64,000 nt of DNA from positions 62,001-126,000 of the forward strand of contig JAKQHT010000011.1 in NCBI GenBank assembly GCA_029557895.1, written 5' to 3'. Below the pieces are notes generated by a model. It had not been told where the DNA came from. It saw only the letters and a program-made list of their open reading frames with translations, and did no database searches. The DNA comes from Bacteroidota bacterium. GTDB taxonomy: Bacteria > Bacteroidota > Bacteroidia > Flavobacteriales > Flavobacteriaceae. The translations under genes and the position numbers were made by a program. Below, piece after piece: positions 1-64,000 of this stretch (position 1 is the stretch's first letter; each line of letters starts with the position of its first letter).

Positions 1-372
1 GTTTTCTTTTGCCTTTATGCCGGCAACATAATCTACGGCCTTGATAAGTTCATCGATAGAAACCGGTTTCATAAGATAATAGGAGGCGTGGGCATTGAGA
101 GCATCTACGGCATAATGGTTGTAGGCTGTGACAAAAACCGTTTCAAAATCGATATCCCCCACCTTGTCGAGCAGGTCAAAGGCGTTGCCATAGGGCATTT
201 CTACATCAAGAAACACCAAATCCAACTCCAAGTTACGAAGAAGTGCCAAGGCTTCTTCAATGTTGCAGGCTTCACCCAAAATCTGCACGTTGGGGCAATA
301 TTTCTTGAGATAATTCCTTAAAATTTCCCGACTTGTCGCTTCGTCTTCGACAATGATGGCGTTTAGTATCAT
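1..372 (-). CDS. LytTR-type response regulator, receiver domain (C-terminus outside window)
   Basis: Reverse-strand translation from ATG at 372 reads MILNAIIVEDEATSREILRNYLKKYCPNVQILGEACNIEEALALLRNLELDLVFLDVEMP...; typical CheY-like receiver; adjacent to the histidine kinase gene. Confidence 0.85.
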   Translation of the reverse strand, partial: MILNAIIVEDEATSREILRNYLKKYCPNVQILGEACNIEEALALLRNLELDLVFLDVEMPYGNAFDLLDKVGDIDFETVFVTAYNHYAVDALNAHASYYLMKPVSIDELIKAVDYVAGIKAKEN

Positions 373-374
373 AA

Positions 375-2546
375 TCAATCTTTTTTGAGTGTCACAACGA
401 CTTTGGTGCCAACATCTCCCTTGTTTCGAAAATCGTCAACTGTCACATCTACTTTATCTTTGTACATTTCGTTGAGGATGGCCACTCTTTTCTTGATATT
501 GCCCATTCCTTTGGAGTTCTGTTTTTTCTGGTGTTCGGTTTTTAGTTCTTTTGATTTTTGGCGACCAATGCCGTCATCGGTTATTGCAATGGTAATTTCG
601 CCATCGTTCTTTGGGGCAATATGGATGTCCAACCTGCCCTTTTGGCTTTTGTAGCGCAGCCCGTGCCACACTGCATTTTCAATATAGGGCTGCAAGAGCA
701 TTGGCGGAATCTGGAAGGCATCGATCTTTACGCCGTCGTCAATGGTTATGGCATAATCAAATTTATCCTTAAAACGAAAATGTTCCAATTTTGTGTAAAG
801 CTCCAAAAGTTCAATTTCCTTATTTAGTGGAATAAAATCTTCGTCGCTGTTTTCGAGAACGGAACGCATCAACTGTGAAAAATCGGAAAGGTATTTATTG
901 GCCGTACGCTCATCATTGGAAGCAATAAAACTATTGACGGAATTGAGGGCATTGAAAATAAAATGCGGGTTCATCTGGCTGCGCAAAGATTTTAGTGCCA
1001 GCAAGTTATTGGCAAATTTTTGCTGCTTGATGTACTTGTACATAAAATAGGCCGTGACCAATAGCAAAAGTACACCACCGAGCAGCGAATATATGATAAG
1101 TTCTTGGCGCTTGTTGCGTTCGGCGGTCAGTTGGTAGTTGCTCTGCGATAGCTGCCGGTCGGTTTCAAGACTCGCAATACGGTTTTGCTTGGCGGCAATT
1201 TCACGACTGAACCGCGCCGCTTGCGATATTTCCTGTTCTTTTTTTATGTAAAGTTCATCGACGACTTCTGTGTAAGCTTTGTAGGTAGTGTAGGCTTTTT
1301 CGTAATCGCCCGATTTTTCGTAGAGGTCAGAAAGCTTTTTGGTAGCATCCTTTTTGACCACGAGGTCTTCTTTTTTGTCCGCCTCTTCTATACTTTTTTC
1401 GAGGTAGGTAATAGCATTTGAATAATCGCCCTGAAGATAATAGGCATTCCCGATTTTGTAATTCTGTTTCTGTGGTGTGAGCGGGCTTTCGTTGGTAATG
1501 GCAGAATCACGCACCATCTCGTTGACATCGGCCAAAATCTGCTCACGCAGTTCTATTTCGGTGTCGTATGCCTTATTGGTGTTTTGAAAATCGGCGACTT
1601 TTACCTTTTCTTCTACCGCCCTTTTTTTGTTCTCTTTGGAGGCGAGGATCAACGAGTTTTGAAAATAATCCTGTGCTTTGTCAGTCTTTCCGAAGGCGTT
1701 GTAGGTCTGTGCTATTTTGGAGTTAAGATCGGTTTCTTTTGGGGCGATTGCATTTTTTTGGGCTATCTGCAAACCATTTTGGTAGTTTTCAATGGCTTTT
1801 TCAAAATTTTTGATAGCAGAGTACGTATCTCCCAGACCCTCGTAGAGCAATACAGCTTGATACTTTGGCAAGCCGTTTGTATTTATGGAGGCATACGTAT
1901 CTATGCTTTCCTGATAGTTTTTGTTGCTTCCGTAAGCCTTTGCCAACTTTAGCTTCACATCACTGCGGTTGCTGTTCTGGAGGCTGATCCTGTAATTGGA
2001 AACCGCAAGATCATACTGCTTCCATTCCATATAGATATCACCCAGCAACTCATATGCCTGTGCATTTTCTGAAACAGAACTACTTTCGGCCAATGCCTCT
2101 GCCACAAAAGCAATACTCTTTTTTGCATCCTTCTTTAAATGCACAAAAGCAGAATCCAGTAACCTGTTAAAAGCTTTGACACTCTGTGTTTTATAATTTT
2201 TAACGGGTTGTTTCGGCTCTACTGGTTCAACCTCAACGGCTATGCGCTCATTGTTTTGTATGGTATAAGTGACCGTTTCAAAATCTTTATGACGAATGGT
2301 AATCTCATCGCCTTTTTTTACTTGGATACTAAAAGTGCCATCGAGGCCTGTCATGGTATAGCCGCCGCCATTGACCTCGACATTTGCCTTTGGTATGGGT
2401 TTGTAAGTGTCGCTCTCCGTTACTGACCCCCTTACGATAAAGTAACCCCTGCCTTCGGCCCTTTCAGCCTTTTGTTGTGCGAAAATGGACTGGGCCACCA
2501 CAAAAAGCAGCACAAAAAATTGATATCGATAGACGTTTCGCTCCAT
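375..2546 (-). CDS. TPR-containing sensor histidine kinase (LytS/YehU His_kinase family) with N-terminal carboxypeptidase-regulatory-like domain
   Basis: 723 aa; TPR-like repeats, TM segment, LRSQMNPHFIFNALNSVNSFI and ITDDGIGRQKSKEL motifs. Confidence 0.9.
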   Translation of the reverse strand: MERNVYRYQFFVLLFVVAQSIFAQQKAERAEGRGYFIVRGSVTESDTYKPIPKANVEVNGGGYTMTGLDGTFSIQVKKGDEITIRHKDFETVTYTIQNNERIAVEVEPVEPKQPVKNYKTQSVKAFNRLLDSAFVHLKKDAKKSIAFVAEALAESSSVSENAQAYELLGDIYMEWKQYDLAVSNYRISLQNSNRSDVKLKLAKAYGSNKNYQESIDTYASINTNGLPKYQAVLLYEGLGDTYSAIKNFEKAIENYQNGLQIAQKNAIAPKETDLNSKIAQTYNAFGKTDKAQDYFQNSLILASKENKKRAVEEKVKVADFQNTNKAYDTEIELREQILADVNEMVRDSAITNESPLTPQKQNYKIGNAYYLQGDYSNAITYLEKSIEEADKKEDLVVKKDATKKLSDLYEKSGDYEKAYTTYKAYTEVVDELYIKKEQEISQAARFSREIAAKQNRIASLETDRQLSQSNYQLTAERNKRQELIIYSLLGGVLLLLVTAYFMYKYIKQQKFANNLLALKSLRSQMNPHFIFNALNSVNSFIASNDERTANKYLSDFSQLMRSVLENSDEDFIPLNKEIELLELYTKLEHFRFKDKFDYAITIDDGVKIDAFQIPPMLLQPYIENAVWHGLRYKSQKGRLDIHIAPKNDGEITIAITDDGIGRQKSKELKTEHQKKQNSKGMGNIKKRVAILNEMYKDKVDVTVDDFRNKGDVGTKVVVTLKKD

Positions 2547-2747
2547 GGGTTATATGAAAGAATACCAAACTTACTTACTTTAATTGATTAAATAAAATTG
2601 CACCCGGCCAAAAAAAGCCATTCATACGGCCAAATATCCACCGTTCACTACCCCAACGGTAGCATAGGCGCAACCAAAGTACCCAATGGCTCATTGCGGA
2701 TTTTTTCAGAAAAATGTTGGGTTTAGGTTTACCAAAAAAAACTGACC

Positions 2748-3776
2748 ATGAAACATTTTATTTTGACTGCCCCTATTTTTATTTTATCAATTTCCATGTC
2801 TTTTTCGCAGCACAAGGGCAATTACAACGACGAAGACTTTAAGATTTCGAGACAAAACATTGCCATGAGCGGCAATGCCAACATTTACAATCCAACGGTT
2901 CAGCAGCATATCAATGAGATATTAAACCCAAGCAACATACTCTCCATAGATGTGAAGGCACTCCATAACATCAAGGCAACAACCTATACAGCGGTGTTCA
3001 ATCTCTCACAAATAGGCGAAACCGCCGAAGAGGCCAACCGGCTTATCAATCAGCGCATCGACGGTGTCAAGAAAAAACTGATGGCCATTGGGATATCCGA
3101 AAAAAACATTATCGTTGATGTCATATCATTTGTACCCAATTATGAGATAGAAGTCCAGAAAAAACTGTTCAGCAAGACCTATACCGAAGTGCCCAGCGGC
3201 TTCGAACTGCAGCAGAACATCCATGTCCAATTCACAAAAACGAGCCAATTTGAAGACATCTTAACAGCTTGTGCCGAAAACGAGATCTACAACCTTGTCA
3301 AGGTTGATTACTTCATCGAAAACATAGCAGAGGTTTACAAAAATCTTCAGGCAGAACTCCTAAAACTCATCGAAGAAAAAAAGGCTTATTACATCGCCTT
3401 GGGTTTTGACCTAAAAGACTACAATGTTGCCATTGCCGATGACAAATTCTGCTATTTGCCCAAGGATTTTTACCGTAGCTACCAGGCTTTCAACAGTATT
3501 TCTTTTGAAGCCATAAAGAAAAACAGAGGCGTAACGACTGCCAAAAAGCAGACCTCATATTATTACGAACCGCTATCGTACCAAAACTTTGATCTGGTCA
3601 TCAACCCCGCCATTGTGGAACCTGTCATCCAGATAGGCATGAACATCAAGTTGCTCTACACCCCAAAACCCAAAGAGCAGAAAACACCAGCTACCAAAAC
3701 CGAATTTGTCCATAAATACTATGTGGTTTCTCCCAACGGCACTATCGATGTCAAAGAATTGAACACCGGAAAATAG
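2748..3776 (+). CDS. SIMPL (DUF541)-like secreted protein
   Basis: 342 aa with signal peptide; INQRIDGVKKKLMAIGISEKNIIVDVISFVPNYE resembles SIMPL proteins. Confidence 0.6.
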   Translation: MKHFILTAPIFILSISMSFSQHKGNYNDEDFKISRQNIAMSGNANIYNPTVQQHINEILNPSNILSIDVKALHNIKATTYTAVFNLSQIGETAEEANRLINQRIDGVKKKLMAIGISEKNIIVDVISFVPNYEIEVQKKLFSKTYTEVPSGFELQQNIHVQFTKTSQFEDILTACAENEIYNLVKVDYFIENIAEVYKNLQAELLKLIEEKKAYYIALGFDLKDYNVAIADDKFCYLPKDFYRSYQAFNSISFEAIKKNRGVTTAKKQTSYYYEPLSYQNFDLVINPAIVEPVIQIGMNIKLLYTPKPKEQKTPATKTEFVHKYYVVSPNGTIDVKELNTGK

Positions 3777-3791
3777 CATTTACCTTACAAA

Positions 3792-3930
3792 CGTTTGGGC
3801 GTTCCCCTTTGTTGCAAAAAAAGCAACAAAAGGTCGCGCTATTCGTTCCAATCTTTTTGCTCGTACCTCACAAAAAGGATTTTCACTGCTATCGCTAACG
3901 CAATCCTCCTTTTTTGTGGGCAACAAACTG
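3792..3930. repeat. Intergenic structured repeat-like element with several overlapping inverted repeats
   Basis: TTTGTTGC(3808-3815)/GCAACAAA(3823-3830 and again 3920-3927); AATCTTTTTG(3850-3859)/CAAAAAGGATT(3871-3881); CACAAAAAGGATT(3869-3881)/AATCCTCCTTTTTTGTG(3902-3918). Confidence 0.55.
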
Positions 3931-4151
3931 TAGTCAACAAAAATCAAGACAAAAAAAGAACGATTGACAGTGGACATCGCACACCCCTAAATACTTTAAG
4001 AGTTTTTTAAGAAAAATTAACGCCGGCATACCTTTTTTTCATTTTACTTTGTCGAACAAAAAAACAAAGATGGCCGAATCCGTATTTCAAAAGGACAGAA
4101 ACAGCCCATTGACGTTCAACTTTTTTCACACATCACTAAAAACCTGTTTTT

Positions 4152-6365
4152 ATGAATTTTAAATTCCCAAAAATCATCACTGCACTTGTTTTAGGTATTT
4201 TTTCGGCTGGAGCATTTGCGCAAGAGGGACCACAGTACGATTACGTGGAAGCCTTCAAGCCTTTCTTTTACAAAAACAACGGCACCGAAACCCGATCTGC
4301 AAGCGGGCAACCCGGCCACAACTACTGGCAGAACAAAGCCGATTATAATATCTCGGCAACTTTGAACGAAGCCACCAAACAGATTTCCGGAACCACAGAA
4401 ATCACGTACACCAACAACAGTTTTGACAATCTCGATTTTCTATGGTTGCAACTCGACCAAAATTTGTTCAAAAAAGATTCTCGCGGCAATGCCGTTATCC
4501 CGATGACCGGCAGTCGTAACGGCGCTAATGGACAAGAGTTTGACGGAGGATATAACATAAAATCGGTGAAGATTGATGGAAAAGCTGCAAAGTACAGAAT
4601 TACGGACACACGAATGCAGATCGATCTGGACACGGCACTTAAAGCAAAGGGCGGCACCACAACTATCAAAATAGAATTTTCGTTCACGTCACCAGATTAC
4701 GGTTCGGACAGAATGGGCGTTGATGAAACCGAAAACGGAAAAATTTTCACGCTTGCTCAATGGTATCCGAGAATGTGCGTCTATGATGACATCTCCGGGT
4801 GGAATACGTTGCCATATTTGGGCGCCGGAGAATTTTATTTGGAATATGGCGATTTTACGGTTGCCCTTACCGTACCTTCCAATCATTTTGTTGTAGCCTC
4901 TGGAGAACTGGTGAACGAAAAAGAAGTCTATACCCAAGCACAGCAAAAAAAATGGAACGAAGCAAAAAACAGTGACAAAACGGTAATTATCCGTTCTGCT
5001 GATGAAGTAAATGCTGCCCCAAAAACTGCTTCCGGAACAAAAACCTGGAAATTCAAAATGCAAAATTCAAGAGATTTTGCCTGGGCTTCTTCCCCTGCAT
5101 TTATACTGGATGCGGCGAGGATCAACCTTCCGAGCGGCAAAAAATCGCTGGCAATTTCGGCGTATCCCGTAGAAAGCAACGGCGGAAATGCATGGGAAAG
5201 ATCAACTGAATATACCAAAGCATCCATAGAACATTACTCACAGCAATGGTTTGAATATCCTTATCCTGCCGCCACAAATGTTGCCGGAAACGAAGGTGGA
5301 ATGGAATATCCGGGCATTGTTTTCTGCCACAGAACATCCAAGGGAGAAAGCCTTTGGGGTGTTACCGACCACGAATTCGGGCACATCTGGTTTCCGATGA
5401 TCGTAGGTTCAAACGAAAGGGTGTACGCTTGGATGGACGAAGGTTTCAATACATTCATCAACGGAATTTCAACCAAAAATTTCAATAACGGCGAGTATTA
5501 CCGTAAACGAACACTTCAGCAAATGTCAATGGCATTTAACAATGATAAATTGGAACCAATTTTTGTCAGTCCGGACAATATGAAGGAGCGAAGTCTCGGG
5601 TTTTTGGCATATTACAAGCCGGGAGCCGGCCTGCAGATGCTGCGCGAAAACATTTTGGGGCAAGAAGTTTTTGACAAAGCCTTTCGTGAATATGTAAAAC
5701 GATGGGCGTACAAACATCCAACTCCTGAAGATTTCTTTAGAACGATGGAAAACGTTTCCGGTGAAGACCTTTCTTACTTTTGGAGAGGATGGTTCATCAA
5801 CAAATGGCAAATCGATCAGGCCGTTACAAGTATAAAATATGTAAACGGCGATTACAACAAAGGCGTACTGATAAAATTAGAAAATATCGGCCAGCTTCCT
5901 ATGCCTACAACTGTTGAAGTTACTTTTAAGGACGGCACCAAAGAAACCCAAATTATCCCTATAGAAGTATGGAAACGCAATACCGAATGGACATTCAAAA
6001 TGCCAACAACAAAAGAAATTGTTTCTGTAAGCATCGATCCTAAAGGCGATTATCCAGATAAAAACCCCGCCAACAACACTCTCAAAATGGATACAAGTAC
6101 CGTAGCAGAAATAATAAACTTGAAAGATTATGAAGGCACATTCTCTGCTTCGAATATTCCTAACGCAACATTCATAATGAAAGTGAACAATGACCAGATG
6201 ACAGCACAGTTTACCGGTCAACAAGCTTTTCCTTTGGAATATGAAGGTGACGGAAAATTCGTATTTGACATGGCAGAAATCGAAATCCAGTTTGCTAAAG
6301 ACAAGAAAAGTTTCGATTTTACCCAAGGAGGACAGCACAATATGACCTTCACAAAAGAAAAATAG
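4152..6365 (+). CDS. M1 family metallopeptidase
   Basis: 737 aa; signal peptide; [29 protein letters not shown] = HExxH-(18)-E gluzincin motif. Confidence 0.92.
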
Positions 6366-6421
6366 TGTCCTTTGCCTTGGGCAATCACTTATGCCAAACA
6401 GACGATGTTTGCATCAAAAGT

Positions 6422-6457
6422 AAAAAAGCAGTGCTGAAGAAGCACTGCTTTTTTTTT
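6422..6457 (+). terminator. Rho-independent terminator downstream of M1 peptidase
   Basis: AAAAAAGCAGTGC-TGAAGAA-GCACTGCTTTTTTTTT perfect hairpin with T tract. Confidence 0.9.
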
Positions 6458-6670
6458 GTAATAGGTTTGTGCAATTAGCACTCTTAATAATCTCTTGGCT
6501 TTGTTAACAGAAAAAAGAAAGTTTCCGGAAAACGCTTGGTTCCTTCATTGCGACCCAACTGCTATCGGAATTGTTCAGAAATTTAATAAAATACTAAAGT
6601 TCAGTAATTTTTATAACAAGCCGAAAAATTCAGCTTTGCAGCAATAGCTTTTCGGATACTTTGTATGCTA

Positions 6671-7681
6671 TCAATTTACAGCAGGGCAGTCGCACTCGTA
6701 CTTCTCGCGCTTGCAGTTAAAGTTATAACCCAAAGTCAACTGGTGAAAGCCTCCATTGTTGAACACCACCGAATTGGACTGATAGGAATAGGTGTAGGCA
6801 AACACAAACTTTTTGTAATCCACGCCCAAAAACGGTGTGAAATACTGTAATTTTTGGCTGCTCACCCCAGTACCTTCCAAAAATTCGGCACCGTCAAGGC
6901 TTCTTCTGTAAGACAATCCGCCCCAAAGTTTTCCAAACTCCATCTTTTTATAGACCTTTCCATTAATGTCAATCGAAGATTCTTTGGTACCGTCTTTGTA
7001 CATGAACATTACAGAAGGTTCGTAGCTCCAATCGCTACCGAACTTGCTAAAGACATTACCAATTGAAAACAAATAAGTGCGCAAATTATCAAACTTGTAA
7101 AGCCCGTTTTCATTGGAGTTGATGCCATCGTTATTCAAGACGTTCTTGACCGTGGCATGGGCATAAAAATCAATAAAGTGGTAGGAAAACCCAAAATCGA
7201 TGTTGAAGTTAGTAGAACTTTGCTCAATGCCGGCAATCAAATCGTCTGGACCATCTTCCAAGAACGTGGTCTCATCCAATTTATACTGTATAAATCCGGC
7301 ACTCAAACCAAAGGACAGCATATTCAAATCGATTTCGTTCCTTGAAAACATCAAATGGTGCGCATAGGTCAAAGAAGCACCGGTCTGTGAGTGGTAACCG
7401 TTTTTGTCATTGTACACAATAGCGCCCAGTGCCGATGGCGAATCGCCCAACCTCCCATTGACACTCAAGGTCTGTAATGCAGGGGCATCATCAATGCCAA
7501 ACCATTGTTTCCTGGCGGTCAATCGCACTTTGGCACAGTTTGCAACACCCGCCATGGACGGATGGATCAAATAATAATTGTCAGTCAGGTAATCAGAATA
7601 AATAGGCAAGCCCTCTTGTCCAAATCCAAATTGGCTAATCAATCCTGTAAATGCTATCAAACAAAAGCGTTTTAACTTCAT
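6671..7681 (-). CDS. Type IX secretion system membrane protein, PorP/SprF family
   Basis: 336 aa; GLPIYSDYLTDNYYLIHPSMAGVANCAKVRLTARKQW typical PorP/SprF N-terminus. Confidence 0.9.
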   Translation of the reverse strand: MKLKRFCLIAFTGLISQFGFGQEGLPIYSDYLTDNYYLIHPSMAGVANCAKVRLTARKQWFGIDDAPALQTLSVNGRLGDSPSALGAIVYNDKNGYHSQTGASLTYAHHLMFSRNEIDLNMLSFGLSAGFIQYKLDETTFLEDGPDDLIAGIEQSSTNFNIDFGFSYHFIDFYAHATVKNVLNNDGINSNENGLYKFDNLRTYLFSIGNVFSKFGSDWSYEPSVMFMYKDGTKESSIDINGKVYKKMEFGKLWGGLSYRRSLDGAEFLEGTGVSSQKLQYFTPFLGVDYKKFVFAYTYSYQSNSVVFNNGGFHQLTLGYNFNCKREKYECDCPAVN

Positions 7682-7792
7682 ACTTGTTTTGTCTTTTCAA
7701 ATAAAAATGCGCCTTAACTATTTTATTGATAAGTTATTAACGGCCCATTTTCACTCTGGGGTAAACCGATATTTTGTACCGGCATGGCTTAT

Positions 7793-7843
7793 TTGTGGGT
7801 TCATTCACTTCAGAAATCCGGTAACGGATTCTGGAACCCACAA
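7793..7843. other. 51-nt nested hairpin in the porP/nfu divergent intergenic region
   Basis: TTGTGGGTTC(7793-7802)/GAACCCACAA(7834-7843) perfect 10 bp; inner CAGAAATCCG-GTAA-CGGATTCTG (7811-7833). Confidence 0.6.
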
Positions 7844-8060
7844 CCTTATTCTAAATCATAAAAAATCAAATGGTTAATCAAAAAAATGTCGTCCAAATTT
7901 TTTGTTGCCCATTTACAGGCGGGGAATTTACTAAATTTTAACTAATATCTTCTCGCTTTTGACATAAAAATGCGAGTTTAACATTTATTGGATTTGTCAA
8001 TATTGGTTTTTTGAGCTTTATGTTCCTTTAATCATTTTCCCATTTGAATTTAAATATCCG

Positions 8061-8068
8061 TAACTTTG
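8061..8068 (+). promoter_or_regulatory. Bacteroidota -7 element (TAnnTTTG) upstream of nfu
   Basis: TAACTTTG(CC) 19 nt before the ATG at 8088; no well-spaced -33 TTTG found. Confidence 0.45.
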
Positions 8069-8078
8069 CCTATCAAAT

Positions 8079-8981
8079 TTGTACACCATGAAAATCACGA
8101 TAAAGAACACCACCAACCCCACCATCATAAAGTTTGAGGCCGATGTTTTCCTTACCCAGCACCAAAGTTTTGAGTTCAACAACATTGACGAGGCCACAGC
8201 ATCGCCACTGGCACAGCAGCTGTTCTATCTGCCATTTGTAAAAAAGGTCTATATCTCGGGCAATTTCATTGCCGTAGAACGCTACAACATTGTGGAATGG
8301 CCGGACGTACAGGAAGAAGTCGCCGAACAGATCGAAGCTTACCTCAACAGTGGCAACCCGGTGGTAAAAAGTGAGTCTGCTCCCAAAAAAGTGCCCGTTA
8401 CTGTCTATGCCGAAAGCACGCCAAACCCATCGGTAATGAAATTTGTCGCCAATAAAAAATTAGTGGTTTCTCTCCACGAATTTATGTCCATTGACGAAGC
8501 TGCCCATTCGCCTTTGGCAACAGAGCTTTTCTATCTGCCATTCGTGAAAAGCGTGTTCATGGACGAAAACTATATTTCCATTACCAAATATGACGTTGCC
8601 GAGTGGAGCGACATTGCAAACCAGCTTCGCGAATTTATCAGAAACCATATTGAAAGCGGAAAAGCCATCGTCACGGACAATGCTCCAAAACCAAAAAATG
8701 GCACCGTCCAAAAACCAGGTCAAGACTTTGATTCCCTTGATGACACTTCAAAAGAAATCATCGATATCCTTGAAGAATATGTAAAGCCGGCAGTTGCGAG
8801 CGACGGCGGCAACATCATGTTCGACTCTTACAATACTGACAACAAGACTGTTAGGGTTGTGCTTCAAGGTGCTTGCAGTGGCTGCCCATCCTCTACCTTT
8901 ACCTTAAAAAACGGTATAGAGAACATCCTGAAACAGATGATGGGAGACAAAGTTCATTCGGTAGAAGCCATAAATGGTTAA
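8079..8981 (+). CDS. NifU/Nfu family Fe-S scaffold protein with two tandem Nfu_N domains
   Basis: C-terminal CSGCPSSTFTLKNGIENILKQMM; two N-terminal copies of a TxNPxxxKF...LFYLPFVKxV...ISI/A unit; likely true start ATG at 8088. Confidence 0.9.
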   Translation: MYTMKITIKNTTNPTIIKFEADVFLTQHQSFEFNNIDEATASPLAQQLFYLPFVKKVYISGNFIAVERYNIVEWPDVQEEVAEQIEAYLNSGNPVVKSESAPKKVPVTVYAESTPNPSVMKFVANKKLVVSLHEFMSIDEAAHSPLATELFYLPFVKSVFMDENYISITKYDVAEWSDIANQLREFIRNHIESGKAIVTDNAPKPKNGTVQKPGQDFDSLDDTSKEIIDILEEYVKPAVASDGGNIMFDSYNTDNKTVRVVLQGACSGCPSSTFTLKNGIENILKQMMGDKVHSVEAING

Positions 8982-9034
8982 AATATTCCTTATATTTATA
9001 CTGAAATTTAATTGTTTAACTTAAAACAAAAAAT

Positions 9035-9235
9035 ATGTCAGTACTAAAAGTTATCGAGATATTGTCCAGCTCAAAAGAAAGTTGGGAAGACGCAACACGT
9101 AGTGCGGTAAAAGAAGCATCAAAAACGGTCAAGAACATCAAATCAGCCTATGTGCAAGAACAAAGTGCCGTGGTTAAAGACGGCGATGTCAAGGAATTTA
9201 GGGTCAACCTAAAAATAACCTTTGAAGTGAATTAA
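9035..9235 (+). CDS. Dodecin family protein
   Basis: 66 aa; VIEILSSSKESWEDATRSAVKEASKTVKNIKSAYVQEQSAVVKDGDVKEFRVNLKITFEV. Confidence 0.92.
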   Translation: MSVLKVIEILSSSKESWEDATRSAVKEASKTVKNIKSAYVQEQSAVVKDGDVKEFRVNLKITFEVN

Positions 9236-9256
9236 TACTTCAACCAATTGGAAATG

Positions 9257-9392
9257 AGGCTGTCCTAAAACTAAACTCTTGTTACGCTACACATATTTTC
9301 AACTTATTGAAAATCACCGGTAAACAATACAGCGAGATTCCGAAACAGGTTCGGAATGACAAGTGCCAACGGTTTTGAGACAGCCTTTTTTT
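9257..9392. repeat. Long-arm inverted-repeat intergenic element with inner palindrome and terminal T tract
   Basis: AGGCTGTCCTAAAAC(9257-9271) vs GTTTTGAGACAGCCT(9372-9386), 13/15 complementary; inner ATTCCGAA-acagg-TTCGGAAT (9337-9357); followed by T7. Confidence 0.65.
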
Positions 9393-9402
9393 ATAGCACC
9401 CA

Positions 9403-11448
9403 ATGCAAAAACCGACACACAACAAACTCGCTTCTGAAAGTAGTCCTTACCTGTTACAGCACGCCCACAACCCTGTGAACTGGTATCCGTGGAACGACGA
9501 GGCGCTTGCGCTTGCCAAACAACAAAACAAGCTTATCATCATCAGCATTGGATATGCCGCCTGCCATTGGTGCCATGTTATGGAATCGGAAAGTTTTGAA
9601 GATCAGGACGTAGCCGAAGTCATGAATACACATTATTTGAGCATCAAGGTGGATCGCGAAGAACGGCCCGACATTGACCAAGTATATATGGGCGCCTTGC
9701 AACTGATGACCGGGCAAGGCGGTTGGCCTCTTAACGTGGTAGCATTGCCCGATGGCAGACCCATATGGGGCGGCACCTATTTCCGCAAAGAACAATGGAT
9801 TAGCGCACTTGAGCAGGTACAGGAGCTGTACCAGAAGAACCGACTGAAATTATTGGAATATGCAACGCGCCTCGAACAGGGACTGAAAACTCTTGACACC
9901 ATCATCCCAAACCAAAATGAGCCCGAATTTGATATCGGTTTTATCGCCAATGCCATCAAAACTTGGTCTGTGCAATTTGACCATCAACAAGGAGGCACGA
10001 AAGGAGCTCCAAAATTCATGATGCCCAACAACTACCAATTCTTGTTGCGGTTTGCCTATCAGACCAACGACAACAGTTTAATGGACTATGTAAACCTCAC
10101 GTTAGAAAAAATGGCGTTTGGCGGTATCAACGATGCTATTGGCGGAGGATTTGCAAGGTATGCAATCGATGACCGCTGGCATGTGCCACATTTTGAAAAA
10201 ATGCTGTACGACAATGCCCTGATGGCAAGTTTGTATGCGGACGCTTACAGTGCTACCAAAAGACCACTTTACAAAGAAACTCTTGAAAGTATCCTCGATT
10301 TTGTGAAGAATGAACTCTCTGGAACCGAAGGAAATTTTTATGCATCACTTGACGCCGATAGCCTCAACGAAATAGGCAAAATGCAGGAAGGCGCCTATTA
10401 TGTCTGGCAAAAGGAATCCCTAAAATCTATCTTAAAAACCAATGGATTTGAACTGTTTTCTGATTATTACAATATCAACGAAACCGGACATTGGGAACAC
10501 GGAAATTATGTGCTTATCCGAAGCGAAGCCGATAGCAGTTTTATCAAAAAACACGATATATCCATTAAAACCCTTGATGAACAAAAAAAAACATGGAAAC
10601 AGGCACTCTTGCAAGCACGGAACAAACGCAAAAAACCTCGACTTGACGACAAAAACCTCGCTTCTTGGAACGCTTTAATGGCAAAAGGCTTCTTGGATGC
10701 CTACCGTGTTTTAAAAAAATCAGAGTACCTGGATATTGCCAAAAAAAATGCAGCGTTCATTCTTAAAGCTTTCCTGCAAGAAGATGGAAGCCTAATGCAC
10801 AGCTACAAAAATGGCAAAAGTACCATCAACGGGTATCTTGAAGATTATGCCACAGCCATAGACCTTTTCAGTACATTGTACGAACAGACCTTGGAACAAC
10901 AATGGTTGATTACTGCAAGAAATTTGGCAAATTACACCCTCGACCACTTTTTTGACGAAAGAAGCGGTATGTTTTTCTTTACATCCGATACAGATACACC
11001 TTTGATAACCAGACCCATAGAATACAGGGATAACGTGATGGCTTCCAGTAACTCCATAATGGCCAAAAACCTGTTCCGCTTGGCACATTTTTTTGACAAT
11101 GCCCATTACTTGAACGTTTCCATAAGGATGTTGAACAATGTAAAATCTGAAAGTACAGACTATGCTTCCGGATTTTCAAACTGGCTGGACCTTATGCTCA
11201 ATTTTTCAGAACCGTTTTACCAAATTGTAATAACAGGCCAAGCGGCACTGGAAAAAATTACCGAGCTAAATCAAGTATATATTCCAAATAAAGTACTGTC
11301 GGGCAGCAAAACTTTAGAGAACTTACCCATATTGGCCAATAAATTAGTGGCGGACAAAACCATGATTTATGTTTGCCAAAACAAGACCTGCAAAATGCCA
11401 ACGGAGCATACTGAAAAAGCAATTGAACAATTAAACATCAGAACATGA
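9403..11448 (+). CDS. Thioredoxin domain-containing protein, DUF255/YyaL (SSP411) family
   Basis: 681 aa; [24 protein letters not shown]...[15 protein letters not shown]. Confidence 0.93.
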
Positions 11449-11801
11449 AAACAATCCCTGTCATCCTGATTGCTGTCGTTATCCTCGAACACCTGTATTT
11501 TATGTACCTCGAAATGTTCTTGTGGACCACTAATAGAGGCATCAAAGCTTTTGGGCTAAAATCAAGACAATTTGCCGAAGAGACAAAAGTTTTGGCCGCC
11601 AATCAAGGACTATATAATGGATTTTTGGCCGCAGGTTTGATTTTTGCCGTATATAAAAACAATTCGTCCTTCATCGTATTTTTTCTATCCTGCATCATAC
11701 TTGCGGGCATCTTTGGAGCCGTTAGCACAAAGCAAATCCGGTTATTCTATATCCAGGCCTTGCCGGCAATACTGGCATTAATCTTATGGACGGTATTGTA
11801 G
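11445..11801 (+). CDS. DUF1304 family membrane protein
   Basis: 118 aa, four hydrophobic segments; [13 protein letters not shown]...[13 protein letters not shown]. Confidence 0.85.
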
Positions 11802-11875
11802 CCTAATCCGGTTTTGCTCGATATGCTTGATTGGCACGCCTGCTTTGAAAAATAGATAAAACTTTAAAAAGGCTC

Positions 11876-12541
11876 TCAAAGCTTGTTTCCCATAAATTCT
11901 TTGAGATAGTAAGGCTCAAAATAGGCGACATCCTCAAAGTCGTTGCTTTTGTATTTTTCAAAAGATAACATTGCCATTTCTTGTACTGATGGAAATTTAT
12001 GTTCGATGAACATTGCATTGGGATGACTGATTATGCTTTTTGCCTTTTCGACACCATCTCCAATGAAACAAACCAAGCCATCATCCAGTAAATCCTTGAA
12101 CGACGTTTCGTCCAAAATTTTGGCTTCCGTAGGACATATTTGACGGTGGTTATTGTCAAAAACGGCAGTATACACTTCCATACGCCTTGCATCCAGCATT
12201 GGAACTATTGCCCCAGGGGTATTTTTTACTTGCAGTGCCAAAGATTGGAGCGTATCTGTAGCAATCAACGGTTTCCCAATTGCAAAACAAAGACCTTTTG
12301 CGGCAGACACACCAATGCGCAAACCAGTGTAAGAGCCGGGACCTTTGCTTACGGCTACGGCATCCAATTGCACGGGTTTTAAGTTGGCACGTTCCAAAAC
12401 TTTTTTAATATACACATGTAATAGTTCGGCATGTGCATAGCCTTTGCTGTTGTTTTCTTCCAGGGCCAGCATCTGGCCGGTTTTGGCAATTGAAACAGAA
12501 CAATTGGTCGTGGCGGTCTCTATATTTAAAATCAAAGCCAA
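11876..12541 (-). CDS. tsaB: tRNA threonylcarbamoyladenosine biosynthesis protein TsaB
   Basis: 221 aa; ILNIETATTNCSVSIA...VSKGPGSYTGLRIGVSAAKGLCFA. Confidence 0.93.
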   Translation of the reverse strand: MALILNIETATTNCSVSIAKTGQMLALEENNSKGYAHAELLHVYIKKVLERANLKPVQLDAVAVSKGPGSYTGLRIGVSAAKGLCFAIGKPLIATDTLQSLALQVKNTPGAIVPMLDARRMEVYTAVFDNNHRQICPTEAKILDETSFKDLLDDGLVCFIGDGVEKAKSIISHPNAMFIEHKFPSVQEMAMLSFEKYKSNDFEDVAYFEPYYLKEFMGNKL

Positions 12542-12544
12542 GCT

Positions 12545-13849
12545 TTATTTCTTTTTTTCGGCATCTGTGCCATCGGACGCTTTGCGCTGCACAATCTTGT
12601 CGCCGGGATTTAGTGTCTTGGAAACAAGTCCGTAAGGCCCGGTAATGATTTGATCACCGGCTTTTAAACCAGAAATGATTTCAATCTTAGAATCATCTTG
12701 GATTCCGGTTTCTACAACACGAAGTTTTGCTTCTCCGTTATTTGCCACAAATACACATTCAAATTTTTGCTCATCTTTTGTTTTGGGTGTATCGGAACTT
12801 GTTGGGGATTGGAACGATTTTTTGGTTGATGTTGTGTCGTTCTTGATGACTATGGCGCTAATGGGCACGGATACGATATTGTTCCTCTTGTTGGTAATGA
12901 TATCGACAGTAGCGGTCATACCGGGTCTAAAAGGCGAATAGTTTTCTGGTCTGTCTTGCATCAAATCGGCATAGGATTCTTTCAAGATACGTACTTTCAC
13001 TTTAAAATTCGTAACCTGATCGGCTGTTAAGGTTGCTCCCGCGGAATTGGCTATCTCTGTAACCACTCCCCTGAACTCTTTTTTAAGATAGGCATCAACT
13101 TCTACAATGGTCGAATCGCCTATATTTACTTTTACGATGTCATTTTCATTGACATCGATCTCGACCTCCATATTGTTCAGGTTTGCCACTCGCAATATTT
13201 CGGTCCCTGCCATTTGTTGCGTACCTACGACGCGTTCGCCCAACTCAACATCGAGTTTTGATATTGTACCGCTCATGGGCGCATATATGGTTGTACGTCC
13301 AAGGTTATCGAGGGCTTCATTGACAGAAGCACCCGCGCTTTGAACATTATAATAAGCAGATTGTCTGTTGGCTTGGGCTATTTCATATGAAGAAACCGCC
13401 TTGTCCCAATCGGCCTTGGAAATGATTCCTTTTTCAAATAATAACTTGTTTCGGTCATAATTCAGTTGAGCTTCTTTTAATGAGGCTTCTGCTTGTTCGA
13501 GTCCTGCCTTTACATTTTTGTAACCAGCTTGCGCCCTGTTGACAGCAGATTGTATCAGGTCTGGATTGACCCTCACGAGCAAATCTCCTTTTTTTACCTG
13601 CTGGCCTTCTTTAAATGGCAGTTCAATGATTTCTCCAGAAACCTCGCTCGAGATTTTCACCTCGATCTCCGGTTGGATTTTTCCGGTGGCCGACACCTTT
13701 TCAACAATATTGGAGAGCGTTACTTTTTCGATATCAACTTCCTTTTGATTCCCTTGTTTTCCAAACAAACCTGCTTTTTTGCCGCCAATAAGGAATATCA
13801 ACAAAAGCAATGTTATGGAAACTATAATGGTAATTTTTTTTCTGCTCAT
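12545..13849 (-). CDS. Efflux RND/ABC transporter periplasmic adaptor subunit (HlyD/MacA-like)
   Basis: 434 aa; N-terminal TM; VSATGKIQPEIEVKISSEVSGEIIELPFKEGQQVKKGDLLVRVNPD; biotinyl-lipoyl-like and coiled coil. Confidence 0.9.
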   Translation of the reverse strand: MSRKKITIIVSITLLLLIFLIGGKKAGLFGKQGNQKEVDIEKVTLSNIVEKVSATGKIQPEIEVKISSEVSGEIIELPFKEGQQVKKGDLLVRVNPDLIQSAVNRAQAGYKNVKAGLEQAEASLKEAQLNYDRNKLLFEKGIISKADWDKAVSSYEIAQANRQSAYYNVQSAGASVNEALDNLGRTTIYAPMSGTISKLDVELGERVVGTQQMAGTEILRVANLNNMEVEIDVNENDIVKVNIGDSTIVEVDAYLKKEFRGVVTEIANSAGATLTADQVTNFKVKVRILKESYADLMQDRPENYSPFRPGMTATVDIITNKRNNIVSVPISAIVIKNDTTSTKKSFQSPTSSDTPKTKDEQKFECVFVANNGEAKLRVVETGIQDDSKIEIISGLKAGDQIITGPYGLVSKTLNPGDKIVQRKASDGTDAEKKK

Positions 13850-13895
13850 GATGGTTGATTTTTCTGATTTGATATGTTTCTGTTATAATGGATAA

Positions 13896-15335
13896 TCAAA
13901 ATTTAAGTTCGGTTATCGGGATGCCGAAATACAGTTCGATGACTTTGAGTTTAAAGATATAATCGTATTTGGCACGGTTGAGTTCTATTTTAGCGTTGTC
14001 GTAACGAAATTTTGACTGGCTGAAATCGAATGCATTTGTAAGTCCAATATCATAGCGTTCTTTGGCATATTCATAGGCCAATTTCTGGGATTCCAATGCC
14101 GACTGTGCGGCTTCATAGGCTTTAAAGGCTCCTTTAGCATCCACATAAGCTTGATAGACGGTAGATTCGAGGTCGAGTTGGGCCTGTTGCAGTTGGTATT
14201 TGGAGCGTTCATAATTGATCTTGCTCCTTTTTACATTTGCTTTGGAATTCAATCCATTTAATATAGGAATGTTGAGCTGCAGTCCGTAAGCTATCCCATC
14301 ATTGAGATAAAGCTGTTCAAAAAATGGGTTGGCACTGGCCAATTGGGTTATGGTATTGGGATATTCGCTAACCACAACTTGACCTGTTTCTTCCACAATC
14401 CCTATGGGCTGAATTACCGTGGGATTGTTGGGGTCAATCTGCTGTATGTAAGAAGTTGCATTGGTGTACCGTGTGTCATACCCAAAGAATGCCGACAAGG
14501 TTGGAAACATTGCCCCTTTTGCGATCTGCATGTCCTTTTTGGCCAGTTCTACATTTTGTTCTGCTATTTTGATTTCTGATCGGGTTTCTTTGGCTTTTTC
14601 GATGATTTCTGATACATTTTTGTTCGAAATACCCTCATCAATGATGTCGTAACCTTCGTCTTCTATATCAAAATTCTGGTAATCTTTGACCAATAGCAGC
14701 TGTGCCAAACTTATCAATGAAATACGTACCGCGTTCTCTGCCATAACGATGGATTTCTTTTCACTGGCATCTGTAGCTTTTATCTCCAAAAGGTCTCCCT
14801 GTGGCAAAACACCGGCATCGACCAACTCCTGTGTTCTCGAAAATTGCTCTTGTGTCACGGTATTCTGCGATTTGAGAACATCGAGATTGGCTTTATTCAA
14901 AATAACCTGTAAATAATTGTTAGCAACCATCAGGGTAATATCATCCTGCATTTTGGACAGATTGTATTGTGCAGCGATTTTTGAGATCTTAGCGCGTTGG
15001 GATTGTCTAAAATTTCGCAATCCATCAAACAAGGTATAGCCTATGTTGATTCTCCCTGAGACCGACAGGAACGTTGTGGTCTGTGCATTGTTGGTCAACG
15101 GGTTAAAACTCAAACCCGTATTTTCGGAAGCCGAGGCGCTGGCACTGATGTCTGGCAAAAAGTTCCCCAAAGCCGTCATGGACTCTACATCCGTCAGTTC
15201 AACATCAAGCTCGCTCTGTTTTACAGTTATGTTGTTTTGCAGGGCATGCTCAACACATTCTTTCAGTGTCCATTTCTTAACTTGGGAGAAACCGGTCATC
15301 CCAGACAGAAACATTAAAAAGATAATTTTTTTCAT
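13896..15335 (-). CDS. TolC family outer membrane protein
   Basis: 479 aa; WTLKECVEHALQNNITVKQSELDVELTDVE. Confidence 0.9.
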   Translation of the reverse strand: MKKIIFLMFLSGMTGFSQVKKWTLKECVEHALQNNITVKQSELDVELTDVESMTALGNFLPDISASASASENTGLSFNPLTNNAQTTTFLSVSGRINIGYTLFDGLRNFRQSQRAKISKIAAQYNLSKMQDDITLMVANNYLQVILNKANLDVLKSQNTVTQEQFSRTQELVDAGVLPQGDLLEIKATDASEKKSIVMAENAVRISLISLAQLLLVKDYQNFDIEDEGYDIIDEGISNKNVSEIIEKAKETRSEIKIAEQNVELAKKDMQIAKGAMFPTLSAFFGYDTRYTNATSYIQQIDPNNPTVIQPIGIVEETGQVVVSEYPNTITQLASANPFFEQLYLNDGIAYGLQLNIPILNGLNSKANVKRSKINYERSKYQLQQAQLDLESTVYQAYVDAKGAFKAYEAAQSALESQKLAYEYAKERYDIGLTNAFDFSQSKFRYDNAKIELNRAKYDYIFKLKVIELYFGIPITELKF

Positions 15336-15414
15336 AGTAACAGTATATGTCTATATCTGTACAAAAGCGTTACAGGTTAATGCATTTTTTTGAAAAAAAC
15401 CTTTACAAAAGTGC

Positions 15415-15648
15415 TTATCGGGCCTTTTTCTTTCTTAAATACTTCCAGTAAATCATAAAACCGATGCCCCCTACCAATATATAGGGAATTACCATGAGGT
15501 AAACGATGCCGTTATTGACTCCTTCTGCCGTTGATTGTCCCTGTTCGCTTTCAAGTACTGCACGGCACATGGCACATTGGGCATCTGTTTGCAAAAATGC
15601 AAGCAGTGCAACTATTGTGACAATGATCTTGGTTTTGATACTATACAT
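15415..15648 (-). CDS. Small membrane protein with exported CxxC motif, in cytochrome oxidase assembly block
   Basis: 77 aa; signal-like N-terminus, QCAMCRAVLESEQGQS, C-terminal TM; 8-nt overlap with upstream gene. Confidence 0.7.
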   Translation of the reverse strand: MYSIKTKIIVTIVALLAFLQTDAQCAMCRAVLESEQGQSTAEGVNNGIVYLMVIPYILVGGIGFMIYWKYLRKKKAR

Positions 15649-16186
15649 AATAAGGTGAGATCATGATATAGACGATTACACCCGTAACGGAAACATAGAG
15701 CCACAATGGAAACGTGAAACGGGCGATTTTTTTATGTCTGGCAAAATCATTGGTAATGGCCCTGACATAGGTAATCAAAACAAATGGGATGACGGCAATG
15801 GATAGCAATATATGGCTGATAAGGATAAAAAAATATATATACCTCATGAAACCTTTGCCGCCATATGGCGTGGAATCGCTGGTCATGTGATAGGCCACAT
15901 ACATCAACAAAAAAGCAACGGAACACACAATGGCCGTTTTTATCAAACGTTCGTGGAGTTTTATTTTTTTGTTCTTGATGGCCACAAAAGCCGCAATCAG
16001 CAATACAGAGGTAATGGCATTTATGGATGCATAAATGGGCGGCAAAAATGACAAGGGTTCTACTTCAAAACCAAGTCGCTTCAAATTGACGCCAAAGAGA
16101 GCAGCCACAACAACCGGAATGGTGATGGACAACGCCACAATCCATTTATTGTACTTGCTTTGTGCCTTGCGATCTGTGTCTGTCAT
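15641..16186 (-). CDS. DUF420 domain-containing membrane protein
   Basis: 181 aa multi-TM; HERLIKTAIVCSVAFLLMYVAYH...ISHILLSIAVIPFVLITYVRA. Confidence 0.85.
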   Translation of the reverse strand: MTDTDRKAQSKYNKWIVALSITIPVVVAALFGVNLKRLGFEVEPLSFLPPIYASINAITSVLLIAAFVAIKNKKIKLHERLIKTAIVCSVAFLLMYVAYHMTSDSTPYGGKGFMRYIYFFILISHILLSIAVIPFVLITYVRAITNDFARHKKIARFTFPLWLYVSVTGVIVYIMISPYYV

Positions 16187-16189
16187 TTT

Positions 16190-16933
16190 TTATTCTTTAA
16201 GGAGTTGGGCGATATCTTCTTTCAAAATGCTTATCTGCTCCTCTTGCCCTTCTTCATCGGTTTTTTCGGCTTCGGATATCATTCCGTTGTAGTAAATTAT
16301 GGGGTTACCTGAAGCATCCTTTCTGGAGCGTATAAATCCATTTTTATCGATAAGAGCAAAATTTCCCGAATGTTCAAAGCCGCCTTCGGCATCTTGGTCT
16401 TTGGCCGTATATAGATTGAAGCCTTCGTTGGCAAGTTTATATATTTGGGATTCTTCTCCGGTCATCAAATGCCAATTTGGATGGTCAATGCCATAAGCCC
16501 GGGCGTAATCTTTTAGGATTTCAACCGTATCGTGTTCCGGATTGATGGTGAACGAGGCAATGCCAAAATCGTCATTGTCCTTGAAACTGTTCTGTATTTG
16601 CACGAGATTGGAATTCATCCTTGGGCAAATGGTGGGACAGGTCGTAAAAAAGAACTCTACTACATAGACTTTGCCTTCAAAATCTGTATTCTTGATTGTT
16701 TTGCCGTTCTGGTCAACAAAACCGAATGGTGGTACTTTTCTGGCCTTACCATTAATTTCAATAAAGGCCAAATCGTTTGTGGCAGCTTTTCCGTTATCAG
16801 TGGGCTTGTTGAGCCTATCGCTTTTGACGATGCTCTTGTCCTTGATAGCATCTACGATCCTGGGCACAAAAATAATCCCAAAAACAAGGATGATAAAAGC
16901 TATCCCAACATATGAATAGTTAGTTTTCTTCAT
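16190..16933 (-). CDS. SCO family protein (copper chaperone / cytochrome oxidase assembly)
   Basis: 247 aa; VYVVEFFFTTCPTICPRMNSNLVQIQ (CxxxC), TINPEHDTVEILKDYA, FEHSGNFALIDKNG. Confidence 0.92.
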   Translation of the reverse strand: MKKTNYSYVGIAFIILVFGIIFVPRIVDAIKDKSIVKSDRLNKPTDNGKAATNDLAFIEINGKARKVPPFGFVDQNGKTIKNTDFEGKVYVVEFFFTTCPTICPRMNSNLVQIQNSFKDNDDFGIASFTINPEHDTVEILKDYARAYGIDHPNWHLMTGEESQIYKLANEGFNLYTAKDQDAEGGFEHSGNFALIDKNGFIRSRKDASGNPIIYYNGMISEAEKTDEEGQEEQISILKEDIAQLLKE

Positions 16934-17645
16934 TGCTTACGTCTGACTTTAAACTGTTTTCCCTTCTCGTTGCCGCATCAAAAGTGCCTTTGCGTTTTTG
17001 CCTATACTCGGTAAAAAGGATGCGCATATCTTCGCTCATCTTGTTTTTTAATTCTGCCACTTCTATTGCATTATATCCCAAAAGTCCATAAACAGATGCT
17101 TGTCTTCCCCTTTCGGCATCGCTCCTGTCATCCATTCTGCCTCGTTGGTTGAGATCCTTGTCAATGATGAAGATTGTGTTAGTTGCCAAGTTGCTGTCAA
17201 GTGGCAAATCGCTGCCGAGACTGTTGTAGAGCGCATTGATGTTTTCATCATTAAGAAAAACAAAATGCAAGTATTCTAAATTTTCATAAGCGCTAACAAC
17301 TTTTTGAAGTTCGTTCGCCCGATCTTCAGCACCCAAAGGCACTACAATGACAACCTGAAATTTTTTAAATCCTTTGAACTTATCATACACCAACTCCTTG
17401 ACATTGGACAGTGCCGTTACTTTCGACATAGGGTCGTTTCCAGCAAATCCAAGCACGGAAATATGGTTGGCAAATGCAACAGTGGTATCTCCAACAACCA
17501 GGTTTTTTACTTCCATGACATTGCCTTTTACAACATCGAGAGGATTGTAATGGTGCTGTGCCGGGTACAAAAACAGGAGAAATGTCACGGGGAGAAAGAA
17601 CAATATTGCCAATACCAGATTTCGTTTTACCTGCTTTTTTTCCAT
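16920..17645 (-). CDS. Uncharacterised single-TM protein in cox assembly block, possibly a degenerate thioredoxin-like fold
   Basis: ORF 16920..17672; likely start MEKKQ at 17645; N-terminal TM, HISVLGFAGNDPMSKVTALSNVKELVYDKF, NTIFIIDKDLNQRGRMDDR; no CxxC. Confidence 0.65.
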   Translation of the reverse strand: MEKKQVKRNLVLAILFFLPVTFLLFLYPAQHHYNPLDVVKGNVMEVKNLVVGDTTVAFANHISVLGFAGNDPMSKVTALSNVKELVYDKFKGFKKFQVVIVVPLGAEDRANELQKVVSAYENLEYLHFVFLNDENINALYNSLGSDLPLDSNLATNTIFIIDKDLNQRGRMDDRSDAERGRQASVYGLLGYNAIEVAELKNKMSEDMRILFTEYRQKRKGTFDAATRRENSLKSDVSNEEN

Positions 17646-17705
17646 GATGCAAAAATAAAAAAGACGGTTCAATTGACCGCCCTTTATAATGTTTTTAACT
17701 ATTGT

Positions 17706-18092
17706 TTAAAAATCAAATTTGATAAAACCGGAAGAATAAACTTCTTCAACATAGCCGCCTTCTTGCAAGAGGATAAAAATCAGATACAAAATCAGGAAAA
17801 CGGCGGTCCAAACGACCATTCTCCTCAAAGAGGCGGTTTCGTCCCTCATGTGCATGAAATCCCAAGTGATATAGTAGGCTTTGACGATGGTCAAAATGAT
17901 GAAAATCCAATTAAGTATCTTCATTCCCAGAATGTGACCCATAAGGACCTCCGGCTTATAGATACCGAGGATGACCTCAATAGCGGTTACAATGGTGAGG
18001 AGAATAAGTACTCCCCATATTTTCTGGGTATTTGACTTGAACTTTACTGTTCCTCTTAATATCGATAGCTTATGTGCGTGTGCCATTTGCAA
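17706..18092 (-). CDS. Cytochrome c oxidase subunit IV family protein
   Basis: 128 aa, 3 TM; position directly after cox3; WGVLILLTIVTAIEVILGIY. Confidence 0.85.
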   Translation of the reverse strand: MQMAHAHKLSILRGTVKFKSNTQKIWGVLILLTIVTAIEVILGIYKPEVLMGHILGMKILNWIFIILTIVKAYYITWDFMHMRDETASLRRMVVWTAVFLILYLIFILLQEGGYVEEVYSSGFIKFDF

Positions 18093-18107
18093 TAAAATTA
18101 ATCTTGT

Positions 18108-19088
18108 TTATACGAGGTAGAAAAATGTGAATACGAAAACCCATACCAAATCTACAAAGTGCCAATAGAGACCAACCTTTTCGACCATTTCGTAGCTTCC
18201 TCTTCGTTCATAAGTACCCAATATGACATTGAAAAATATGATGATGTTGATGACCACGCCCGAAAAAACGTGGAAACCGTGGAAACCTGTAATGAAGAAG
18301 AAGAAATCGGCAAACAACGGTGTGCCGTACTCATTAACGTGGAGGTTAGCGCCTTCCACTACGTGCAGCCCATTGTTTTTCAATTGCTTTAAAGACTCAC
18401 TTCTAGAAAGTACCGTTTTGTGTCCGTGTTCGTTGATAACCTGTGTCCTGACCAACAGATCGGGGTTTGCTTCAAAACCGGCCACGACCTCTTGTAAGGT
18501 ATAAGTAGGCAACGCGCTTTCGCTAGTAAACCACAGACCATTTTTACGTTCGTGCTGTACCCTGTCTCGCTCTCCAACTACTGCAAAATCACCAAGTGCG
18601 ACCCTATGCCCTTCGGTATTCACAAACTGCAATATGTTACCTCCTTTGGTTTGTATAGCACCATAATCGCCTTTTATGAAAGTAGCCCACTCCCATGCTT
18701 GTGAACCAACAAAAATGGCTCCTCCAATAATTGTCAAAAACATATAGAGGGTCACTTTTGCCTTGTTCATGTGATGACCGGCATCAACCGCAAGTACCAT
18801 CGTGACCGATGACATGATGAGTATAAAGGTCATGAACGCCACATAAATCATTGGGTGCTCTTGTCCATGCAAGAACGGGACGTGGGTAAACACCTCATCG
18901 GCAATTGGCCAGGAATCAATAAATTTAAACCTTGAAAATCCATAAGAAGCCAAAAAACCCGAAAATGTCAGGGCATCGGAAACGATGAAAAACCACATCA
19001 TCATCTTACCATAGCTAGCCCTCATCGGTTCATTGCCGCCACCCCAAACTTTGTTCTCGGCTTCAGTAGTTACGACTGTACTGTCCAT
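18108..19088 (-). CDS. Heme-copper oxidase subunit III with large soluble insertion
   Basis: 326 aa; FFFFITGFHGFHVFSGVVINI, VGLYWHFVDLVWVFVFTFFYL. Confidence 0.92.
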   Translation of the reverse strand: MDSTVVTTEAENKVWGGGNEPMRASYGKMMMWFFIVSDALTFSGFLASYGFSRFKFIDSWPIADEVFTHVPFLHGQEHPMIYVAFMTFILIMSSVTMVLAVDAGHHMNKAKVTLYMFLTIIGGAIFVGSQAWEWATFIKGDYGAIQTKGGNILQFVNTEGHRVALGDFAVVGERDRVQHERKNGLWFTSESALPTYTLQEVVAGFEANPDLLVRTQVINEHGHKTVLSRSESLKQLKNNGLHVVEGANLHVNEYGTPLFADFFFFITGFHGFHVFSGVVINIIIFFNVILGTYERRGSYEMVEKVGLYWHFVDLVWVFVFTFFYLV

Positions 19089-19237
19089 ATTGCGTGATTA
19101 GTGTTAAAAAAGCATTAAAAGTTGCACAAAAATAGACAATTATTTTAACCGATAAAATATCATCTACCAAAATTGCACGAAGCAGGGCAAAAACTTTGGC
19201 CCTTTAGCTCAATGTTAGCGTCAAAAATGACGTAAAT

Positions 19238-19819
19238 TTATTTGACAAAATAAAGGAACAAAAACAGGTACAGCCACAATAAATCAACAAAATGCCAAAA
19301 AATAGCGGCCAACTCAAACCCCAACATATTGCCCGGTGTGTACTTTTGTTTAAAATGATTATAAATTACCACCAATAAGCAAACGAGCCCAGCTGCAACG
19401 TGCAAAATATGCACCATGGCAATCAGGTAGATAAAGGACATCGTCACATTACTGGTAGGCCCGGTAAAATTATACCCGAGATCGATGATTTCCTGAAAAC
19501 CCAAAAATTGATTTGTAATAAATGCCAAACCTAAAACCAGTGTGGACAGCAGCCATACAGTCGTCATTTTTCTATTGGAGGCTTGTAAGGCCCTTTTTGC
19601 CAAAAAGAGCGTTACACTGCTTAAAACAATAACTATGGTGCTGGCCCAAAAAGCATCGGGGATCTGAAAGTCATGCAGCCAGTCTTCCCTACTCTTGCTG
19701 ACAATAAAGGCGCTCGTCCAGCCCATAAATGACATAATCAATGAAATGATGCCAAACCAAAGCATCATTTTTTTTGCCCTGCCATGCTTTTCTTCAAAAG
19801 TTCCTTCTGTTAAATCCAT
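19238..19819 (-). CDS. Heme-copper oxidase subunit III, short paralogue
   Basis: 193 aa; YLIAMVHILHVAAGLVCL, IFWHFVDLLWLYLFLFLYF. Confidence 0.92.
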   Translation of the reverse strand: MDLTEGTFEEKHGRAKKMMLWFGIISLIMSFMGWTSAFIVSKSREDWLHDFQIPDAFWASTIVIVLSSVTLFLAKRALQASNRKMTTVWLLSTLVLGLAFITNQFLGFQEIIDLGYNFTGPTSNVTMSFIYLIAMVHILHVAAGLVCLLVVIYNHFKQKYTPGNMLGFELAAIFWHFVDLLWLYLFLFLYFVK

Positions 19820-20718
19820 TATCTCAAAAATTTATCTATAACATACACAATTTGCAGCAACGTAATATAGGACACACTGGCAAGCATAAGTTGCTTTGCC
19901 GCCTGTACGGTTCGCTTCTTAAACAACAACAATGCGTATCGCAACATGAACAGCCCCAGAACCAACACAATTGCCGCAGCCACATATGAAAGCTTTAAAT
20001 CGCCCGTAAACCCAAAAACGGGAATCAGCGATGCCAATATTGTCCATACGGTATAGAGAATGGTCTGTGCAGCAGTCCCTTTGTCTTGCTTTCCGGTGGG
20101 CAACATATAAAAACCACCTTTTTGGTAATCATCAAAAAGAAACCATCCGATGGCCCAAAAATGAGGAAACTGCCAAAAAAATTGGATAGCAAAAAGGGTG
20201 CCCGGCTCAATGCCAAAATCATTTCGCGCTGCGACCCAGCCCAACATAAACGGAATGGCACCAGGAATCGCACCTACAAAAACCGCCAGAGGCGTTTTGG
20301 TCTTCAACGGCGTATAGGCACAAGTGTACAGAAATATGGAAATGGCCGCATACATCGCCGTTCTTGGATTAATGATGTACAACGAAACCACGCCCAAAAC
20401 CGTGAATATCACCGCTATGGCAAACGCCGTGTTGACAGACATACGCCCTGCGGGGATTGGCCTGTTCTTGGTGCGGTCCATAAGGACATCGAGATCGCGT
20501 TCAATAATCTGATTATAGGCATTAGAAGCACCGACCATAAAATAACCTCCAAATGCCAGTAGCACCAATGTGGCAAAATCTATCTTATCAACACCCAACA
20601 AATAACCTGCTATGGATGAAAACACAACACTAAGCGACAACCCCATTTTGGTGATCTGCTTAAAATCGTATAACAAGGAAACTGATTGGACTGATGTCTT
20701 TGATGTACCCAAAACCAA
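19819..20718 (-). CDS. ctaB: Protoheme IX farnesyltransferase (heme O synthase)
   Basis: 299 aa; ASNAYNQIIERDLDVLMDRTKNRPIPAGRM, YTPLKTKTPLAVFVGAIPGAIPFMLGW. Confidence 0.94.
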   Translation of the reverse strand: MVLGTSKTSVQSVSLLYDFKQITKMGLSLSVVFSSIAGYLLGVDKIDFATLVLLAFGGYFMVGASNAYNQIIERDLDVLMDRTKNRPIPAGRMSVNTAFAIAVIFTVLGVVSLYIINPRTAMYAAISIFLYTCAYTPLKTKTPLAVFVGAIPGAIPFMLGWVAARNDFGIEPGTLFAIQFFWQFPHFWAIGWFLFDDYQKGGFYMLPTGKQDKGTAAQTILYTVWTILASLIPVFGFTGDLKLSYVAAAIVLVLGLFMLRYALLLFKKRTVQAAKQLMLASVSYITLLQIVYVIDKFLR

Positions 20719-20748
20719 AATAAAATTTTAAAAAATGCCCAGCGATTG

Positions 20749-20780
20749 CAAAGATACCTTGAAAATTGGTTATGGGCAAA
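20749..20780 (-). promoter_or_regulatory. Bacteroidota-type promoter for ctaB-cox block
   Basis: Minus strand TTTG (20777-20780) - 20 nt - TATCTTTG (20749-20756). Confidence 0.7.
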
Positions 20781-20813
20781 GGCTTGGATAAGTAAATTTA
20801 TAAATAAGAACAA

Positions 20814-22922
20814 TCAATTGTCGATATACCAGTTGAACAGATCGGTCCTTAACCCCAAGGTGAACCAAACCGTATTGCTTTTGACAGCTTTGGCGTTTTC
20901 AGCTTCAGGATCAAAATTTCTGAAGCTTATATTGGCAAAAAGCTTGAGATTGGTCACGGGATTTACAAGATAACCACCATTGAGTTCCATTAAAAAGGTA
21001 CTCGCCTTGTTTCCTTGGCCAATTTTTACACCATTGTCAAAAGGCCTTTCATAGTAGTTCCTGTAGATATCGCCACCATAACTGAAATTGTCGTCTTCGG
21101 TATTGAAATCCATTCCTCGGGTCCCAAAAATTAATTTGGCATCAGCAAACCACCTTCCATAATCGTAACGGCCAATCAAGACCAGCTCGCTGAAGTTAGC
21201 GCCCCAAAGATGCGCCATGGGTTGGTTGTTATGGCCATAATTGAGAACTATGGTGTTGTGCGAGTAGGTATATGGCCTGACTCTGTTATATTCGGCTTGG
21301 AGCAGAAGGTTATCGACGTTAAAGGCATCAAAGTATTTGAGCCCCAACTGATATCCATACTTGTTCTTCCAACTTTTATTGCCTCCTTTAACGGCATCGA
21401 GTGAAAATTCATCAAGAATAAATTGCCAATAGAGGTTTACCTTGTTGTTCCACTTATATTTTGCCGAAGCGCCAAGAATGGCATTTCCGGCATCCTGGCC
21501 CGTTTCAAACTCTATGGCCCTGTAAAAAATGATCGGGTTCAGATAGTTGAGGTCAAAACCCCTGTCATTGGTATTGGTCCACATAACCGATTCAAACAAC
21601 CCAATATTCAAGCGCTTGGAAACATTATAGCTCAAATAATGGTTGGCAATATACTTGGTTTTGAAAGCTCCGCCCTCGGTCACTTCCCTTCTCACGTCCC
21701 GCAATGAAGTCCAGGTATTGGTGTATTTGATTTTCCAAAATTTGGTGTTCATTTTTATATAAGGGTATGGACTGGCCACATCGCTCTGCAAGAGTGACCG
21801 ATAACCATCGCCAATGAAATTCTTGCCATGTCCAAACTGGATATTGATAAAATCAGCGGGCGAATAGGATAGATACCCTTCGGCCACAGGATAATCAAAA
21901 CCACCATCTTTAAACGTTTTGGAAACACCCCGCCCGGGTACAATGGCTGGATCGCTTTCCGTTTTTAAACTATAGGCATATGCATTGTAATATTGGGCAA
22001 ACCGTCCCTGGCTTTCAAATATTGACGCAAAAAAATTGAGTTTTTTTCCCACGCCTCCTTGGATGAATATACCTCGGGTGTTGTTGTACGTAGAACTAAA
22101 ATCTGCCTCGGTATCCTTGCCCACCTGAAAGTCAAAAACCGGATCGAGCGTAAACCAATAATCCCTGCCTTGCACTTGCACCAAATGTTCGTCCCACAAT
22201 TTTCTGGACCACCAGCCGTCCGAGCCTTTCAACAAAGCGTTTTTTTCGGAAACAAAATCATGGTAAGGCGCAACCTCGCTATACACAAACGGCTTGACCG
22301 CCGTGTGGCTGTTGGTGCCCAAGGCATTCATTTTGCCGTCAAAGCGGGCATAGAAATGGTGGGTAAATGGAATGTTGAGCTGACTGGAAAACTCTTTATC
22401 ATCGTATTTGACCATCTCATCAGTAATGCTGTCATATTCGTTAGAAACGGTCTCGTTCAAATCTCGGGTCTTTTTGGCATAGCTTGCAATTTGTTGCTCA
22501 CTTTTTTCGATGTCCACAGGATCGACCAGAGGGATTTTTATTCCAATAGAATATTGCACAAACGTGGGTTTACCATTATAGGTGCTTGGTTCCACTTTTG
22601 GCAAACCGCCAAATACACGTCTTGTTTCTTCTTTTAACTCATCGTTGATGGCGTCAATGTAAATGACTTTGATGGCGCCTTCTGCACCAACCTCAAAAAG
22701 TACGTTGATATCGCCTTTGTAGCCTTGACCACTCACTTTTTCCGGCACGTTAAAATGTTCAAAAATAAACCTGTTCAGCTTGTTGTTGAAGCAGTTTTTG
22801 AGATTTTCAATGGGCTCTGATTCACATCCGGGAAATACCGGGGGCTTTTCGTTGGACCCAATGTTCTGCGCAATGAGCAATGTGTGAGCCGATACAAATA
22901 TCAAAAGTAAGAGCTTTTTCAT
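20814..22922 (-). CDS. remB: Gliding motility protein RemB-like outer membrane protein
   Basis: 702 aa; signal peptide, N-terminal FPGCE...TonB-C-like region, then beta-barrel-like sequence (FINIQFGHGKNFIGDGYRSLLQSD); RemB call from recall of flavobacterial proteins. Confidence 0.72.
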   Translation of the reverse strand: MKKLLLLIFVSAHTLLIAQNIGSNEKPPVFPGCESEPIENLKNCFNNKLNRFIFEHFNVPEKVSGQGYKGDINVLFEVGAEGAIKVIYIDAINDELKEETRRVFGGLPKVEPSTYNGKPTFVQYSIGIKIPLVDPVDIEKSEQQIASYAKKTRDLNETVSNEYDSITDEMVKYDDKEFSSQLNIPFTHHFYARFDGKMNALGTNSHTAVKPFVYSEVAPYHDFVSEKNALLKGSDGWWSRKLWDEHLVQVQGRDYWFTLDPVFDFQVGKDTEADFSSTYNNTRGIFIQGGVGKKLNFFASIFESQGRFAQYYNAYAYSLKTESDPAIVPGRGVSKTFKDGGFDYPVAEGYLSYSPADFINIQFGHGKNFIGDGYRSLLQSDVASPYPYIKMNTKFWKIKYTNTWTSLRDVRREVTEGGAFKTKYIANHYLSYNVSKRLNIGLFESVMWTNTNDRGFDLNYLNPIIFYRAIEFETGQDAGNAILGASAKYKWNNKVNLYWQFILDEFSLDAVKGGNKSWKNKYGYQLGLKYFDAFNVDNLLLQAEYNRVRPYTYSHNTIVLNYGHNNQPMAHLWGANFSELVLIGRYDYGRWFADAKLIFGTRGMDFNTEDDNFSYGGDIYRNYYERPFDNGVKIGQGNKASTFLMELNGGYLVNPVTNLKLFANISFRNFDPEAENAKAVKSNTVWFTLGLRTDLFNWYIDN

Positions 22923-23113
22923 AAGTGGAATGTAACCTAAATATTACCGGCGAAAGATACTATTTTTTTCAAATAAGCGAAGTAAAAACCGTTGTCAAAG
23001 GGTAAGCTACGGTTTTTCATAACCGCGTTACTTCTATACAGCATAAAAGGCTTTAGACAAGTTGTATATATCAGAAACTGTCATTTTGAGCTTTTTCATA
23101 ACTGTCATTTTGC

Positions 23114-23191
23114 AACAAAGGCAAAATTCCCATTTTATTGCATGGGTTGTTACATACGTTCTGGAAGTATTGTCAACAATTTGCCTTTGTT
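23114..23191. other. Structured intergenic element: 12-bp perfect inverted repeat enclosing a smaller hairpin
   Basis: AACAAAGGCAAA (23114-23125) / TTTGCCTTTGTT (23180-23191); inner CCCAT(23129-23133)/ATGGG(23142-23146). Confidence 0.55.
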
Positions 23192-23404
23192 TGTATTTCA
23201 CAATCTGAACCCTAATGTTTTGGGCGCCACTGTCGCAATAGCCTGCAGTCAAGCCTGCGTTAAGTTACTTTGGGATTGCTTGGCCAACTTTTCTAATACA
23301 CGTATCTGTCGCGATTTATTATTTAAAGCGAAAGCGCAACTTGTGAAGACCGTGTCAATTTCCATTTTATTGAAATCAAAAGACCAATGTAGTGTACCAA
23401 AAAC

Positions 23405-23433
23405 AGAAAACCCATCCGAAATTTTTGGATGGG
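23405..23433 (-). terminator. Putative terminator downstream of tonB
   Basis: Minus strand CCCATCC-AAAAATTTC-GGATGGG followed by TTTTC. Confidence 0.6.
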
Positions 23434-23461
23434 CTCACGAAGTTTGAGTTCTATCTGTTTA

Positions 23462-24187
23462 TTAATCTTGCACTTGGAACAGGATTGGCAAAGAGTAAGG
23501 CACGGTTACAGGTTTTCCCCTTTGCTTACCGGGTTGCATTTTGGGCAACATCCCGATTACTCTTTTTGCTTCTTTTTCCAATCCGGGATGTGGTGCCCTG
23601 GCCATAATATTAACTATATCGCCATTCTTGTCGATTTTGAAGGTCATGATAATACGCTGTTTACCAGAAAGCCCAAGCTCTCCAGCCAAATCGGTATTGA
23701 ATTTTTTGTTTACAAAGTCGCTGATTTTCTTTGACATACAATCCCTTCTTGCGGCATTTGTCTTTTCTTTTTCACAACCAGGAAACACAGGAACGTTTTC
23801 AATGACTGTAAACGGTATCTCTTCCTCCTCTTCAACTTCCTGAACCTTTACCTCTTCAGCCTTGACAATTTTTTCTTCCTGACTGGTCTCTGTTGACTTG
23901 ATGACGGTTTCCTCTACTTCTTTCTCGTCTTCAACGACCTCGATTACTTCAGGTATTGCTGGCGGTGGCGGTGGCGGTGGCGGAGGTGTTAAGTTTTGCT
24001 CTGTAATCGGAATTTCCTCTTCCAACTCATTTTCCATAACCAATTGGCCAATGTCGATAGCTTCCTTATCGTATGTCTTGTAATTGATGGCGATATAGGT
24101 AAACAAAAGCATCAGCGCAAGCCCGACCGCGAAATAGATAGAACTATTTCTGCTTACATCGGATTTTGGATTTTTTTTTGGTTCCAT
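23462..24187 (-). CDS. Energy transducer TonB
   Basis: 241 aa; N-terminal TM, 9-proline run, acidic linker, C-terminal VFPGCEKEK...IMARAPHPGLEKEAKRVIGMLPKMQPGKQRGKPVTVPYSLPI. Confidence 0.92.
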   Translation of the reverse strand: MEPKKNPKSDVSRNSSIYFAVGLALMLLFTYIAINYKTYDKEAIDIGQLVMENELEEEIPITEQNLTPPPPPPPPPAIPEVIEVVEDEKEVEETVIKSTETSQEEKIVKAEEVKVQEVEEEEEIPFTVIENVPVFPGCEKEKTNAARRDCMSKKISDFVNKKFNTDLAGELGLSGKQRIIMTFKIDKNGDIVNIMARAPHPGLEKEAKRVIGMLPKMQPGKQRGKPVTVPYSLPILFQVQD

Positions 24188-24247
24188 GTTTTTGTAATGT
24201 TTTTAAGATTGCTAAATTAACCAATAAATAGTCAAAAAAACAAATGA

Positions 24248-24634
24248 TTAATTAATATTTACTATTCGCCTGAAGACCAGCACAAATACAATTGCGGTCA
24301 AAACCCCTAAACAATTTGCAAAAATGTCGTAGACATCTCCTGTTCTGGTCTCGGTAAGGGTTTCTTGTAAAACCTCAATAATTATGCCACAAACCAAAGA
24401 CACCGTTACGGAAAACACAATTTTATATGGCGTTCTCCTAAATCTAAAATGGTTGTACCACAACAGGGTCATCACCATATAGGCTCCGGAATGGTAGACC
24501 TTATCATCAAAAGAAGACCCGAGCTTTGGCACTTCATTTAGATTGATCAGGCTCATAGCCAAGATAAAAACCGTATAGCAAAGAGCTAACGGGAATGCTG
24601 TTTTTTTAAGCACCAATGAGCTGCTTGTAGCCAT
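24248..24634 (-). CDS. VanZ family protein
   Basis: ORF 24248..24655; [18 protein letters not shown]...[32 protein letters not shown]; probable start at 24634, overlapping gcvH. Confidence 0.82.
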
Positions 24635-24986
24635 CGGCAGATAGCAACTGGTCAACCTGCGATAGGTCAGAACATTTTATTTTGATCATCCAGCCATCGC
24701 CGTAGGGATCAGAATTTACATTTTCCGGCTTATCTTCCAATAGGCTGTTGAACTCAATGATTTCTCCTGACAATGGCAAAAAGAGGTCAGACACCGTTTT
24801 TACGGCTTCGACCGTTCCGAACACTTCCTCTGCGTCGAGGGTTTCGTCAAGCGTTTCAACTTCTACATAGACAATGTCACCAAGTTCGCCCTGGGCAAAA
24901 TCGGTTATGCCTACCGTGGCTACGTCGCCTTCAATCCTGACCCACTCGTGGTCTTTGGTGTATTTTAAATCTGAAGGTATATTCAT
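24606..24986 (-). CDS. gcvH: Glycine cleavage system protein H
   Basis: 126 aa; [10 protein letters not shown]...[22 protein letters not shown]. Confidence 0.95.
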
Positions 24987-25006
24987 CGTTAATTTTTTTG
25001 TTGCAA

Positions 25007-25038
25007 CAAATGTAATTTTTAATCGGGTTTATTTCAAA
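25007..25038 (-). promoter_or_regulatory. Bacteroidota-type promoter for gcvH in sprA-gcvH gap
   Basis: Minus strand TTTG (25035-25038) - 20 nt - TACATTTG (25007-25014); ATG at 24986. Confidence 0.72.
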
Positions 25039-25039
25039 A

Positions 25040-28000
25040 TTAATTTCCAAAATTATACCTCAAGGTTATGCCCGATCGAATGGTCGTTTGCGGGAAAGCT
25101 GTTGAGATGGCATATTCCGAAAATGTATAATCAAAATAGAAAATGCCCGTCAGGTACTTGCTGAACGCATAATCGGCTTTGTATTTGATGCCCCAAATAG
25201 TCTGTCCGGAAGTGATCTGGTTGTTGTCCAGGTCGAGGTATCTAATGATGGTCTTGTTGTCTCGAAGCGAAATATCGAGAGACATATTGAGGTCGCTCTT
25301 GATGATTTGTCCCGGACCGGCAAGTTTTGATCGGATTCTCACATCTTTGAACTTATATCCCAGCCCAACAATGTACTCCATGCCCTGAATCTCGGTCAGC
25401 AGGTTGTTGTCAAAACTCAGCGACAAGATCCTATCTTTTTTGATCTCCGTAAGAATCTTCACGGAGTTTTTCATCTCAAAATCAATCTTTACCAATGGAC
25501 TGAACTGTTCTTCAAGATTTATGTTGCTGAATAGGGTTTGGTTTTTATAATTGCCAGACTGGTCAAAGACATCGGGGTTTTGGTCGTCGTATTCTTGTGT
25601 CCTGTCTGGTGCGATGTAATCCAGATTGGTCCTAAACTGGTTGATGGTATAGCTCGATCTGTAACCGTGCGTAACTGAAAATCGTTTGAAATTCTTTTTA
25701 AACCACGGCAATCTCATGAAACCGGTGTACCTCAACTGCCAGTTAGGTATAGGAATATTCCTGAAGGCCCCCAGTTTTACATTATCTGGGTCGGAACCCT
25801 GATATGCCGACAAAAACGATGGCAGTAAGACCCTCTGGCTGTTTTTGCCAAATCCTAACGGATATCCCTCGGCATCCAAACTATAGTTGGTGTTACCATA
25901 AAACGCTCTTGCGAGTCTGTGCGCAATCACCATTCGGTTGGCCTTGAAATCTTCAAAAGCATCCGAATGTATCTCATCGCTCTTTCCAAATGCCGTCTTG
26001 ATGAGTGCCGTGGAAATATTGAAGTTGCCATATGAATTTGGAGTGAGGTGATTATAGTCGAGCTCGCCATCGCCATCAAGGTCTTCAACCCTGAAGTTTT
26101 CACTGAAATTCTTTGAATATGTCCTGTTGCCGTTAAGGTCTATCTTCAGGTCCTTGATAATCTCAAGATTTGCCGAAACATCTAGGATCCGGTTGGCAAC
26201 TTCGGTGTATTGTTCGTTAAAATCTGGGTAAACGGTCAGCCAGCCATTTCTTGCCACCATATCGCGAATGTCGTTCTGACTGCCAAAGGTGTAGCCCAAA
26301 GTCGGTTTTAAGGTGCCGATAAATCCGGGCGTGCGCAAATAACCCGGCAGATAGGTACCGTTGTTCTCAGTGTAGTTGATCTGTATGCGCTTGATCATGG
26401 TCAGGACATCAACAAATGTATTGAATGTTTTCTCACCCGTGCTCAATGATGCGTTGCCCGACTGACCGGCATTGGTCCCTCTGGACAAACCAGTTACATT
26501 TGAGTCTTCGTTTTTACCCTTACCGCCGTCCTCTTTTGAAGGAACTACGGATCGTCTTGCTGAAGCGCCAGAAGTCTTACCGGTCTTTTTTACCAATCCT
26601 AAATATTTGTACAGTTCTTGCATGTTGAACGTCGAATTGATAACATGGGTATTGGCGTTTTGAATGGTGTTGCCCAAATTGTACACATTGGTTTCGAGGG
26701 TCACCGGATCGGTTATGGGCAAATTCATGTTCAGATCCGAACCCTTTTGCCATTGGAAATCTCCGGTATAAGAATATGTGGCCCTTAAGAAACTCAAAGT
26801 CGGTATTTTGTAGAGTGGAACTTCATAATTCACCTGTAACCGCTGGCTCTGGATGTTGGGATCGCCAAAATCAAAAAAACCGTCCCACACGTCGAGCGTT
26901 GGGTCTTGCCTGCCATTTATTCTGTCATCAATAAAATAATTCCTTACTATATTGCTGTTGGCGGCCGTAAAGTTGAAACTCAAGGCGTTGGTAATATTGT
27001 AGTTAATGGCATATTGAAAATCAAAACGATAGTCCCGCCTGAAGAGTTCTTCTAAACCTATATTATTTCCCGTAAGGTCAACCTCTCGGAATTTCTGTTT
27101 GTTGAATTGCCTCAAGATGTCCGTATTGACGGAAAAACTGGTTGGTACTGGGTTAAAATTGAAGTCCTTCAGTATCTTCCAATATCTTCCTGTAAAAAGC
27201 GAATCGTTCTTTTTAAAAGGTTCAATGCTCTTTGGCGTAAAACTATAGCTGTAATTGGCTCCTGCCCTGACCCTTTGATCCAAAGAATTTTCAATTTCAA
27301 AATCACGGTGCTCAACTTTGTTGTACGAATAATTGAACGTTAAATTTTCCACATCGTAAAAGTGTGGCTTTGCGTCGCCCGTCTTTGTCTTTCTAACACC
27401 TATAAAATTGATACTCTGTCTCTTGGTGTAATTTTCGTTTACTTTTAGGATTGAATCCCTATTGTTGGTGTTGTCCAATTGGGTCTGCAATTTTATGTCT
27501 CTGTAAAACTCGTCATATTCAGGTGTAATAATCTCTTCTCCCTGACCATAATTGAAAGGGATCTGGAGTCCCCATTTTTTTGGTAGCAACTGTCCTAAAT
27601 TGACATTTGTGACCACATCGTATTGCTTTACATCTTCACGGCTCCTTTCGTTTGGTTTTTGCTCAATGGTGCCAAAACCGATGGTGCTTCGTCTGCCCGT
27701 GGCGCTGATATTTGCAAAATCTGCCAAATTGGTATCCACACTCAAAACAGCTGCCCACCCACCTTCGTTTTCAAGGTCGGCAAGCCTCAATTCGTTGAAC
27801 CACACTTCGCCACAAACATTACTGACACTGTTGTTGCGGATCCCTACCATAAGCACCCTGATATCGCCAAAATTAGGGTTTCCTTTTATAGCCACACGTG
27901 TTTCTCCTACTTCAAAAGGCTCGCCGGCACCGATTTCTTGAACACCATCAGATGTCACATTATAATAGGTGGGATCTATGTTTGTGAGCGTGCCATTACT

Positions 28001-31000
28001 GATACCTATCGACTTGATTTCCTGTAAGACTTTCAATTCTAAATTGATTTCGTTCTGGCTGGGCCAAACATCGGTTGGAGACAAGCTCCCGGATGAAACG
28101 GTCAATGGCACGGCAATCTCATAGAAATTTTCGGTAAAATCATTTCCCATTCGTATAAAACCCACAAGGTCACCATCGCCAAGCAGATTGTTATCTTGCG
28201 GCTCGGCGTGCATAAACATGCGAAGCTTTTTATACTGTCGCATATCGACGTTTATATTTTTGAAAACGCCCCTAGCATCTGTCGGTATTAAATTACAAAC
28301 TTCTACCACAAGCGATTGTTCATTTTGACGAATGATGTTGTTGTTGTTGTTAAGCTGTTCTAGTTCAACACCCGGCGGCAACACGTAATTGCCGTCATTT
28401 TCTTGCAGTCCAATGACACCCACGCTGAACTCTGCATCGGGACTGTTATTGGTTGCATCATTGTCAAGATCTTGCGTGTAACGCCTCCAATCGCTTCGTA
28501 CCAAATCCAATGTTGCGAAACGGAGTACCGTGGGTTGGGTAAATTCTTTTAGGTACATCCTCGCAAAACGTATGGATCTGACATCTGAAATTCCGCCTAT
28601 GGCTCTAGTGGGCTGTGTTATCGGTATCCTGAACTGGTACCAGGTCACCTGACGGTTCTGCCCGTTGGGAAGTGTCACATTCCTGACTTTTATATCGTTG
28701 ATTAGAGGATTGTTGGCATTTAGCGAACTTTGATTGATATTTACTTCATATTCATAGTAACTATCAATCGTGTTCATGGTGTTATCACGGTTTATATCCT
28801 CTACGTCGGGCTGGGTTGTTGAACCGCGGTTAGTATCGGAAAACACATCGGGCGAATTGCCTTCAGGACCATTGTAGCGCTTGTATCTTTGGAAAATATC
28901 TCCTTCGGTGTTTAAATAGTAAACATAATTATCATTTGAAGGATCCGGTCCAAAACTTGCTCCGTTTGGAATGTACAATGCTTCTTCGGCATCATCAAAT
29001 CCATCATAACCTACATCTTGGTTGGCACGCTCGTCTCCAGTGGTCGAAAACGCATAAATAAGGGACTGGTTCTGCGGTACCACATAGGTAAATGCTGAAT
29101 TGAGCAATGGCTGTATGTTACCATCTTGTGGCAACCCGTTCTCATATTGCTTTCTCCCATCCTTTAGGATATCTTCGGAAATGTTCCCCAGGTTGATGGT
29201 GAGCTTTCCACCTGGATTTGAGGTATTGTCCAAAAATGGATCCTGGATCCAAAAATCGATATATTCTACATTGGACTGCTCAAAATCGGTAGTGGTTATT
29301 GCTCTGGTAATACCCGCCCAGCTTTGCAATGGATTGCTCAACACATTGTTTTCTGAACCGGGCTGAAAGTTGTATGGCCCTCTTTCACTTGGGTAATATG
29401 CCAAATCCAACGTATTGATCACCGTACTCTGTCCTTGCACGATGTCCACCTCCGGAAAAATTTCGTCCACGAAGACACGGCGGGCGTAAAGATTGGAAAT
29501 ATCATCATCGGAAATACCTCCAGGGCGTTGGCTGCTATAAAAAATTGGATCGATGGAATACCAGTTGAGCATCGCCCTGTTGTAGCCGTTCTGGATGCCA
29601 TTATCATCTTCAGTAGGTCCTCCAATACCAAGTTCACGTGGCCTGCTCGACAAGAACCAGGCTTGGGGCGATAAGAGATCTATGGCGCCTTGTGTGCCTT
29701 CAAAATCATCGACATAGACTGTAGCTTCGCCATCAAAATTGGTGCCTTTGGGGGCTCCTGGGGCCAAAAAGGCAAATTCGCCCCTTACGGAAAGATTGGA
29801 TGGCGCATCGGTATCGATGTTGGGCAATTTGTTTACCAATCGGGTTAAAAACGGCAACTCGGTTGAGTAATTTCCGTAAATCCCAAAAATGGTATTGTTA
29901 ATGGATTCTGAATTATAATTGGCCTTTTGGGTTATCGGTCGTTCGCTCAGGTTCAAAACCGTGGCACCCATAACGAAGTTTTGGTTAAATTGATGTTCCA
30001 CATTAACGCCCGCAAACCTTCGTGTCTGTTGGCCAAACACGGCATTGTTTTCTACTGACACATTGATTGGCGTGTTTGACGCCTTCAGGGCTTCATCCAA
30101 GATCTGGACCCGACCCAACTGGTAATTCACTGTATAATCGATACCTTCTACTAAAACCCGTCCACCGGCTGTGACGACCACAGAACCTCTTGGCACGTTG
30201 AAGGCCCCGATGGGAATCCCATCGCCACTACTGGATTTATACCGCCCTTTTATCTGGAATTTGTTCTTTTCGCTATGTTCCAAAGCTGCTGTTTTTGTGG
30301 TCTTATAGAGCGCGTCATAAACATATTTTTGTTGGTTGGGGTTAAAAATCTGGCTCGCATAATCAGCTTCATTGTTACCGGGAATCCCATCATCGTCAAG
30401 TACGTCAAAGAGGTATCTTCCGAAAGGTTCAACTTTTGTAAAAATTATTTTTCCGTTTTGTGTTAAAACCGTCATACCGGGAACAAAATCGAAGAAGCCG
30501 TCTCCCCCTTCTTGTGGGTCGTTGTTTGAATTTAATCGATCCAGGTGGAACAGACGTATCAGGGGCGTGTCAATAATTTCGCCATCATCTGTCGGGTCAA
30601 AAGGGGTGTTGTTGTTAAATGTTGGAAATGTGGTACCTTCAACCGGTTTTATATAGTTCAAAGGAGATGCTTCTGTATAAAAAATATTTAGTCTGAAATC
30701 TTCCTGGCTCAACTGGAAAGCACCGGTGTCGTAGATGTTTTTCATCATCAAATTCCAAATTGGTTCCTCAACACTGGTAATGGCACTTTTCAACATTTTC
30801 AAAATGAGGGTTTGGTTGTTGACGATCTGGTTTCCTGTAACGGGATCGACATTCACATCGGTAGCATCTATGCCGTCATTGGCAAATTCGCCCACCTGAA
30901 ACACTTGTCCTCCAACGGTAAATTGGAAAGCCACTGCCAGGATTTCATCATTGAGCAAACGCTGGTTCAAGGAAATGTATCCCAATTGCGAATTGAGGAC

Positions 31001-32305
31001 AAAATCAGTTCCTTCATTGAGCTTTCTGGCATTTTCGAGCTTTCCGAAATCATAACCTTCGTTGGCATTTGGCAAAATACCTTGTTCAACGGTGGTTATG
31101 CTTCTAATCAATTCGTTCAATTGAGAGCCGGGCCCACCAATATTCCTTGGGTCAAAATCGTTATTGCCGTTATCCGGATATGCATTTGGTCCTACGTTCA
31201 CAAATCCAAGTGGTGGCGCATCCAGGCCTATGACGCTCGATTCTCCCAAATCCTGCAAGGCTACAATATTCCTTACATTGTTTGTTTGGTTGTTCCTGTT
31301 GGTTACCCAGACTTCAATACGTGTAATCTGGACATTGGTCTGCAGGAAAGGATAGCGCAACATGACGGCATCATAATTGTTCCTAAAATACTGTGCCAGA
31401 AAAAAATGCCTGTTTTCGTCATAGTCACGTGCATAGAACTCAAATTCTTCAAGTGTACCGCCACCCTGTGCCACTACCGATCGTGATTGTGATTTTTGTT
31501 CGGAGAACACTGCCGTTACCCTTGTTTTGCCAAACTGGAGTTCTGTTTTGACACCAAAGAGGCTTTGCACCCCGGTAACCAGTGAGCTGTTGAGCGGCAT
31601 GCTCACGTTACCCACTTCTATTTTCCGGATGATATCATCTTCGGTAGGTGTGTATTCCAATTTGATAAGGTTCTGGAAATCAAAGGTTGATTCGGTATCA
31701 TAATTGGCAGTCACCTGAAGTCTGGTCCCTACTTTACCAAGCAAGCTCAAGCTGATTCTTTGGTCAAAGTCGAAGGTAAAGTTGCTTTGGTTTCGTGGTG
31801 AGAACGCGGGGTTTTCTTGCTTGGTAAACATGACTCCCAAATCCATCTCGACCGAACCTTGCGGGATGACCTCAATGGTATTTCCCCCAAATATTGTTTC
31901 AAAAAACCCAGAATTGACATAAAACTCCGGTAAAAGGTTTTTTTGTTGTTCTTCAGCCCCATCCTTTTTGCCTTCGGCTGCATCAATTTTTTGTTTGTAA
32001 TAAAGCCGTTGCTGTTCTTGCAAGACCAATTTGTGGTATTCTGCGGGTGTTAATATTATCGGGTAATTGATATTGAAGTTTCCGATGGTTTCCGTATAAA
32101 TGTACCTGTCAGAAATAGGATCGTAGGTGTATTTTGAAACAATGCTGCCTGGATTGGGCATATTGATAGTGCCCATGGAATAACCGGTATTGGTCGAATC
32201 TTGTTGTACGGGATCTTGTGAAAAGGACCATTGGCCCATAAGGAGGAATCCTATAAGTACCGTATAGAAAAAAAAGTTTTGAAAAGTATGGCTAGCTGTA
32301 CTCAA
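25040..32305 (-). CDS. sprA: Cell surface / T9SS translocon protein SprA
   Basis: 2421 aa; size, signal peptide and motifs (YPSERGPYNF, GSVEMDLGVMFTKQENPAFSPRNQSNFTFDFDQRISLSLLGKVGTRLQV); between ruvA and gcvH. Confidence 0.95.
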   Translation of the reverse strand: MSTASHTFQNFFFYTVLIGFLLMGQWSFSQDPVQQDSTNTGYSMGTINMPNPGSIVSKYTYDPISDRYIYTETIGNFNINYPIILTPAEYHKLVLQEQQRLYYKQKIDAAEGKKDGAEEQQKNLLPEFYVNSGFFETIFGGNTIEVIPQGSVEMDLGVMFTKQENPAFSPRNQSNFTFDFDQRISLSLLGKVGTRLQVTANYDTESTFDFQNLIKLEYTPTEDDIIRKIEVGNVSMPLNSSLVTGVQSLFGVKTELQFGKTRVTAVFSEQKSQSRSVVAQGGGTLEEFEFYARDYDENRHFFLAQYFRNNYDAVMLRYPFLQTNVQITRIEVWVTNRNNQTNNVRNIVALQDLGESSVIGLDAPPLGFVNVGPNAYPDNGNNDFDPRNIGGPGSQLNELIRSITTVEQGILPNANEGYDFGKLENARKLNEGTDFVLNSQLGYISLNQRLLNDEILAVAFQFTVGGQVFQVGEFANDGIDATDVNVDPVTGNQIVNNQTLILKMLKSAITSVEEPIWNLMMKNIYDTGAFQLSQEDFRLNIFYTEASPLNYIKPVEGTTFPTFNNNTPFDPTDDGEIIDTPLIRLFHLDRLNSNNDPQEGGDGFFDFVPGMTVLTQNGKIIFTKVEPFGRYLFDVLDDDGIPGNNEADYASQIFNPNQQKYVYDALYKTTKTAALEHSEKNKFQIKGRYKSSSGDGIPIGAFNVPRGSVVVTAGGRVLVEGIDYTVNYQLGRVQILDEALKASNTPINVSVENNAVFGQQTRRFAGVNVEHQFNQNFVMGATVLNLSERPITQKANYNSESINNTIFGIYGNYSTELPFLTRLVNKLPNIDTDAPSNLSVRGEFAFLAPGAPKGTNFDGEATVYVDDFEGTQGAIDLLSPQAWFLSSRPRELGIGGPTEDDNGIQNGYNRAMLNWYSIDPIFYSSQRPGGISDDDISNLYARRVFVDEIFPEVDIVQGQSTVINTLDLAYYPSERGPYNFQPGSENNVLSNPLQSWAGITRAITTTDFEQSNVEYIDFWIQDPFLDNTSNPGGKLTINLGNISEDILKDGRKQYENGLPQDGNIQPLLNSAFTYVVPQNQSLIYAFSTTGDERANQDVGYDGFDDAEEALYIPNGASFGPDPSNDNYVYYLNTEGDIFQRYKRYNGPEGNSPDVFSDTNRGSTTQPDVEDINRDNTMNTIDSYYEYEVNINQSSLNANNPLINDIKVRNVTLPNGQNRQVTWYQFRIPITQPTRAIGGISDVRSIRFARMYLKEFTQPTVLRFATLDLVRSDWRRYTQDLDNDATNNSPDAEFSVGVIGLQENDGNYVLPPGVELEQLNNNNNIIRQNEQSLVVEVCNLIPTDARGVFKNINVDMRQYKKLRMFMHAEPQDNNLLGDGDLVGFIRMGNDFTENFYEIAVPLTVSSGSLSPTDVWPSQNEINLELKVLQEIKSIGISNGTLTNIDPTYYNVTSDGVQEIGAGEPFEVGETRVAIKGNPNFGDIRVLMVGIRNNSVSNVCGEVWFNELRLADLENEGGWAAVLSVDTNLADFANISATGRRSTIGFGTIEQKPNERSREDVKQYDVVTNVNLGQLLPKKWGLQIPFNYGQGEEIITPEYDEFYRDIKLQTQLDNTNNRDSILKVNENYTKRQSINFIGVRKTKTGDAKPHFYDVENLTFNYSYNKVEHRDFEIENSLDQRVRAGANYSYSFTPKSIEPFKKNDSLFTGRYWKILKDFNFNPVPTSFSVNTDILRQFNKQKFREVDLTGNNIGLEELFRRDYRFDFQYAINYNITNALSFNFTAANSNIVRNYFIDDRINGRQDPTLDVWDGFFDFGDPNIQSQRLQVNYEVPLYKIPTLSFLRATYSYTGDFQWQKGSDLNMNLPITDPVTLETNVYNLGNTIQNANTHVINSTFNMQELYKYLGLVKKTGKTSGASARRSVVPSKEDGGKGKNEDSNVTGLSRGTNAGQSGNASLSTGEKTFNTFVDVLTMIKRIQINYTENNGTYLPGYLRTPGFIGTLKPTLGYTFGSQNDIRDMVARNGWLTVYPDFNEQYTEVANRILDVSANLEIIKDLKIDLNGNRTYSKNFSENFRVEDLDGDGELDYNHLTPNSYGNFNISTALIKTAFGKSDEIHSDAFEDFKANRMVIAHRLARAFYGNTNYSLDAEGYPLGFGKNSQRVLLPSFLSAYQGSDPDNVKLGAFRNIPIPNWQLRYTGFMRLPWFKKNFKRFSVTHGYRSSYTINQFRTNLDYIAPDRTQEYDDQNPDVFDQSGNYKNQTLFSNINLEEQFSPLVKIDFEMKNSVKILTEIKKDRILSLSFDNNLLTEIQGMEYIVGLGYKFKDVRIRSKLAGPGQIIKSDLNMSLDISLRDNKTIIRYLDLDNNQITSGQTIWGIKYKADYAFSKYLTGIFYFDYTFSEYAISTAFPQTTIRSGITLRYNFGN

Positions 32306-32310
32306 AATCG

Positions 32311-32892
32311 TTATAGGTTTTTTAAGGCTTCCTTAATTATGGTTTCCACGTTTGCATCAGGATTGTTTGATACCACTTTGTCCACAACCCGTTCTGACTG
32401 TTTTCTGTTAAACCCGAGAACATCCAAAGCGGATAACGCTTCTTCCTTGCTCGTATTGCTCGTCGCAGTCGAAATTTCATCGATGTCGTATATCTTCAGG
32501 ATTTTATCTTTTAAGTCGAGAACCACTCGTGCTGCTGTTTTTGCGCCAATGCCTTTAATTGATTGTATCAGTGCCACATCGCCATGGGCAATGCCTTCCC
32601 TGACCTGTTTAGGGGTCAATGAAGAAAGCATGGTACGGGCCGTACTTGCCCCAACACCATTGACGGAAAGGAGCAATTTAAAAATCTCACGTTCTGCCAA
32701 GGATGAAAAACCATACAAAGTATGGGAGTCTTCCTTGACGATGAAATGGGTATAGAGTTTCAGGTTCTCTTTATCCGGTATCTGCGAATAGGTGTGCAAC
32801 GAGATATTGATAAAATATCCGATACCATTGCAGTCTATGACGACGTCGGTCAAATTTTTTTCAACTAATTTCCCTTGTATGTGAGTAATCAT
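32311..32892 (-). CDS. ruvA: Holliday junction branch migration protein RuvA
   Basis: 193 aa; MITHIQGKLVEK...VNGVGASTARTMLSSL...IKGIGAKTAARVVLDLKDK. Confidence 0.95.
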   Translation of the reverse strand: MITHIQGKLVEKNLTDVVIDCNGIGYFINISLHTYSQIPDKENLKLYTHFIVKEDSHTLYGFSSLAEREIFKLLLSVNGVGASTARTMLSSLTPKQVREGIAHGDVALIQSIKGIGAKTAARVVLDLKDKILKIYDIDEISTATSNTSKEEALSALDVLGFNRKQSERVVDKVVSNNPDANVETIIKEALKNL

Positions 32893-32918
32893 CTACGGGC
32901 TTGGTTAAAGTATGGTCT

Positions 32919-32948
32919 CAAATGTAATAAAATTATTTGCATTACAAA
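32919..32948 (-). promoter_or_regulatory. Bacteroidota-type promoter for ruvA-sprA
   Basis: Minus strand TTTG (32945-32948) - 18 nt - TACATTTG (32919-32926), -33 abutting the maeB stop codon. Confidence 0.6.
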
Positions 32949-35308
32949 GTTGATTCTTTGGCAAACGAAACCTTTAGTTCCTGTTCTCTCTTTTCCTTCT
33001 TTTGGGCATCAATCACGGAAATTGCAGTCATGTTGACTATCTCGTCCACACTGGCTTCAAGTTGAAGGATATGCACGGGTTTACGCATACCCATCATTAT
33101 GGGCCCGATGGATTCGGATTTATTGAGTTCTTTGAGGAGTTTGTAAGTGATGTTTGCCGATTCAAGATTGGGAAAAATCAAGGTGTTGACTTTTTTTCCG
33201 ACCAATTTTGAAAAAGGGAACACTTCTTTGAGCATGTCGTTGTTGAGCGCAAAGTCGGTTTGCAGTTCGCCGTCTACAATCAAATCCGGGTGCGATTCAT
33301 GTAGTAGCGCAACTGCTTTGCGTACTTTTGCTGCACCAGGGCTTGGCGAGGAACCAAAATTGGAATAAGAAACCATAGCGATGACAGGCTCCAAGCCAAA
33401 CATACTCACGGTTCTGGCAGTCATGAGTGCAATTGTTGCAAGTTCTTCGGCCGATGGGTCAATGTTGATGGAGGTATCGCTTAAGAACATTGGCCCACGT
33501 TGGGTCATCATCAGATTGGTAGCTGCCGCACGAGTAGCCGTTTTGGCTAGCCCAATCAACTCCAGCATGGGCTTGAACACGGTTGGATAGCTTTGCGAAT
33601 ATCCGGAAATCAATGCATCAGCATCGCCCTCGTTGACCATCATGGCCGCAAAATAATTGCGCTCGCGCATCAGCTTTTCGGCAGAATAGAGTGTAACGCC
33701 CTTACGTCTCCGTTGTAACCAATAAACTTTGGCATATCGACGTCTGCGTTTCTCTTCCTCATCGGTCTTTGGATCAATGATTTCTATGTCTGCGTCAAAT
33801 TCCAATTCGTTCATGAGCGCTTGGATGGTTTCTTTTCGCCCGAGCAAAATTGGAACGGCTATACCTTCGTCATAAGCAATTTGGGCTGCTTTCAGAACAT
33901 CCATTTGATCAGCTTCGGCGTAGACCACACGTTTGGGATCCATTTTAGCGCGATTGGTCAATAACCTCACAATCTTGTTGTCAGAGCCAAGGCGTTCCAT
34001 TAGTGTCTCCCTATATTCGTCCCAATCATGGATGGGTTCCTTGGCAACGCCACTCTCCATGGCTGCCTTTGCAACTGCCGGGGGAACTTGCACTATCAAT
34101 CTGGGGTCAAAGGGTTTTGGGATGATATAATCCCGCCCAAAAGCCAATCTGGTTTCTCCGTAAGCGATATTTACTTGTTCTGGCACGTGTTCTTTGGCCA
34201 GTTTTGCCAAAGCCAAAACGGCAGCTTTTTTCATGGCCTCGTTGATCTTTGTGGCCCGCACATCGAGCGCACCCCTGAAAATAAAGGGAAATCCAAGCAC
34301 ATTGTTAACTTGATTGGGATGGTCCGAACGTCCCGTGGCCATGATTATGTCCTTGCGGGTACTTACTGCCAGTTGATACTCAATTTCCGGGTCGGGATTG
34401 GCCATTGCAAAAACTATGGGGTTCTTGGACATTGCCATCAGCATTTCAGGTGTAACGATATTGGCTCTTGACAGCCCTATAAATACATCGGCGCCGTGCA
34501 TGGCCTCCTCTAAAGTATCAATCTTGCGATGTGTGGCAAATTCACTTTTCTCTTCAGAAAGGTTTTCCCTATCCATCCTTATGACACCTTTGCTGTCAAT
34601 CATTACCATGTTTTCTCGTTTGGCACCGAAGGCTTGGTACAGACGAGAACACGAGATGGCCGCTGCGCCCGCTCCGCTGATCACTATGGTCACTTCATCT
34701 ATTTTTTTTTGGGCAATTTCCAATGCATTGAGTAAGGCCGCAGCAGAAATTATGGCCGTACCGTGTTGGTCGTCGTGCATAACGGGAATGTCGAGTTCTG
34801 CCTTGAGTCGACGTTCAATTTCAAATGCCTCCGGAGCTTTGATGTCTTCAAGATTGATGCCTCCAAATGTTGGCGCAATGCTCTTCACGGTTTGAATAAA
34901 TGTTTCGACATCTTCCGTCCCAATCTCAATATCAAACACGTCAATATCAGCAAATATCTTGAACAGCAAACCTTTTCCTTCCATAACGGGCTTAGATGCT
35001 TCCGGGCCTATATTGCCCAGGCCCAAAACCGCTGTACCGTTGGAAATTACGGCCACAAGATTGCCCTTGGTTGTGTATTTGTAAACGTTGTTTTTGTCTT
35101 TTTCAATTTCCAAACACGGTTCGGCTACTCCGGGCGAGTATGCAAGGGACAAATCCCTTTGGGTGGCATATTTTTTTGTTGGAACGACCTTTATCTTGCC
35201 GGGGGTAGGTTTTGCGTGATAGACCAATGCCTCTCTTCGCCTGCTTTGTTTGCCCATAAAATTTGAAGTTTCAGAACATACAAAAGTAAAATATTTGTGG
35301 CAAAGCAC
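32942..35308 (-). CDS. maeB: NADP-dependent malic enzyme with C-terminal phosphotransacetylase-like domain
   Basis: ORF 788 aa; [17 protein letters not shown]..., [17 protein letters not shown]-terminal PTA-like domain; likely start [14 protein letters not shown] downstream of ORF start. Confidence 0.92.
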
Positions 35309-35446
35309 CTATAATAATCGCAACAGAAATACCTACTTTTTGTATGCTGAATACCTTTGTTTTTGTGCTTGATGAAGAAAAATGAATGACCCTATTGCCA
35401 ACAACCAACAATTAGGCTTTCATATTTGACAGTTTCTTTGGGCATA

Positions 35447-36367
35447 TCAGTCTTTAATGAAATTAATATTTCGTTTCAAACCTTCAAATTTTGTTCGTTT
35501 GACCGCAGATTTCTGAAACACTTTTTTAAAAATATCTTCGGATATCTCTTCCCAATTTTTTTTGGTCATTGCCAGCAGTTCAGGGTGTGGGTTAAAGAGT
35601 GGCTCGCTATGCGATTTTGAAAAACGATTCCATGGGCAAACATCTTGGCAAATGTCGCAGCCGAATATCCAATCGTCAAATTTTCCTTTGAAATCCGTGG
35701 GGATGTTTTCTTTCAGCTCAATGGTAAAATAAGAAATGCATTTACTGCCATCCACTACATAGGGTTCGGTAATGGCTTGTGTGGGGCAGGCATCGATACA
35801 AGCAGTGCAGGTACCACAATGGTCAGTGGTTGGCAGATCGTACTCCAGTTCCAAATCGACAATCAATTCGGCAATGAAATAAAAAGAACCCACTTGCCGT
35901 GTAAGCAAATTGCTGTGCTTGCCTATCCAACCCAATCCACTTTTGGCCGCCCAAGCTTTGTCCAATACCGGGGCTGAATCGACAAAGGCCCTACCATGCA
36001 CTTCGCCTATTTCTTCTTGTATAAAGTTTAATAGCGATTTCAACTTGTCTTTTATCACAAAATGGTAGTCGGTACCATAGGCGTATTTTGACAGTTTATA
36101 ACTTCCGACGTTTTGGGTTTCTGGAGGAAAATAATTGAGCAGCAAAGAAATGACACTTTTGGAACCCTCAACAAGTTTTGTCGGGTCGAGGCGTTTGTCA
36201 AAATGGTTTTCCATATAGTGCATCTGGCCGTTCATGCCGGCTTTCAACCATTTTTCGAGCCTTGGTGCTTCTTGTTCCAAAAACTGGGCCTTGCTGATAC
36301 CGCAGGACAAAAAGCCAAGGCGAGTAGCTTCTTCTTTGATAAGTTTTGTATGTTGGTGCTTTAACAT
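35447..36367 (-). CDS. queG: Epoxyqueuosine reductase QueG
   Basis: [46 protein letters not shown]; likely start MLKHQHTK at 36367. Confidence 0.94.
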
Positions 36368-36548
36368 AGGCAGCGGGTGGTACAAATAGCAATAAAACTA
36401 TAAAAATTTGAGAACAAGATATTGCCTTGGCCTGACAAAGAGTGCAACGGTTAGTGAAAACGGTTTATTTTAAACTTAATTCATGTTGTACGAAGTGTTC
36501 GCCTTTAGCTGTATAGGCACTGGTGCGTACAGATACGTCGAGTAAGCC

Positions 36549-37571
36549 TCAAAACAATTCTCCCTGCGAACGCCCTTTGAATTTCCCCAAATGTTTATAG
36601 GCCAATTCCGTGACTTCACGCCCACGGGGCGTACGCATGATAAATCCTTGTTGGATCAGGAACGGTTCATAGACCTCTTCAATAGTTTCGGCACTATCAC
36701 TAACGGCCGTTGCAAGTGTTGTTATGCCAACCGGACCGCCTTTAAACTTGTCAATGATGGTGGTCAAAATCTTGTTGTCCATCTCGTCCAGGCCATGGGC
36801 ATCCACATTAAGAGCTTTTAATGCAAACTTGGCAATAGCTATATCAATGGTACCACTGCCTTTTATCTGGGCAAAATCGCGGACACGGCGCAATAGGGCA
36901 TTTGCGATACGCGGTGTTCCCCTGCTTCTTCCGGCAATTTCTATCGCGGCTTCCATAGAAATGGGTACTTTTAATATGGAAGCACTGCGCTGCACGATGG
37001 TAGTCAGCAACTCGGTGTTGTAGTATTGCAATCGGCTCTGAATCCCAAAACGTGCGCGCATGGGCGAGGTCAACAATCCGGAACGCGTGGTGGCGCCAAT
37101 TAGTGTAAAGGGGTTGAGGTTGATCTGAACCGTTCTGGCATTTGGCCCCGATTCGAGCATGATGTCTATTTTGTAGTCCTCCATTGCGGAATACAGGTAT
37201 TCTTCCACCACGGGACTCAACCGATGTATCTCGTCTATGAACAATACATCGCGATCTTCGAGATTGGTCAATAACCCTGCCAAATCGCCGGGTTTGTCCA
37301 GAACAGGTCCCGATGTCACTTTGATACCAACGTTCAGTTCGCTGGCAAGGATATGCGCCAATGTGGTTTTGCCCAATCCCGGTGGGCCGTGAAACAAAGT
37401 ATGATCCAAGGCCTCACTGCGCAAATTGGCCGCCTTCACAAATATCTGAAGATTTTCCAATACTTGTTCTTGACCCGTAAAATCGTCAAACGACAGGGGT
37501 CTTAATTTTTTTTCTACATCGAGTTCGTCGTCAGAAAATCGGTCTTTGGATGGATTGAGATGTTCGTTCAT
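36549..37571 (-). CDS. ruvB: Holliday junction branch migration helicase RuvB
   Basis: 340 aa; [20 protein letters not shown]...[14 protein letters not shown]...LFIDEIHRL. Confidence 0.96.
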
Positions 37572-37591
37572 TTCAGAAACAAATATAATGC

Positions 37592-37619
37592 AAAAAAGCC
37601 TTTCAAAATGAAAGGCTTT
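37592..37619 (-). terminator. Terminator of the ctaD-distal end of the ACIII-cox operon
   Basis: Minus strand AAAGCCTTTCA-ttt-TGAAAGGCTTTTTT (stem 37595-37605/37609-37619). Confidence 0.82.
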
Positions 37620-37642
37620 ATGTTTATGGTAAAAACAATACT

Positions 37643-39433
37643 CTAATGCTGAAGTTCTTCTTCGCCTTCCTTTAAAGGAACGTTTTGCGGCACAAAATCG
37701 TCGTCGTGACCGGGCTTGCTATAATCATAAGACCAACGATATACATGCGGAATTTCGCCTGGCCAGTTGCCGTGAACGTGTTTTACAGGTGTAGTCCATT
37801 CCAAAGTGGTTGCCCTCCAAGGATTTTGTGGCGCTCTTTTGCCATAAAAAATACTTACAAAAAAGTTGTACAAAAACACCAATTGGAATACACCACCTAT
37901 CAAGGCAAACACCGTGATGACCACATTTACATCGGCAAGATCATCAAACAATGGGAAGTTTGAGTTAGTATAGTAACGTCTCGGAAGTCCGGCCATGCCG
38001 ATAAAGTGCATCGGAAAGAACACACCATAAGCACAAACAGCAGTTACCCAGAAATGAATATAGCCAAGATTCTTGTTCAGCATACGCCCAAACATCTTGG
38101 GATACCAATGATAAATACCCGCAAACATACCATAAAGTGCAGAAATACCCATAACCAAGTGGAAGTGTGCAACCACAAAATAGGTGTCGTGTACGTTGAT
38201 GTCCAGCGCACTGTCCCCAAGAATAATCCCGGTAAGTCCACCCGTAATGAACGTTGAGACAAAACCAATGCAGAACAGCATCGCAGGATTCATCTGAAGG
38301 TTTCCTTTCCAAAGGGTGGTTATCCAGTTAAAGGCCTTTACCGCTGATGGGATAGCAATCAAAAGTGTTGTAAATGTAAATACCGAACCAAGGAACGGGT
38401 TCATCCCCGAGACGAACATGTGGTGTCCCCAAACGATGGTTGATAAAAATGCGATGGCGAGAATCGAAGCCACCATCGCCCGGTAACCAAAAATAGGTTT
38501 TCGGGAATTGGTTGCCATGATTTCGGACACTATTCCCATTGCAGGAAGGATAACGATATACACCTCTGGGTGGCCCAAGAACCAGAACAAGTGTTCAAAA
38601 AGTACCGGGGAGCCGCCTTGATAGTGCAGAACTTCACCTTGAATGAAAATGTCTGAAAGGAAAAATGAAGTTCCAAAACTTCTATCCATAATCAATAGCA
38701 ATGCAGCAGAAAGCAATACAGGGAACGAAACAACACCTATCACAGCAGTGATGAAAAACGCCCATACGGTCAATGGTAAACGGGTCATTGACATACCTTT
38801 GGTTCGCAAGTTGATGACCGTAACGATATAGTTAAGCGAGCCCAACAACGATTGTGCGATAAATATTGCCATTGAAACGAGCCATAAGGTCATACCAAGG
38901 CCAGATCCAGGTTGTGCCATAGGAAGCGCACTCAAGGGAGGATAAATGGTCCAACCGGCAGCTGCAGGCCCTGCTTCTAGGAATAATGAAAAGAGCATGA
39001 TAACGCAAGAAGCAAAGAAAATCCAGAACGAAAGCATGTTAAGGAAACCCGAAGCCATATCACGAGCGCCTATCTGCAAAGGAATTAGTAGGTTACTGAA
39101 AGTACCGCTCAATCCCGCGGTTAGCACGAAAAATACCATGATGGTTCCGTGGATGGTAACCAATGCCAAATAGACATCTGCATCCATAACACCGTCAGGA
39201 GCCCATTTGCCCAAAAGTGCTTCGAAAAGAATATTGGGTTCTTCGGGCCAAGCAATCTGCATACGGAACATCATTGACATCAGGACGCCTATGACACCCA
39301 TAATGGTACCGGTGATGAGATATTGTTTAGCGATCATTTTATGATCTTGGCTAAAAATATACTTCGTTATAAAGGTTTCTTTATGATGATGTCCGTGATC
39401 GTCGTGTTCGTGAATATCTGCGTGTGTTGACAT
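37643..39433 (-). CDS. ctaD: Cytochrome c oxidase subunit I
   Basis: ORF 37643..39517; likely start [20 protein letters not shown] at 39433; [37 protein letters not shown]. Confidence 0.95.
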
Positions 39434-39462
39434 AATCTGTTTATACTTTTTAAAAGAATTTT

Positions 39463-40539
39463 TTAATTGTTTTGCGTGGTCATTGATGCCTTGAATGTTT
39501 TTTGTTCTTTCATCCAAGCGTCAAATTCCTCTTGTGTTTCCACAATAATCTTCATCTGCATGTTGTAATGCGACTTGCCACATATTTTATTGCACAAGAG
39601 CAGGTAATCAAACTCATAAGGTTCTAAAGCTTCCTCGCCTTTGGCAACAAGCTTTTTGCTGTTTTCTTTTCTTATTTCGTTTATATTCTGCACTTTGTCA
39701 ATCATATTGGGGTTTTCGCGCATCTCTTTGGTGGTCACAGTTGGCGTGAATGCAAATTGAGTAATCATACCTGGAACACAGTTCATCTGAGCTCTAAAAT
39801 GGGGCATATATGCTGAGTGCAAAACGTCTTGCGATCGCATTTTGAAGACTACTGGACGACCAACTGGCAAATGTAGTTCCTTGACAACTACATCGTCAAA
39901 TGCATTTGGGTCTGATTCATCAATACCCAAGACATTGGCTTTATCAATGTTTATCAACCGTACGTTGGCAAGGCCAAGAACATTGTCCTGCCCGGCATAT
40001 CGGGCTGTCCAATTAAATTGTTGTGCATAGAGTTCAACTACCATTGGATCATCGTCTTCATTGACATTCATAATGGTTGTCCAAGTGAACAATCCATAAA
40101 TAATCAATCCGGCCAAAACGATTACAGGGATGATGGTCCAAATGGCCTCCAAGGTATTGTTATCTGCATAAAAAAGTGCTTTTCTACCCTTTTGCCCTCT
40201 GTATTTATAAGAGAAGTAATGCAATAGGAATTGTGTGAATGTCTGAACAAAAAAGATGATTACCATAGAGATAATCATAAGATTATCTATTCTATCACCA
40301 TGCTCCGATGCGGCATCTGACATCAATGGCAAATCGCCCCACTTGACAAAACAAACGATGGTGATGGCATAGATAAACACCAAAAACGCAAGCATCAAGT
40401 AAGCATTGACCTTGTTGTCTTTTTCCGTTGCAATGCCAAGGTCGTCGGTTCCTGCCTGTGCCAGGTCAAAAATCTTGACCATTTGCCATATCGCAACCGC
40501 TACAAAAAGTACTATTATTATTGTTAAAAAAGCAGTCAT
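39463..40539 (-). CDS. Cytochrome c oxidase subunit II
   Basis: 358 aa; EAIWTIIPVIVLA, HSAYMPHFRAQMNCVPGM, CNKICGKSHYNMQMKIIV. Confidence 0.94.
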   Translation of the reverse strand: MTAFLTIIIVLFVAVAIWQMVKIFDLAQAGTDDLGIATEKDNKVNAYLMLAFLVFIYAITIVCFVKWGDLPLMSDAASEHGDRIDNLMIISMVIIFFVQTFTQFLLHYFSYKYRGQKGRKALFYADNNTLEAIWTIIPVIVLAGLIIYGLFTWTTIMNVNEDDDPMVVELYAQQFNWTARYAGQDNVLGLANVRLINIDKANVLGIDESDPNAFDDVVVKELHLPVGRPVVFKMRSQDVLHSAYMPHFRAQMNCVPGMITQFAFTPTVTTKEMRENPNMIDKVQNINEIRKENSKKLVAKGEEALEPYEFDYLLLCNKICGKSHYNMQMKIIVETQEEFDAWMKEQKTFKASMTTQNN

Positions 40540-40565
40540 TGTCGTATCTCTTCTTTATAAAATCA

Positions 40566-41933
40566 TTAATAATGGAAATGTTCGCTCTCGTGGATGAACG
40601 GATTGCGCTTGGCTACCAAAGGTGCCTTTGTCAAAGCTGTAAATACTATGAAAAGGAACAGGCCCGCAAACAATAGTATCGATCCGATTTCTGGAATACC
40701 AATATCCCATCTGTCTCCCACTGTTGCTGGCATGATCATATTGAACACATCAATATAGTGTCCAACCAATATGATAAGGCCCGCCATGATGACAAACCAG
40801 TTGATACGTTTGTAATCGCTATTCATCAAAATCAGCAATGGAAACACAAAATTGAGAACAAGCATTCCAAAGAATGGTAATTTGTAATCTTCAATACGAG
40901 TTATGAAGTAGGTAACTTCTTCTGGAATGTTCGAGTACCAAATAAGCATGAACTGTGAAAACCAAAGGTACGTCCAAAAAATGCTGAACCCAAACATATA
41001 TTTTGCCAAATCGTGGATGTGGCTATCGTTTACGTTTGGCAGTAAACCTTTTGATTTTAGGTACATCGTTACCATTGCAATGACGGTCACGGCACACACG
41101 GCCATACCGGCAAACACATACCACCCAAACAAAGTACTGAACCAGTGTGGGTCAACGCTCATAATCCAGTCCCATGACATTATGGATTCGGTATAGATGA
41201 AAAACACCAAGAATCCTGCCGCTATTCTGAACGATTTTTTGAAGTTTGTGTTGTCACCTTCTTCTGCATTGTCCTGTGCTATTGAAAACTTACGGGAAAA
41301 ATGTCTGTAAAGGTACCAACCACCTATGAAAATCAAGCCTCTGATCACAAATGCGGTTAGGTTCAGCCAACCGGATTTTCCTTGTATCAACTTGTCGTGG
41401 GCCACTACATCCGGATCCATCCATACAAACAAGTTGTAATGGCCGACGGTTCCTGAAGCTACGGCTATGGCCAATACTATCAATGCGCCTGGCAAAAGGT
41501 AGGCTGTAATGCCTTCCATGACCCTGAACAGCAATGGCGACCATCCTGCTTGTGCTGCGAACTGAATGGCATAAAAGGCCAGTGCTCCAAGGGCTATCAT
41601 CATAAAAAAGAGTGCAGCAACATACAGTGCAGCCCAAGGTCTATTGGCCAATTGGTGCTGAACGTGTTCTGCATGGGCATCGTCATGGTTTGTTTGTGCA
41701 TGTGCTCCGGCATTTTCTGACGCTGATTGGTGGCTTTCAGTTGCATTGTCTGAATGGTGGGCATCTGGGGCAGCAACATGTGCACCTCCATGGGCAGAAT
41801 GCTCTTCAGCCAACATTGTCTTGACCTCGTCCAAAGATTTGTGCGATGTCATAAAACCATAAGCCACACCTAAAATCCCCAATATGACGAGGACCATCGA
41901 AAATGTCTTTAACCTATTTGAAATTGTGTACAT
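40566..41933 (-). CDS. actF: Alternative complex III quinol:cytochrome c oxidoreductase subunit ActF (NrfD-like), with His-rich loop
   Basis: 455 aa multi-TM; order in act operon; AHGGAHVAAPDAHHSDNATESHQ... Confidence 0.85.
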   Translation of the reverse strand: MYTISNRLKTFSMVLVILGILGVAYGFMTSHKSLDEVKTMLAEEHSAHGGAHVAAPDAHHSDNATESHQSASENAGAHAQTNHDDAHAEHVQHQLANRPWAALYVAALFFMMIALGALAFYAIQFAAQAGWSPLLFRVMEGITAYLLPGALIVLAIAVASGTVGHYNLFVWMDPDVVAHDKLIQGKSGWLNLTAFVIRGLIFIGGWYLYRHFSRKFSIAQDNAEEGDNTNFKKSFRIAAGFLVFFIYTESIMSWDWIMSVDPHWFSTLFGWYVFAGMAVCAVTVIAMVTMYLKSKGLLPNVNDSHIHDLAKYMFGFSIFWTYLWFSQFMLIWYSNIPEEVTYFITRIEDYKLPFFGMLVLNFVFPLLILMNSDYKRINWFVIMAGLIILVGHYIDVFNMIMPATVGDRWDIGIPEIGSILLFAGLFLFIVFTALTKAPLVAKRNPFIHESEHFHY

Positions 41934-41956
41934 ATTTTTATTGAATCTTTAACGGT

Positions 41957-42541
41957 CTAATTTGCCTCTAAATCGGATTTTAATTTCATCACATAATGAA
42001 CTACTTGCCAGCGTTCTTCTTCGTTCAACTGATTGACATAGGAACCCATTGTGTTTTTACCATAATAAATAGTATGGTAAGTACTCCCTGGTGTCAGGGC
42101 TCTTCCGGGGTCATTATACGCAGGTACACCCAATATTTTTTCTCTTTTGACCAAGTTTCCCTGTCCATCGCCTTTATTGCCATGGCAAATACCGCAATAT
42201 ATCTCAAAAAGTTGCTTGCCTCTTGGCTCGTCGATGTTAACCGAATCAATTGGATTGGTAAGGTTAGCTTTTGCAAATTCATAGCCTTCGTTGGTATTGG
42301 CTATTTCAAAACGGCTGTGGCCTCTTGCAATGGTACCGTCTACGGGCAATTGTGCCTCAACGCCATTGTTGAAGGCATCGGACTCCATATAAGGTTCATA
42401 TCCTACAGATTCATACATGTTGGGCATGAATTGGAAATTGGGCCTTGAATTTTTTTGACATGAGGCAAAAGCCACAAGAAGTATTCCCAGTAACGATATT
42501 TTTAGTACGCTTTTCATAATTCTTCTAATGTGCTTTATCAA
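41957..42541 (-). CDS. actE: Alternative complex III mono-heme cytochrome c ActE
   Basis: 194 aa; lipoprotein signal (VAFASCQKN), GKQLFEIYCGICHGNKGDGQG; true start probably internal (MKSVLK). Confidence 0.88.
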   Translation of the reverse strand: MIKHIRRIMKSVLKISLLGILLVAFASCQKNSRPNFQFMPNMYESVGYEPYMESDAFNNGVEAQLPVDGTIARGHSRFEIANTNEGYEFAKANLTNPIDSVNIDEPRGKQLFEIYCGICHGNKGDGQGNLVKREKILGVPAYNDPGRALTPGSTYHTIYYGKNTMGSYVNQLNEEERWQVVHYVMKLKSDLEAN

Positions 42542-43058
42542 TTAAAGTAATTTCGACTGCACCGGTATCTCTCAACAGGTCGAATTGTTCATCGACGTTG
42601 TTTCCAGCGGCGATTTCCATTAAGAAATGGTCGTCAGTGGTTCTTGGATCAGGGTTTTCGGCTTTTTTGAAAGGCCACATTTTACTTCTCAAATAAAAAG
42701 TAATGACCATTAAGTGTGCCGCAAAAAAAACTGTCATTTCAAACATGATCGGCACAAAGGCTGGCATGTTTTCAATAAAGCTAAAACTTGGTTTGCCCCC
42801 AATGTTCTGCGGCCAATCCTTTATCATAATATAATTCATCATAACAATGGCTACCGTTAGACCGATACATCCATATATGAATGAAGTAATGGCTATTCTG
42901 GTTGGTGCCAATCCCATAGCTTTATCCAATCCGTGTACTGGAAACGGGGTATATATCTCTTCAATGTGATAATGCTTTTCCCTGACTTTTTTTACGGCAG
43001 CCATCAACTCATCATCATCCGTATAAATAGCGTGAATTACTTTAGAAGCTCCTTCCAT
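42525..43058 (-). CDS. actD: Alternative complex III subunit ActD (DUF3341)
   Basis: 177 aa; VIHAIYTDDDELMAAVKKVREKHYHIEEIYTPFPVHGLDKAMGLAPTRI. Confidence 0.9.
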   Translation of the reverse strand: MEGASKVIHAIYTDDDELMAAVKKVREKHYHIEEIYTPFPVHGLDKAMGLAPTRIAITSFIYGCIGLTVAIVMMNYIMIKDWPQNIGGKPSFSFIENMPAFVPIMFEMTVFFAAHLMVITFYLRSKMWPFKKAENPDPRTTDDHFLMEIAAGNNVDEQFDLLRDTGAVEITLIDKAH

Positions 43059-43062
43059 ACTA

Positions 43063-44805
43063 TTATTTGTTGTTTATTAATAATTTAGCCTGTCCTGCCC
43101 AATCGTCGCGCTCTGCCCTTCCGGGGAAAGATGCGGTGATTTCGTCCAACAAGTCATATTCGTTTTTGGTCATTTTGCTTACTTGCAAATAGGTATAAAT
43201 TCCGATACCATTGAGCACTTCTTCCATTTTTGGACCTATGCCGTTTATTTTCTGTAGGTCATCTTTGGTCTGGGTTTCGGGGTCAAAAGCACCCATTCCT
43301 CCCAAAAGTTTTTGGATGGCATTGGGGTCATGGGACTTTGACGAGGCTGTTTGCTTCTTATTGCCAGAAACAGAAACCACATTACGTGTACGCTCATCGG
43401 CTCCGGTGCCTACAAGGCTTCCTCCGGACTCCCTAATTCTTTTGTAACGCTCACCAGAAGATTTCAATATGGTTTTAACCTCTGCCTGTGCAATTACCGG
43501 GAATGTTCTTGAATATAAGAGGAACAATACAAAGAAGAATCCAATGGTTCCTATAAAAATTCCTATATCCACAAAAGTTGGCGAGAACATCGTCCAAGAA
43601 GATGGCAGATAGTCTCTGTGCAAAGATGTTACGATGATCACGAAACGTTCAAACCACATTCCTACGTTTACCACAATGGAAATAAAGAAAGAGAACATTA
43701 TGCTGGTACGGAGCTTTTTGAACCACATGAACTGCGGTGAAAACACGTTGCAACTCATCATCATCCAATATGCCCAAGCGTAAGGACCTGTAGCCCTGTT
43801 CAAGAAAGCATATTGTTCATACTCCACACCTGAATACCAAGCAATGAACAGCTCCGTGATATAAGCTACACCAACAATAGAACCGGTAATCATAATAACG
43901 ATGTTCATCAATTCTATATGCTGTACGGTAATATAATTTTCAAGACTGCATACTTTTCGCATGATGATCAAGAGCGTGTTTACCATTGCAAAACCGGAAA
44001 AAATCGCCCCTGCCACAAAGTAAGGAGGGAAAATGGTGGTGTGCCATCCCGGGATAACTGATGTGGCAAAGTCAAAGGATACAATTGTGTGTACCGAAAG
44101 TACCAGCGGTGTCGCTAAACCGGCAAGCACCAAAGATACTTCCTCAAAACGCTGCCAATCTTTGGCTCGTCCAGACCATCCAAAACTCAACAGCGAATAG
44201 ATTTTCTTTTGGAAGGGTTTAACGGCCCTATCGCGAATCATGGCAAAATCGGGCAATAGACCTGTCCACCAGAACACCAATGATACCGACAGATAGGTCG
44301 AAATCGCAAACACGTCCCAAAGTAATGGCGAGTTGAAGTTTACCCAAAGTGATCCAAATTGGTTAGGAATAGGCAATACCCAATAGCCCAACCAAGGGCG
44401 ACCCATGTGGATAATTGGGAACAGACCGGCCTGAACTACGGAAAAGATAGTCATCGCCTCTGCTGAACGGTTGATAGCCATCCGCCATTTTTGACGGAAG
44501 AGCAACAATACTGCCGAAATCAGGGTTCCGGCGTGGCCAATACCTACCCACCAGACAAAGTTTGTGATATCCCAAGCCCAACCTACGGTTTTGTTAAGGC
44601 CCCAGACCCCAATACCTGTGGAAATGGTATAAATGATACATCCAATACCCCAAAGAAAGGCAACCAGTGATATAGAGAATACTATCCACCAAGCTTTATT
44701 GGCTTTTCCTTCTACAGGTCGTGCTACATCCAAACTTACGTCGTGGTATGATTTTTCGCCCGTAACTAAAGGTCTTCTGATAGGTGCTTCGTAATGAGAC
44801 GCCAT
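43063..44805 (-). CDS. actC: Alternative complex III subunit ActC (NrfD/PsrC-like) with C-terminal helix-hairpin-helix-like extension
   Basis: 580 aa; multi-TM NrfD-like; C-terminus DDLQKINGIGPKMEEVLNGIGIYTYLQVSKMTKNEYDLLDEI. Confidence 0.9.
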   Translation of the reverse strand: MASHYEAPIRRPLVTGEKSYHDVSLDVARPVEGKANKAWWIVFSISLVAFLWGIGCIIYTISTGIGVWGLNKTVGWAWDITNFVWWVGIGHAGTLISAVLLLFRQKWRMAINRSAEAMTIFSVVQAGLFPIIHMGRPWLGYWVLPIPNQFGSLWVNFNSPLLWDVFAISTYLSVSLVFWWTGLLPDFAMIRDRAVKPFQKKIYSLLSFGWSGRAKDWQRFEEVSLVLAGLATPLVLSVHTIVSFDFATSVIPGWHTTIFPPYFVAGAIFSGFAMVNTLLIIMRKVCSLENYITVQHIELMNIVIMITGSIVGVAYITELFIAWYSGVEYEQYAFLNRATGPYAWAYWMMMSCNVFSPQFMWFKKLRTSIMFSFFISIVVNVGMWFERFVIIVTSLHRDYLPSSWTMFSPTFVDIGIFIGTIGFFFVLFLLYSRTFPVIAQAEVKTILKSSGERYKRIRESGGSLVGTGADERTRNVVSVSGNKKQTASSKSHDPNAIQKLLGGMGAFDPETQTKDDLQKINGIGPKMEEVLNGIGIYTYLQVSKMTKNEYDLLDEITASFPGRAERDDWAGQAKLLINNK

Positions 44806-44837
44806 AATTTATCTATAATTGTTTTCTTTTTAAATAT

Positions 44838-47800
44838 TTAAGCCTCTGTTGTATTTCTCACCTTTGTCTGGTAAATCACATTGGGTTTGGTCCCAACATG
44901 TTCCAGTAGGTGGTACATACGATTATCTTGTTTCAGTTTTGCAACCTCACTTTCCTTATCGTTGATGTCACCAAACACCATCGCACCGCTTCCGCAAGCA
45001 GAAGAACACGCTGTTTGAAATTCACCATCTGTGATTTCTCTGCCATCACGCTTGGCATCCAAAATGGTTTTTTGGGTCATCTGGATACAGAATGAGCATT
45101 TTTCCATCACACCGCGCGAGCGTACAACTACATCCGGGTTCAGTACCATGCGTCCAAGGTCGTCGTTCATATGGTAATCGAATTCGTCATTTTGGCTGTA
45201 CAAGAACCAGTTGAATCGACGTACTTTATAAGGACAGTTATTGGCACAATAACGGGTTCCTACACATCGGTTGTATGCCATATGGTTTTGCCCTTGGCGA
45301 CCGTGAGAAGTCGCTGCCACAGGGCAAACAGTTTCGCAAGGAGCGTGGTTACAGTGCTGGCACATAACAGGTTGGAAAGCCACCTGCGGATTATCCATTG
45401 CTGCTGTTTCCATTTGATTGAAACCACCCAATGATCCCTTGTCTCCAAACAAACCAGAGAAACCATCTTTCTTCTTGTTGTCCTGTTCAAAAGTACTTTC
45501 AGAAGAATAGTATCTATCGATTCGCAACCAGTGCATGTCCCTGCTCTTTCTAACTTCTTCTTTACCAACTACGGGTACGTTGTTTTCGGCATGACAAGCA
45601 ATGACACAAGCGCCACAACCCGTACAAGCATTCAAATCGATTGATAAATTGAAATGATGCCCGATGGAACGATCAAATTCATCCCAAATGTCCACATCTG
45701 GCGATGTCACAGGGGTTTCAACGTGGTTTAGTGAAACAACCGGGATGGCATTCCAATGTGATTTATCTTTTGTGTTGAAAATTTCGAGTGTGGTTTCCTT
45801 GATGATATCGCCACGGCCCATTAGCGTGTTGTGCAACTGGACACAAGCAAACTCGTGTACTCCAGATACAGTCTTTAATGATGCCCCAGATTGAACACTG
45901 TTGAAGTTTTGATAAAACTTATAACCGTTCTTTCCGGTACGCATTTCGCCTTTAAGGCCTTCTTGGCGGCCATAACCGAATGAAAGACCAATAGAGCCTG
46001 TAGCCTGTCCGGGCTGGATGATTACCGGCAATACTTCCTTGACACCGTTTATGGTAAGTTCTACCAAGCTACTGTTAAGACCACCATCGGCAACATGCCA
46101 ATTTTTGGCGCCTATTTTTTCGGCATCCGTTTTGGATATAGTAAGGTAATTGTCCCAAGATACCCTTGTGATGGGGTCCGGGAATTCTTGTAGCCATGGG
46201 TTGTTGGCTTGCTGGCCATCGCCCATACCTACTTTACTGTACAACACAAGTTCAAAACCTTCCGATGACGAAGCGGCCAAAGTTCTTGCGGCACTACCTC
46301 CTGAAAATGTCTCGGTTTCGGTTGAAATTCCTGTTTGTGAATTCGAATCCATTTCCTCGCCTACCAATGCAGCCATCGATAAACCACTGGCACTGAACAC
46401 ACCGTCGTGCAGCGCTTTGTTAAAGGAGCTGCCTCCCAGAACACTTCCGTTCCAAGTTTCTTTTATGAAATCGTGATAGCTCAAATCGTTATCTGTCCAT
46501 TTCAACAAGGCATCCTGAAATTGTCTGGTGTCAAACAACGGACGTATAGTTGGCTGCGTAAGGGCGTAATGTCCCTTTTTAAGTTCCACATCACCCCATG
46601 ATTCCAAATAGTGTGGTGCTGCGGCTATATATTGTACCAGTAAGGCAGTTTCATCTGCCTTCAATGAGAATGCTATAGATAATTCGAGTGATGGGTTTTT
46701 CAATGCTTCGGCAAAATCAGAAGCATTTGGTAGGGTATAAACCGGATTGACGCCACAAAGTATGATGCCACCAACTTTTCCTGCTTTCATATCTGCCACC
46801 AAAGCGGCAACTGTCTTGTCGTTGCCCTGCCTTGTAGTAATCGCTGCTTTTGTATCAAACGCTTTGCTGCCAAGGGCCGTGTTGATTTCCAACGCAAGTG
46901 TTTGGGCATTCACATCGTCTATTCCGGTGACCAAAACCCCTTTGCTGCCCGCTTTTTTAAGTTCGGATGCAACATTTTGTATGGCTTCATCTATATGCGA
47001 AGGCAAATCGACTGACACGGCTTGGCCGGTAATATAACTGTAAATTTTGGCTAATGCCTTTCGTTGCTCTGCTGGTGTGGCCGGAATGCGTTTGTCGGCA
47101 TTGGCACCTGTCAAGGACATATTGGCCTCGATCTGTATGTGCCGGGACATTTTCCCGTCTTTCGGTATACGTCCTTGTGCATAACCACCGTCAAATCCGC
47201 CACCTTGCCAGTCTCCCAAAAAGTCGGCTCCTACAGAAACTATGGTCGCCGCTTTAGAAAAATCATAATTTGCAAGAGCGCGTTGGCCGTATTTGGCTTC
47301 AAAAGCGTCCAATGCGGTTGAAGCAGAAATAGCATCATATACCACGTGACGGACATTTCCATATTTTTCTTTGAAAGCAGCAATAAGTTTACTTGTGGAT
47401 GGACTTGCAAAGGTTTGTGTCAACAAAACGATTTCTTTGCCGGCAGCATTAAGGGCGTTAAGTTTTTGATTGGTTTCCTTATCAAAAGTCTCCCAAGAAA
47501 TTTCTTTGCCATCCTTCATGGGCGATTTTACGCGCATACTGTCATAAAGTCCCAAAACTGAAGCATGTACCCTTGCATTTGGAGCACAGGATGCCAAATC
47601 GTTCGGTTCAATCTTTATCGGGCGACCTTCACGGGTTTTAACCAGGACGCTGGCAAAATCAAAGCCGTCGGCAATAGTCGTAGCGTAATAATTTGCGACT
47701 CCAGGGATGATACTCTCGGGTTGCACCACATAAGGTATGGACTTGATAACAGGACCTTCACAGGCTGCAAGTGAGGCTGCGGCTGTACTGAAACCAACAT

Positions 47801-47972
47801 ATTTTAAGAAATCACGACGTGTGGTGGATGAGCTTTCCAAAGCAGCCTTGTTTCCCAGAAATTCATCGGTTGGGATTTCAGAAACAAACTCGTTATGTCT
47901 AAGCGTCTCAACAACGGTGCTCTTTTCATTAAGCTCCTCAACACTTTTCCAGTATTTCTTGTTTGATGACAT
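44838..47972 (-). CDS. actB: Alternative complex III subunit ActB: Tat-variant-translocated molybdopterin oxidoreductase-like / Fe-S protein
   Basis: 1044 aa; STTRRDFLKYVGFSTAAASLAACEGP; CTGCGACVIACHAENN, CQHCNHAPCETVCP, CVGTRYCANNCPYKVRRFNW. Confidence 0.93.
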   Translation of the reverse strand: MSSNKKYWKSVEELNEKSTVVETLRHNEFVSEIPTDEFLGNKAALESSSTTRRDFLKYVGFSTAAASLAACEGPVIKSIPYVVQPESIIPGVANYYATTIADGFDFASVLVKTREGRPIKIEPNDLASCAPNARVHASVLGLYDSMRVKSPMKDGKEISWETFDKETNQKLNALNAAGKEIVLLTQTFASPSTSKLIAAFKEKYGNVRHVVYDAISASTALDAFEAKYGQRALANYDFSKAATIVSVGADFLGDWQGGGFDGGYAQGRIPKDGKMSRHIQIEANMSLTGANADKRIPATPAEQRKALAKIYSYITGQAVSVDLPSHIDEAIQNVASELKKAGSKGVLVTGIDDVNAQTLALEINTALGSKAFDTKAAITTRQGNDKTVAALVADMKAGKVGGIILCGVNPVYTLPNASDFAEALKNPSLELSIAFSLKADETALLVQYIAAAPHYLESWGDVELKKGHYALTQPTIRPLFDTRQFQDALLKWTDNDLSYHDFIKETWNGSVLGGSSFNKALHDGVFSASGLSMAALVGEEMDSNSQTGISTETETFSGGSAARTLAASSSEGFELVLYSKVGMGDGQQANNPWLQEFPDPITRVSWDNYLTISKTDAEKIGAKNWHVADGGLNSSLVELTINGVKEVLPVIIQPGQATGSIGLSFGYGRQEGLKGEMRTGKNGYKFYQNFNSVQSGASLKTVSGVHEFACVQLHNTLMGRGDIIKETTLEIFNTKDKSHWNAIPVVSLNHVETPVTSPDVDIWDEFDRSIGHHFNLSIDLNACTGCGACVIACHAENNVPVVGKEEVRKSRDMHWLRIDRYYSSESTFEQDNKKKDGFSGLFGDKGSLGGFNQMETAAMDNPQVAFQPVMCQHCNHAPCETVCPVAATSHGRQGQNHMAYNRCVGTRYCANNCPYKVRRFNWFLYSQNDEFDYHMNDDLGRMVLNPDVVVRSRGVMEKCSFCIQMTQKTILDAKRDGREITDGEFQTACSSACGSGAMVFGDINDKESEVAKLKQDNRMYHLLEHVGTKPNVIYQTKVRNTTEA

Positions 47973-48032
47973 AGTCTTTGATTGTATTAGTTGTGGTCAT
48001 ACCCAAAGGGCAAAACCGTTTCTTCATAATTA

Positions 48033-49316
48033 TTAATAATGACATTTACCGCACTCCAAGCCGCCCATCTGTGCCACAGTTAGCTTTTCAACACCATATT
48101 TCTTTGACAATTGTTCGTGTATCTTGGCATAATAGGCGTTGTCTTCTACTTTAACATTGGTATCCCTGTGGCAATTGATGCACCACCCCATGGTCAACGA
48201 TGAGTATTGGTACATTACTTCCATGGTCTCAACCGGGCCGTGGCAAGTTTGACATTCAATGCCGCCTACAGAAACGTGTTGTGAGTGGTTGAAATAAGCA
48301 AAATCAGGCAGGTTGTGGATGCGCACCCATTTAACCGGCTGTGGCGTGCCTGTATAATTCACACCGTCCCATCCGGTAGCTGCATAAAGCTTTTGGATTT
48401 CTCCGTCATAAAATTCCTTACTGTAATCTTCATTTGCGGTAGTTTCTGCAACTTCGGAGATGGTTTTGTGGCAGTTCATGCACACGTTGAGCGATGGAAT
48501 GCCCGAAGTTTTGCTCACACGAGCAGACGAGTGGCAGAATTTACAGTCGATGCCATTATCGCCAGCATGGATCTTATGCGAAAAATGTATTGGTTGTACT
48601 GGTTGATAACCCTGATCGACACCCACCTGCATCATATAGCCATATGCAAAATAAGCTCCCGCCAAAAGCAAAAATATTGAAGACACCAAAACCAGGAATT
48701 GGTTTTGAACGAACGCCTTCCAAAGCGGCAACCCTTTACTTTCAGAATCTACAGCAAGCCCTTTGGCTTCGGCAAAACGATTAAGCGTACGCCTTACCAA
48801 AATAAGTGCCATGGCCAAAAGACCAAACAATAGTGCCAATGCCCAAAGTACAAATTGGCTCGAAACCCCATCCTGACTTCCGGCAGCACCATTTTGCGCA
48901 GCAACTGTTGCCACTGCAGGTGTTTCGGGTTCTGCGGAGGTATAGGCCAAAATATCCTCCAGATCTTCATCAGATAACTGCGGAAAAGGGGTCATGGCCG
49001 TTTTGTTCCATTCGTCAAAAAGCGCTACCGCATAGGCGTCTCCCGACTTGATGACGGCCGGACTATTGCGTATCCATTCAAAAATCCATTTTTTATCCTT
49101 GCCCTTATCTGCCAAAAGCGCTTCAATGTTGCGCAATGGAGGGCCGGTCATGGGTTTGTCCATCTTATGGCAGGCAGCACAATTGGCATTGAACAGTGCT
49201 TTTCCTTTGGCAGCATCGCCTCCTTGGGCGACAAGTGTAGTAGAAAACGTGAGCAAAAATAGAACCCCTAAACACAGAATTTTCGGGGTTAATTTACGGT
49301 GTATCACCTGTTTCAT
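48033..49316 (-). CDS. actA: Multiheme cytochrome c: class I cytochrome c domain fused to pentaheme ActA-like domain
   Basis: ORF 48033..49373, likely ATG at 49316; six CxxCH motifs (CAACH, CKFCH, CMNCH, CQTCH, CINCH, CGKCH). Confidence 0.9.
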   Translation of the reverse strand: MKQVIHRKLTPKILCLGVLFLLTFSTTLVAQGGDAAKGKALFNANCAACHKMDKPMTGPPLRNIEALLADKGKDKKWIFEWIRNSPAVIKSGDAYAVALFDEWNKTAMTPFPQLSDEDLEDILAYTSAEPETPAVATVAAQNGAAGSQDGVSSQFVLWALALLFGLLAMALILVRRTLNRFAEAKGLAVDSESKGLPLWKAFVQNQFLVLVSSIFLLLAGAYFAYGYMMQVGVDQGYQPVQPIHFSHKIHAGDNGIDCKFCHSSARVSKTSGIPSLNVCMNCHKTISEVAETTANEDYSKEFYDGEIQKLYAATGWDGVNYTGTPQPVKWVRIHNLPDFAYFNHSQHVSVGGIECQTCHGPVETMEVMYQYSSLTMGWCINCHRDTNVKVEDNAYYAKIHEQLSKKYGVEKLTVAQMGGLECGKCHY

Positions 49317-49477
49317 ATTGTTAGCAGTGTTATCTTCTCGATCTTGGTATGATTTTTTCATTAAAAAAAACAAAAAAATTCAGTTAGTAAAACACTCGCA
49401 AAAATAATACTTAAAGTCGATTTGCGAAATGTTACAGAAGTGTTAACGCTTAATTTATACAGATTCTAAATAATATT

Positions 49478-49512
49478 TTTGGCCATATTTAAGTTTTATA
49501 AATTTACATTTG
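49478..49512 (+). promoter_or_regulatory. Bacteroidota-type promoter for SPOR gene
   Basis: TTTG (49478-49481) - 23 nt - TACATTTG (49505-49512). Confidence 0.6.
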
Positions 49513-49530
49513 CAATAAATTCATCTGGTT

Positions 49531-49920
49531 ATGAAAAAGTCAAGTATTACAATGGTTTTGGCAGTAGTATTCTGTTTGGGGGTTTCTTTAATAGGGATGG
49601 CGCAAACCGGAAAAATCACCATTGATGCCAACAGAGATATTGACAAGTTGCTGGAATTCAAGAAAGACATAAAGACCCTTGATCTTTATAAAATACGGAT
49701 TTTCTCGGGTGATCGTTCTGGCGCTGAGAGCACCAAGTCAAAGGCTTTGTCTCTCTACGATGGATGGCCTGTATTGATGGAGTACGAGACACCTAACTAT
49801 AAAATCTACGTTGGCAATTTCTTATCGCGCCTAGAAGCTGATAGGGCATTGCTAAAAGTTAAGAAAGATTATCCGGGTGCATTAATTCTGTTTTACAAGA
49901 AAGGAAAAAGCAACCCGTAG
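49531..49920 (+). CDS. SPOR domain-containing exported protein
   Basis: 129 aa; signal peptide; YKIRIFSGDRSGAESTKSKAL...YKIYVGNFLSRLEADRALLKVKKDYPGALIL. Confidence 0.85.
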   Translation: MKKSSITMVLAVVFCLGVSLIGMAQTGKITIDANRDIDKLLEFKKDIKTLDLYKIRIFSGDRSGAESTKSKALSLYDGWPVLMEYETPNYKIYVGNFLSRLEADRALLKVKKDYPGALILFYKKGKSNP

Positions 49921-49974
49921 GAGTTTTAAACACACTCCGCTTTGGTTTGACGCCCTTTGGGAAAATTGTCGCCT

Positions 49975-50002
49975 AAAAAAAGCCCTGAAACAAATTCAGG
50001 GC
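49975..50002 (-). terminator. Terminator of rimP-nusA-infB operon
   Basis: Minus strand GCCCTGAA-tttgt-TTCAGGGC followed by T7. Confidence 0.82.
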
Positions 50003-50007
50003 CTTGG

Positions 50008-52713
50008 TTATTTCAATTTTTTCTTCACTTCTACCTCATGGTAAGCTTCGATGACGTCATTAATCTCTACGTCATTATAGTTTTTGATTTGCATACCGCA
50101 ATCAAACCCTTTAGAAACTTCCTTGACATCGTCCTTGAAACGTTTCAGTGAGGCAAGCTCACCTGTGTAAACCACTACCCCATCGCGTATCAAGCGAACC
50201 ATCGAAGTTCTGAATACTTTTCCGTTGGTAATCATGCAGCCCGCAATGGTTCCCACTTTAGAGACCTTGAAAATTTCACGCACTTCGGCTGTTCCTGTAA
50301 CTTCTTCTTTAACTTCTGGCGACAACATGCCTTCCATCGCATCTTTAAGGTCGTTGATAGCATCATATATTATGGAGTAAATCCTGATATCAATTTCTTC
50401 TTTATCTGCCGTTGCACGTGCATTGCCCATTGGGCGCACGTTAAAACCAATGATGATGGCATCGGAGGCCGAAGCCAACAAGACGTCACTTTCGGTAATG
50501 GCTCCTACACCTTTGTGTATGATGTTTACTTGTATTTCTTCTGTTGAAAGTTTCTGGAACGAATCTGTCAAGGCTTCTACTGAACCGTCCACGTCTCCCT
50601 TAAGGATGATGTTGAGCTCTTGGAAATCGCCAAGGGCAATACGCCTTCCTATCTCGTCCAGTGTGATGTGGCGTTGTGTCCTGACCGATTGTTCACGTTG
50701 CAATTGGGTTCTCTTGGCTGCAATCTGTTTGGCCTCGCGTTCGTCCTCAAAAACGTTGAACTTATCACCGGCTTGAGGTGCACCGTCAAGTCCCAAAATT
50801 GAAACTGGCGTCGATGGTCCAGCTTCTTTAACACTGTTACCGCGTTCGTCGTGCATGGCACGTACCTTGCCGCTGTGTTTTCCGGCCAGTACATAATCGC
50901 CTGGGCGAAGTGTTCCGCTCTGGACCAAAATGGTGGAAACATACCCGCGTCCTTTGTCAAGAAATGCTTCAACAACGGTACCGCTTGCTTGCTTATCGGG
51001 ATTGGCCTTTAGTTCCAAAATTTCTGCTTCGAGCAATACTTTCTCGAGCAGTTCTTTTACGCCTTGTCCTGTTTTGGCAGAAATATCATGCGATTGTATT
51101 TTGCCGCCCCAGTCTTCAACCAATAGGTTCATGCCTGCCAAACCTTCTTTTACTTTTTCGGGATTGGCACCTGGTTTATCTATTTTATTGATAGCAAAAA
51201 CTATGGGCACATTTGCAGCTTGAGCGTGGGCTATGGCTTCTTTTGTTTGTGGCATGATTGCATCATCGGCTGCGATAACAATGATAGCCAAGTCGGTCAC
51301 TTGTGCACCCCTGGCGCGCATAGCGGTAAACGCTTCGTGACCCGGAGTGTCTAAGAACGTGATTCTCTGGCCATCTTCGAGTTGCACACCATAAGCTCCG
51401 ATGTGCTGGGTTATGCCCCCTGACTCACCTGCGATGACATTTTCTTTCCTTATATAATCGAGCAATGATGTTTTACCGTGATCTACGTGTCCCATAACGG
51501 TCACGATTGGAGCCCTTGGTTTCAAATCTTCAGGCCTGTCTTCGGTTTCTTCAATGGCTTCTTCAATATCAGTAGTGACAAATTGCACTTCAAAACCGAA
51601 TTCGTCTGCAACTACAGAAAGCGTTTCTGCATCAAGACGTTGGTTCATGGTAACCATCATGCCGAGTGACATACATGCCGAGATGACTTGTGTGACAGGT
51701 ACGCCCATCATGGTAGCCACCTCGCTTGCGGTCACAAATTCGGTGACTTTGAGCACTTTGCTTTCAGCTTCAATTTGTTCAAGGTCTTTTTCGGTCTGTT
51801 GGCGATGTAATTCTCTTTTGTCCCTGCGGTATTTGGAACCTTTACTCTTGGCGCCTTTGCCTTGAAGTTTTTCGAGAGTTTCCCTTATTTGTTTTTGCAC
51901 ATCGGCTTCACTGGGCTCTTCTTTAAAGGTACTTGTACGGCCGGCCTTACCTTTTGCGCCTCCTTTTTGATTACCGTTCTTGGAATTGCCAGAGGCTTCG
52001 TCAGAAATGCCGCCTTTGCTTATGCGTCTTCTTTTTTTCTTGTTTGCCTTATCTTCATCTCCGCCATTTTTATCTTCTTTTTTCTTTTTGGGCTTATTGA
52101 ATTGGGTAAGGTCGATTTTTTCGCCGGCAATCTTTGGCCCGGTAAGTTTTTGGTACTGGGTCACAAAAGTAGTGTCTGTTGTGTCTTCAGTATCTTTGTC
52201 GGTTTCTGGCTGTTCCTGTTGTGTTACCTTGGGTTCTTCTTTAACTTCTGGCTTTTGTTCTTTTTCTACCTTTGGCTCAACGGGTTCTTCTTTTGGCTTT
52301 TCGGGCTCAACCTGTTTTTCGGGCTCTGGTATTTCAGCTTCTTTTTTGGGCGTTTTCTTTTTGGGCTCCAAATCGATTTTGCCGACCTGCTTTGGTCCTG
52401 CAAGCTCCACTTTGGCTTTAACAACTTGCTTGGATGCCTCTTCTTTCTTCAGTTTTTCTTCAAGCTCGCGCTCACGGAGCTCACGCATTTCTTCTTTTTC
52501 TTTGTGTTTTGCTTCACTGACTTCTTGTGATTCTGCCTTTTTGTGGGCATCAGTCTGGAATTCGTTGGAAAGCAGCACATACACTTCGTCAGAAATTTTG
52601 GTGTTGGGGCTTTTCTCTATGGAAACGCCTTTTGAGTCCAAAAAATCAACCGCTCGATCTATTGAAATGTTGAGTTCCCGTAATACTTTATTTAATCTAA
52701 TTGTTTCAGCCAT
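50008..52713 (-). CDS. infB: Translation initiation factor IF-2
   Basis: 901 aa; [43 protein letters not shown]-rich N-terminal region. Confidence 0.97.
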
Positions 52714-52742
52714 AAATTGCTTGCAATATACTTATTTTTATG

Positions 52743-53975
52743 TCATTCTTCGAACTCTTCCCTAAGAATCCTGATAACGTCAATAATGGTTTCCTCTTCG
52801 AGGTCTGTCCTTTTTACAAGATCTTCAACATCTTGCTCCAAGACACTTTTGGCGGTATCAAAACCGGCCTTGTTAAATTCTTCGATGACCCATTCTTCGA
52901 TTTCATCTGAAAATTCCGATAGTTCTACGTCTTCTTCGGCACCTTCCCTGAATACATCGATCTCGTATCCCGTAAGCTGTCCGGCAAGACGGATGTTGTT
53001 TCCGCCCCTGCCTATTGCTTTTGAAACTTCTTCGGGTTTTAACACCACTTCAGCACGTTTGGTTTCTTCATTGATCTTTACGGAGGTTACCCGTGCTGGG
53101 CTCAACGCTCTTGTGATGTACAGTTGAATGTTGTTTGTATAGTTAATCACGTCGATGTTTTCGTTGCCAAGTTCCCTGACGATACCGTGTATCCTGGAAC
53201 CTTTCATGCCCACGCACGCACCTACAGGGTCAATCCTGTCATCATAAGAATCTACGGCCACTTTGGCCTTTTCGCCTGGGATCCTGACAACATTTTTAAC
53301 GGTAATAAGACCGTCAAACACTTCGGGGATTTCCTGTTCAAAGAGTTTTTCGAGGAAAATCGGGGCAGTCCTTGACATGATGATGGTGGGTTTGTTGCCC
53401 TTAAGTTCTACGCTTTCTATGATGCCGCGAACATTTTCGCCTTTCCTGAAAAAGTCAGATGGGATCTGTTTTTCTTTTGGAAGGATGATCTCGTTGCCTT
53501 CGTCATCCAAAAGGATGATGGCCCTATGCCGGATATGGTGCACTTCTGCGGTATAGATCTCTCCTATCAGATCTTTAAACTGCTTGTATAAATTGGTGTT
53601 ATCGTGTTCATGGATTTTGGAAATGAGGTTTTGCCTCAAGGCCAAAATGGAACGCCTTCCCAAATCGATAAGTTTTACTTCTTCTGCCACATCTTCGCCT
53701 ACTTCAAAATCGGGTTCGATCCTGCGCGCTTCTGACAGAGCGATTTCTTGATTGGGCTCTTGTACCTCGCCATCGGCTACTACGACCCTGTTTCTCCAGA
53801 TTTCCAAATCACCTTTGTCGGGGTTGATGATGATATCAAAATTGTCGTCGTCGCCATATTTCTTTTTAAGGGCATTTCTCAATACATCTTCTAAGATTGC
53901 CATGAGGGTAACCCTATCTATCAGTTTTTCATCCTTAAATTCTGAAAACGAATCAATTAACGCAATGTTTTCCAT
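52743..53975 (-). CDS. nusA: Transcription termination/antitermination factor NusA
   Basis: 410 aa; CVGMKGSRIHGIVRELGNENIDVINY; KAIGRGGNNIRLAGQLTGYEIDVF. Confidence 0.96.
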   Translation of the reverse strand: MENIALIDSFSEFKDEKLIDRVTLMAILEDVLRNALKKKYGDDDNFDIIINPDKGDLEIWRNRVVVADGEVQEPNQEIALSEARRIEPDFEVGEDVAEEVKLIDLGRRSILALRQNLISKIHEHDNTNLYKQFKDLIGEIYTAEVHHIRHRAIILLDDEGNEIILPKEKQIPSDFFRKGENVRGIIESVELKGNKPTIIMSRTAPIFLEKLFEQEIPEVFDGLITVKNVVRIPGEKAKVAVDSYDDRIDPVGACVGMKGSRIHGIVRELGNENIDVINYTNNIQLYITRALSPARVTSVKINEETKRAEVVLKPEEVSKAIGRGGNNIRLAGQLTGYEIDVFREGAEEDVELSEFSDEIEEWVIEEFNKAGFDTAKSVLEQDVEDLVKRTDLEEETIIDVIRILREEFEE

Positions 53976-53987
53976 AACTGCTATGAA

Positions 53988-54455
53988 TTAAAATTTTATT
54001 GTCACTCTTGCATCCAAAATGTCATCGTAGGCTATTTTGGCCTGCTTGTTTACCGTTATCTTGCCCTTGCCTACCGGTTTGGGTTCTTTTGCCTGCCATT
54101 CCAAGGTAATGTGCTGGTCGTCGGCATCAACCAACGTTGCTTCGATCTTGGCAACTTCTTTGGTGCTCACCTTTAAGATTCGTCCCTTATGCTTCATGTA
54201 CTGGCGCTTGTCTATCAATGGTGAGGTTGCTCCTGCAGATGTTACTTCAAGCGAAAAATCTTCCTGTTCCCTGTCAAGATTGTGCTCGATGGCTCTACTG
54301 AAAAAAATGCAATCGTCTATTGAAACGCCATTATCGCCATCGATGACAACCTGTACCCTATTGTCCTGCGATATTTTCAGGTCAATCAAAAAAAGGTCGT
54401 TCCTTTCTTCCACTGCCTTGTCTATAAGCGCCCTGATCGTAGATTCTTTCAGCAT
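53988..54455 (-). CDS. rimP: Ribosome maturation factor RimP
   Basis: ORF 53988..54461 (GTG); ATG alternative at 54455; FLIDLKISQDNRVQVVIDGDNGVSIDDCIFFSRAIEHNLD. Confidence 0.92.
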   Translation of the reverse strand: MLKESTIRALIDKAVEERNDLFLIDLKISQDNRVQVVIDGDNGVSIDDCIFFSRAIEHNLDREQEDFSLEVTSAGATSPLIDKRQYMKHKGRILKVSTKEVAKIEATLVDADDQHITLEWQAKEPKPVGKGKITVNKQAKIAYDDILDARVTIKF

Positions 54456-54464
54456 TTTCACTAT

Positions 54465-54490
54465 AAAAAGAGGGGACTTTGTGTCCCCTC
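54465..54490 (-). promoter_or_regulatory. Terminator-like hairpin in the leader of rimP-nusA-infB (possible attenuator)
   Basis: Minus strand GAGGGGAC-ACAAA-GTCCCCTC-TTTTT, perfect 8-bp stem, between promoter and start codon. Confidence 0.6.
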
Positions 54491-54518
54491 AAATTGATCT
54501 TTTTTCCGTTCTGCGGTG

Positions 54519-54551
54519 CAAATATACAACTTTTAAATTGATATACACAAA
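54519..54551 (-). promoter_or_regulatory. Bacteroidota-type promoter for rimP-nusA-infB
   Basis: Minus strand TTTG (54548-54551) - 21 nt - TATATTTG (54519-54526). Confidence 0.72.
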
Positions 54552-54608
54552 CGTTATAAAATCGTTTTTTTTCTTATATTTAGGACTTCTAACACTAACC
54601 TATACCTG

Positions 54609-55436
54609 ATGAAAAAAATTTTAGTTCCGACCGACTTTTCCAACGAAGCTGAAAATGCCCTGAAAGTTGCCGCACAATTGGCCAAAAAATACGATCTGGA
54701 AATTTACGTACTCCATTTACTGGAGATCCCATTTCAGGAAATCGATGCAATTACAGGTCACGGAGGGGCGTTGCCAGAAGCGGTGTTTTTTCTGAAACTT
54801 GCACAGCAGCGCTTTGAAGGATTGCTGTCAAAGGACTATCTCGACGGGTTAAGTGTGCACGACATTGTGAAGCACAACAACAACTTCGCAAACGTCGTGG
54901 ACATATGTCATGAACACGATGTGGATTTGATTGTGATGGGGTCGCATGGCGCCAGTGGCCTCAAGGAAATGTTTGTGGGATCCAATGCCGAAAAGGTGGT
55001 ACGCACTTCCGATATACCTGTTCTGGTCATCAAAAACGAACACAAAGATTTTAAGGTAAATGATTTTGTCTTTGCTTCAGATTTTAAAAATGACAACAAG
55101 GAAACTTACCGCCAAGCCGTGGATCTGGCAAATATGTTTCGCGCAAAGGTGCATCTGTTGATGGTGAACACACCCAACAGTTTTAGCAGTACATCAGAAG
55201 CCAAGAACAGGATCCATGAATTTATAAAAGACTATCCCTTCTCGGACTACACGGTAAACATATACAATGATGAAAGTGTGGAAAAGGGCATTTTGAACTT
55301 TTCAAAAGAAATCAATGCCGACCTGATAGGCATAAGCACCCATGGAAGGCAGGGTATCTCACACTTTTTCAATGGAAGCATCAGCGAAGATTTAGTGAAC
55401 CACTCCAATCGTCCAGTGGTAACATTCAAGATTTAG
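54609..55436 (+). CDS. Universal stress protein, tandem UspA domains
   Basis: 275 aa; MKKILVPTDFSNEAENALKVAAQLAKK; VMGSHGASGLKEMFVGSNAEKVVRTSDIPVLVIK; second GISTHGRQGISHFFNGSISEDLVNHSNRPVVTFK. Confidence 0.94.
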   Translation: MKKILVPTDFSNEAENALKVAAQLAKKYDLEIYVLHLLEIPFQEIDAITGHGGALPEAVFFLKLAQQRFEGLLSKDYLDGLSVHDIVKHNNNFANVVDICHEHDVDLIVMGSHGASGLKEMFVGSNAEKVVRTSDIPVLVIKNEHKDFKVNDFVFASDFKNDNKETYRQAVDLANMFRAKVHLLMVNTPNSFSSTSEAKNRIHEFIKDYPFSDYTVNIYNDESVEKGILNFSKEINADLIGISTHGRQGISHFFNGSISEDLVNHSNRPVVTFKI

Positions 55437-55451
55437 CTCTTTGGGCACAAC

Positions 55452-55486
55452 AAAAAAAGCCTCCCTTTTTCGGGAGGCTTTTTTTT
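55452..55486. terminator. Bidirectional terminator between USP gene (+) and tRNA-Gln (-)
   Basis: AAAAAAAGCCTCCC-tttttc-GGGAGGCTTTTTTTT; T tract on both strands. Confidence 0.88.
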
Positions 55487-55487
55487 G

Positions 55488-55560
55488 TTGGCCTACTAGG
55501 GCTCGAACCTAGACTCTTCTGAACCAAAATCAGACGTGTTGCCAGTTACACCATAGGCCA
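55488..55560 (-). tRNA. tRNA-Gln (anticodon TTG)
   Basis: Minus strand TGGCCTATGGTGTAACTGGCAACACGTCTGATTTTGGTTCAGAAGAGTCTAGGTTCGAGCCCTAGTAGGCCAA folds as a cloverleaf; anticodon stem TCTGA/TCAGA, loop TTTTGGT; CCA not encoded. Confidence 0.95.
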
Positions 55561-55577
55561 ATCTCTAAAAGAGGTTG

Positions 55578-55608
55578 CAAATTTAGAACAAAGTTTTATT
55601 TGGGCAAA
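55578..55608 (-). promoter_or_regulatory. Bacteroidota-type promoter for tRNA-Gln
   Basis: Minus strand TTTG (55605-55608) - 19 nt - TAAATTTG (55578-55585). Confidence 0.7.
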
Positions 55609-55712
55609 CATTTTTTAGGAAAAATAGGGGCGGTAAATCTAAGGTTTGTATAAAATGCACCAGTCCTTATTTTTTATTATTAAATTCGCCGTTTGTTACA
55701 AAACATTCGGTT

Positions 55713-58700
55713 ATGTCAGAATTTAACTTTAGGAAATGGAACACCATCTGCGGCTGGGGCGTGTTTGCGGTATCGCTAATCGTTTACGCCTTGACCATAG
55801 AACCCACTGTAAGTTTTTGGGATGCAGGCGAATACATATTGACTTCGTCCAAACTCCAGGTTGGACACCCACCCGGAGCACCACTGTTTCAGATGTTCGG
55901 GGCTTTCTTTTCAATTTTTGCCCTCGAACCTTCGCAAATTGGGTTGATGCTGAACATGATGAGTGCGATTGCAAGCGCCTTTACCATTCTGTTTATGTTC
56001 TGGACCATAACCATGTTGTTGAAAAAACTGGTAAAAACCAATGAGGAACTTACCAAAAACAAAAAATTGGCCATATTGGGTAGTGGCATTGTGGGAAGTC
56101 TTGCCTTTACCTTTACCGATTCGTTTTGGTTCAATGCCGTAGAAACGGAGGTTTATGCGATGGCTACACTAATTATGGCAGTCATGTTCTGGTTGGGACT
56201 GCGCTGGGAACAAGACATGCACAAACCAAACGGCAACCGATGGCTCGTCCTGATTGCGTTTGTTATTGGACTTTCGTTTGGAGTTCATTTTATGGGATTA
56301 TTGACCATTCCGGCTATAGGACTTATTTATTATTTTAAAAATTACAAAACAATCACCTGGCAAAATTTCATCGTTGCCAATGCAGTTTCGGCAGCCATCC
56401 TTTTGTTCATTTTCAAGTTGTTGCTTCCAAACGCCCTTAAAATTTTCAGTGCTTCGGAAATTTTCTTTGTGAACAGCCTGGGGCTTCCTTTCAATTCGGG
56501 TACCATCATTGCGTTTTTGGCAGTAGTGGGTTTGTTTTATTATGCGCTAAATTATACCAAGAAGAAGGGTCACGTCAATGCCAATACCCTGACGCTGTGC
56601 CTCATTTTTATTTTCGTCGGGTTTTCGTCATGGCTTATGTTACCAATCAGGGCCAATGCCAATGTGGTAATCAACGAGAACAACCCTTCAAGTGCGCGCG
56701 AGCTTTTAGCTTACTATAATTTGGAGCAATATCCGGAAACCCACTTGTTTTATGGGCCTTTGTTCACCGAGGTTTATACCGGACTTGACGAAAACGAGCC
56801 TTATGTGGACGATAAGCCCAAGTATGAGAAAGATGAAAAAACCGGAAAGTACATCATTGTAAACAACTACAAACTTGCCAAACAGAATTATAATTCAGAA
56901 CATGCTTCCATCCTTCCCCGAATGTGGAGTTCGGAAAATGCCGAAAACTATATGATTTTTACCGGGTTTTTGGATTTTTCACTCAAACCCGAATACCAGA
57001 TGCAAAACGAGCTCCGAGCTATTGTAGGGGATTTCAGGGAAAAAATAGCCAGAGGCGAGGTTGATTATGCAGACTACAACAAATTTCTAAAGCAATTTGG
57101 CTACTACCTTAAGATTGAAAAACCATCATTGTGGCAGAACACCAAATATATGTTCAGCTATCAATTTGGCTATATGTACTGGCGTTATTTTATGTGGAAT
57201 TTCGTCGGTAAGCAAAATGACCTCCAGGGCAAGTTAGATGACATGAACGGCAACTGGATCAGCGGCATCAAGTTTATTGACGAACTGCACCTTGGCATGT
57301 CCCAAGATAACCTTCCCAGTGATGTAAAGAACAACAAAGGACGGAATACGTACTATTTTTTGCCTTTGCTGCTCGGCCTATGCGGCTTGTTCTTCCTCTT
57401 CAACAAAGATAAAAAACGTTTTTGGGTACTTCTTGTATTCTTTCTGATGACCGGCATAGCCATTCAGTTTTATACAAACGTACGCCCATTTGAACCCAGA
57501 GAGCGCGACTATTCGGTAGTGGGCTCTTTCTATGTCTTTGCCATTTGGATAGGTTTTGGGGTTTATGCCATCTTCGATAGCTTGAAAAACAAGATAAAAT
57601 CTGCAATGTTACCTGTAGCTGTCAGCTTGACTTGCCTTGTTTTGGTACCGGGCATATTGGCCGCAAACAACTGGGACGACCACGACCGATCTGACAAAAG
57701 AACGGCCCATTCAATGGCAGTGGCCTATCTAGAATCTTGTGCCCCAAATGCCATCCTGTTCACCATTGGCGACAACGATACTTTCCCACTCTGGTACGCA
57801 CAAGAAATCGAAGGTATCCGTAGGGATGTCCGGGTCGTCAACACCAGCTTGTTCCAAACAGATTGGTACATCGACCAGATGAAACACAAAGCTTACGAAA
57901 GTGATCCGATACCATCAAAAATGACCCATGAACAATACCGATATGGCACACGGGACTATGTCCCCCTGCGGGAAATTACAAAAGACACTCTTGACATCAA
58001 GGAATTTATGGACTGGATAGTGAGCGACAACCCGCGCACCAAGATGAAATACATCGTACAGCAAGATGGCGATGACCCAAGAAACTATCCAAAACAATTG
58101 CTGGAATCCAATTATTTCCCGACCAGATCCGTCAAGATTCCTGTCAACAAAGATGCAGTATTAAAAAACGGGGTCGTGAAACAAAAGGATGCAGATAAAA
58201 TCGTTGATGAAATCACCATAGAAATCAAAGGCAGCGCACTTTACAAAAACCGATTACTGATGTTGGACGTTGTCGCCAACAATGATTGGCAGCGACCTAT
58301 CTATTTTACCGGTGGTAGTTTTGGTGATGATGATTATATATGGATGAAAAACTACCTGCAACTTGACGGTCTTTGCTATAAACTGGTACCAATAAAAACC
58401 CCTGTGGACCGAGCCAATCCGTTTGATATGGGACGTGTGGACAGTGATTTGATGTACGATATGGTCACAAAATGGGATTGGGGCAATAGCGGCACCAATA
58501 TTTATCACGATGTCGAAACACGAAAAAACGGTATTACCTATCGTGGCAACTTGGCTCGACTTATCGAACAATTGATCAATGAAGGCAAACATGATAAGGC
58601 CGAGAAAATAGCCGATCTGGCCATGGAAAAAATGCCCGTGGACAAGTTTGGATATTATACACTTCTTGAGCCTTACATTACCGCATATTACGAAGTTGGC

Positions 58701-59021
58701 AAAAAGGAAAAAGCGAGAAAACTGTACAAGGACGTAACCAAAAAATACCAAGAAAACCTAATCTATTACAGTTCGTTATCATTGAATAACCAAACCAAGC
58801 TTTTGGATGAAATTGTCACGGACATACGAAGATATAGAAGCCTCGTGGACATCCTGATAGAGTATGGCGATGATGAAATGGCGATGTCAGAGACCAAAAA
58901 TTTCAACAAATATCTCGAGAAATTTGAGCATTTTATAGGTGGTAATGAAGAATCCGAACCAGAAACAACCGATGCCGATTTGCCAAAGGATGTCATAGAT
59001 AGCTTGTTAAACGCCCAATAA
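55713..59021 (+). CDS. DUF2723 family multi-TM membrane protein (PMT/glycosyltransferase-like)
   Basis: 1102 aa; LTIEPTVSFWDAGEYILTSSKLQVGHPPGAPLFQMFGAFF; C-terminal TPR-like soluble region. Confidence 0.92.
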   Translation: MSEFNFRKWNTICGWGVFAVSLIVYALTIEPTVSFWDAGEYILTSSKLQVGHPPGAPLFQMFGAFFSIFALEPSQIGLMLNMMSAIASAFTILFMFWTITMLLKKLVKTNEELTKNKKLAILGSGIVGSLAFTFTDSFWFNAVETEVYAMATLIMAVMFWLGLRWEQDMHKPNGNRWLVLIAFVIGLSFGVHFMGLLTIPAIGLIYYFKNYKTITWQNFIVANAVSAAILLFIFKLLLPNALKIFSASEIFFVNSLGLPFNSGTIIAFLAVVGLFYYALNYTKKKGHVNANTLTLCLIFIFVGFSSWLMLPIRANANVVINENNPSSARELLAYYNLEQYPETHLFYGPLFTEVYTGLDENEPYVDDKPKYEKDEKTGKYIIVNNYKLAKQNYNSEHASILPRMWSSENAENYMIFTGFLDFSLKPEYQMQNELRAIVGDFREKIARGEVDYADYNKFLKQFGYYLKIEKPSLWQNTKYMFSYQFGYMYWRYFMWNFVGKQNDLQGKLDDMNGNWISGIKFIDELHLGMSQDNLPSDVKNNKGRNTYYFLPLLLGLCGLFFLFNKDKKRFWVLLVFFLMTGIAIQFYTNVRPFEPRERDYSVVGSFYVFAIWIGFGVYAIFDSLKNKIKSAMLPVAVSLTCLVLVPGILAANNWDDHDRSDKRTAHSMAVAYLESCAPNAILFTIGDNDTFPLWYAQEIEGIRRDVRVVNTSLFQTDWYIDQMKHKAYESDPIPSKMTHEQYRYGTRDYVPLREITKDTLDIKEFMDWIVSDNPRTKMKYIVQQDGDDPRNYPKQLLESNYFPTRSVKIPVNKDAVLKNGVVKQKDADKIVDEITIEIKGSALYKNRLLMLDVVANNDWQRPIYFTGGSFGDDDYIWMKNYLQLDGLCYKLVPIKTPVDRANPFDMGRVDSDLMYDMVTKWDWGNSGTNIYHDVETRKNGITYRGNLARLIEQLINEGKHDKAEKIADLAMEKMPVDKFGYYTLLEPYITAYYEVGKKEKARKLYKDVTKKYQENLIYYSSLSLNNQTKLLDEIVTDIRRYRSLVDILIEYGDDEMAMSETKNFNKYLEKFEHFIGGNEESEPETTDADLPKDVIDSLLNAQ

Positions 59022-59029
59022 ACACCATT

Positions 59030-59680
59030 TTGGATTTAATACCAGCAAAAATTCCGTGGCCCATAAAGAAAATCTTTTCCGGATATACGTGGGACATCCC
59101 AACATCTGGCAAAACCCTGTACCTCACATTTGACGACGGCCCCACGCCAAAGGTAACAGAGTGGGTCTTGGGCACGCTCAAAGATTTCAATGCCTATGCC
59201 ACTTTTTTTTGTATTGGGAAAAACATTGACAAACATCCCGATATTTTTGCTCGGATTGTAGAAAGTGGCCACACTATCGGCAATCATACCTACAATCACG
59301 TAAAAGGCTGGAAAACCGATAATAAACATTATCTTGAAGAAGCAAGGAAGACGCAATACGCCATAGAATCCCGGTTAGAAAACACCGTACAATCTTCCAA
59401 ACTATTTAGGCCTCCATATGGTAGGATTACTTTTGGACAGGGCAAAAAACTGATGTCGCTCGGTTATAAAATCATTATGTGGGATGTGTTAGCGTTTGAC
59501 TGGGACAATGCCCGGTCAAACGAAAAATGCTTGAAATATGTTATTTCAAATGCCCATAGCGGTAGCATAGTTGTGTTCCACGACAGTAACAAGGCGTCCC
59601 AGCGGATGCGGTATGCACTGCCCAAAGTACTTGAGCACTTTTCGGAAAAAGGGTATGATTTTAAAGGTATTCCTGGATGA
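59030..59680 (+). CDS. Polysaccharide deacetylase (NodB-type) family protein
   Basis: 216 aa; LYLTFDDGPTPKVTEWVLGTLK; HTIGNHTYNH; RPPYGRITFGQ; apparent TTG start. Confidence 0.92.
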   Translation: MDLIPAKIPWPIKKIFSGYTWDIPTSGKTLYLTFDDGPTPKVTEWVLGTLKDFNAYATFFCIGKNIDKHPDIFARIVESGHTIGNHTYNHVKGWKTDNKHYLEEARKTQYAIESRLENTVQSSKLFRPPYGRITFGQGKKLMSLGYKIIMWDVLAFDWDNARSNEKCLKYVISNAHSGSIVVFHDSNKASQRMRYALPKVLEHFSEKGYDFKGIPG

Positions 59681-59957
59681 TGCCAATCAATGTGTTGGCA
59701 TCCTGCTCTCCACTATGGCGCCATTTCATTTCGCCGCCCTTATATATAATGAGCGTGGGCAGGTTTTTTACTCTCAACGCTTCTGCGAGTTCTTTGTTTT
59801 TGTCCACATCTATTTTAATCACTTTGGCTTTGTCGCCAAGTGCCGCTGCAACATCCCTCAACACCGGGTGCATGGCTGTGGACGGTTCGTTCCATTCCGT
59901 ATAAAAGTCCAACAGAACCGGAATATTAACATCTATGAGTTCCCCAAATTTTGACAT
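59661..59957 (-). CDS. Thioredoxin family protein lacking the CxxC motif
   Basis: 98 aa; IPVLLDFYTEWNEPSTAMHPVLRDVAAALGDKAKVIKIDVDKNKELAEALRVKNLPTLIIYKGGE. Confidence 0.9.
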   Translation of the reverse strand: MSKFGELIDVNIPVLLDFYTEWNEPSTAMHPVLRDVAAALGDKAKVIKIDVDKNKELAEALRVKNLPTLIIYKGGEMKWRHSGEQDANTLIGIIQEYL

Positions 59958-60058
59958 ATAATAGTCCTTTAGTCAACTGTATTAGTACAAACCTACATAT
60001 TTTTTTCGATATTTGGCTAACCACGACCCAAATACGTTGCTTTTGTTCAATAATACGT

Positions 60059-61312
60059 TTAGGCTACCCCAGATTTTGAATGTTTTTTGAGTTCGATGAC
60101 CGTGATTTCGGGCCAGATACCCACGCGTCCCGGATAGCCCAGATAGCCAAATCCCCTATTGACATTGATATAGCGGCCCAATTCTTTATAGACACCGGCC
60201 CAGTGCCTATAACGCCATTTTATAGGGCTCCATTTTACCCACCCCGGGATTTCCACACCAAATTGCATACCGTGGGTATGGCCGCTCAAGGTAAGGTGGT
60301 AATGGTTATCATCTTTGAGCACTACCTCGTCCCAATGGCTTGGATCGTGGCTCATGAGTATCTTGAAATCGTCGGGGCGCACATTTTTGGAAGCCATATT
60401 GAGGTCACCAGCTTTTTTGAACCCTCCTTTGCCCCAATTTTCGACCCCAACAAGTGCTATGCGCTGCCCTTCACGCTCTATAAAACGACTTTCGTTAAGT
60501 AACAAATCGTAACCCATCTCCTTTTGTATTTGCTTGAGGTCGTTGAGGTTCTGTTCTTTTTCGGCAGCACAGTTCCAATCGATATAATCGCCATAGTCGT
60601 GGTTTCCAAGCACTGAAAACACACCGTCTTTTGCTCGTAGCTGACCAAACAGTTCTTTCCAAGGCAGCATCTCCGATGCTACGTTGTTTACCATATCACC
60701 GGTAAACATTATGGCATCGCTTCCTTGCTCATTGATGAGATTAACGCCATAAGCTATTTTTTCATAATTGTCAAAACTTCCGGAGTGGATGTCACTAATC
60801 TGCGTGATGCGGTAACCGTCAAACGCATCGGGGAGGTCATCAAATTGCAACGTGTGTTTCAAGACCCTAAAATTGTACTTTCCTTGATACATGCCATACA
60901 GCAACGAGGCAAATGGTACCGCAGCAACCCCAAGGGCAACCGTACTGACAAACTTTCTTCTGGAGGGTATGTGAAATGATTGTCTTTGGCCAAAAAACCT
61001 TGAGTATGTTCCTTCGAAAAGTCTTACCATGTCTTCGCCCAACAAGAAAATCACCAATACGATGTTCAGCAGCATGAAAGAAAGCAAAAACCCAAATGCG
61101 TAACTCTTGGAAGGTGATAGCACCCTACCGTCCGAGGACCATAAAAATTGAGCGATAAGGTTTATAACTACCAAAAGAGCAACGGCAATAAATATAGCAT
61201 TGACCCAAAAATTTTTGGTCAGGGTTCTTATCGCCTGCAACCCATAAAATGTTAGCATCAGATACACAAACGAAAAAACAATCCAGCGCATTGGTTTTGC
61301 AATTTTTATCAA
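60059..61312 (-). CDS. Membrane-anchored metallophosphoesterase
   Basis: 417 aa; TM helices; ITQISDIHSGSF...MFTGDMVNN...VLGNHDYGDY...LTLSGHTHGMQFG. Confidence 0.94.
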   Translation of the reverse strand: MIKIAKPMRWIVFSFVYLMLTFYGLQAIRTLTKNFWVNAIFIAVALLVVINLIAQFLWSSDGRVLSPSKSYAFGFLLSFMLLNIVLVIFLLGEDMVRLFEGTYSRFFGQRQSFHIPSRRKFVSTVALGVAAVPFASLLYGMYQGKYNFRVLKHTLQFDDLPDAFDGYRITQISDIHSGSFDNYEKIAYGVNLINEQGSDAIMFTGDMVNNVASEMLPWKELFGQLRAKDGVFSVLGNHDYGDYIDWNCAAEKEQNLNDLKQIQKEMGYDLLLNESRFIEREGQRIALVGVENWGKGGFKKAGDLNMASKNVRPDDFKILMSHDPSHWDEVVLKDDNHYHLTLSGHTHGMQFGVEIPGWVKWSPIKWRYRHWAGVYKELGRYINVNRGFGYLGYPGRVGIWPEITVIELKKHSKSGVA

Positions 61313-61547
61313 AGATAATCGAAATGGACTGTTATTAAAACCTTTATAAAAAATTTAACCATCCCTTAAGATTCCGAACCTATCAGAACTTATTCAAGGT
61401 TTTGACAACAATATCGATTCGTTCTTTTCGACAACAGTATCGATCACTTTTCCAGAAGTTGTGTACATTGTTGAATTTACACCATAATTAATACAATCAT
61501 CCATTAAGTTTTAGTATCTTTCGGGGGCATTTTGAATCTATGATTTG

Positions 61548-64000
61548 ATGAAGCTTGTTTTACCATTATTAGTTTGCGTGTGTTTTGTTTTGCAGGGCTG
61601 TAACCAAAAGCCGAAAACCGAGCCTGCTCAAAAGGACACTTTTTTGATTTCGTATGTTAATCCGTTTATAGGGACCGGTGGGCACGGCCACACCTATCCT
61701 GGCGCCACAATGCCTTTTGGCATGATGCAATTGAGTCCCGATACACGGCTCGACGGGTGGGACGGCTGCTCGGGATACCACTACAGCGACAAGTATATTT
61801 ATGGCTTTTCGCACACCCATTTGAGCGGCACAGGTGTCAGCGATTACGGCGATATCTTATTAATGCCCACTAACAAAGTGGTCTTTCACAACGGCAGTGA
61901 CGGCAAACGGGGTTATCGTTCACGGTTTTCGCACGAGAGCGAAGTTGCAGAACCTGGGTATTACAAAGTAACTTTGGATGATACTGACATCAACGTGGAA
62001 CTTACCGTGAGCACTAGAAGCGGTATTCACAAATACCAATATCCTACGGCACAAAACCAAATGTTAATACTGGATTTGCTTCACCGCGACGAACTGTTGA
62101 GCGGCAGTATCAAAAGGATTTCTGACACCGAACTTTCCGGACACCGCCACTCAAAGGCTTGGGCTAAACAACAAAAACTCTACTACTACATCAAGTTTTC
62201 GCACCCAATTTCTGTAGATTTGGGTGCCGCACGCGGCCAATACAAGAACAAAAAAGCAGCTTTTCAGTTTGACAACCCAAAAAATGAACCAGTTTATGTA
62301 AAAATTGGCATCAGCCCAGTGGATGAAGAAGGGGCAAAAAAGAACCTCGAAGCAGAAATTGGCGATAAATCTTTTGAGCAAATCAAGGAAGAAGCACAAA
62401 ACATCTGGGAAAAGCAATTGGAGAAAATCGTGGTAGAGGGCAACAACAAAGATTACAAAACCTGTTTTTACACCGCAATGTACCACGCTATGATAGCCCC
62501 AAACATTTACCAAGATGTGGACGGCCGTTATCGGGGCATGGATCTTAAAGTACACGAAACCAATAAATTTGAATATTATACCGTTTTTTCGCTCTGGGAC
62601 ACTTATAGGGCAGTACACCCACTGTACACCATTATCGAACAAGAGCGAACCAATGATTTCATCAACACATTTATTTCAAAATACAATGAAGGCGGCATTA
62701 TGCCCATATGGGATTTGTCGGGAAATTACACCGGCTGTATGATTGGCTACCATGCTGTTCCGGTCATTGCCGATGCTTACCTAAAAGGGATTCGCGGGTA
62801 TGATGCCGAAAAAGCCTTTGAGGCCATGAAATTTTCGGCCACGCGCAATTGGCTGGGTCTAAAATCATATAAAACATTGGGATTTATTCCGGTAGAAGAA
62901 GAAAGTGAATCCGTGTCCAAAACCTTGGAGTACGCTTATGACGATTGGACCATTGCCCAAATGGCAAAAGCAATGGGCAGGGATGATGACAAAAAAACCT
63001 ATCTGGAACGCGCTCAATTTTATAAGAACGTGTACGATCCCGAAACCAAATTCATGCGAGGACGGTTCAGAAACACCTGGTTTTCGCCTTTTGACCCTTA
63101 TGAAGTAAACTTTAATTACACCGAAGCCAACGCCTGGCACTACCGTTTTTACGTGCCACAAGACATTACCGGTCTTATGGAGCTGCTTGGAGGAAAAGAT
63201 TCGCTGGATCTACATCTTGACAAACTGTTCGCTGCTGATTCAAAAACCACTGGGCGCGAACAGGTGGACATTACAGGCCTAATAGGACAATATGTGCAAG
63301 GCAACGAACCCAGCCACCACATGGCTTACCTCTACAATTTTGTGAACAAACCTTACAAAACCCAAGAAAAAGTCCGTCAAATCCTGACCGAGCTATATAA
63401 AAATGCTCCAGACGGTATCTCGGGCAACGAAGATTGTGGGCAAATGAGTGCCTGGTATGTGTTCAGTGCCATGGGCTTTTATCCTGTGACGCCCGGAAGC
63501 AATCAATACATCATCGGGACGCCGTTGTTTGACAAAGCAACCATCAATTTGGAAAACGGCGAAAAATTCCACATCAAGGTTTATGACCTGACCGATGATA
63601 ACTTATATATAGCCAATGCAAAATTGAATGGTTCAACCTTCAACCAAACCTACATTTCCCATAAGGATATTTTAGAAGGCGGCACATTGGAATTGTGGAT
63701 GACCAACTTGCCAAGCGAATGGGGGACGGATGAAGGCACAGAGCCAATAACCAAAATCGACGATTATAAAATCATACCTGTACCGTTTATAGCAAAAGGT
63801 GATGTGGCGTTCAAGAACGAAACCGAAGTAGTCCTTCAAAATATCGATGCCGATGCAGAAATCTACTATTCTACTAACGATTCCACCTACACACGGTATG
63901 AAAAACCACTCAAACTTACGGAGGCCGTTACCTTAAAGGTTTTTTCAAAAAAGGATGGCAAAAAAAGTGCGACCATGGCTACATCGTTTTATAAGATAGA
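61548..64000 (+). CDS. GH92 family glycosyl hydrolase (alpha-mannosidase-like) lipoprotein, 3' end outside window
   Basis: Translation from ATG 61548: MKLVLPLLVCVCFVLQGCNQKPKTEPAQKDTFLISYVNPFIGTGGHGHTYPGATMPFGMMQLSPDTRLDGWDGCSGYHYSDKYIYGFSHTHLSGTG; lipobox and GH92 signatures; open to window end. Confidence 0.93.
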   Translation, partial: MKLVLPLLVCVCFVLQGCNQKPKTEPAQKDTFLISYVNPFIGTGGHGHTYPGATMPFGMMQLSPDTRLDGWDGCSGYHYSDKYIYGFSHTHLSGTGVSDYGDILLMPTNKVVFHNGSDGKRGYRSRFSHESEVAEPGYYKVTLDDTDINVELTVSTRSGIHKYQYPTAQNQMLILDLLHRDELLSGSIKRISDTELSGHRHSKAWAKQQKLYYYIKFSHPISVDLGAARGQYKNKKAAFQFDNPKNEPVYVKIGISPVDEEGAKKNLEAEIGDKSFEQIKEEAQNIWEKQLEKIVVEGNNKDYKTCFYTAMYHAMIAPNIYQDVDGRYRGMDLKVHETNKFEYYTVFSLWDTYRAVHPLYTIIEQERTNDFINTFISKYNEGGIMPIWDLSGNYTGCMIGYHAVPVIADAYLKGIRGYDAEKAFEAMKFSATRNWLGLKSYKTLGFIPVEEESESVSKTLEYAYDDWTIAQMAKAMGRDDDKKTYLERAQFYKNVYDPETKFMRGRFRNTWFSPFDPYEVNFNYTEANAWHYRFYVPQDITGLMELLGGKDSLDLHLDKLFAADSKTTGREQVDITGLIGQYVQGNEPSHHMAYLYNFVNKPYKTQEKVRQILTELYKNAPDGISGNEDCGQMSAWYVFSAMGFYPVTPGSNQYIIGTPLFDKATINLENGEKFHIKVYDLTDDNLYIANAKLNGSTFNQTYISHKDILEGGTLELWMTNLPSEWGTDEGTEPITKIDDYKIIPVPFIAKGDVAFKNETEVVLQNIDADAEIYYSTNDSTYTRYEKPLKLTEAVTLKVFSKKDGKKSATMATSFYKI

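Follow-up and report, generated by a model that had tools for sequence, protein, structure and literature searches.

A candidate transcription attenuator in the rimP-nusA-infB leader of Bacteroidota, probably acting through NusA

In the 64-kb stretch of flavobacterial DNA analyzed here (the window), a hairpin followed by a U tract lies between the promoter of the rimP-nusA-infB operon and its first start codon, raising the question of what an intrinsic terminator does ahead of these genes and which signal, if any, it senses. The initial annotation had described, on the minus strand, a promoter, then GAGGGGAC-ACAAA-GTCCCCTC-TTTTT, and then the rimP ATG at 54455; re-reading the sequence confirms this, with the hairpin and U tract at 54490-54465 (Table 1). 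The promoter, in which TTTG and TATATTTG are separated by a spacer of 21 nt read directly from the window sequence (TTTG-N21-TATATTTG), is of the Bacteroidota type. Provided that the placement of the -7 box in Flavobacterium psychrophilum applies, where TAnnTTTG is positioned at -12 to -5 (PMC9723704), transcription is predicted to start at G54514, about 22 to 24 nt before the stem, which would make the whole leader very short (about 59 nt). By direct reading, the stem consists of a 5' arm (54490-54483) and a 3' arm (54477-54470) around the loop ACAAA (54482-54478). It ends 14 nt before the rimP ATG, and the U tract, which is interrupted in the window (TTTTTATA), ends 9 nt before it; no further TAnnTTTG was seen between the hairpin and the rimP ATG in the window sequence. 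The leader in the window folds with a z score of -3.4, and the hairpin has a free energy of -14.8 kcal/mol, compared with -15.3 kcal/mol for the terminator at the end of the operon.

Table 1. Features of the rimP-nusA-infB operon and its leader, in window coordinates.
Feature	Position	Strand	Basis
-33 promoter element TTTG	54548..54551	-	Direct reading of sequence
-7 promoter element TATATTTG (TAnnTTTG)	54519..54526	-	Direct reading
Putative leader RNA freed by termination, about 50 nt	54465..54514	-	-7 box placement and U-tract end
Terminator stem-loop GAGGGGAC-ACAAA-GTCCCCTC	54470..54490	-	Sequence, terminator scan, folding, conservation, covariation
U tract TTTTT of terminator	54465..54469	-	Direct reading
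rimP, first gene of operon, ATG start	53988..54455	-	Pfam RimP_N and RimP C-terminal domain
nusA, proposed sensor and target	52743..53975	-	Pfam NusA_N, KH_5, KH_2
infB (IF-2), last gene of operon	50008..52713	-	Pfam
Terminator at operon 3' end, 10 bp and TTTTT, just past infB stop	49980..50004	-	Strict scan

The NusA encoded in the window contains the RNA polymerase-binding (NusA_N) and RNA-binding (KH) domains, with no separate S1 match in Pfam at an E value of 0.001. The divergent plus-strand gene at 54609 encodes a universal stress protein, and the closest upstream gene on the minus strand is a tRNA-Gln gene (55487-55560) that has its own bidirectional terminator at 55456-55481. A terminator census of the 64-kb window with the default scan returned 13 sites, compared with 13.3 in shuffles, and does not separate signal from noise. 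With a stricter score (at least 14), four places were left in the window, whereas of 20 dinucleotide shuffles of the full 64 kb only one contained any. Among the four places in the window, only the rimP hairpin falls within a 5' leader, and another is the operon end after infB. The strict scan of the window marked strong bidirectional intrinsic terminators at 6424-6452 and at the tRNA-Gln site.

The initial annotation had looked to conservation of the stem and U tract before rimP as a check on its proposal, and both are conserved in Flavobacteriales and beyond, with strong covariation. The exact stem, GAGGGGAC-(3-6 nt)-GTCCCCT followed by a U tract, is present in 62 of 73 Flavobacteriales rimP leaders, and most of the remaining loci carry stem variants; one locus with a misassigned start codon (L060) also carries the exact stem, and L004 and L033 are one and the same contig. 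Across the phylum, a strict terminator (at least 4 T after the stem) was found on the coding strand in 117 of 134 rimP leaders and on the reverse strand, mostly as the same palindrome, in 9 of the 134; in some of the others, a hairpin is visible but its U tract is broken. The stem sequence differs by group (GGGGAC, GGGAAC, GGGGGC, and GGGC), and the loop drifts in sequence and length while stem pairing persists. Many more distant families (L077-L106) have a C-rich 5' arm (TCGCCC..GGGCGA or AAAGTCCCGC..GCGGGACTTT), which inverts the arrangement seen in Bacteroidia. In family f5, GGAAGGC..GCCTTTTTT with a long loop replaces the stem at two loci (L157 and L158), and the exact flavobacterial pattern is present in none of the sampled genomes of that family. 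Among 198 order-level genomes, the exact pattern occurs in 61, at a single place per genome (in G283 and G383 it matches both strands at that place), compared with zero matches for the reversed control pattern, and all 30 of the 30 pattern sites that were fetched precede rimP. In Flavobacteriales, stem and ATG are about 11 to 42 nt apart. Among 63 loci having an upstream neighbor, the neighbor is divergent in 56 and codirectional in 7, and the hairpin persists even as different genes occupy the neighboring position.

Covariation was assessed with 30 distinct hairpins whose loops were padded with N, a step used because MAFFT without loop padding misaligned the 5' arms. Such a padded alignment leans toward structure, and the slid and shuffled controls therefore matter. 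Seven of the eight stem pairs change on both sides in these 30 hairpins, 29 cells show changes on both sides compared with 6.4 in shuffles, and 95.8% of cells are paired compared with 47 to 75% when the partners are slid. The contrast with the controls is large despite an alignment made with structure in mind, and the pattern of substitutions indicates that base pairing is under selection and is kept by compensatory changes. The candidate attenuator that the initial annotation placed in the rimP-nusA-infB leader is supported by the conserved stem, the U tract, and this covariation.

The promoter accompanies the hairpin. Of 91 related leaders, 88 have a TAnnTTTG element no more than 75 nt ahead of the stem, compared with 8% for shuffled sequence, and +1 and the stem are separated by a median of 22 nt in related leaders. 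No antiterminator was found: the best pairing between leader and stem arm in the window reaches -3.0 kcal/mol compared with -14.8 for the hairpin, and in relatives the median pairing is -2.45 kcal/mol compared with -15.6 for the hairpin. Upstream segments compete well with the stem only in L036 and in four leaders of one small clade (L021, L023, L027, and L029), whose stem is weaker. The stem of that clade is GAGGGGAC..GTCCTCTT, and its leader carries a conserved CTGAAAGGATAT..AGTATTCAT, which might fold into a small hairpin of its own ahead of the stem or base-pair weakly with the 3' arm. No leader peptide is conserved, an ATG preceding the stem in just 36 of 88 leaders, and Rfam identified no riboswitch in the window; together with the +1-to-stem distance of about 22 nt, these results led to the rejection of an attenuator based on a leader peptide or a riboswitch. 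The GAGG of the 5' arm was likewise rejected as a Shine-Dalgarno mimic, since over 25 nt separate it from the ATG and AAGGGGC and other variants lack it. Comparative sequence thus establishes a conserved order of predicted promoter, hairpin, and U tract, without an antiterminator or leader peptide. Elsewhere in the window, at 3828-3904 on the minus strand, a Flavo-1 RNA (RF01705) exceeds its gathering score.

RimP is usually regarded as a general 30S maturation factor. About 40 genomes from roughly ten families (L173-L181 and L198-L216), several of them nearly complete, have no RimP_N match. A search for NusA in genomes of this kind gave 24 rimP-less genomes, all negative for rimP by PF02576, with sequence upstream of nusA. 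A strict terminator lies directly before nusA in 18 of these 24 genomes, representing eight families, whereas rimP-bearing controls have a terminator within 200 nt before nusA in 1 of 73 loci; the Fisher P value of 1e-13 for this comparison overstates the case, as the genomes are related and not independent, and it is the spread over eight families that supports it. Examples of these terminators are AAGGGGACATTGTCCCCTT-TTTTT, GAGGGGAACAACTCCCCTC-TTTTTT, and AAAGGGCTTATGCCCTTT-ATTTTTT. A promoter of the TAnnTTTG type lies upstream of the terminator in 17 of the 18 genomes by script and in G507 by eye. Inspection by eye also identified a weaker hairpin before nusA in four genomes (G007, G166, G450, and G482), and no hairpin was found before nusA in G051 and G433, which are strongly reduced (0.3 and 0.5 Mb). 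In some rimP-less genomes, the stem is more than 100 nt from the ATG (more than 140 nt in G045 and G491 and 246 nt in G507). Four genomes that lack rimP by Pfam and yet have a RimP-like open reading frame before nusA were excluded (G487, G546, G556, and G585), and they have no terminator before nusA; in G220, rimP and nusA sit on separate contigs.

Read plainly, these genomes suggest that rimP was deleted between the leader and nusA and that the attenuator was then retained. A terminator kept before nusA without rimP implies that the element belongs to nusA(-infB), and this genomic association indicates that nusA(-infB) is what the element acts on. The linkage of nusA and infB is kept in nearly all genomes, so that infB cannot be separated as a target. 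The lineages that lost rimP thus represent a natural deletion experiment pointing to nusA(-infB) and away from RimP, and an element that belongs to nusA(-infB) disfavors feedback by RimP and fits termination stimulated by NusA. No earlier report of this result was found in the literature searched.

The arrangement has counterparts in other bacteria. The rimP-leader, described by Naville and Gautheret in 2010 as the most ubiquitous transcription attenuator, with RimP or NusA as the candidate sensor (PMC2965389), shares an intrinsic terminator in the 5' untranslated region of rimP-nusA-infB, a G-rich 5' arm, a C-rich 3' arm, and the lack of a visible antiterminator, and NusA was proposed as the sensor there too. 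Its terminator lies 4 to 130 nt from the start codon, compared with a spacing of 9 nt between U tract and ATG in the window. The stem of the rimP-leader (GGGc..gCCC) differs from the flavobacterial GAGGGGAC..GTCCCCTC, the motif being interrupted in the window (GGGGAC..GTCCCC); a literal GGGC..GCCC stem is found in relatives (for example, L161, L164-L166, L174, L178, and L180). In its available text, that paper names Firmicutes and Gammaproteobacteria and not Bacteroidetes, and the same text yielded nothing on persistence before nusA without rimP (PMC2965389). The gammaproteobacterial rimP family in Rfam (RF01770) has the same operon and position as the window element, and the E. coli rimP leader contains two terminators, the second being GGGCTTTAGGCCC-TTTTTTT. 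This family gave no match in the window even at an E value of 10, with the E. coli positive control scoring 102 bits; other weak Rfam hits in the window at E values up to 10 look like chance and were discarded.

Within the Bacteroidota, a structured 5' element upstream of rimP was listed in F. psychrophilum by Guerin et al. in 2021 as transcribed, conserved in other Flavobacteriaceae, and without an Rfam hit (PMC9723704), and it is very probably the same element. It was given one sentence, and neither a terminator nor a mechanism, a motif, or a connection with nusA is described for it in the main text of that paper. The main text of a transcriptome paper on Bacteroides thetaiotaomicron is silent on both rimP and nusA. 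The present results extend a known type of regulator, the rimP-leader, to this phylum, and the element itself is real and well supported. In Bacillus subtilis, NusA-stimulated termination in the leader sets transcription into nusA, as established experimentally (PMC12288461). That system shares an intrinsic leader terminator attenuating nusA; the dependence on NusA is experimental there, whereas in Bacteroidota it is proposed from sequence alone and the hairpin is strong.

The leader terminator is probably an attenuator through which NusA limits the transcription of its own operon. Placed about 22 to 24 nt after the start site of the operon itself, an intrinsic terminator would act as a transcription attenuator, part of the polymerases stopping after about 50 nt and the rest reading through into rimP-nusA-infB. 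NusA stabilizes hairpins in the RNA exit channel and would most likely raise termination at the leader hairpin, so that a surplus of NusA would lower the transcription of its own operon. We infer termination at the candidate attenuator in this organism, its partial nature, and NusA as the factor sensed, the last by analogy with B. subtilis (PMC12288461). The feedback step, in which more NusA would give more termination, is favored by B. subtilis nusA and by the hairpin before nusA in genomes without rimP. Because the hairpin matches the terminator at the operon end in stability, polymerase would reach the essential genes beyond it only with the help of a strong promoter or an additional factor, and partial read-through has to be attributed to promoter strength, to the interruption in the U tract, or to another factor. 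Counting against this explanation are a hairpin strength unlike that of the weak NusA-dependent terminators of B. subtilis, the linkage of infB with nusA, and the two reduced genomes without a hairpin. A 2016 study reportedly found weak terminators to be the main sites of NusA action in B. subtilis. It is possible, though tentative, that in Flavobacteriales the almost invariant GAGGGGAC/GTCCCCTC stem is, beyond being a terminator, a recognition element whose sequence is read specifically by NusA or another protein, forming a nusA sensor that would have outlived rimP loss across the phylum. With a leader of about 59 nt, the whole mechanism is amenable to in vitro work.

A real nusA-infB attenuator might be tuned by a signal other than NusA, such as NusG, IF-2, a ribosomal protein, or nucleotide levels, and this is unlikely. 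In Flavobacteriales, the stem sequence varies far less than a plain terminator would permit, suggesting a specific reader, and an IF-2 signal is conceivable given that nusA and infB travel together; however, the distance between +1 and the stem leaves no space for an aptamer, the stem differs across the phylum (GGGGAC, GGGAAC, GGGC, and inverted C-rich forms), and NusA is the factor known for such control in B. subtilis. It is distinctly improbable that the terminator is a constitutive throttle, insensitive to any signal and stopping a constant fraction of transcripts: the strength of the hairpin and the failure to find an antiterminator, an aptamer, or a leader peptide agree with a throttle, but conservation before only this operon throughout the phylum exceeds what a mere throttle needs, and the operon encodes a general termination factor. 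A hairpin acting after transcription, in protection of the mRNA 5' end or control of translation, is very improbable; the stem in the window is near enough to the ATG to be reached by an initiating ribosome, but the U tract is conserved together with the stem, and the distance from stem to ATG varies from about 11 nt to beyond 100 nt between Flavobacteriales and some rimP-less genomes. Feedback by RimP or by the state of 30S maturation, for which the original authors allowed (PMC2965389) and with which the position before rimP in most genomes would agree, can scarcely be credited when the element is kept before nusA without a detected rimP (PF02576 negative) in at least eight families. An ordinary 3' terminator of the upstream gene and a DNA operator palindrome were both dropped as identities of the rimP hairpin and are extremely unlikely, for the perfect inverted repeat and the few codirectional upstream genes (7 of 63 loci) are outweighed by a divergent neighbor in most loci, a promoter between neighbor and hairpin, and, unlike a dimer operator, a spacer varying from 3 to 6 nt and compensatory stem changes.

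Two side observations concern the promoter-hairpin-nusA unit and the rimP promoter. In G007, G041, and G054 (L173, L174, and L178), a tRNA-like sequence lies directly upstream of the promoter-hairpin-nusA unit; the tRNA-Gln gene in the window lies past the stress-protein gene. In L002 (1501-1525), 25 nt of the rimP promoter stretch (TTTAAAAGTTGTAnATTTGCACC) recur almost unchanged at another place in the same genome.
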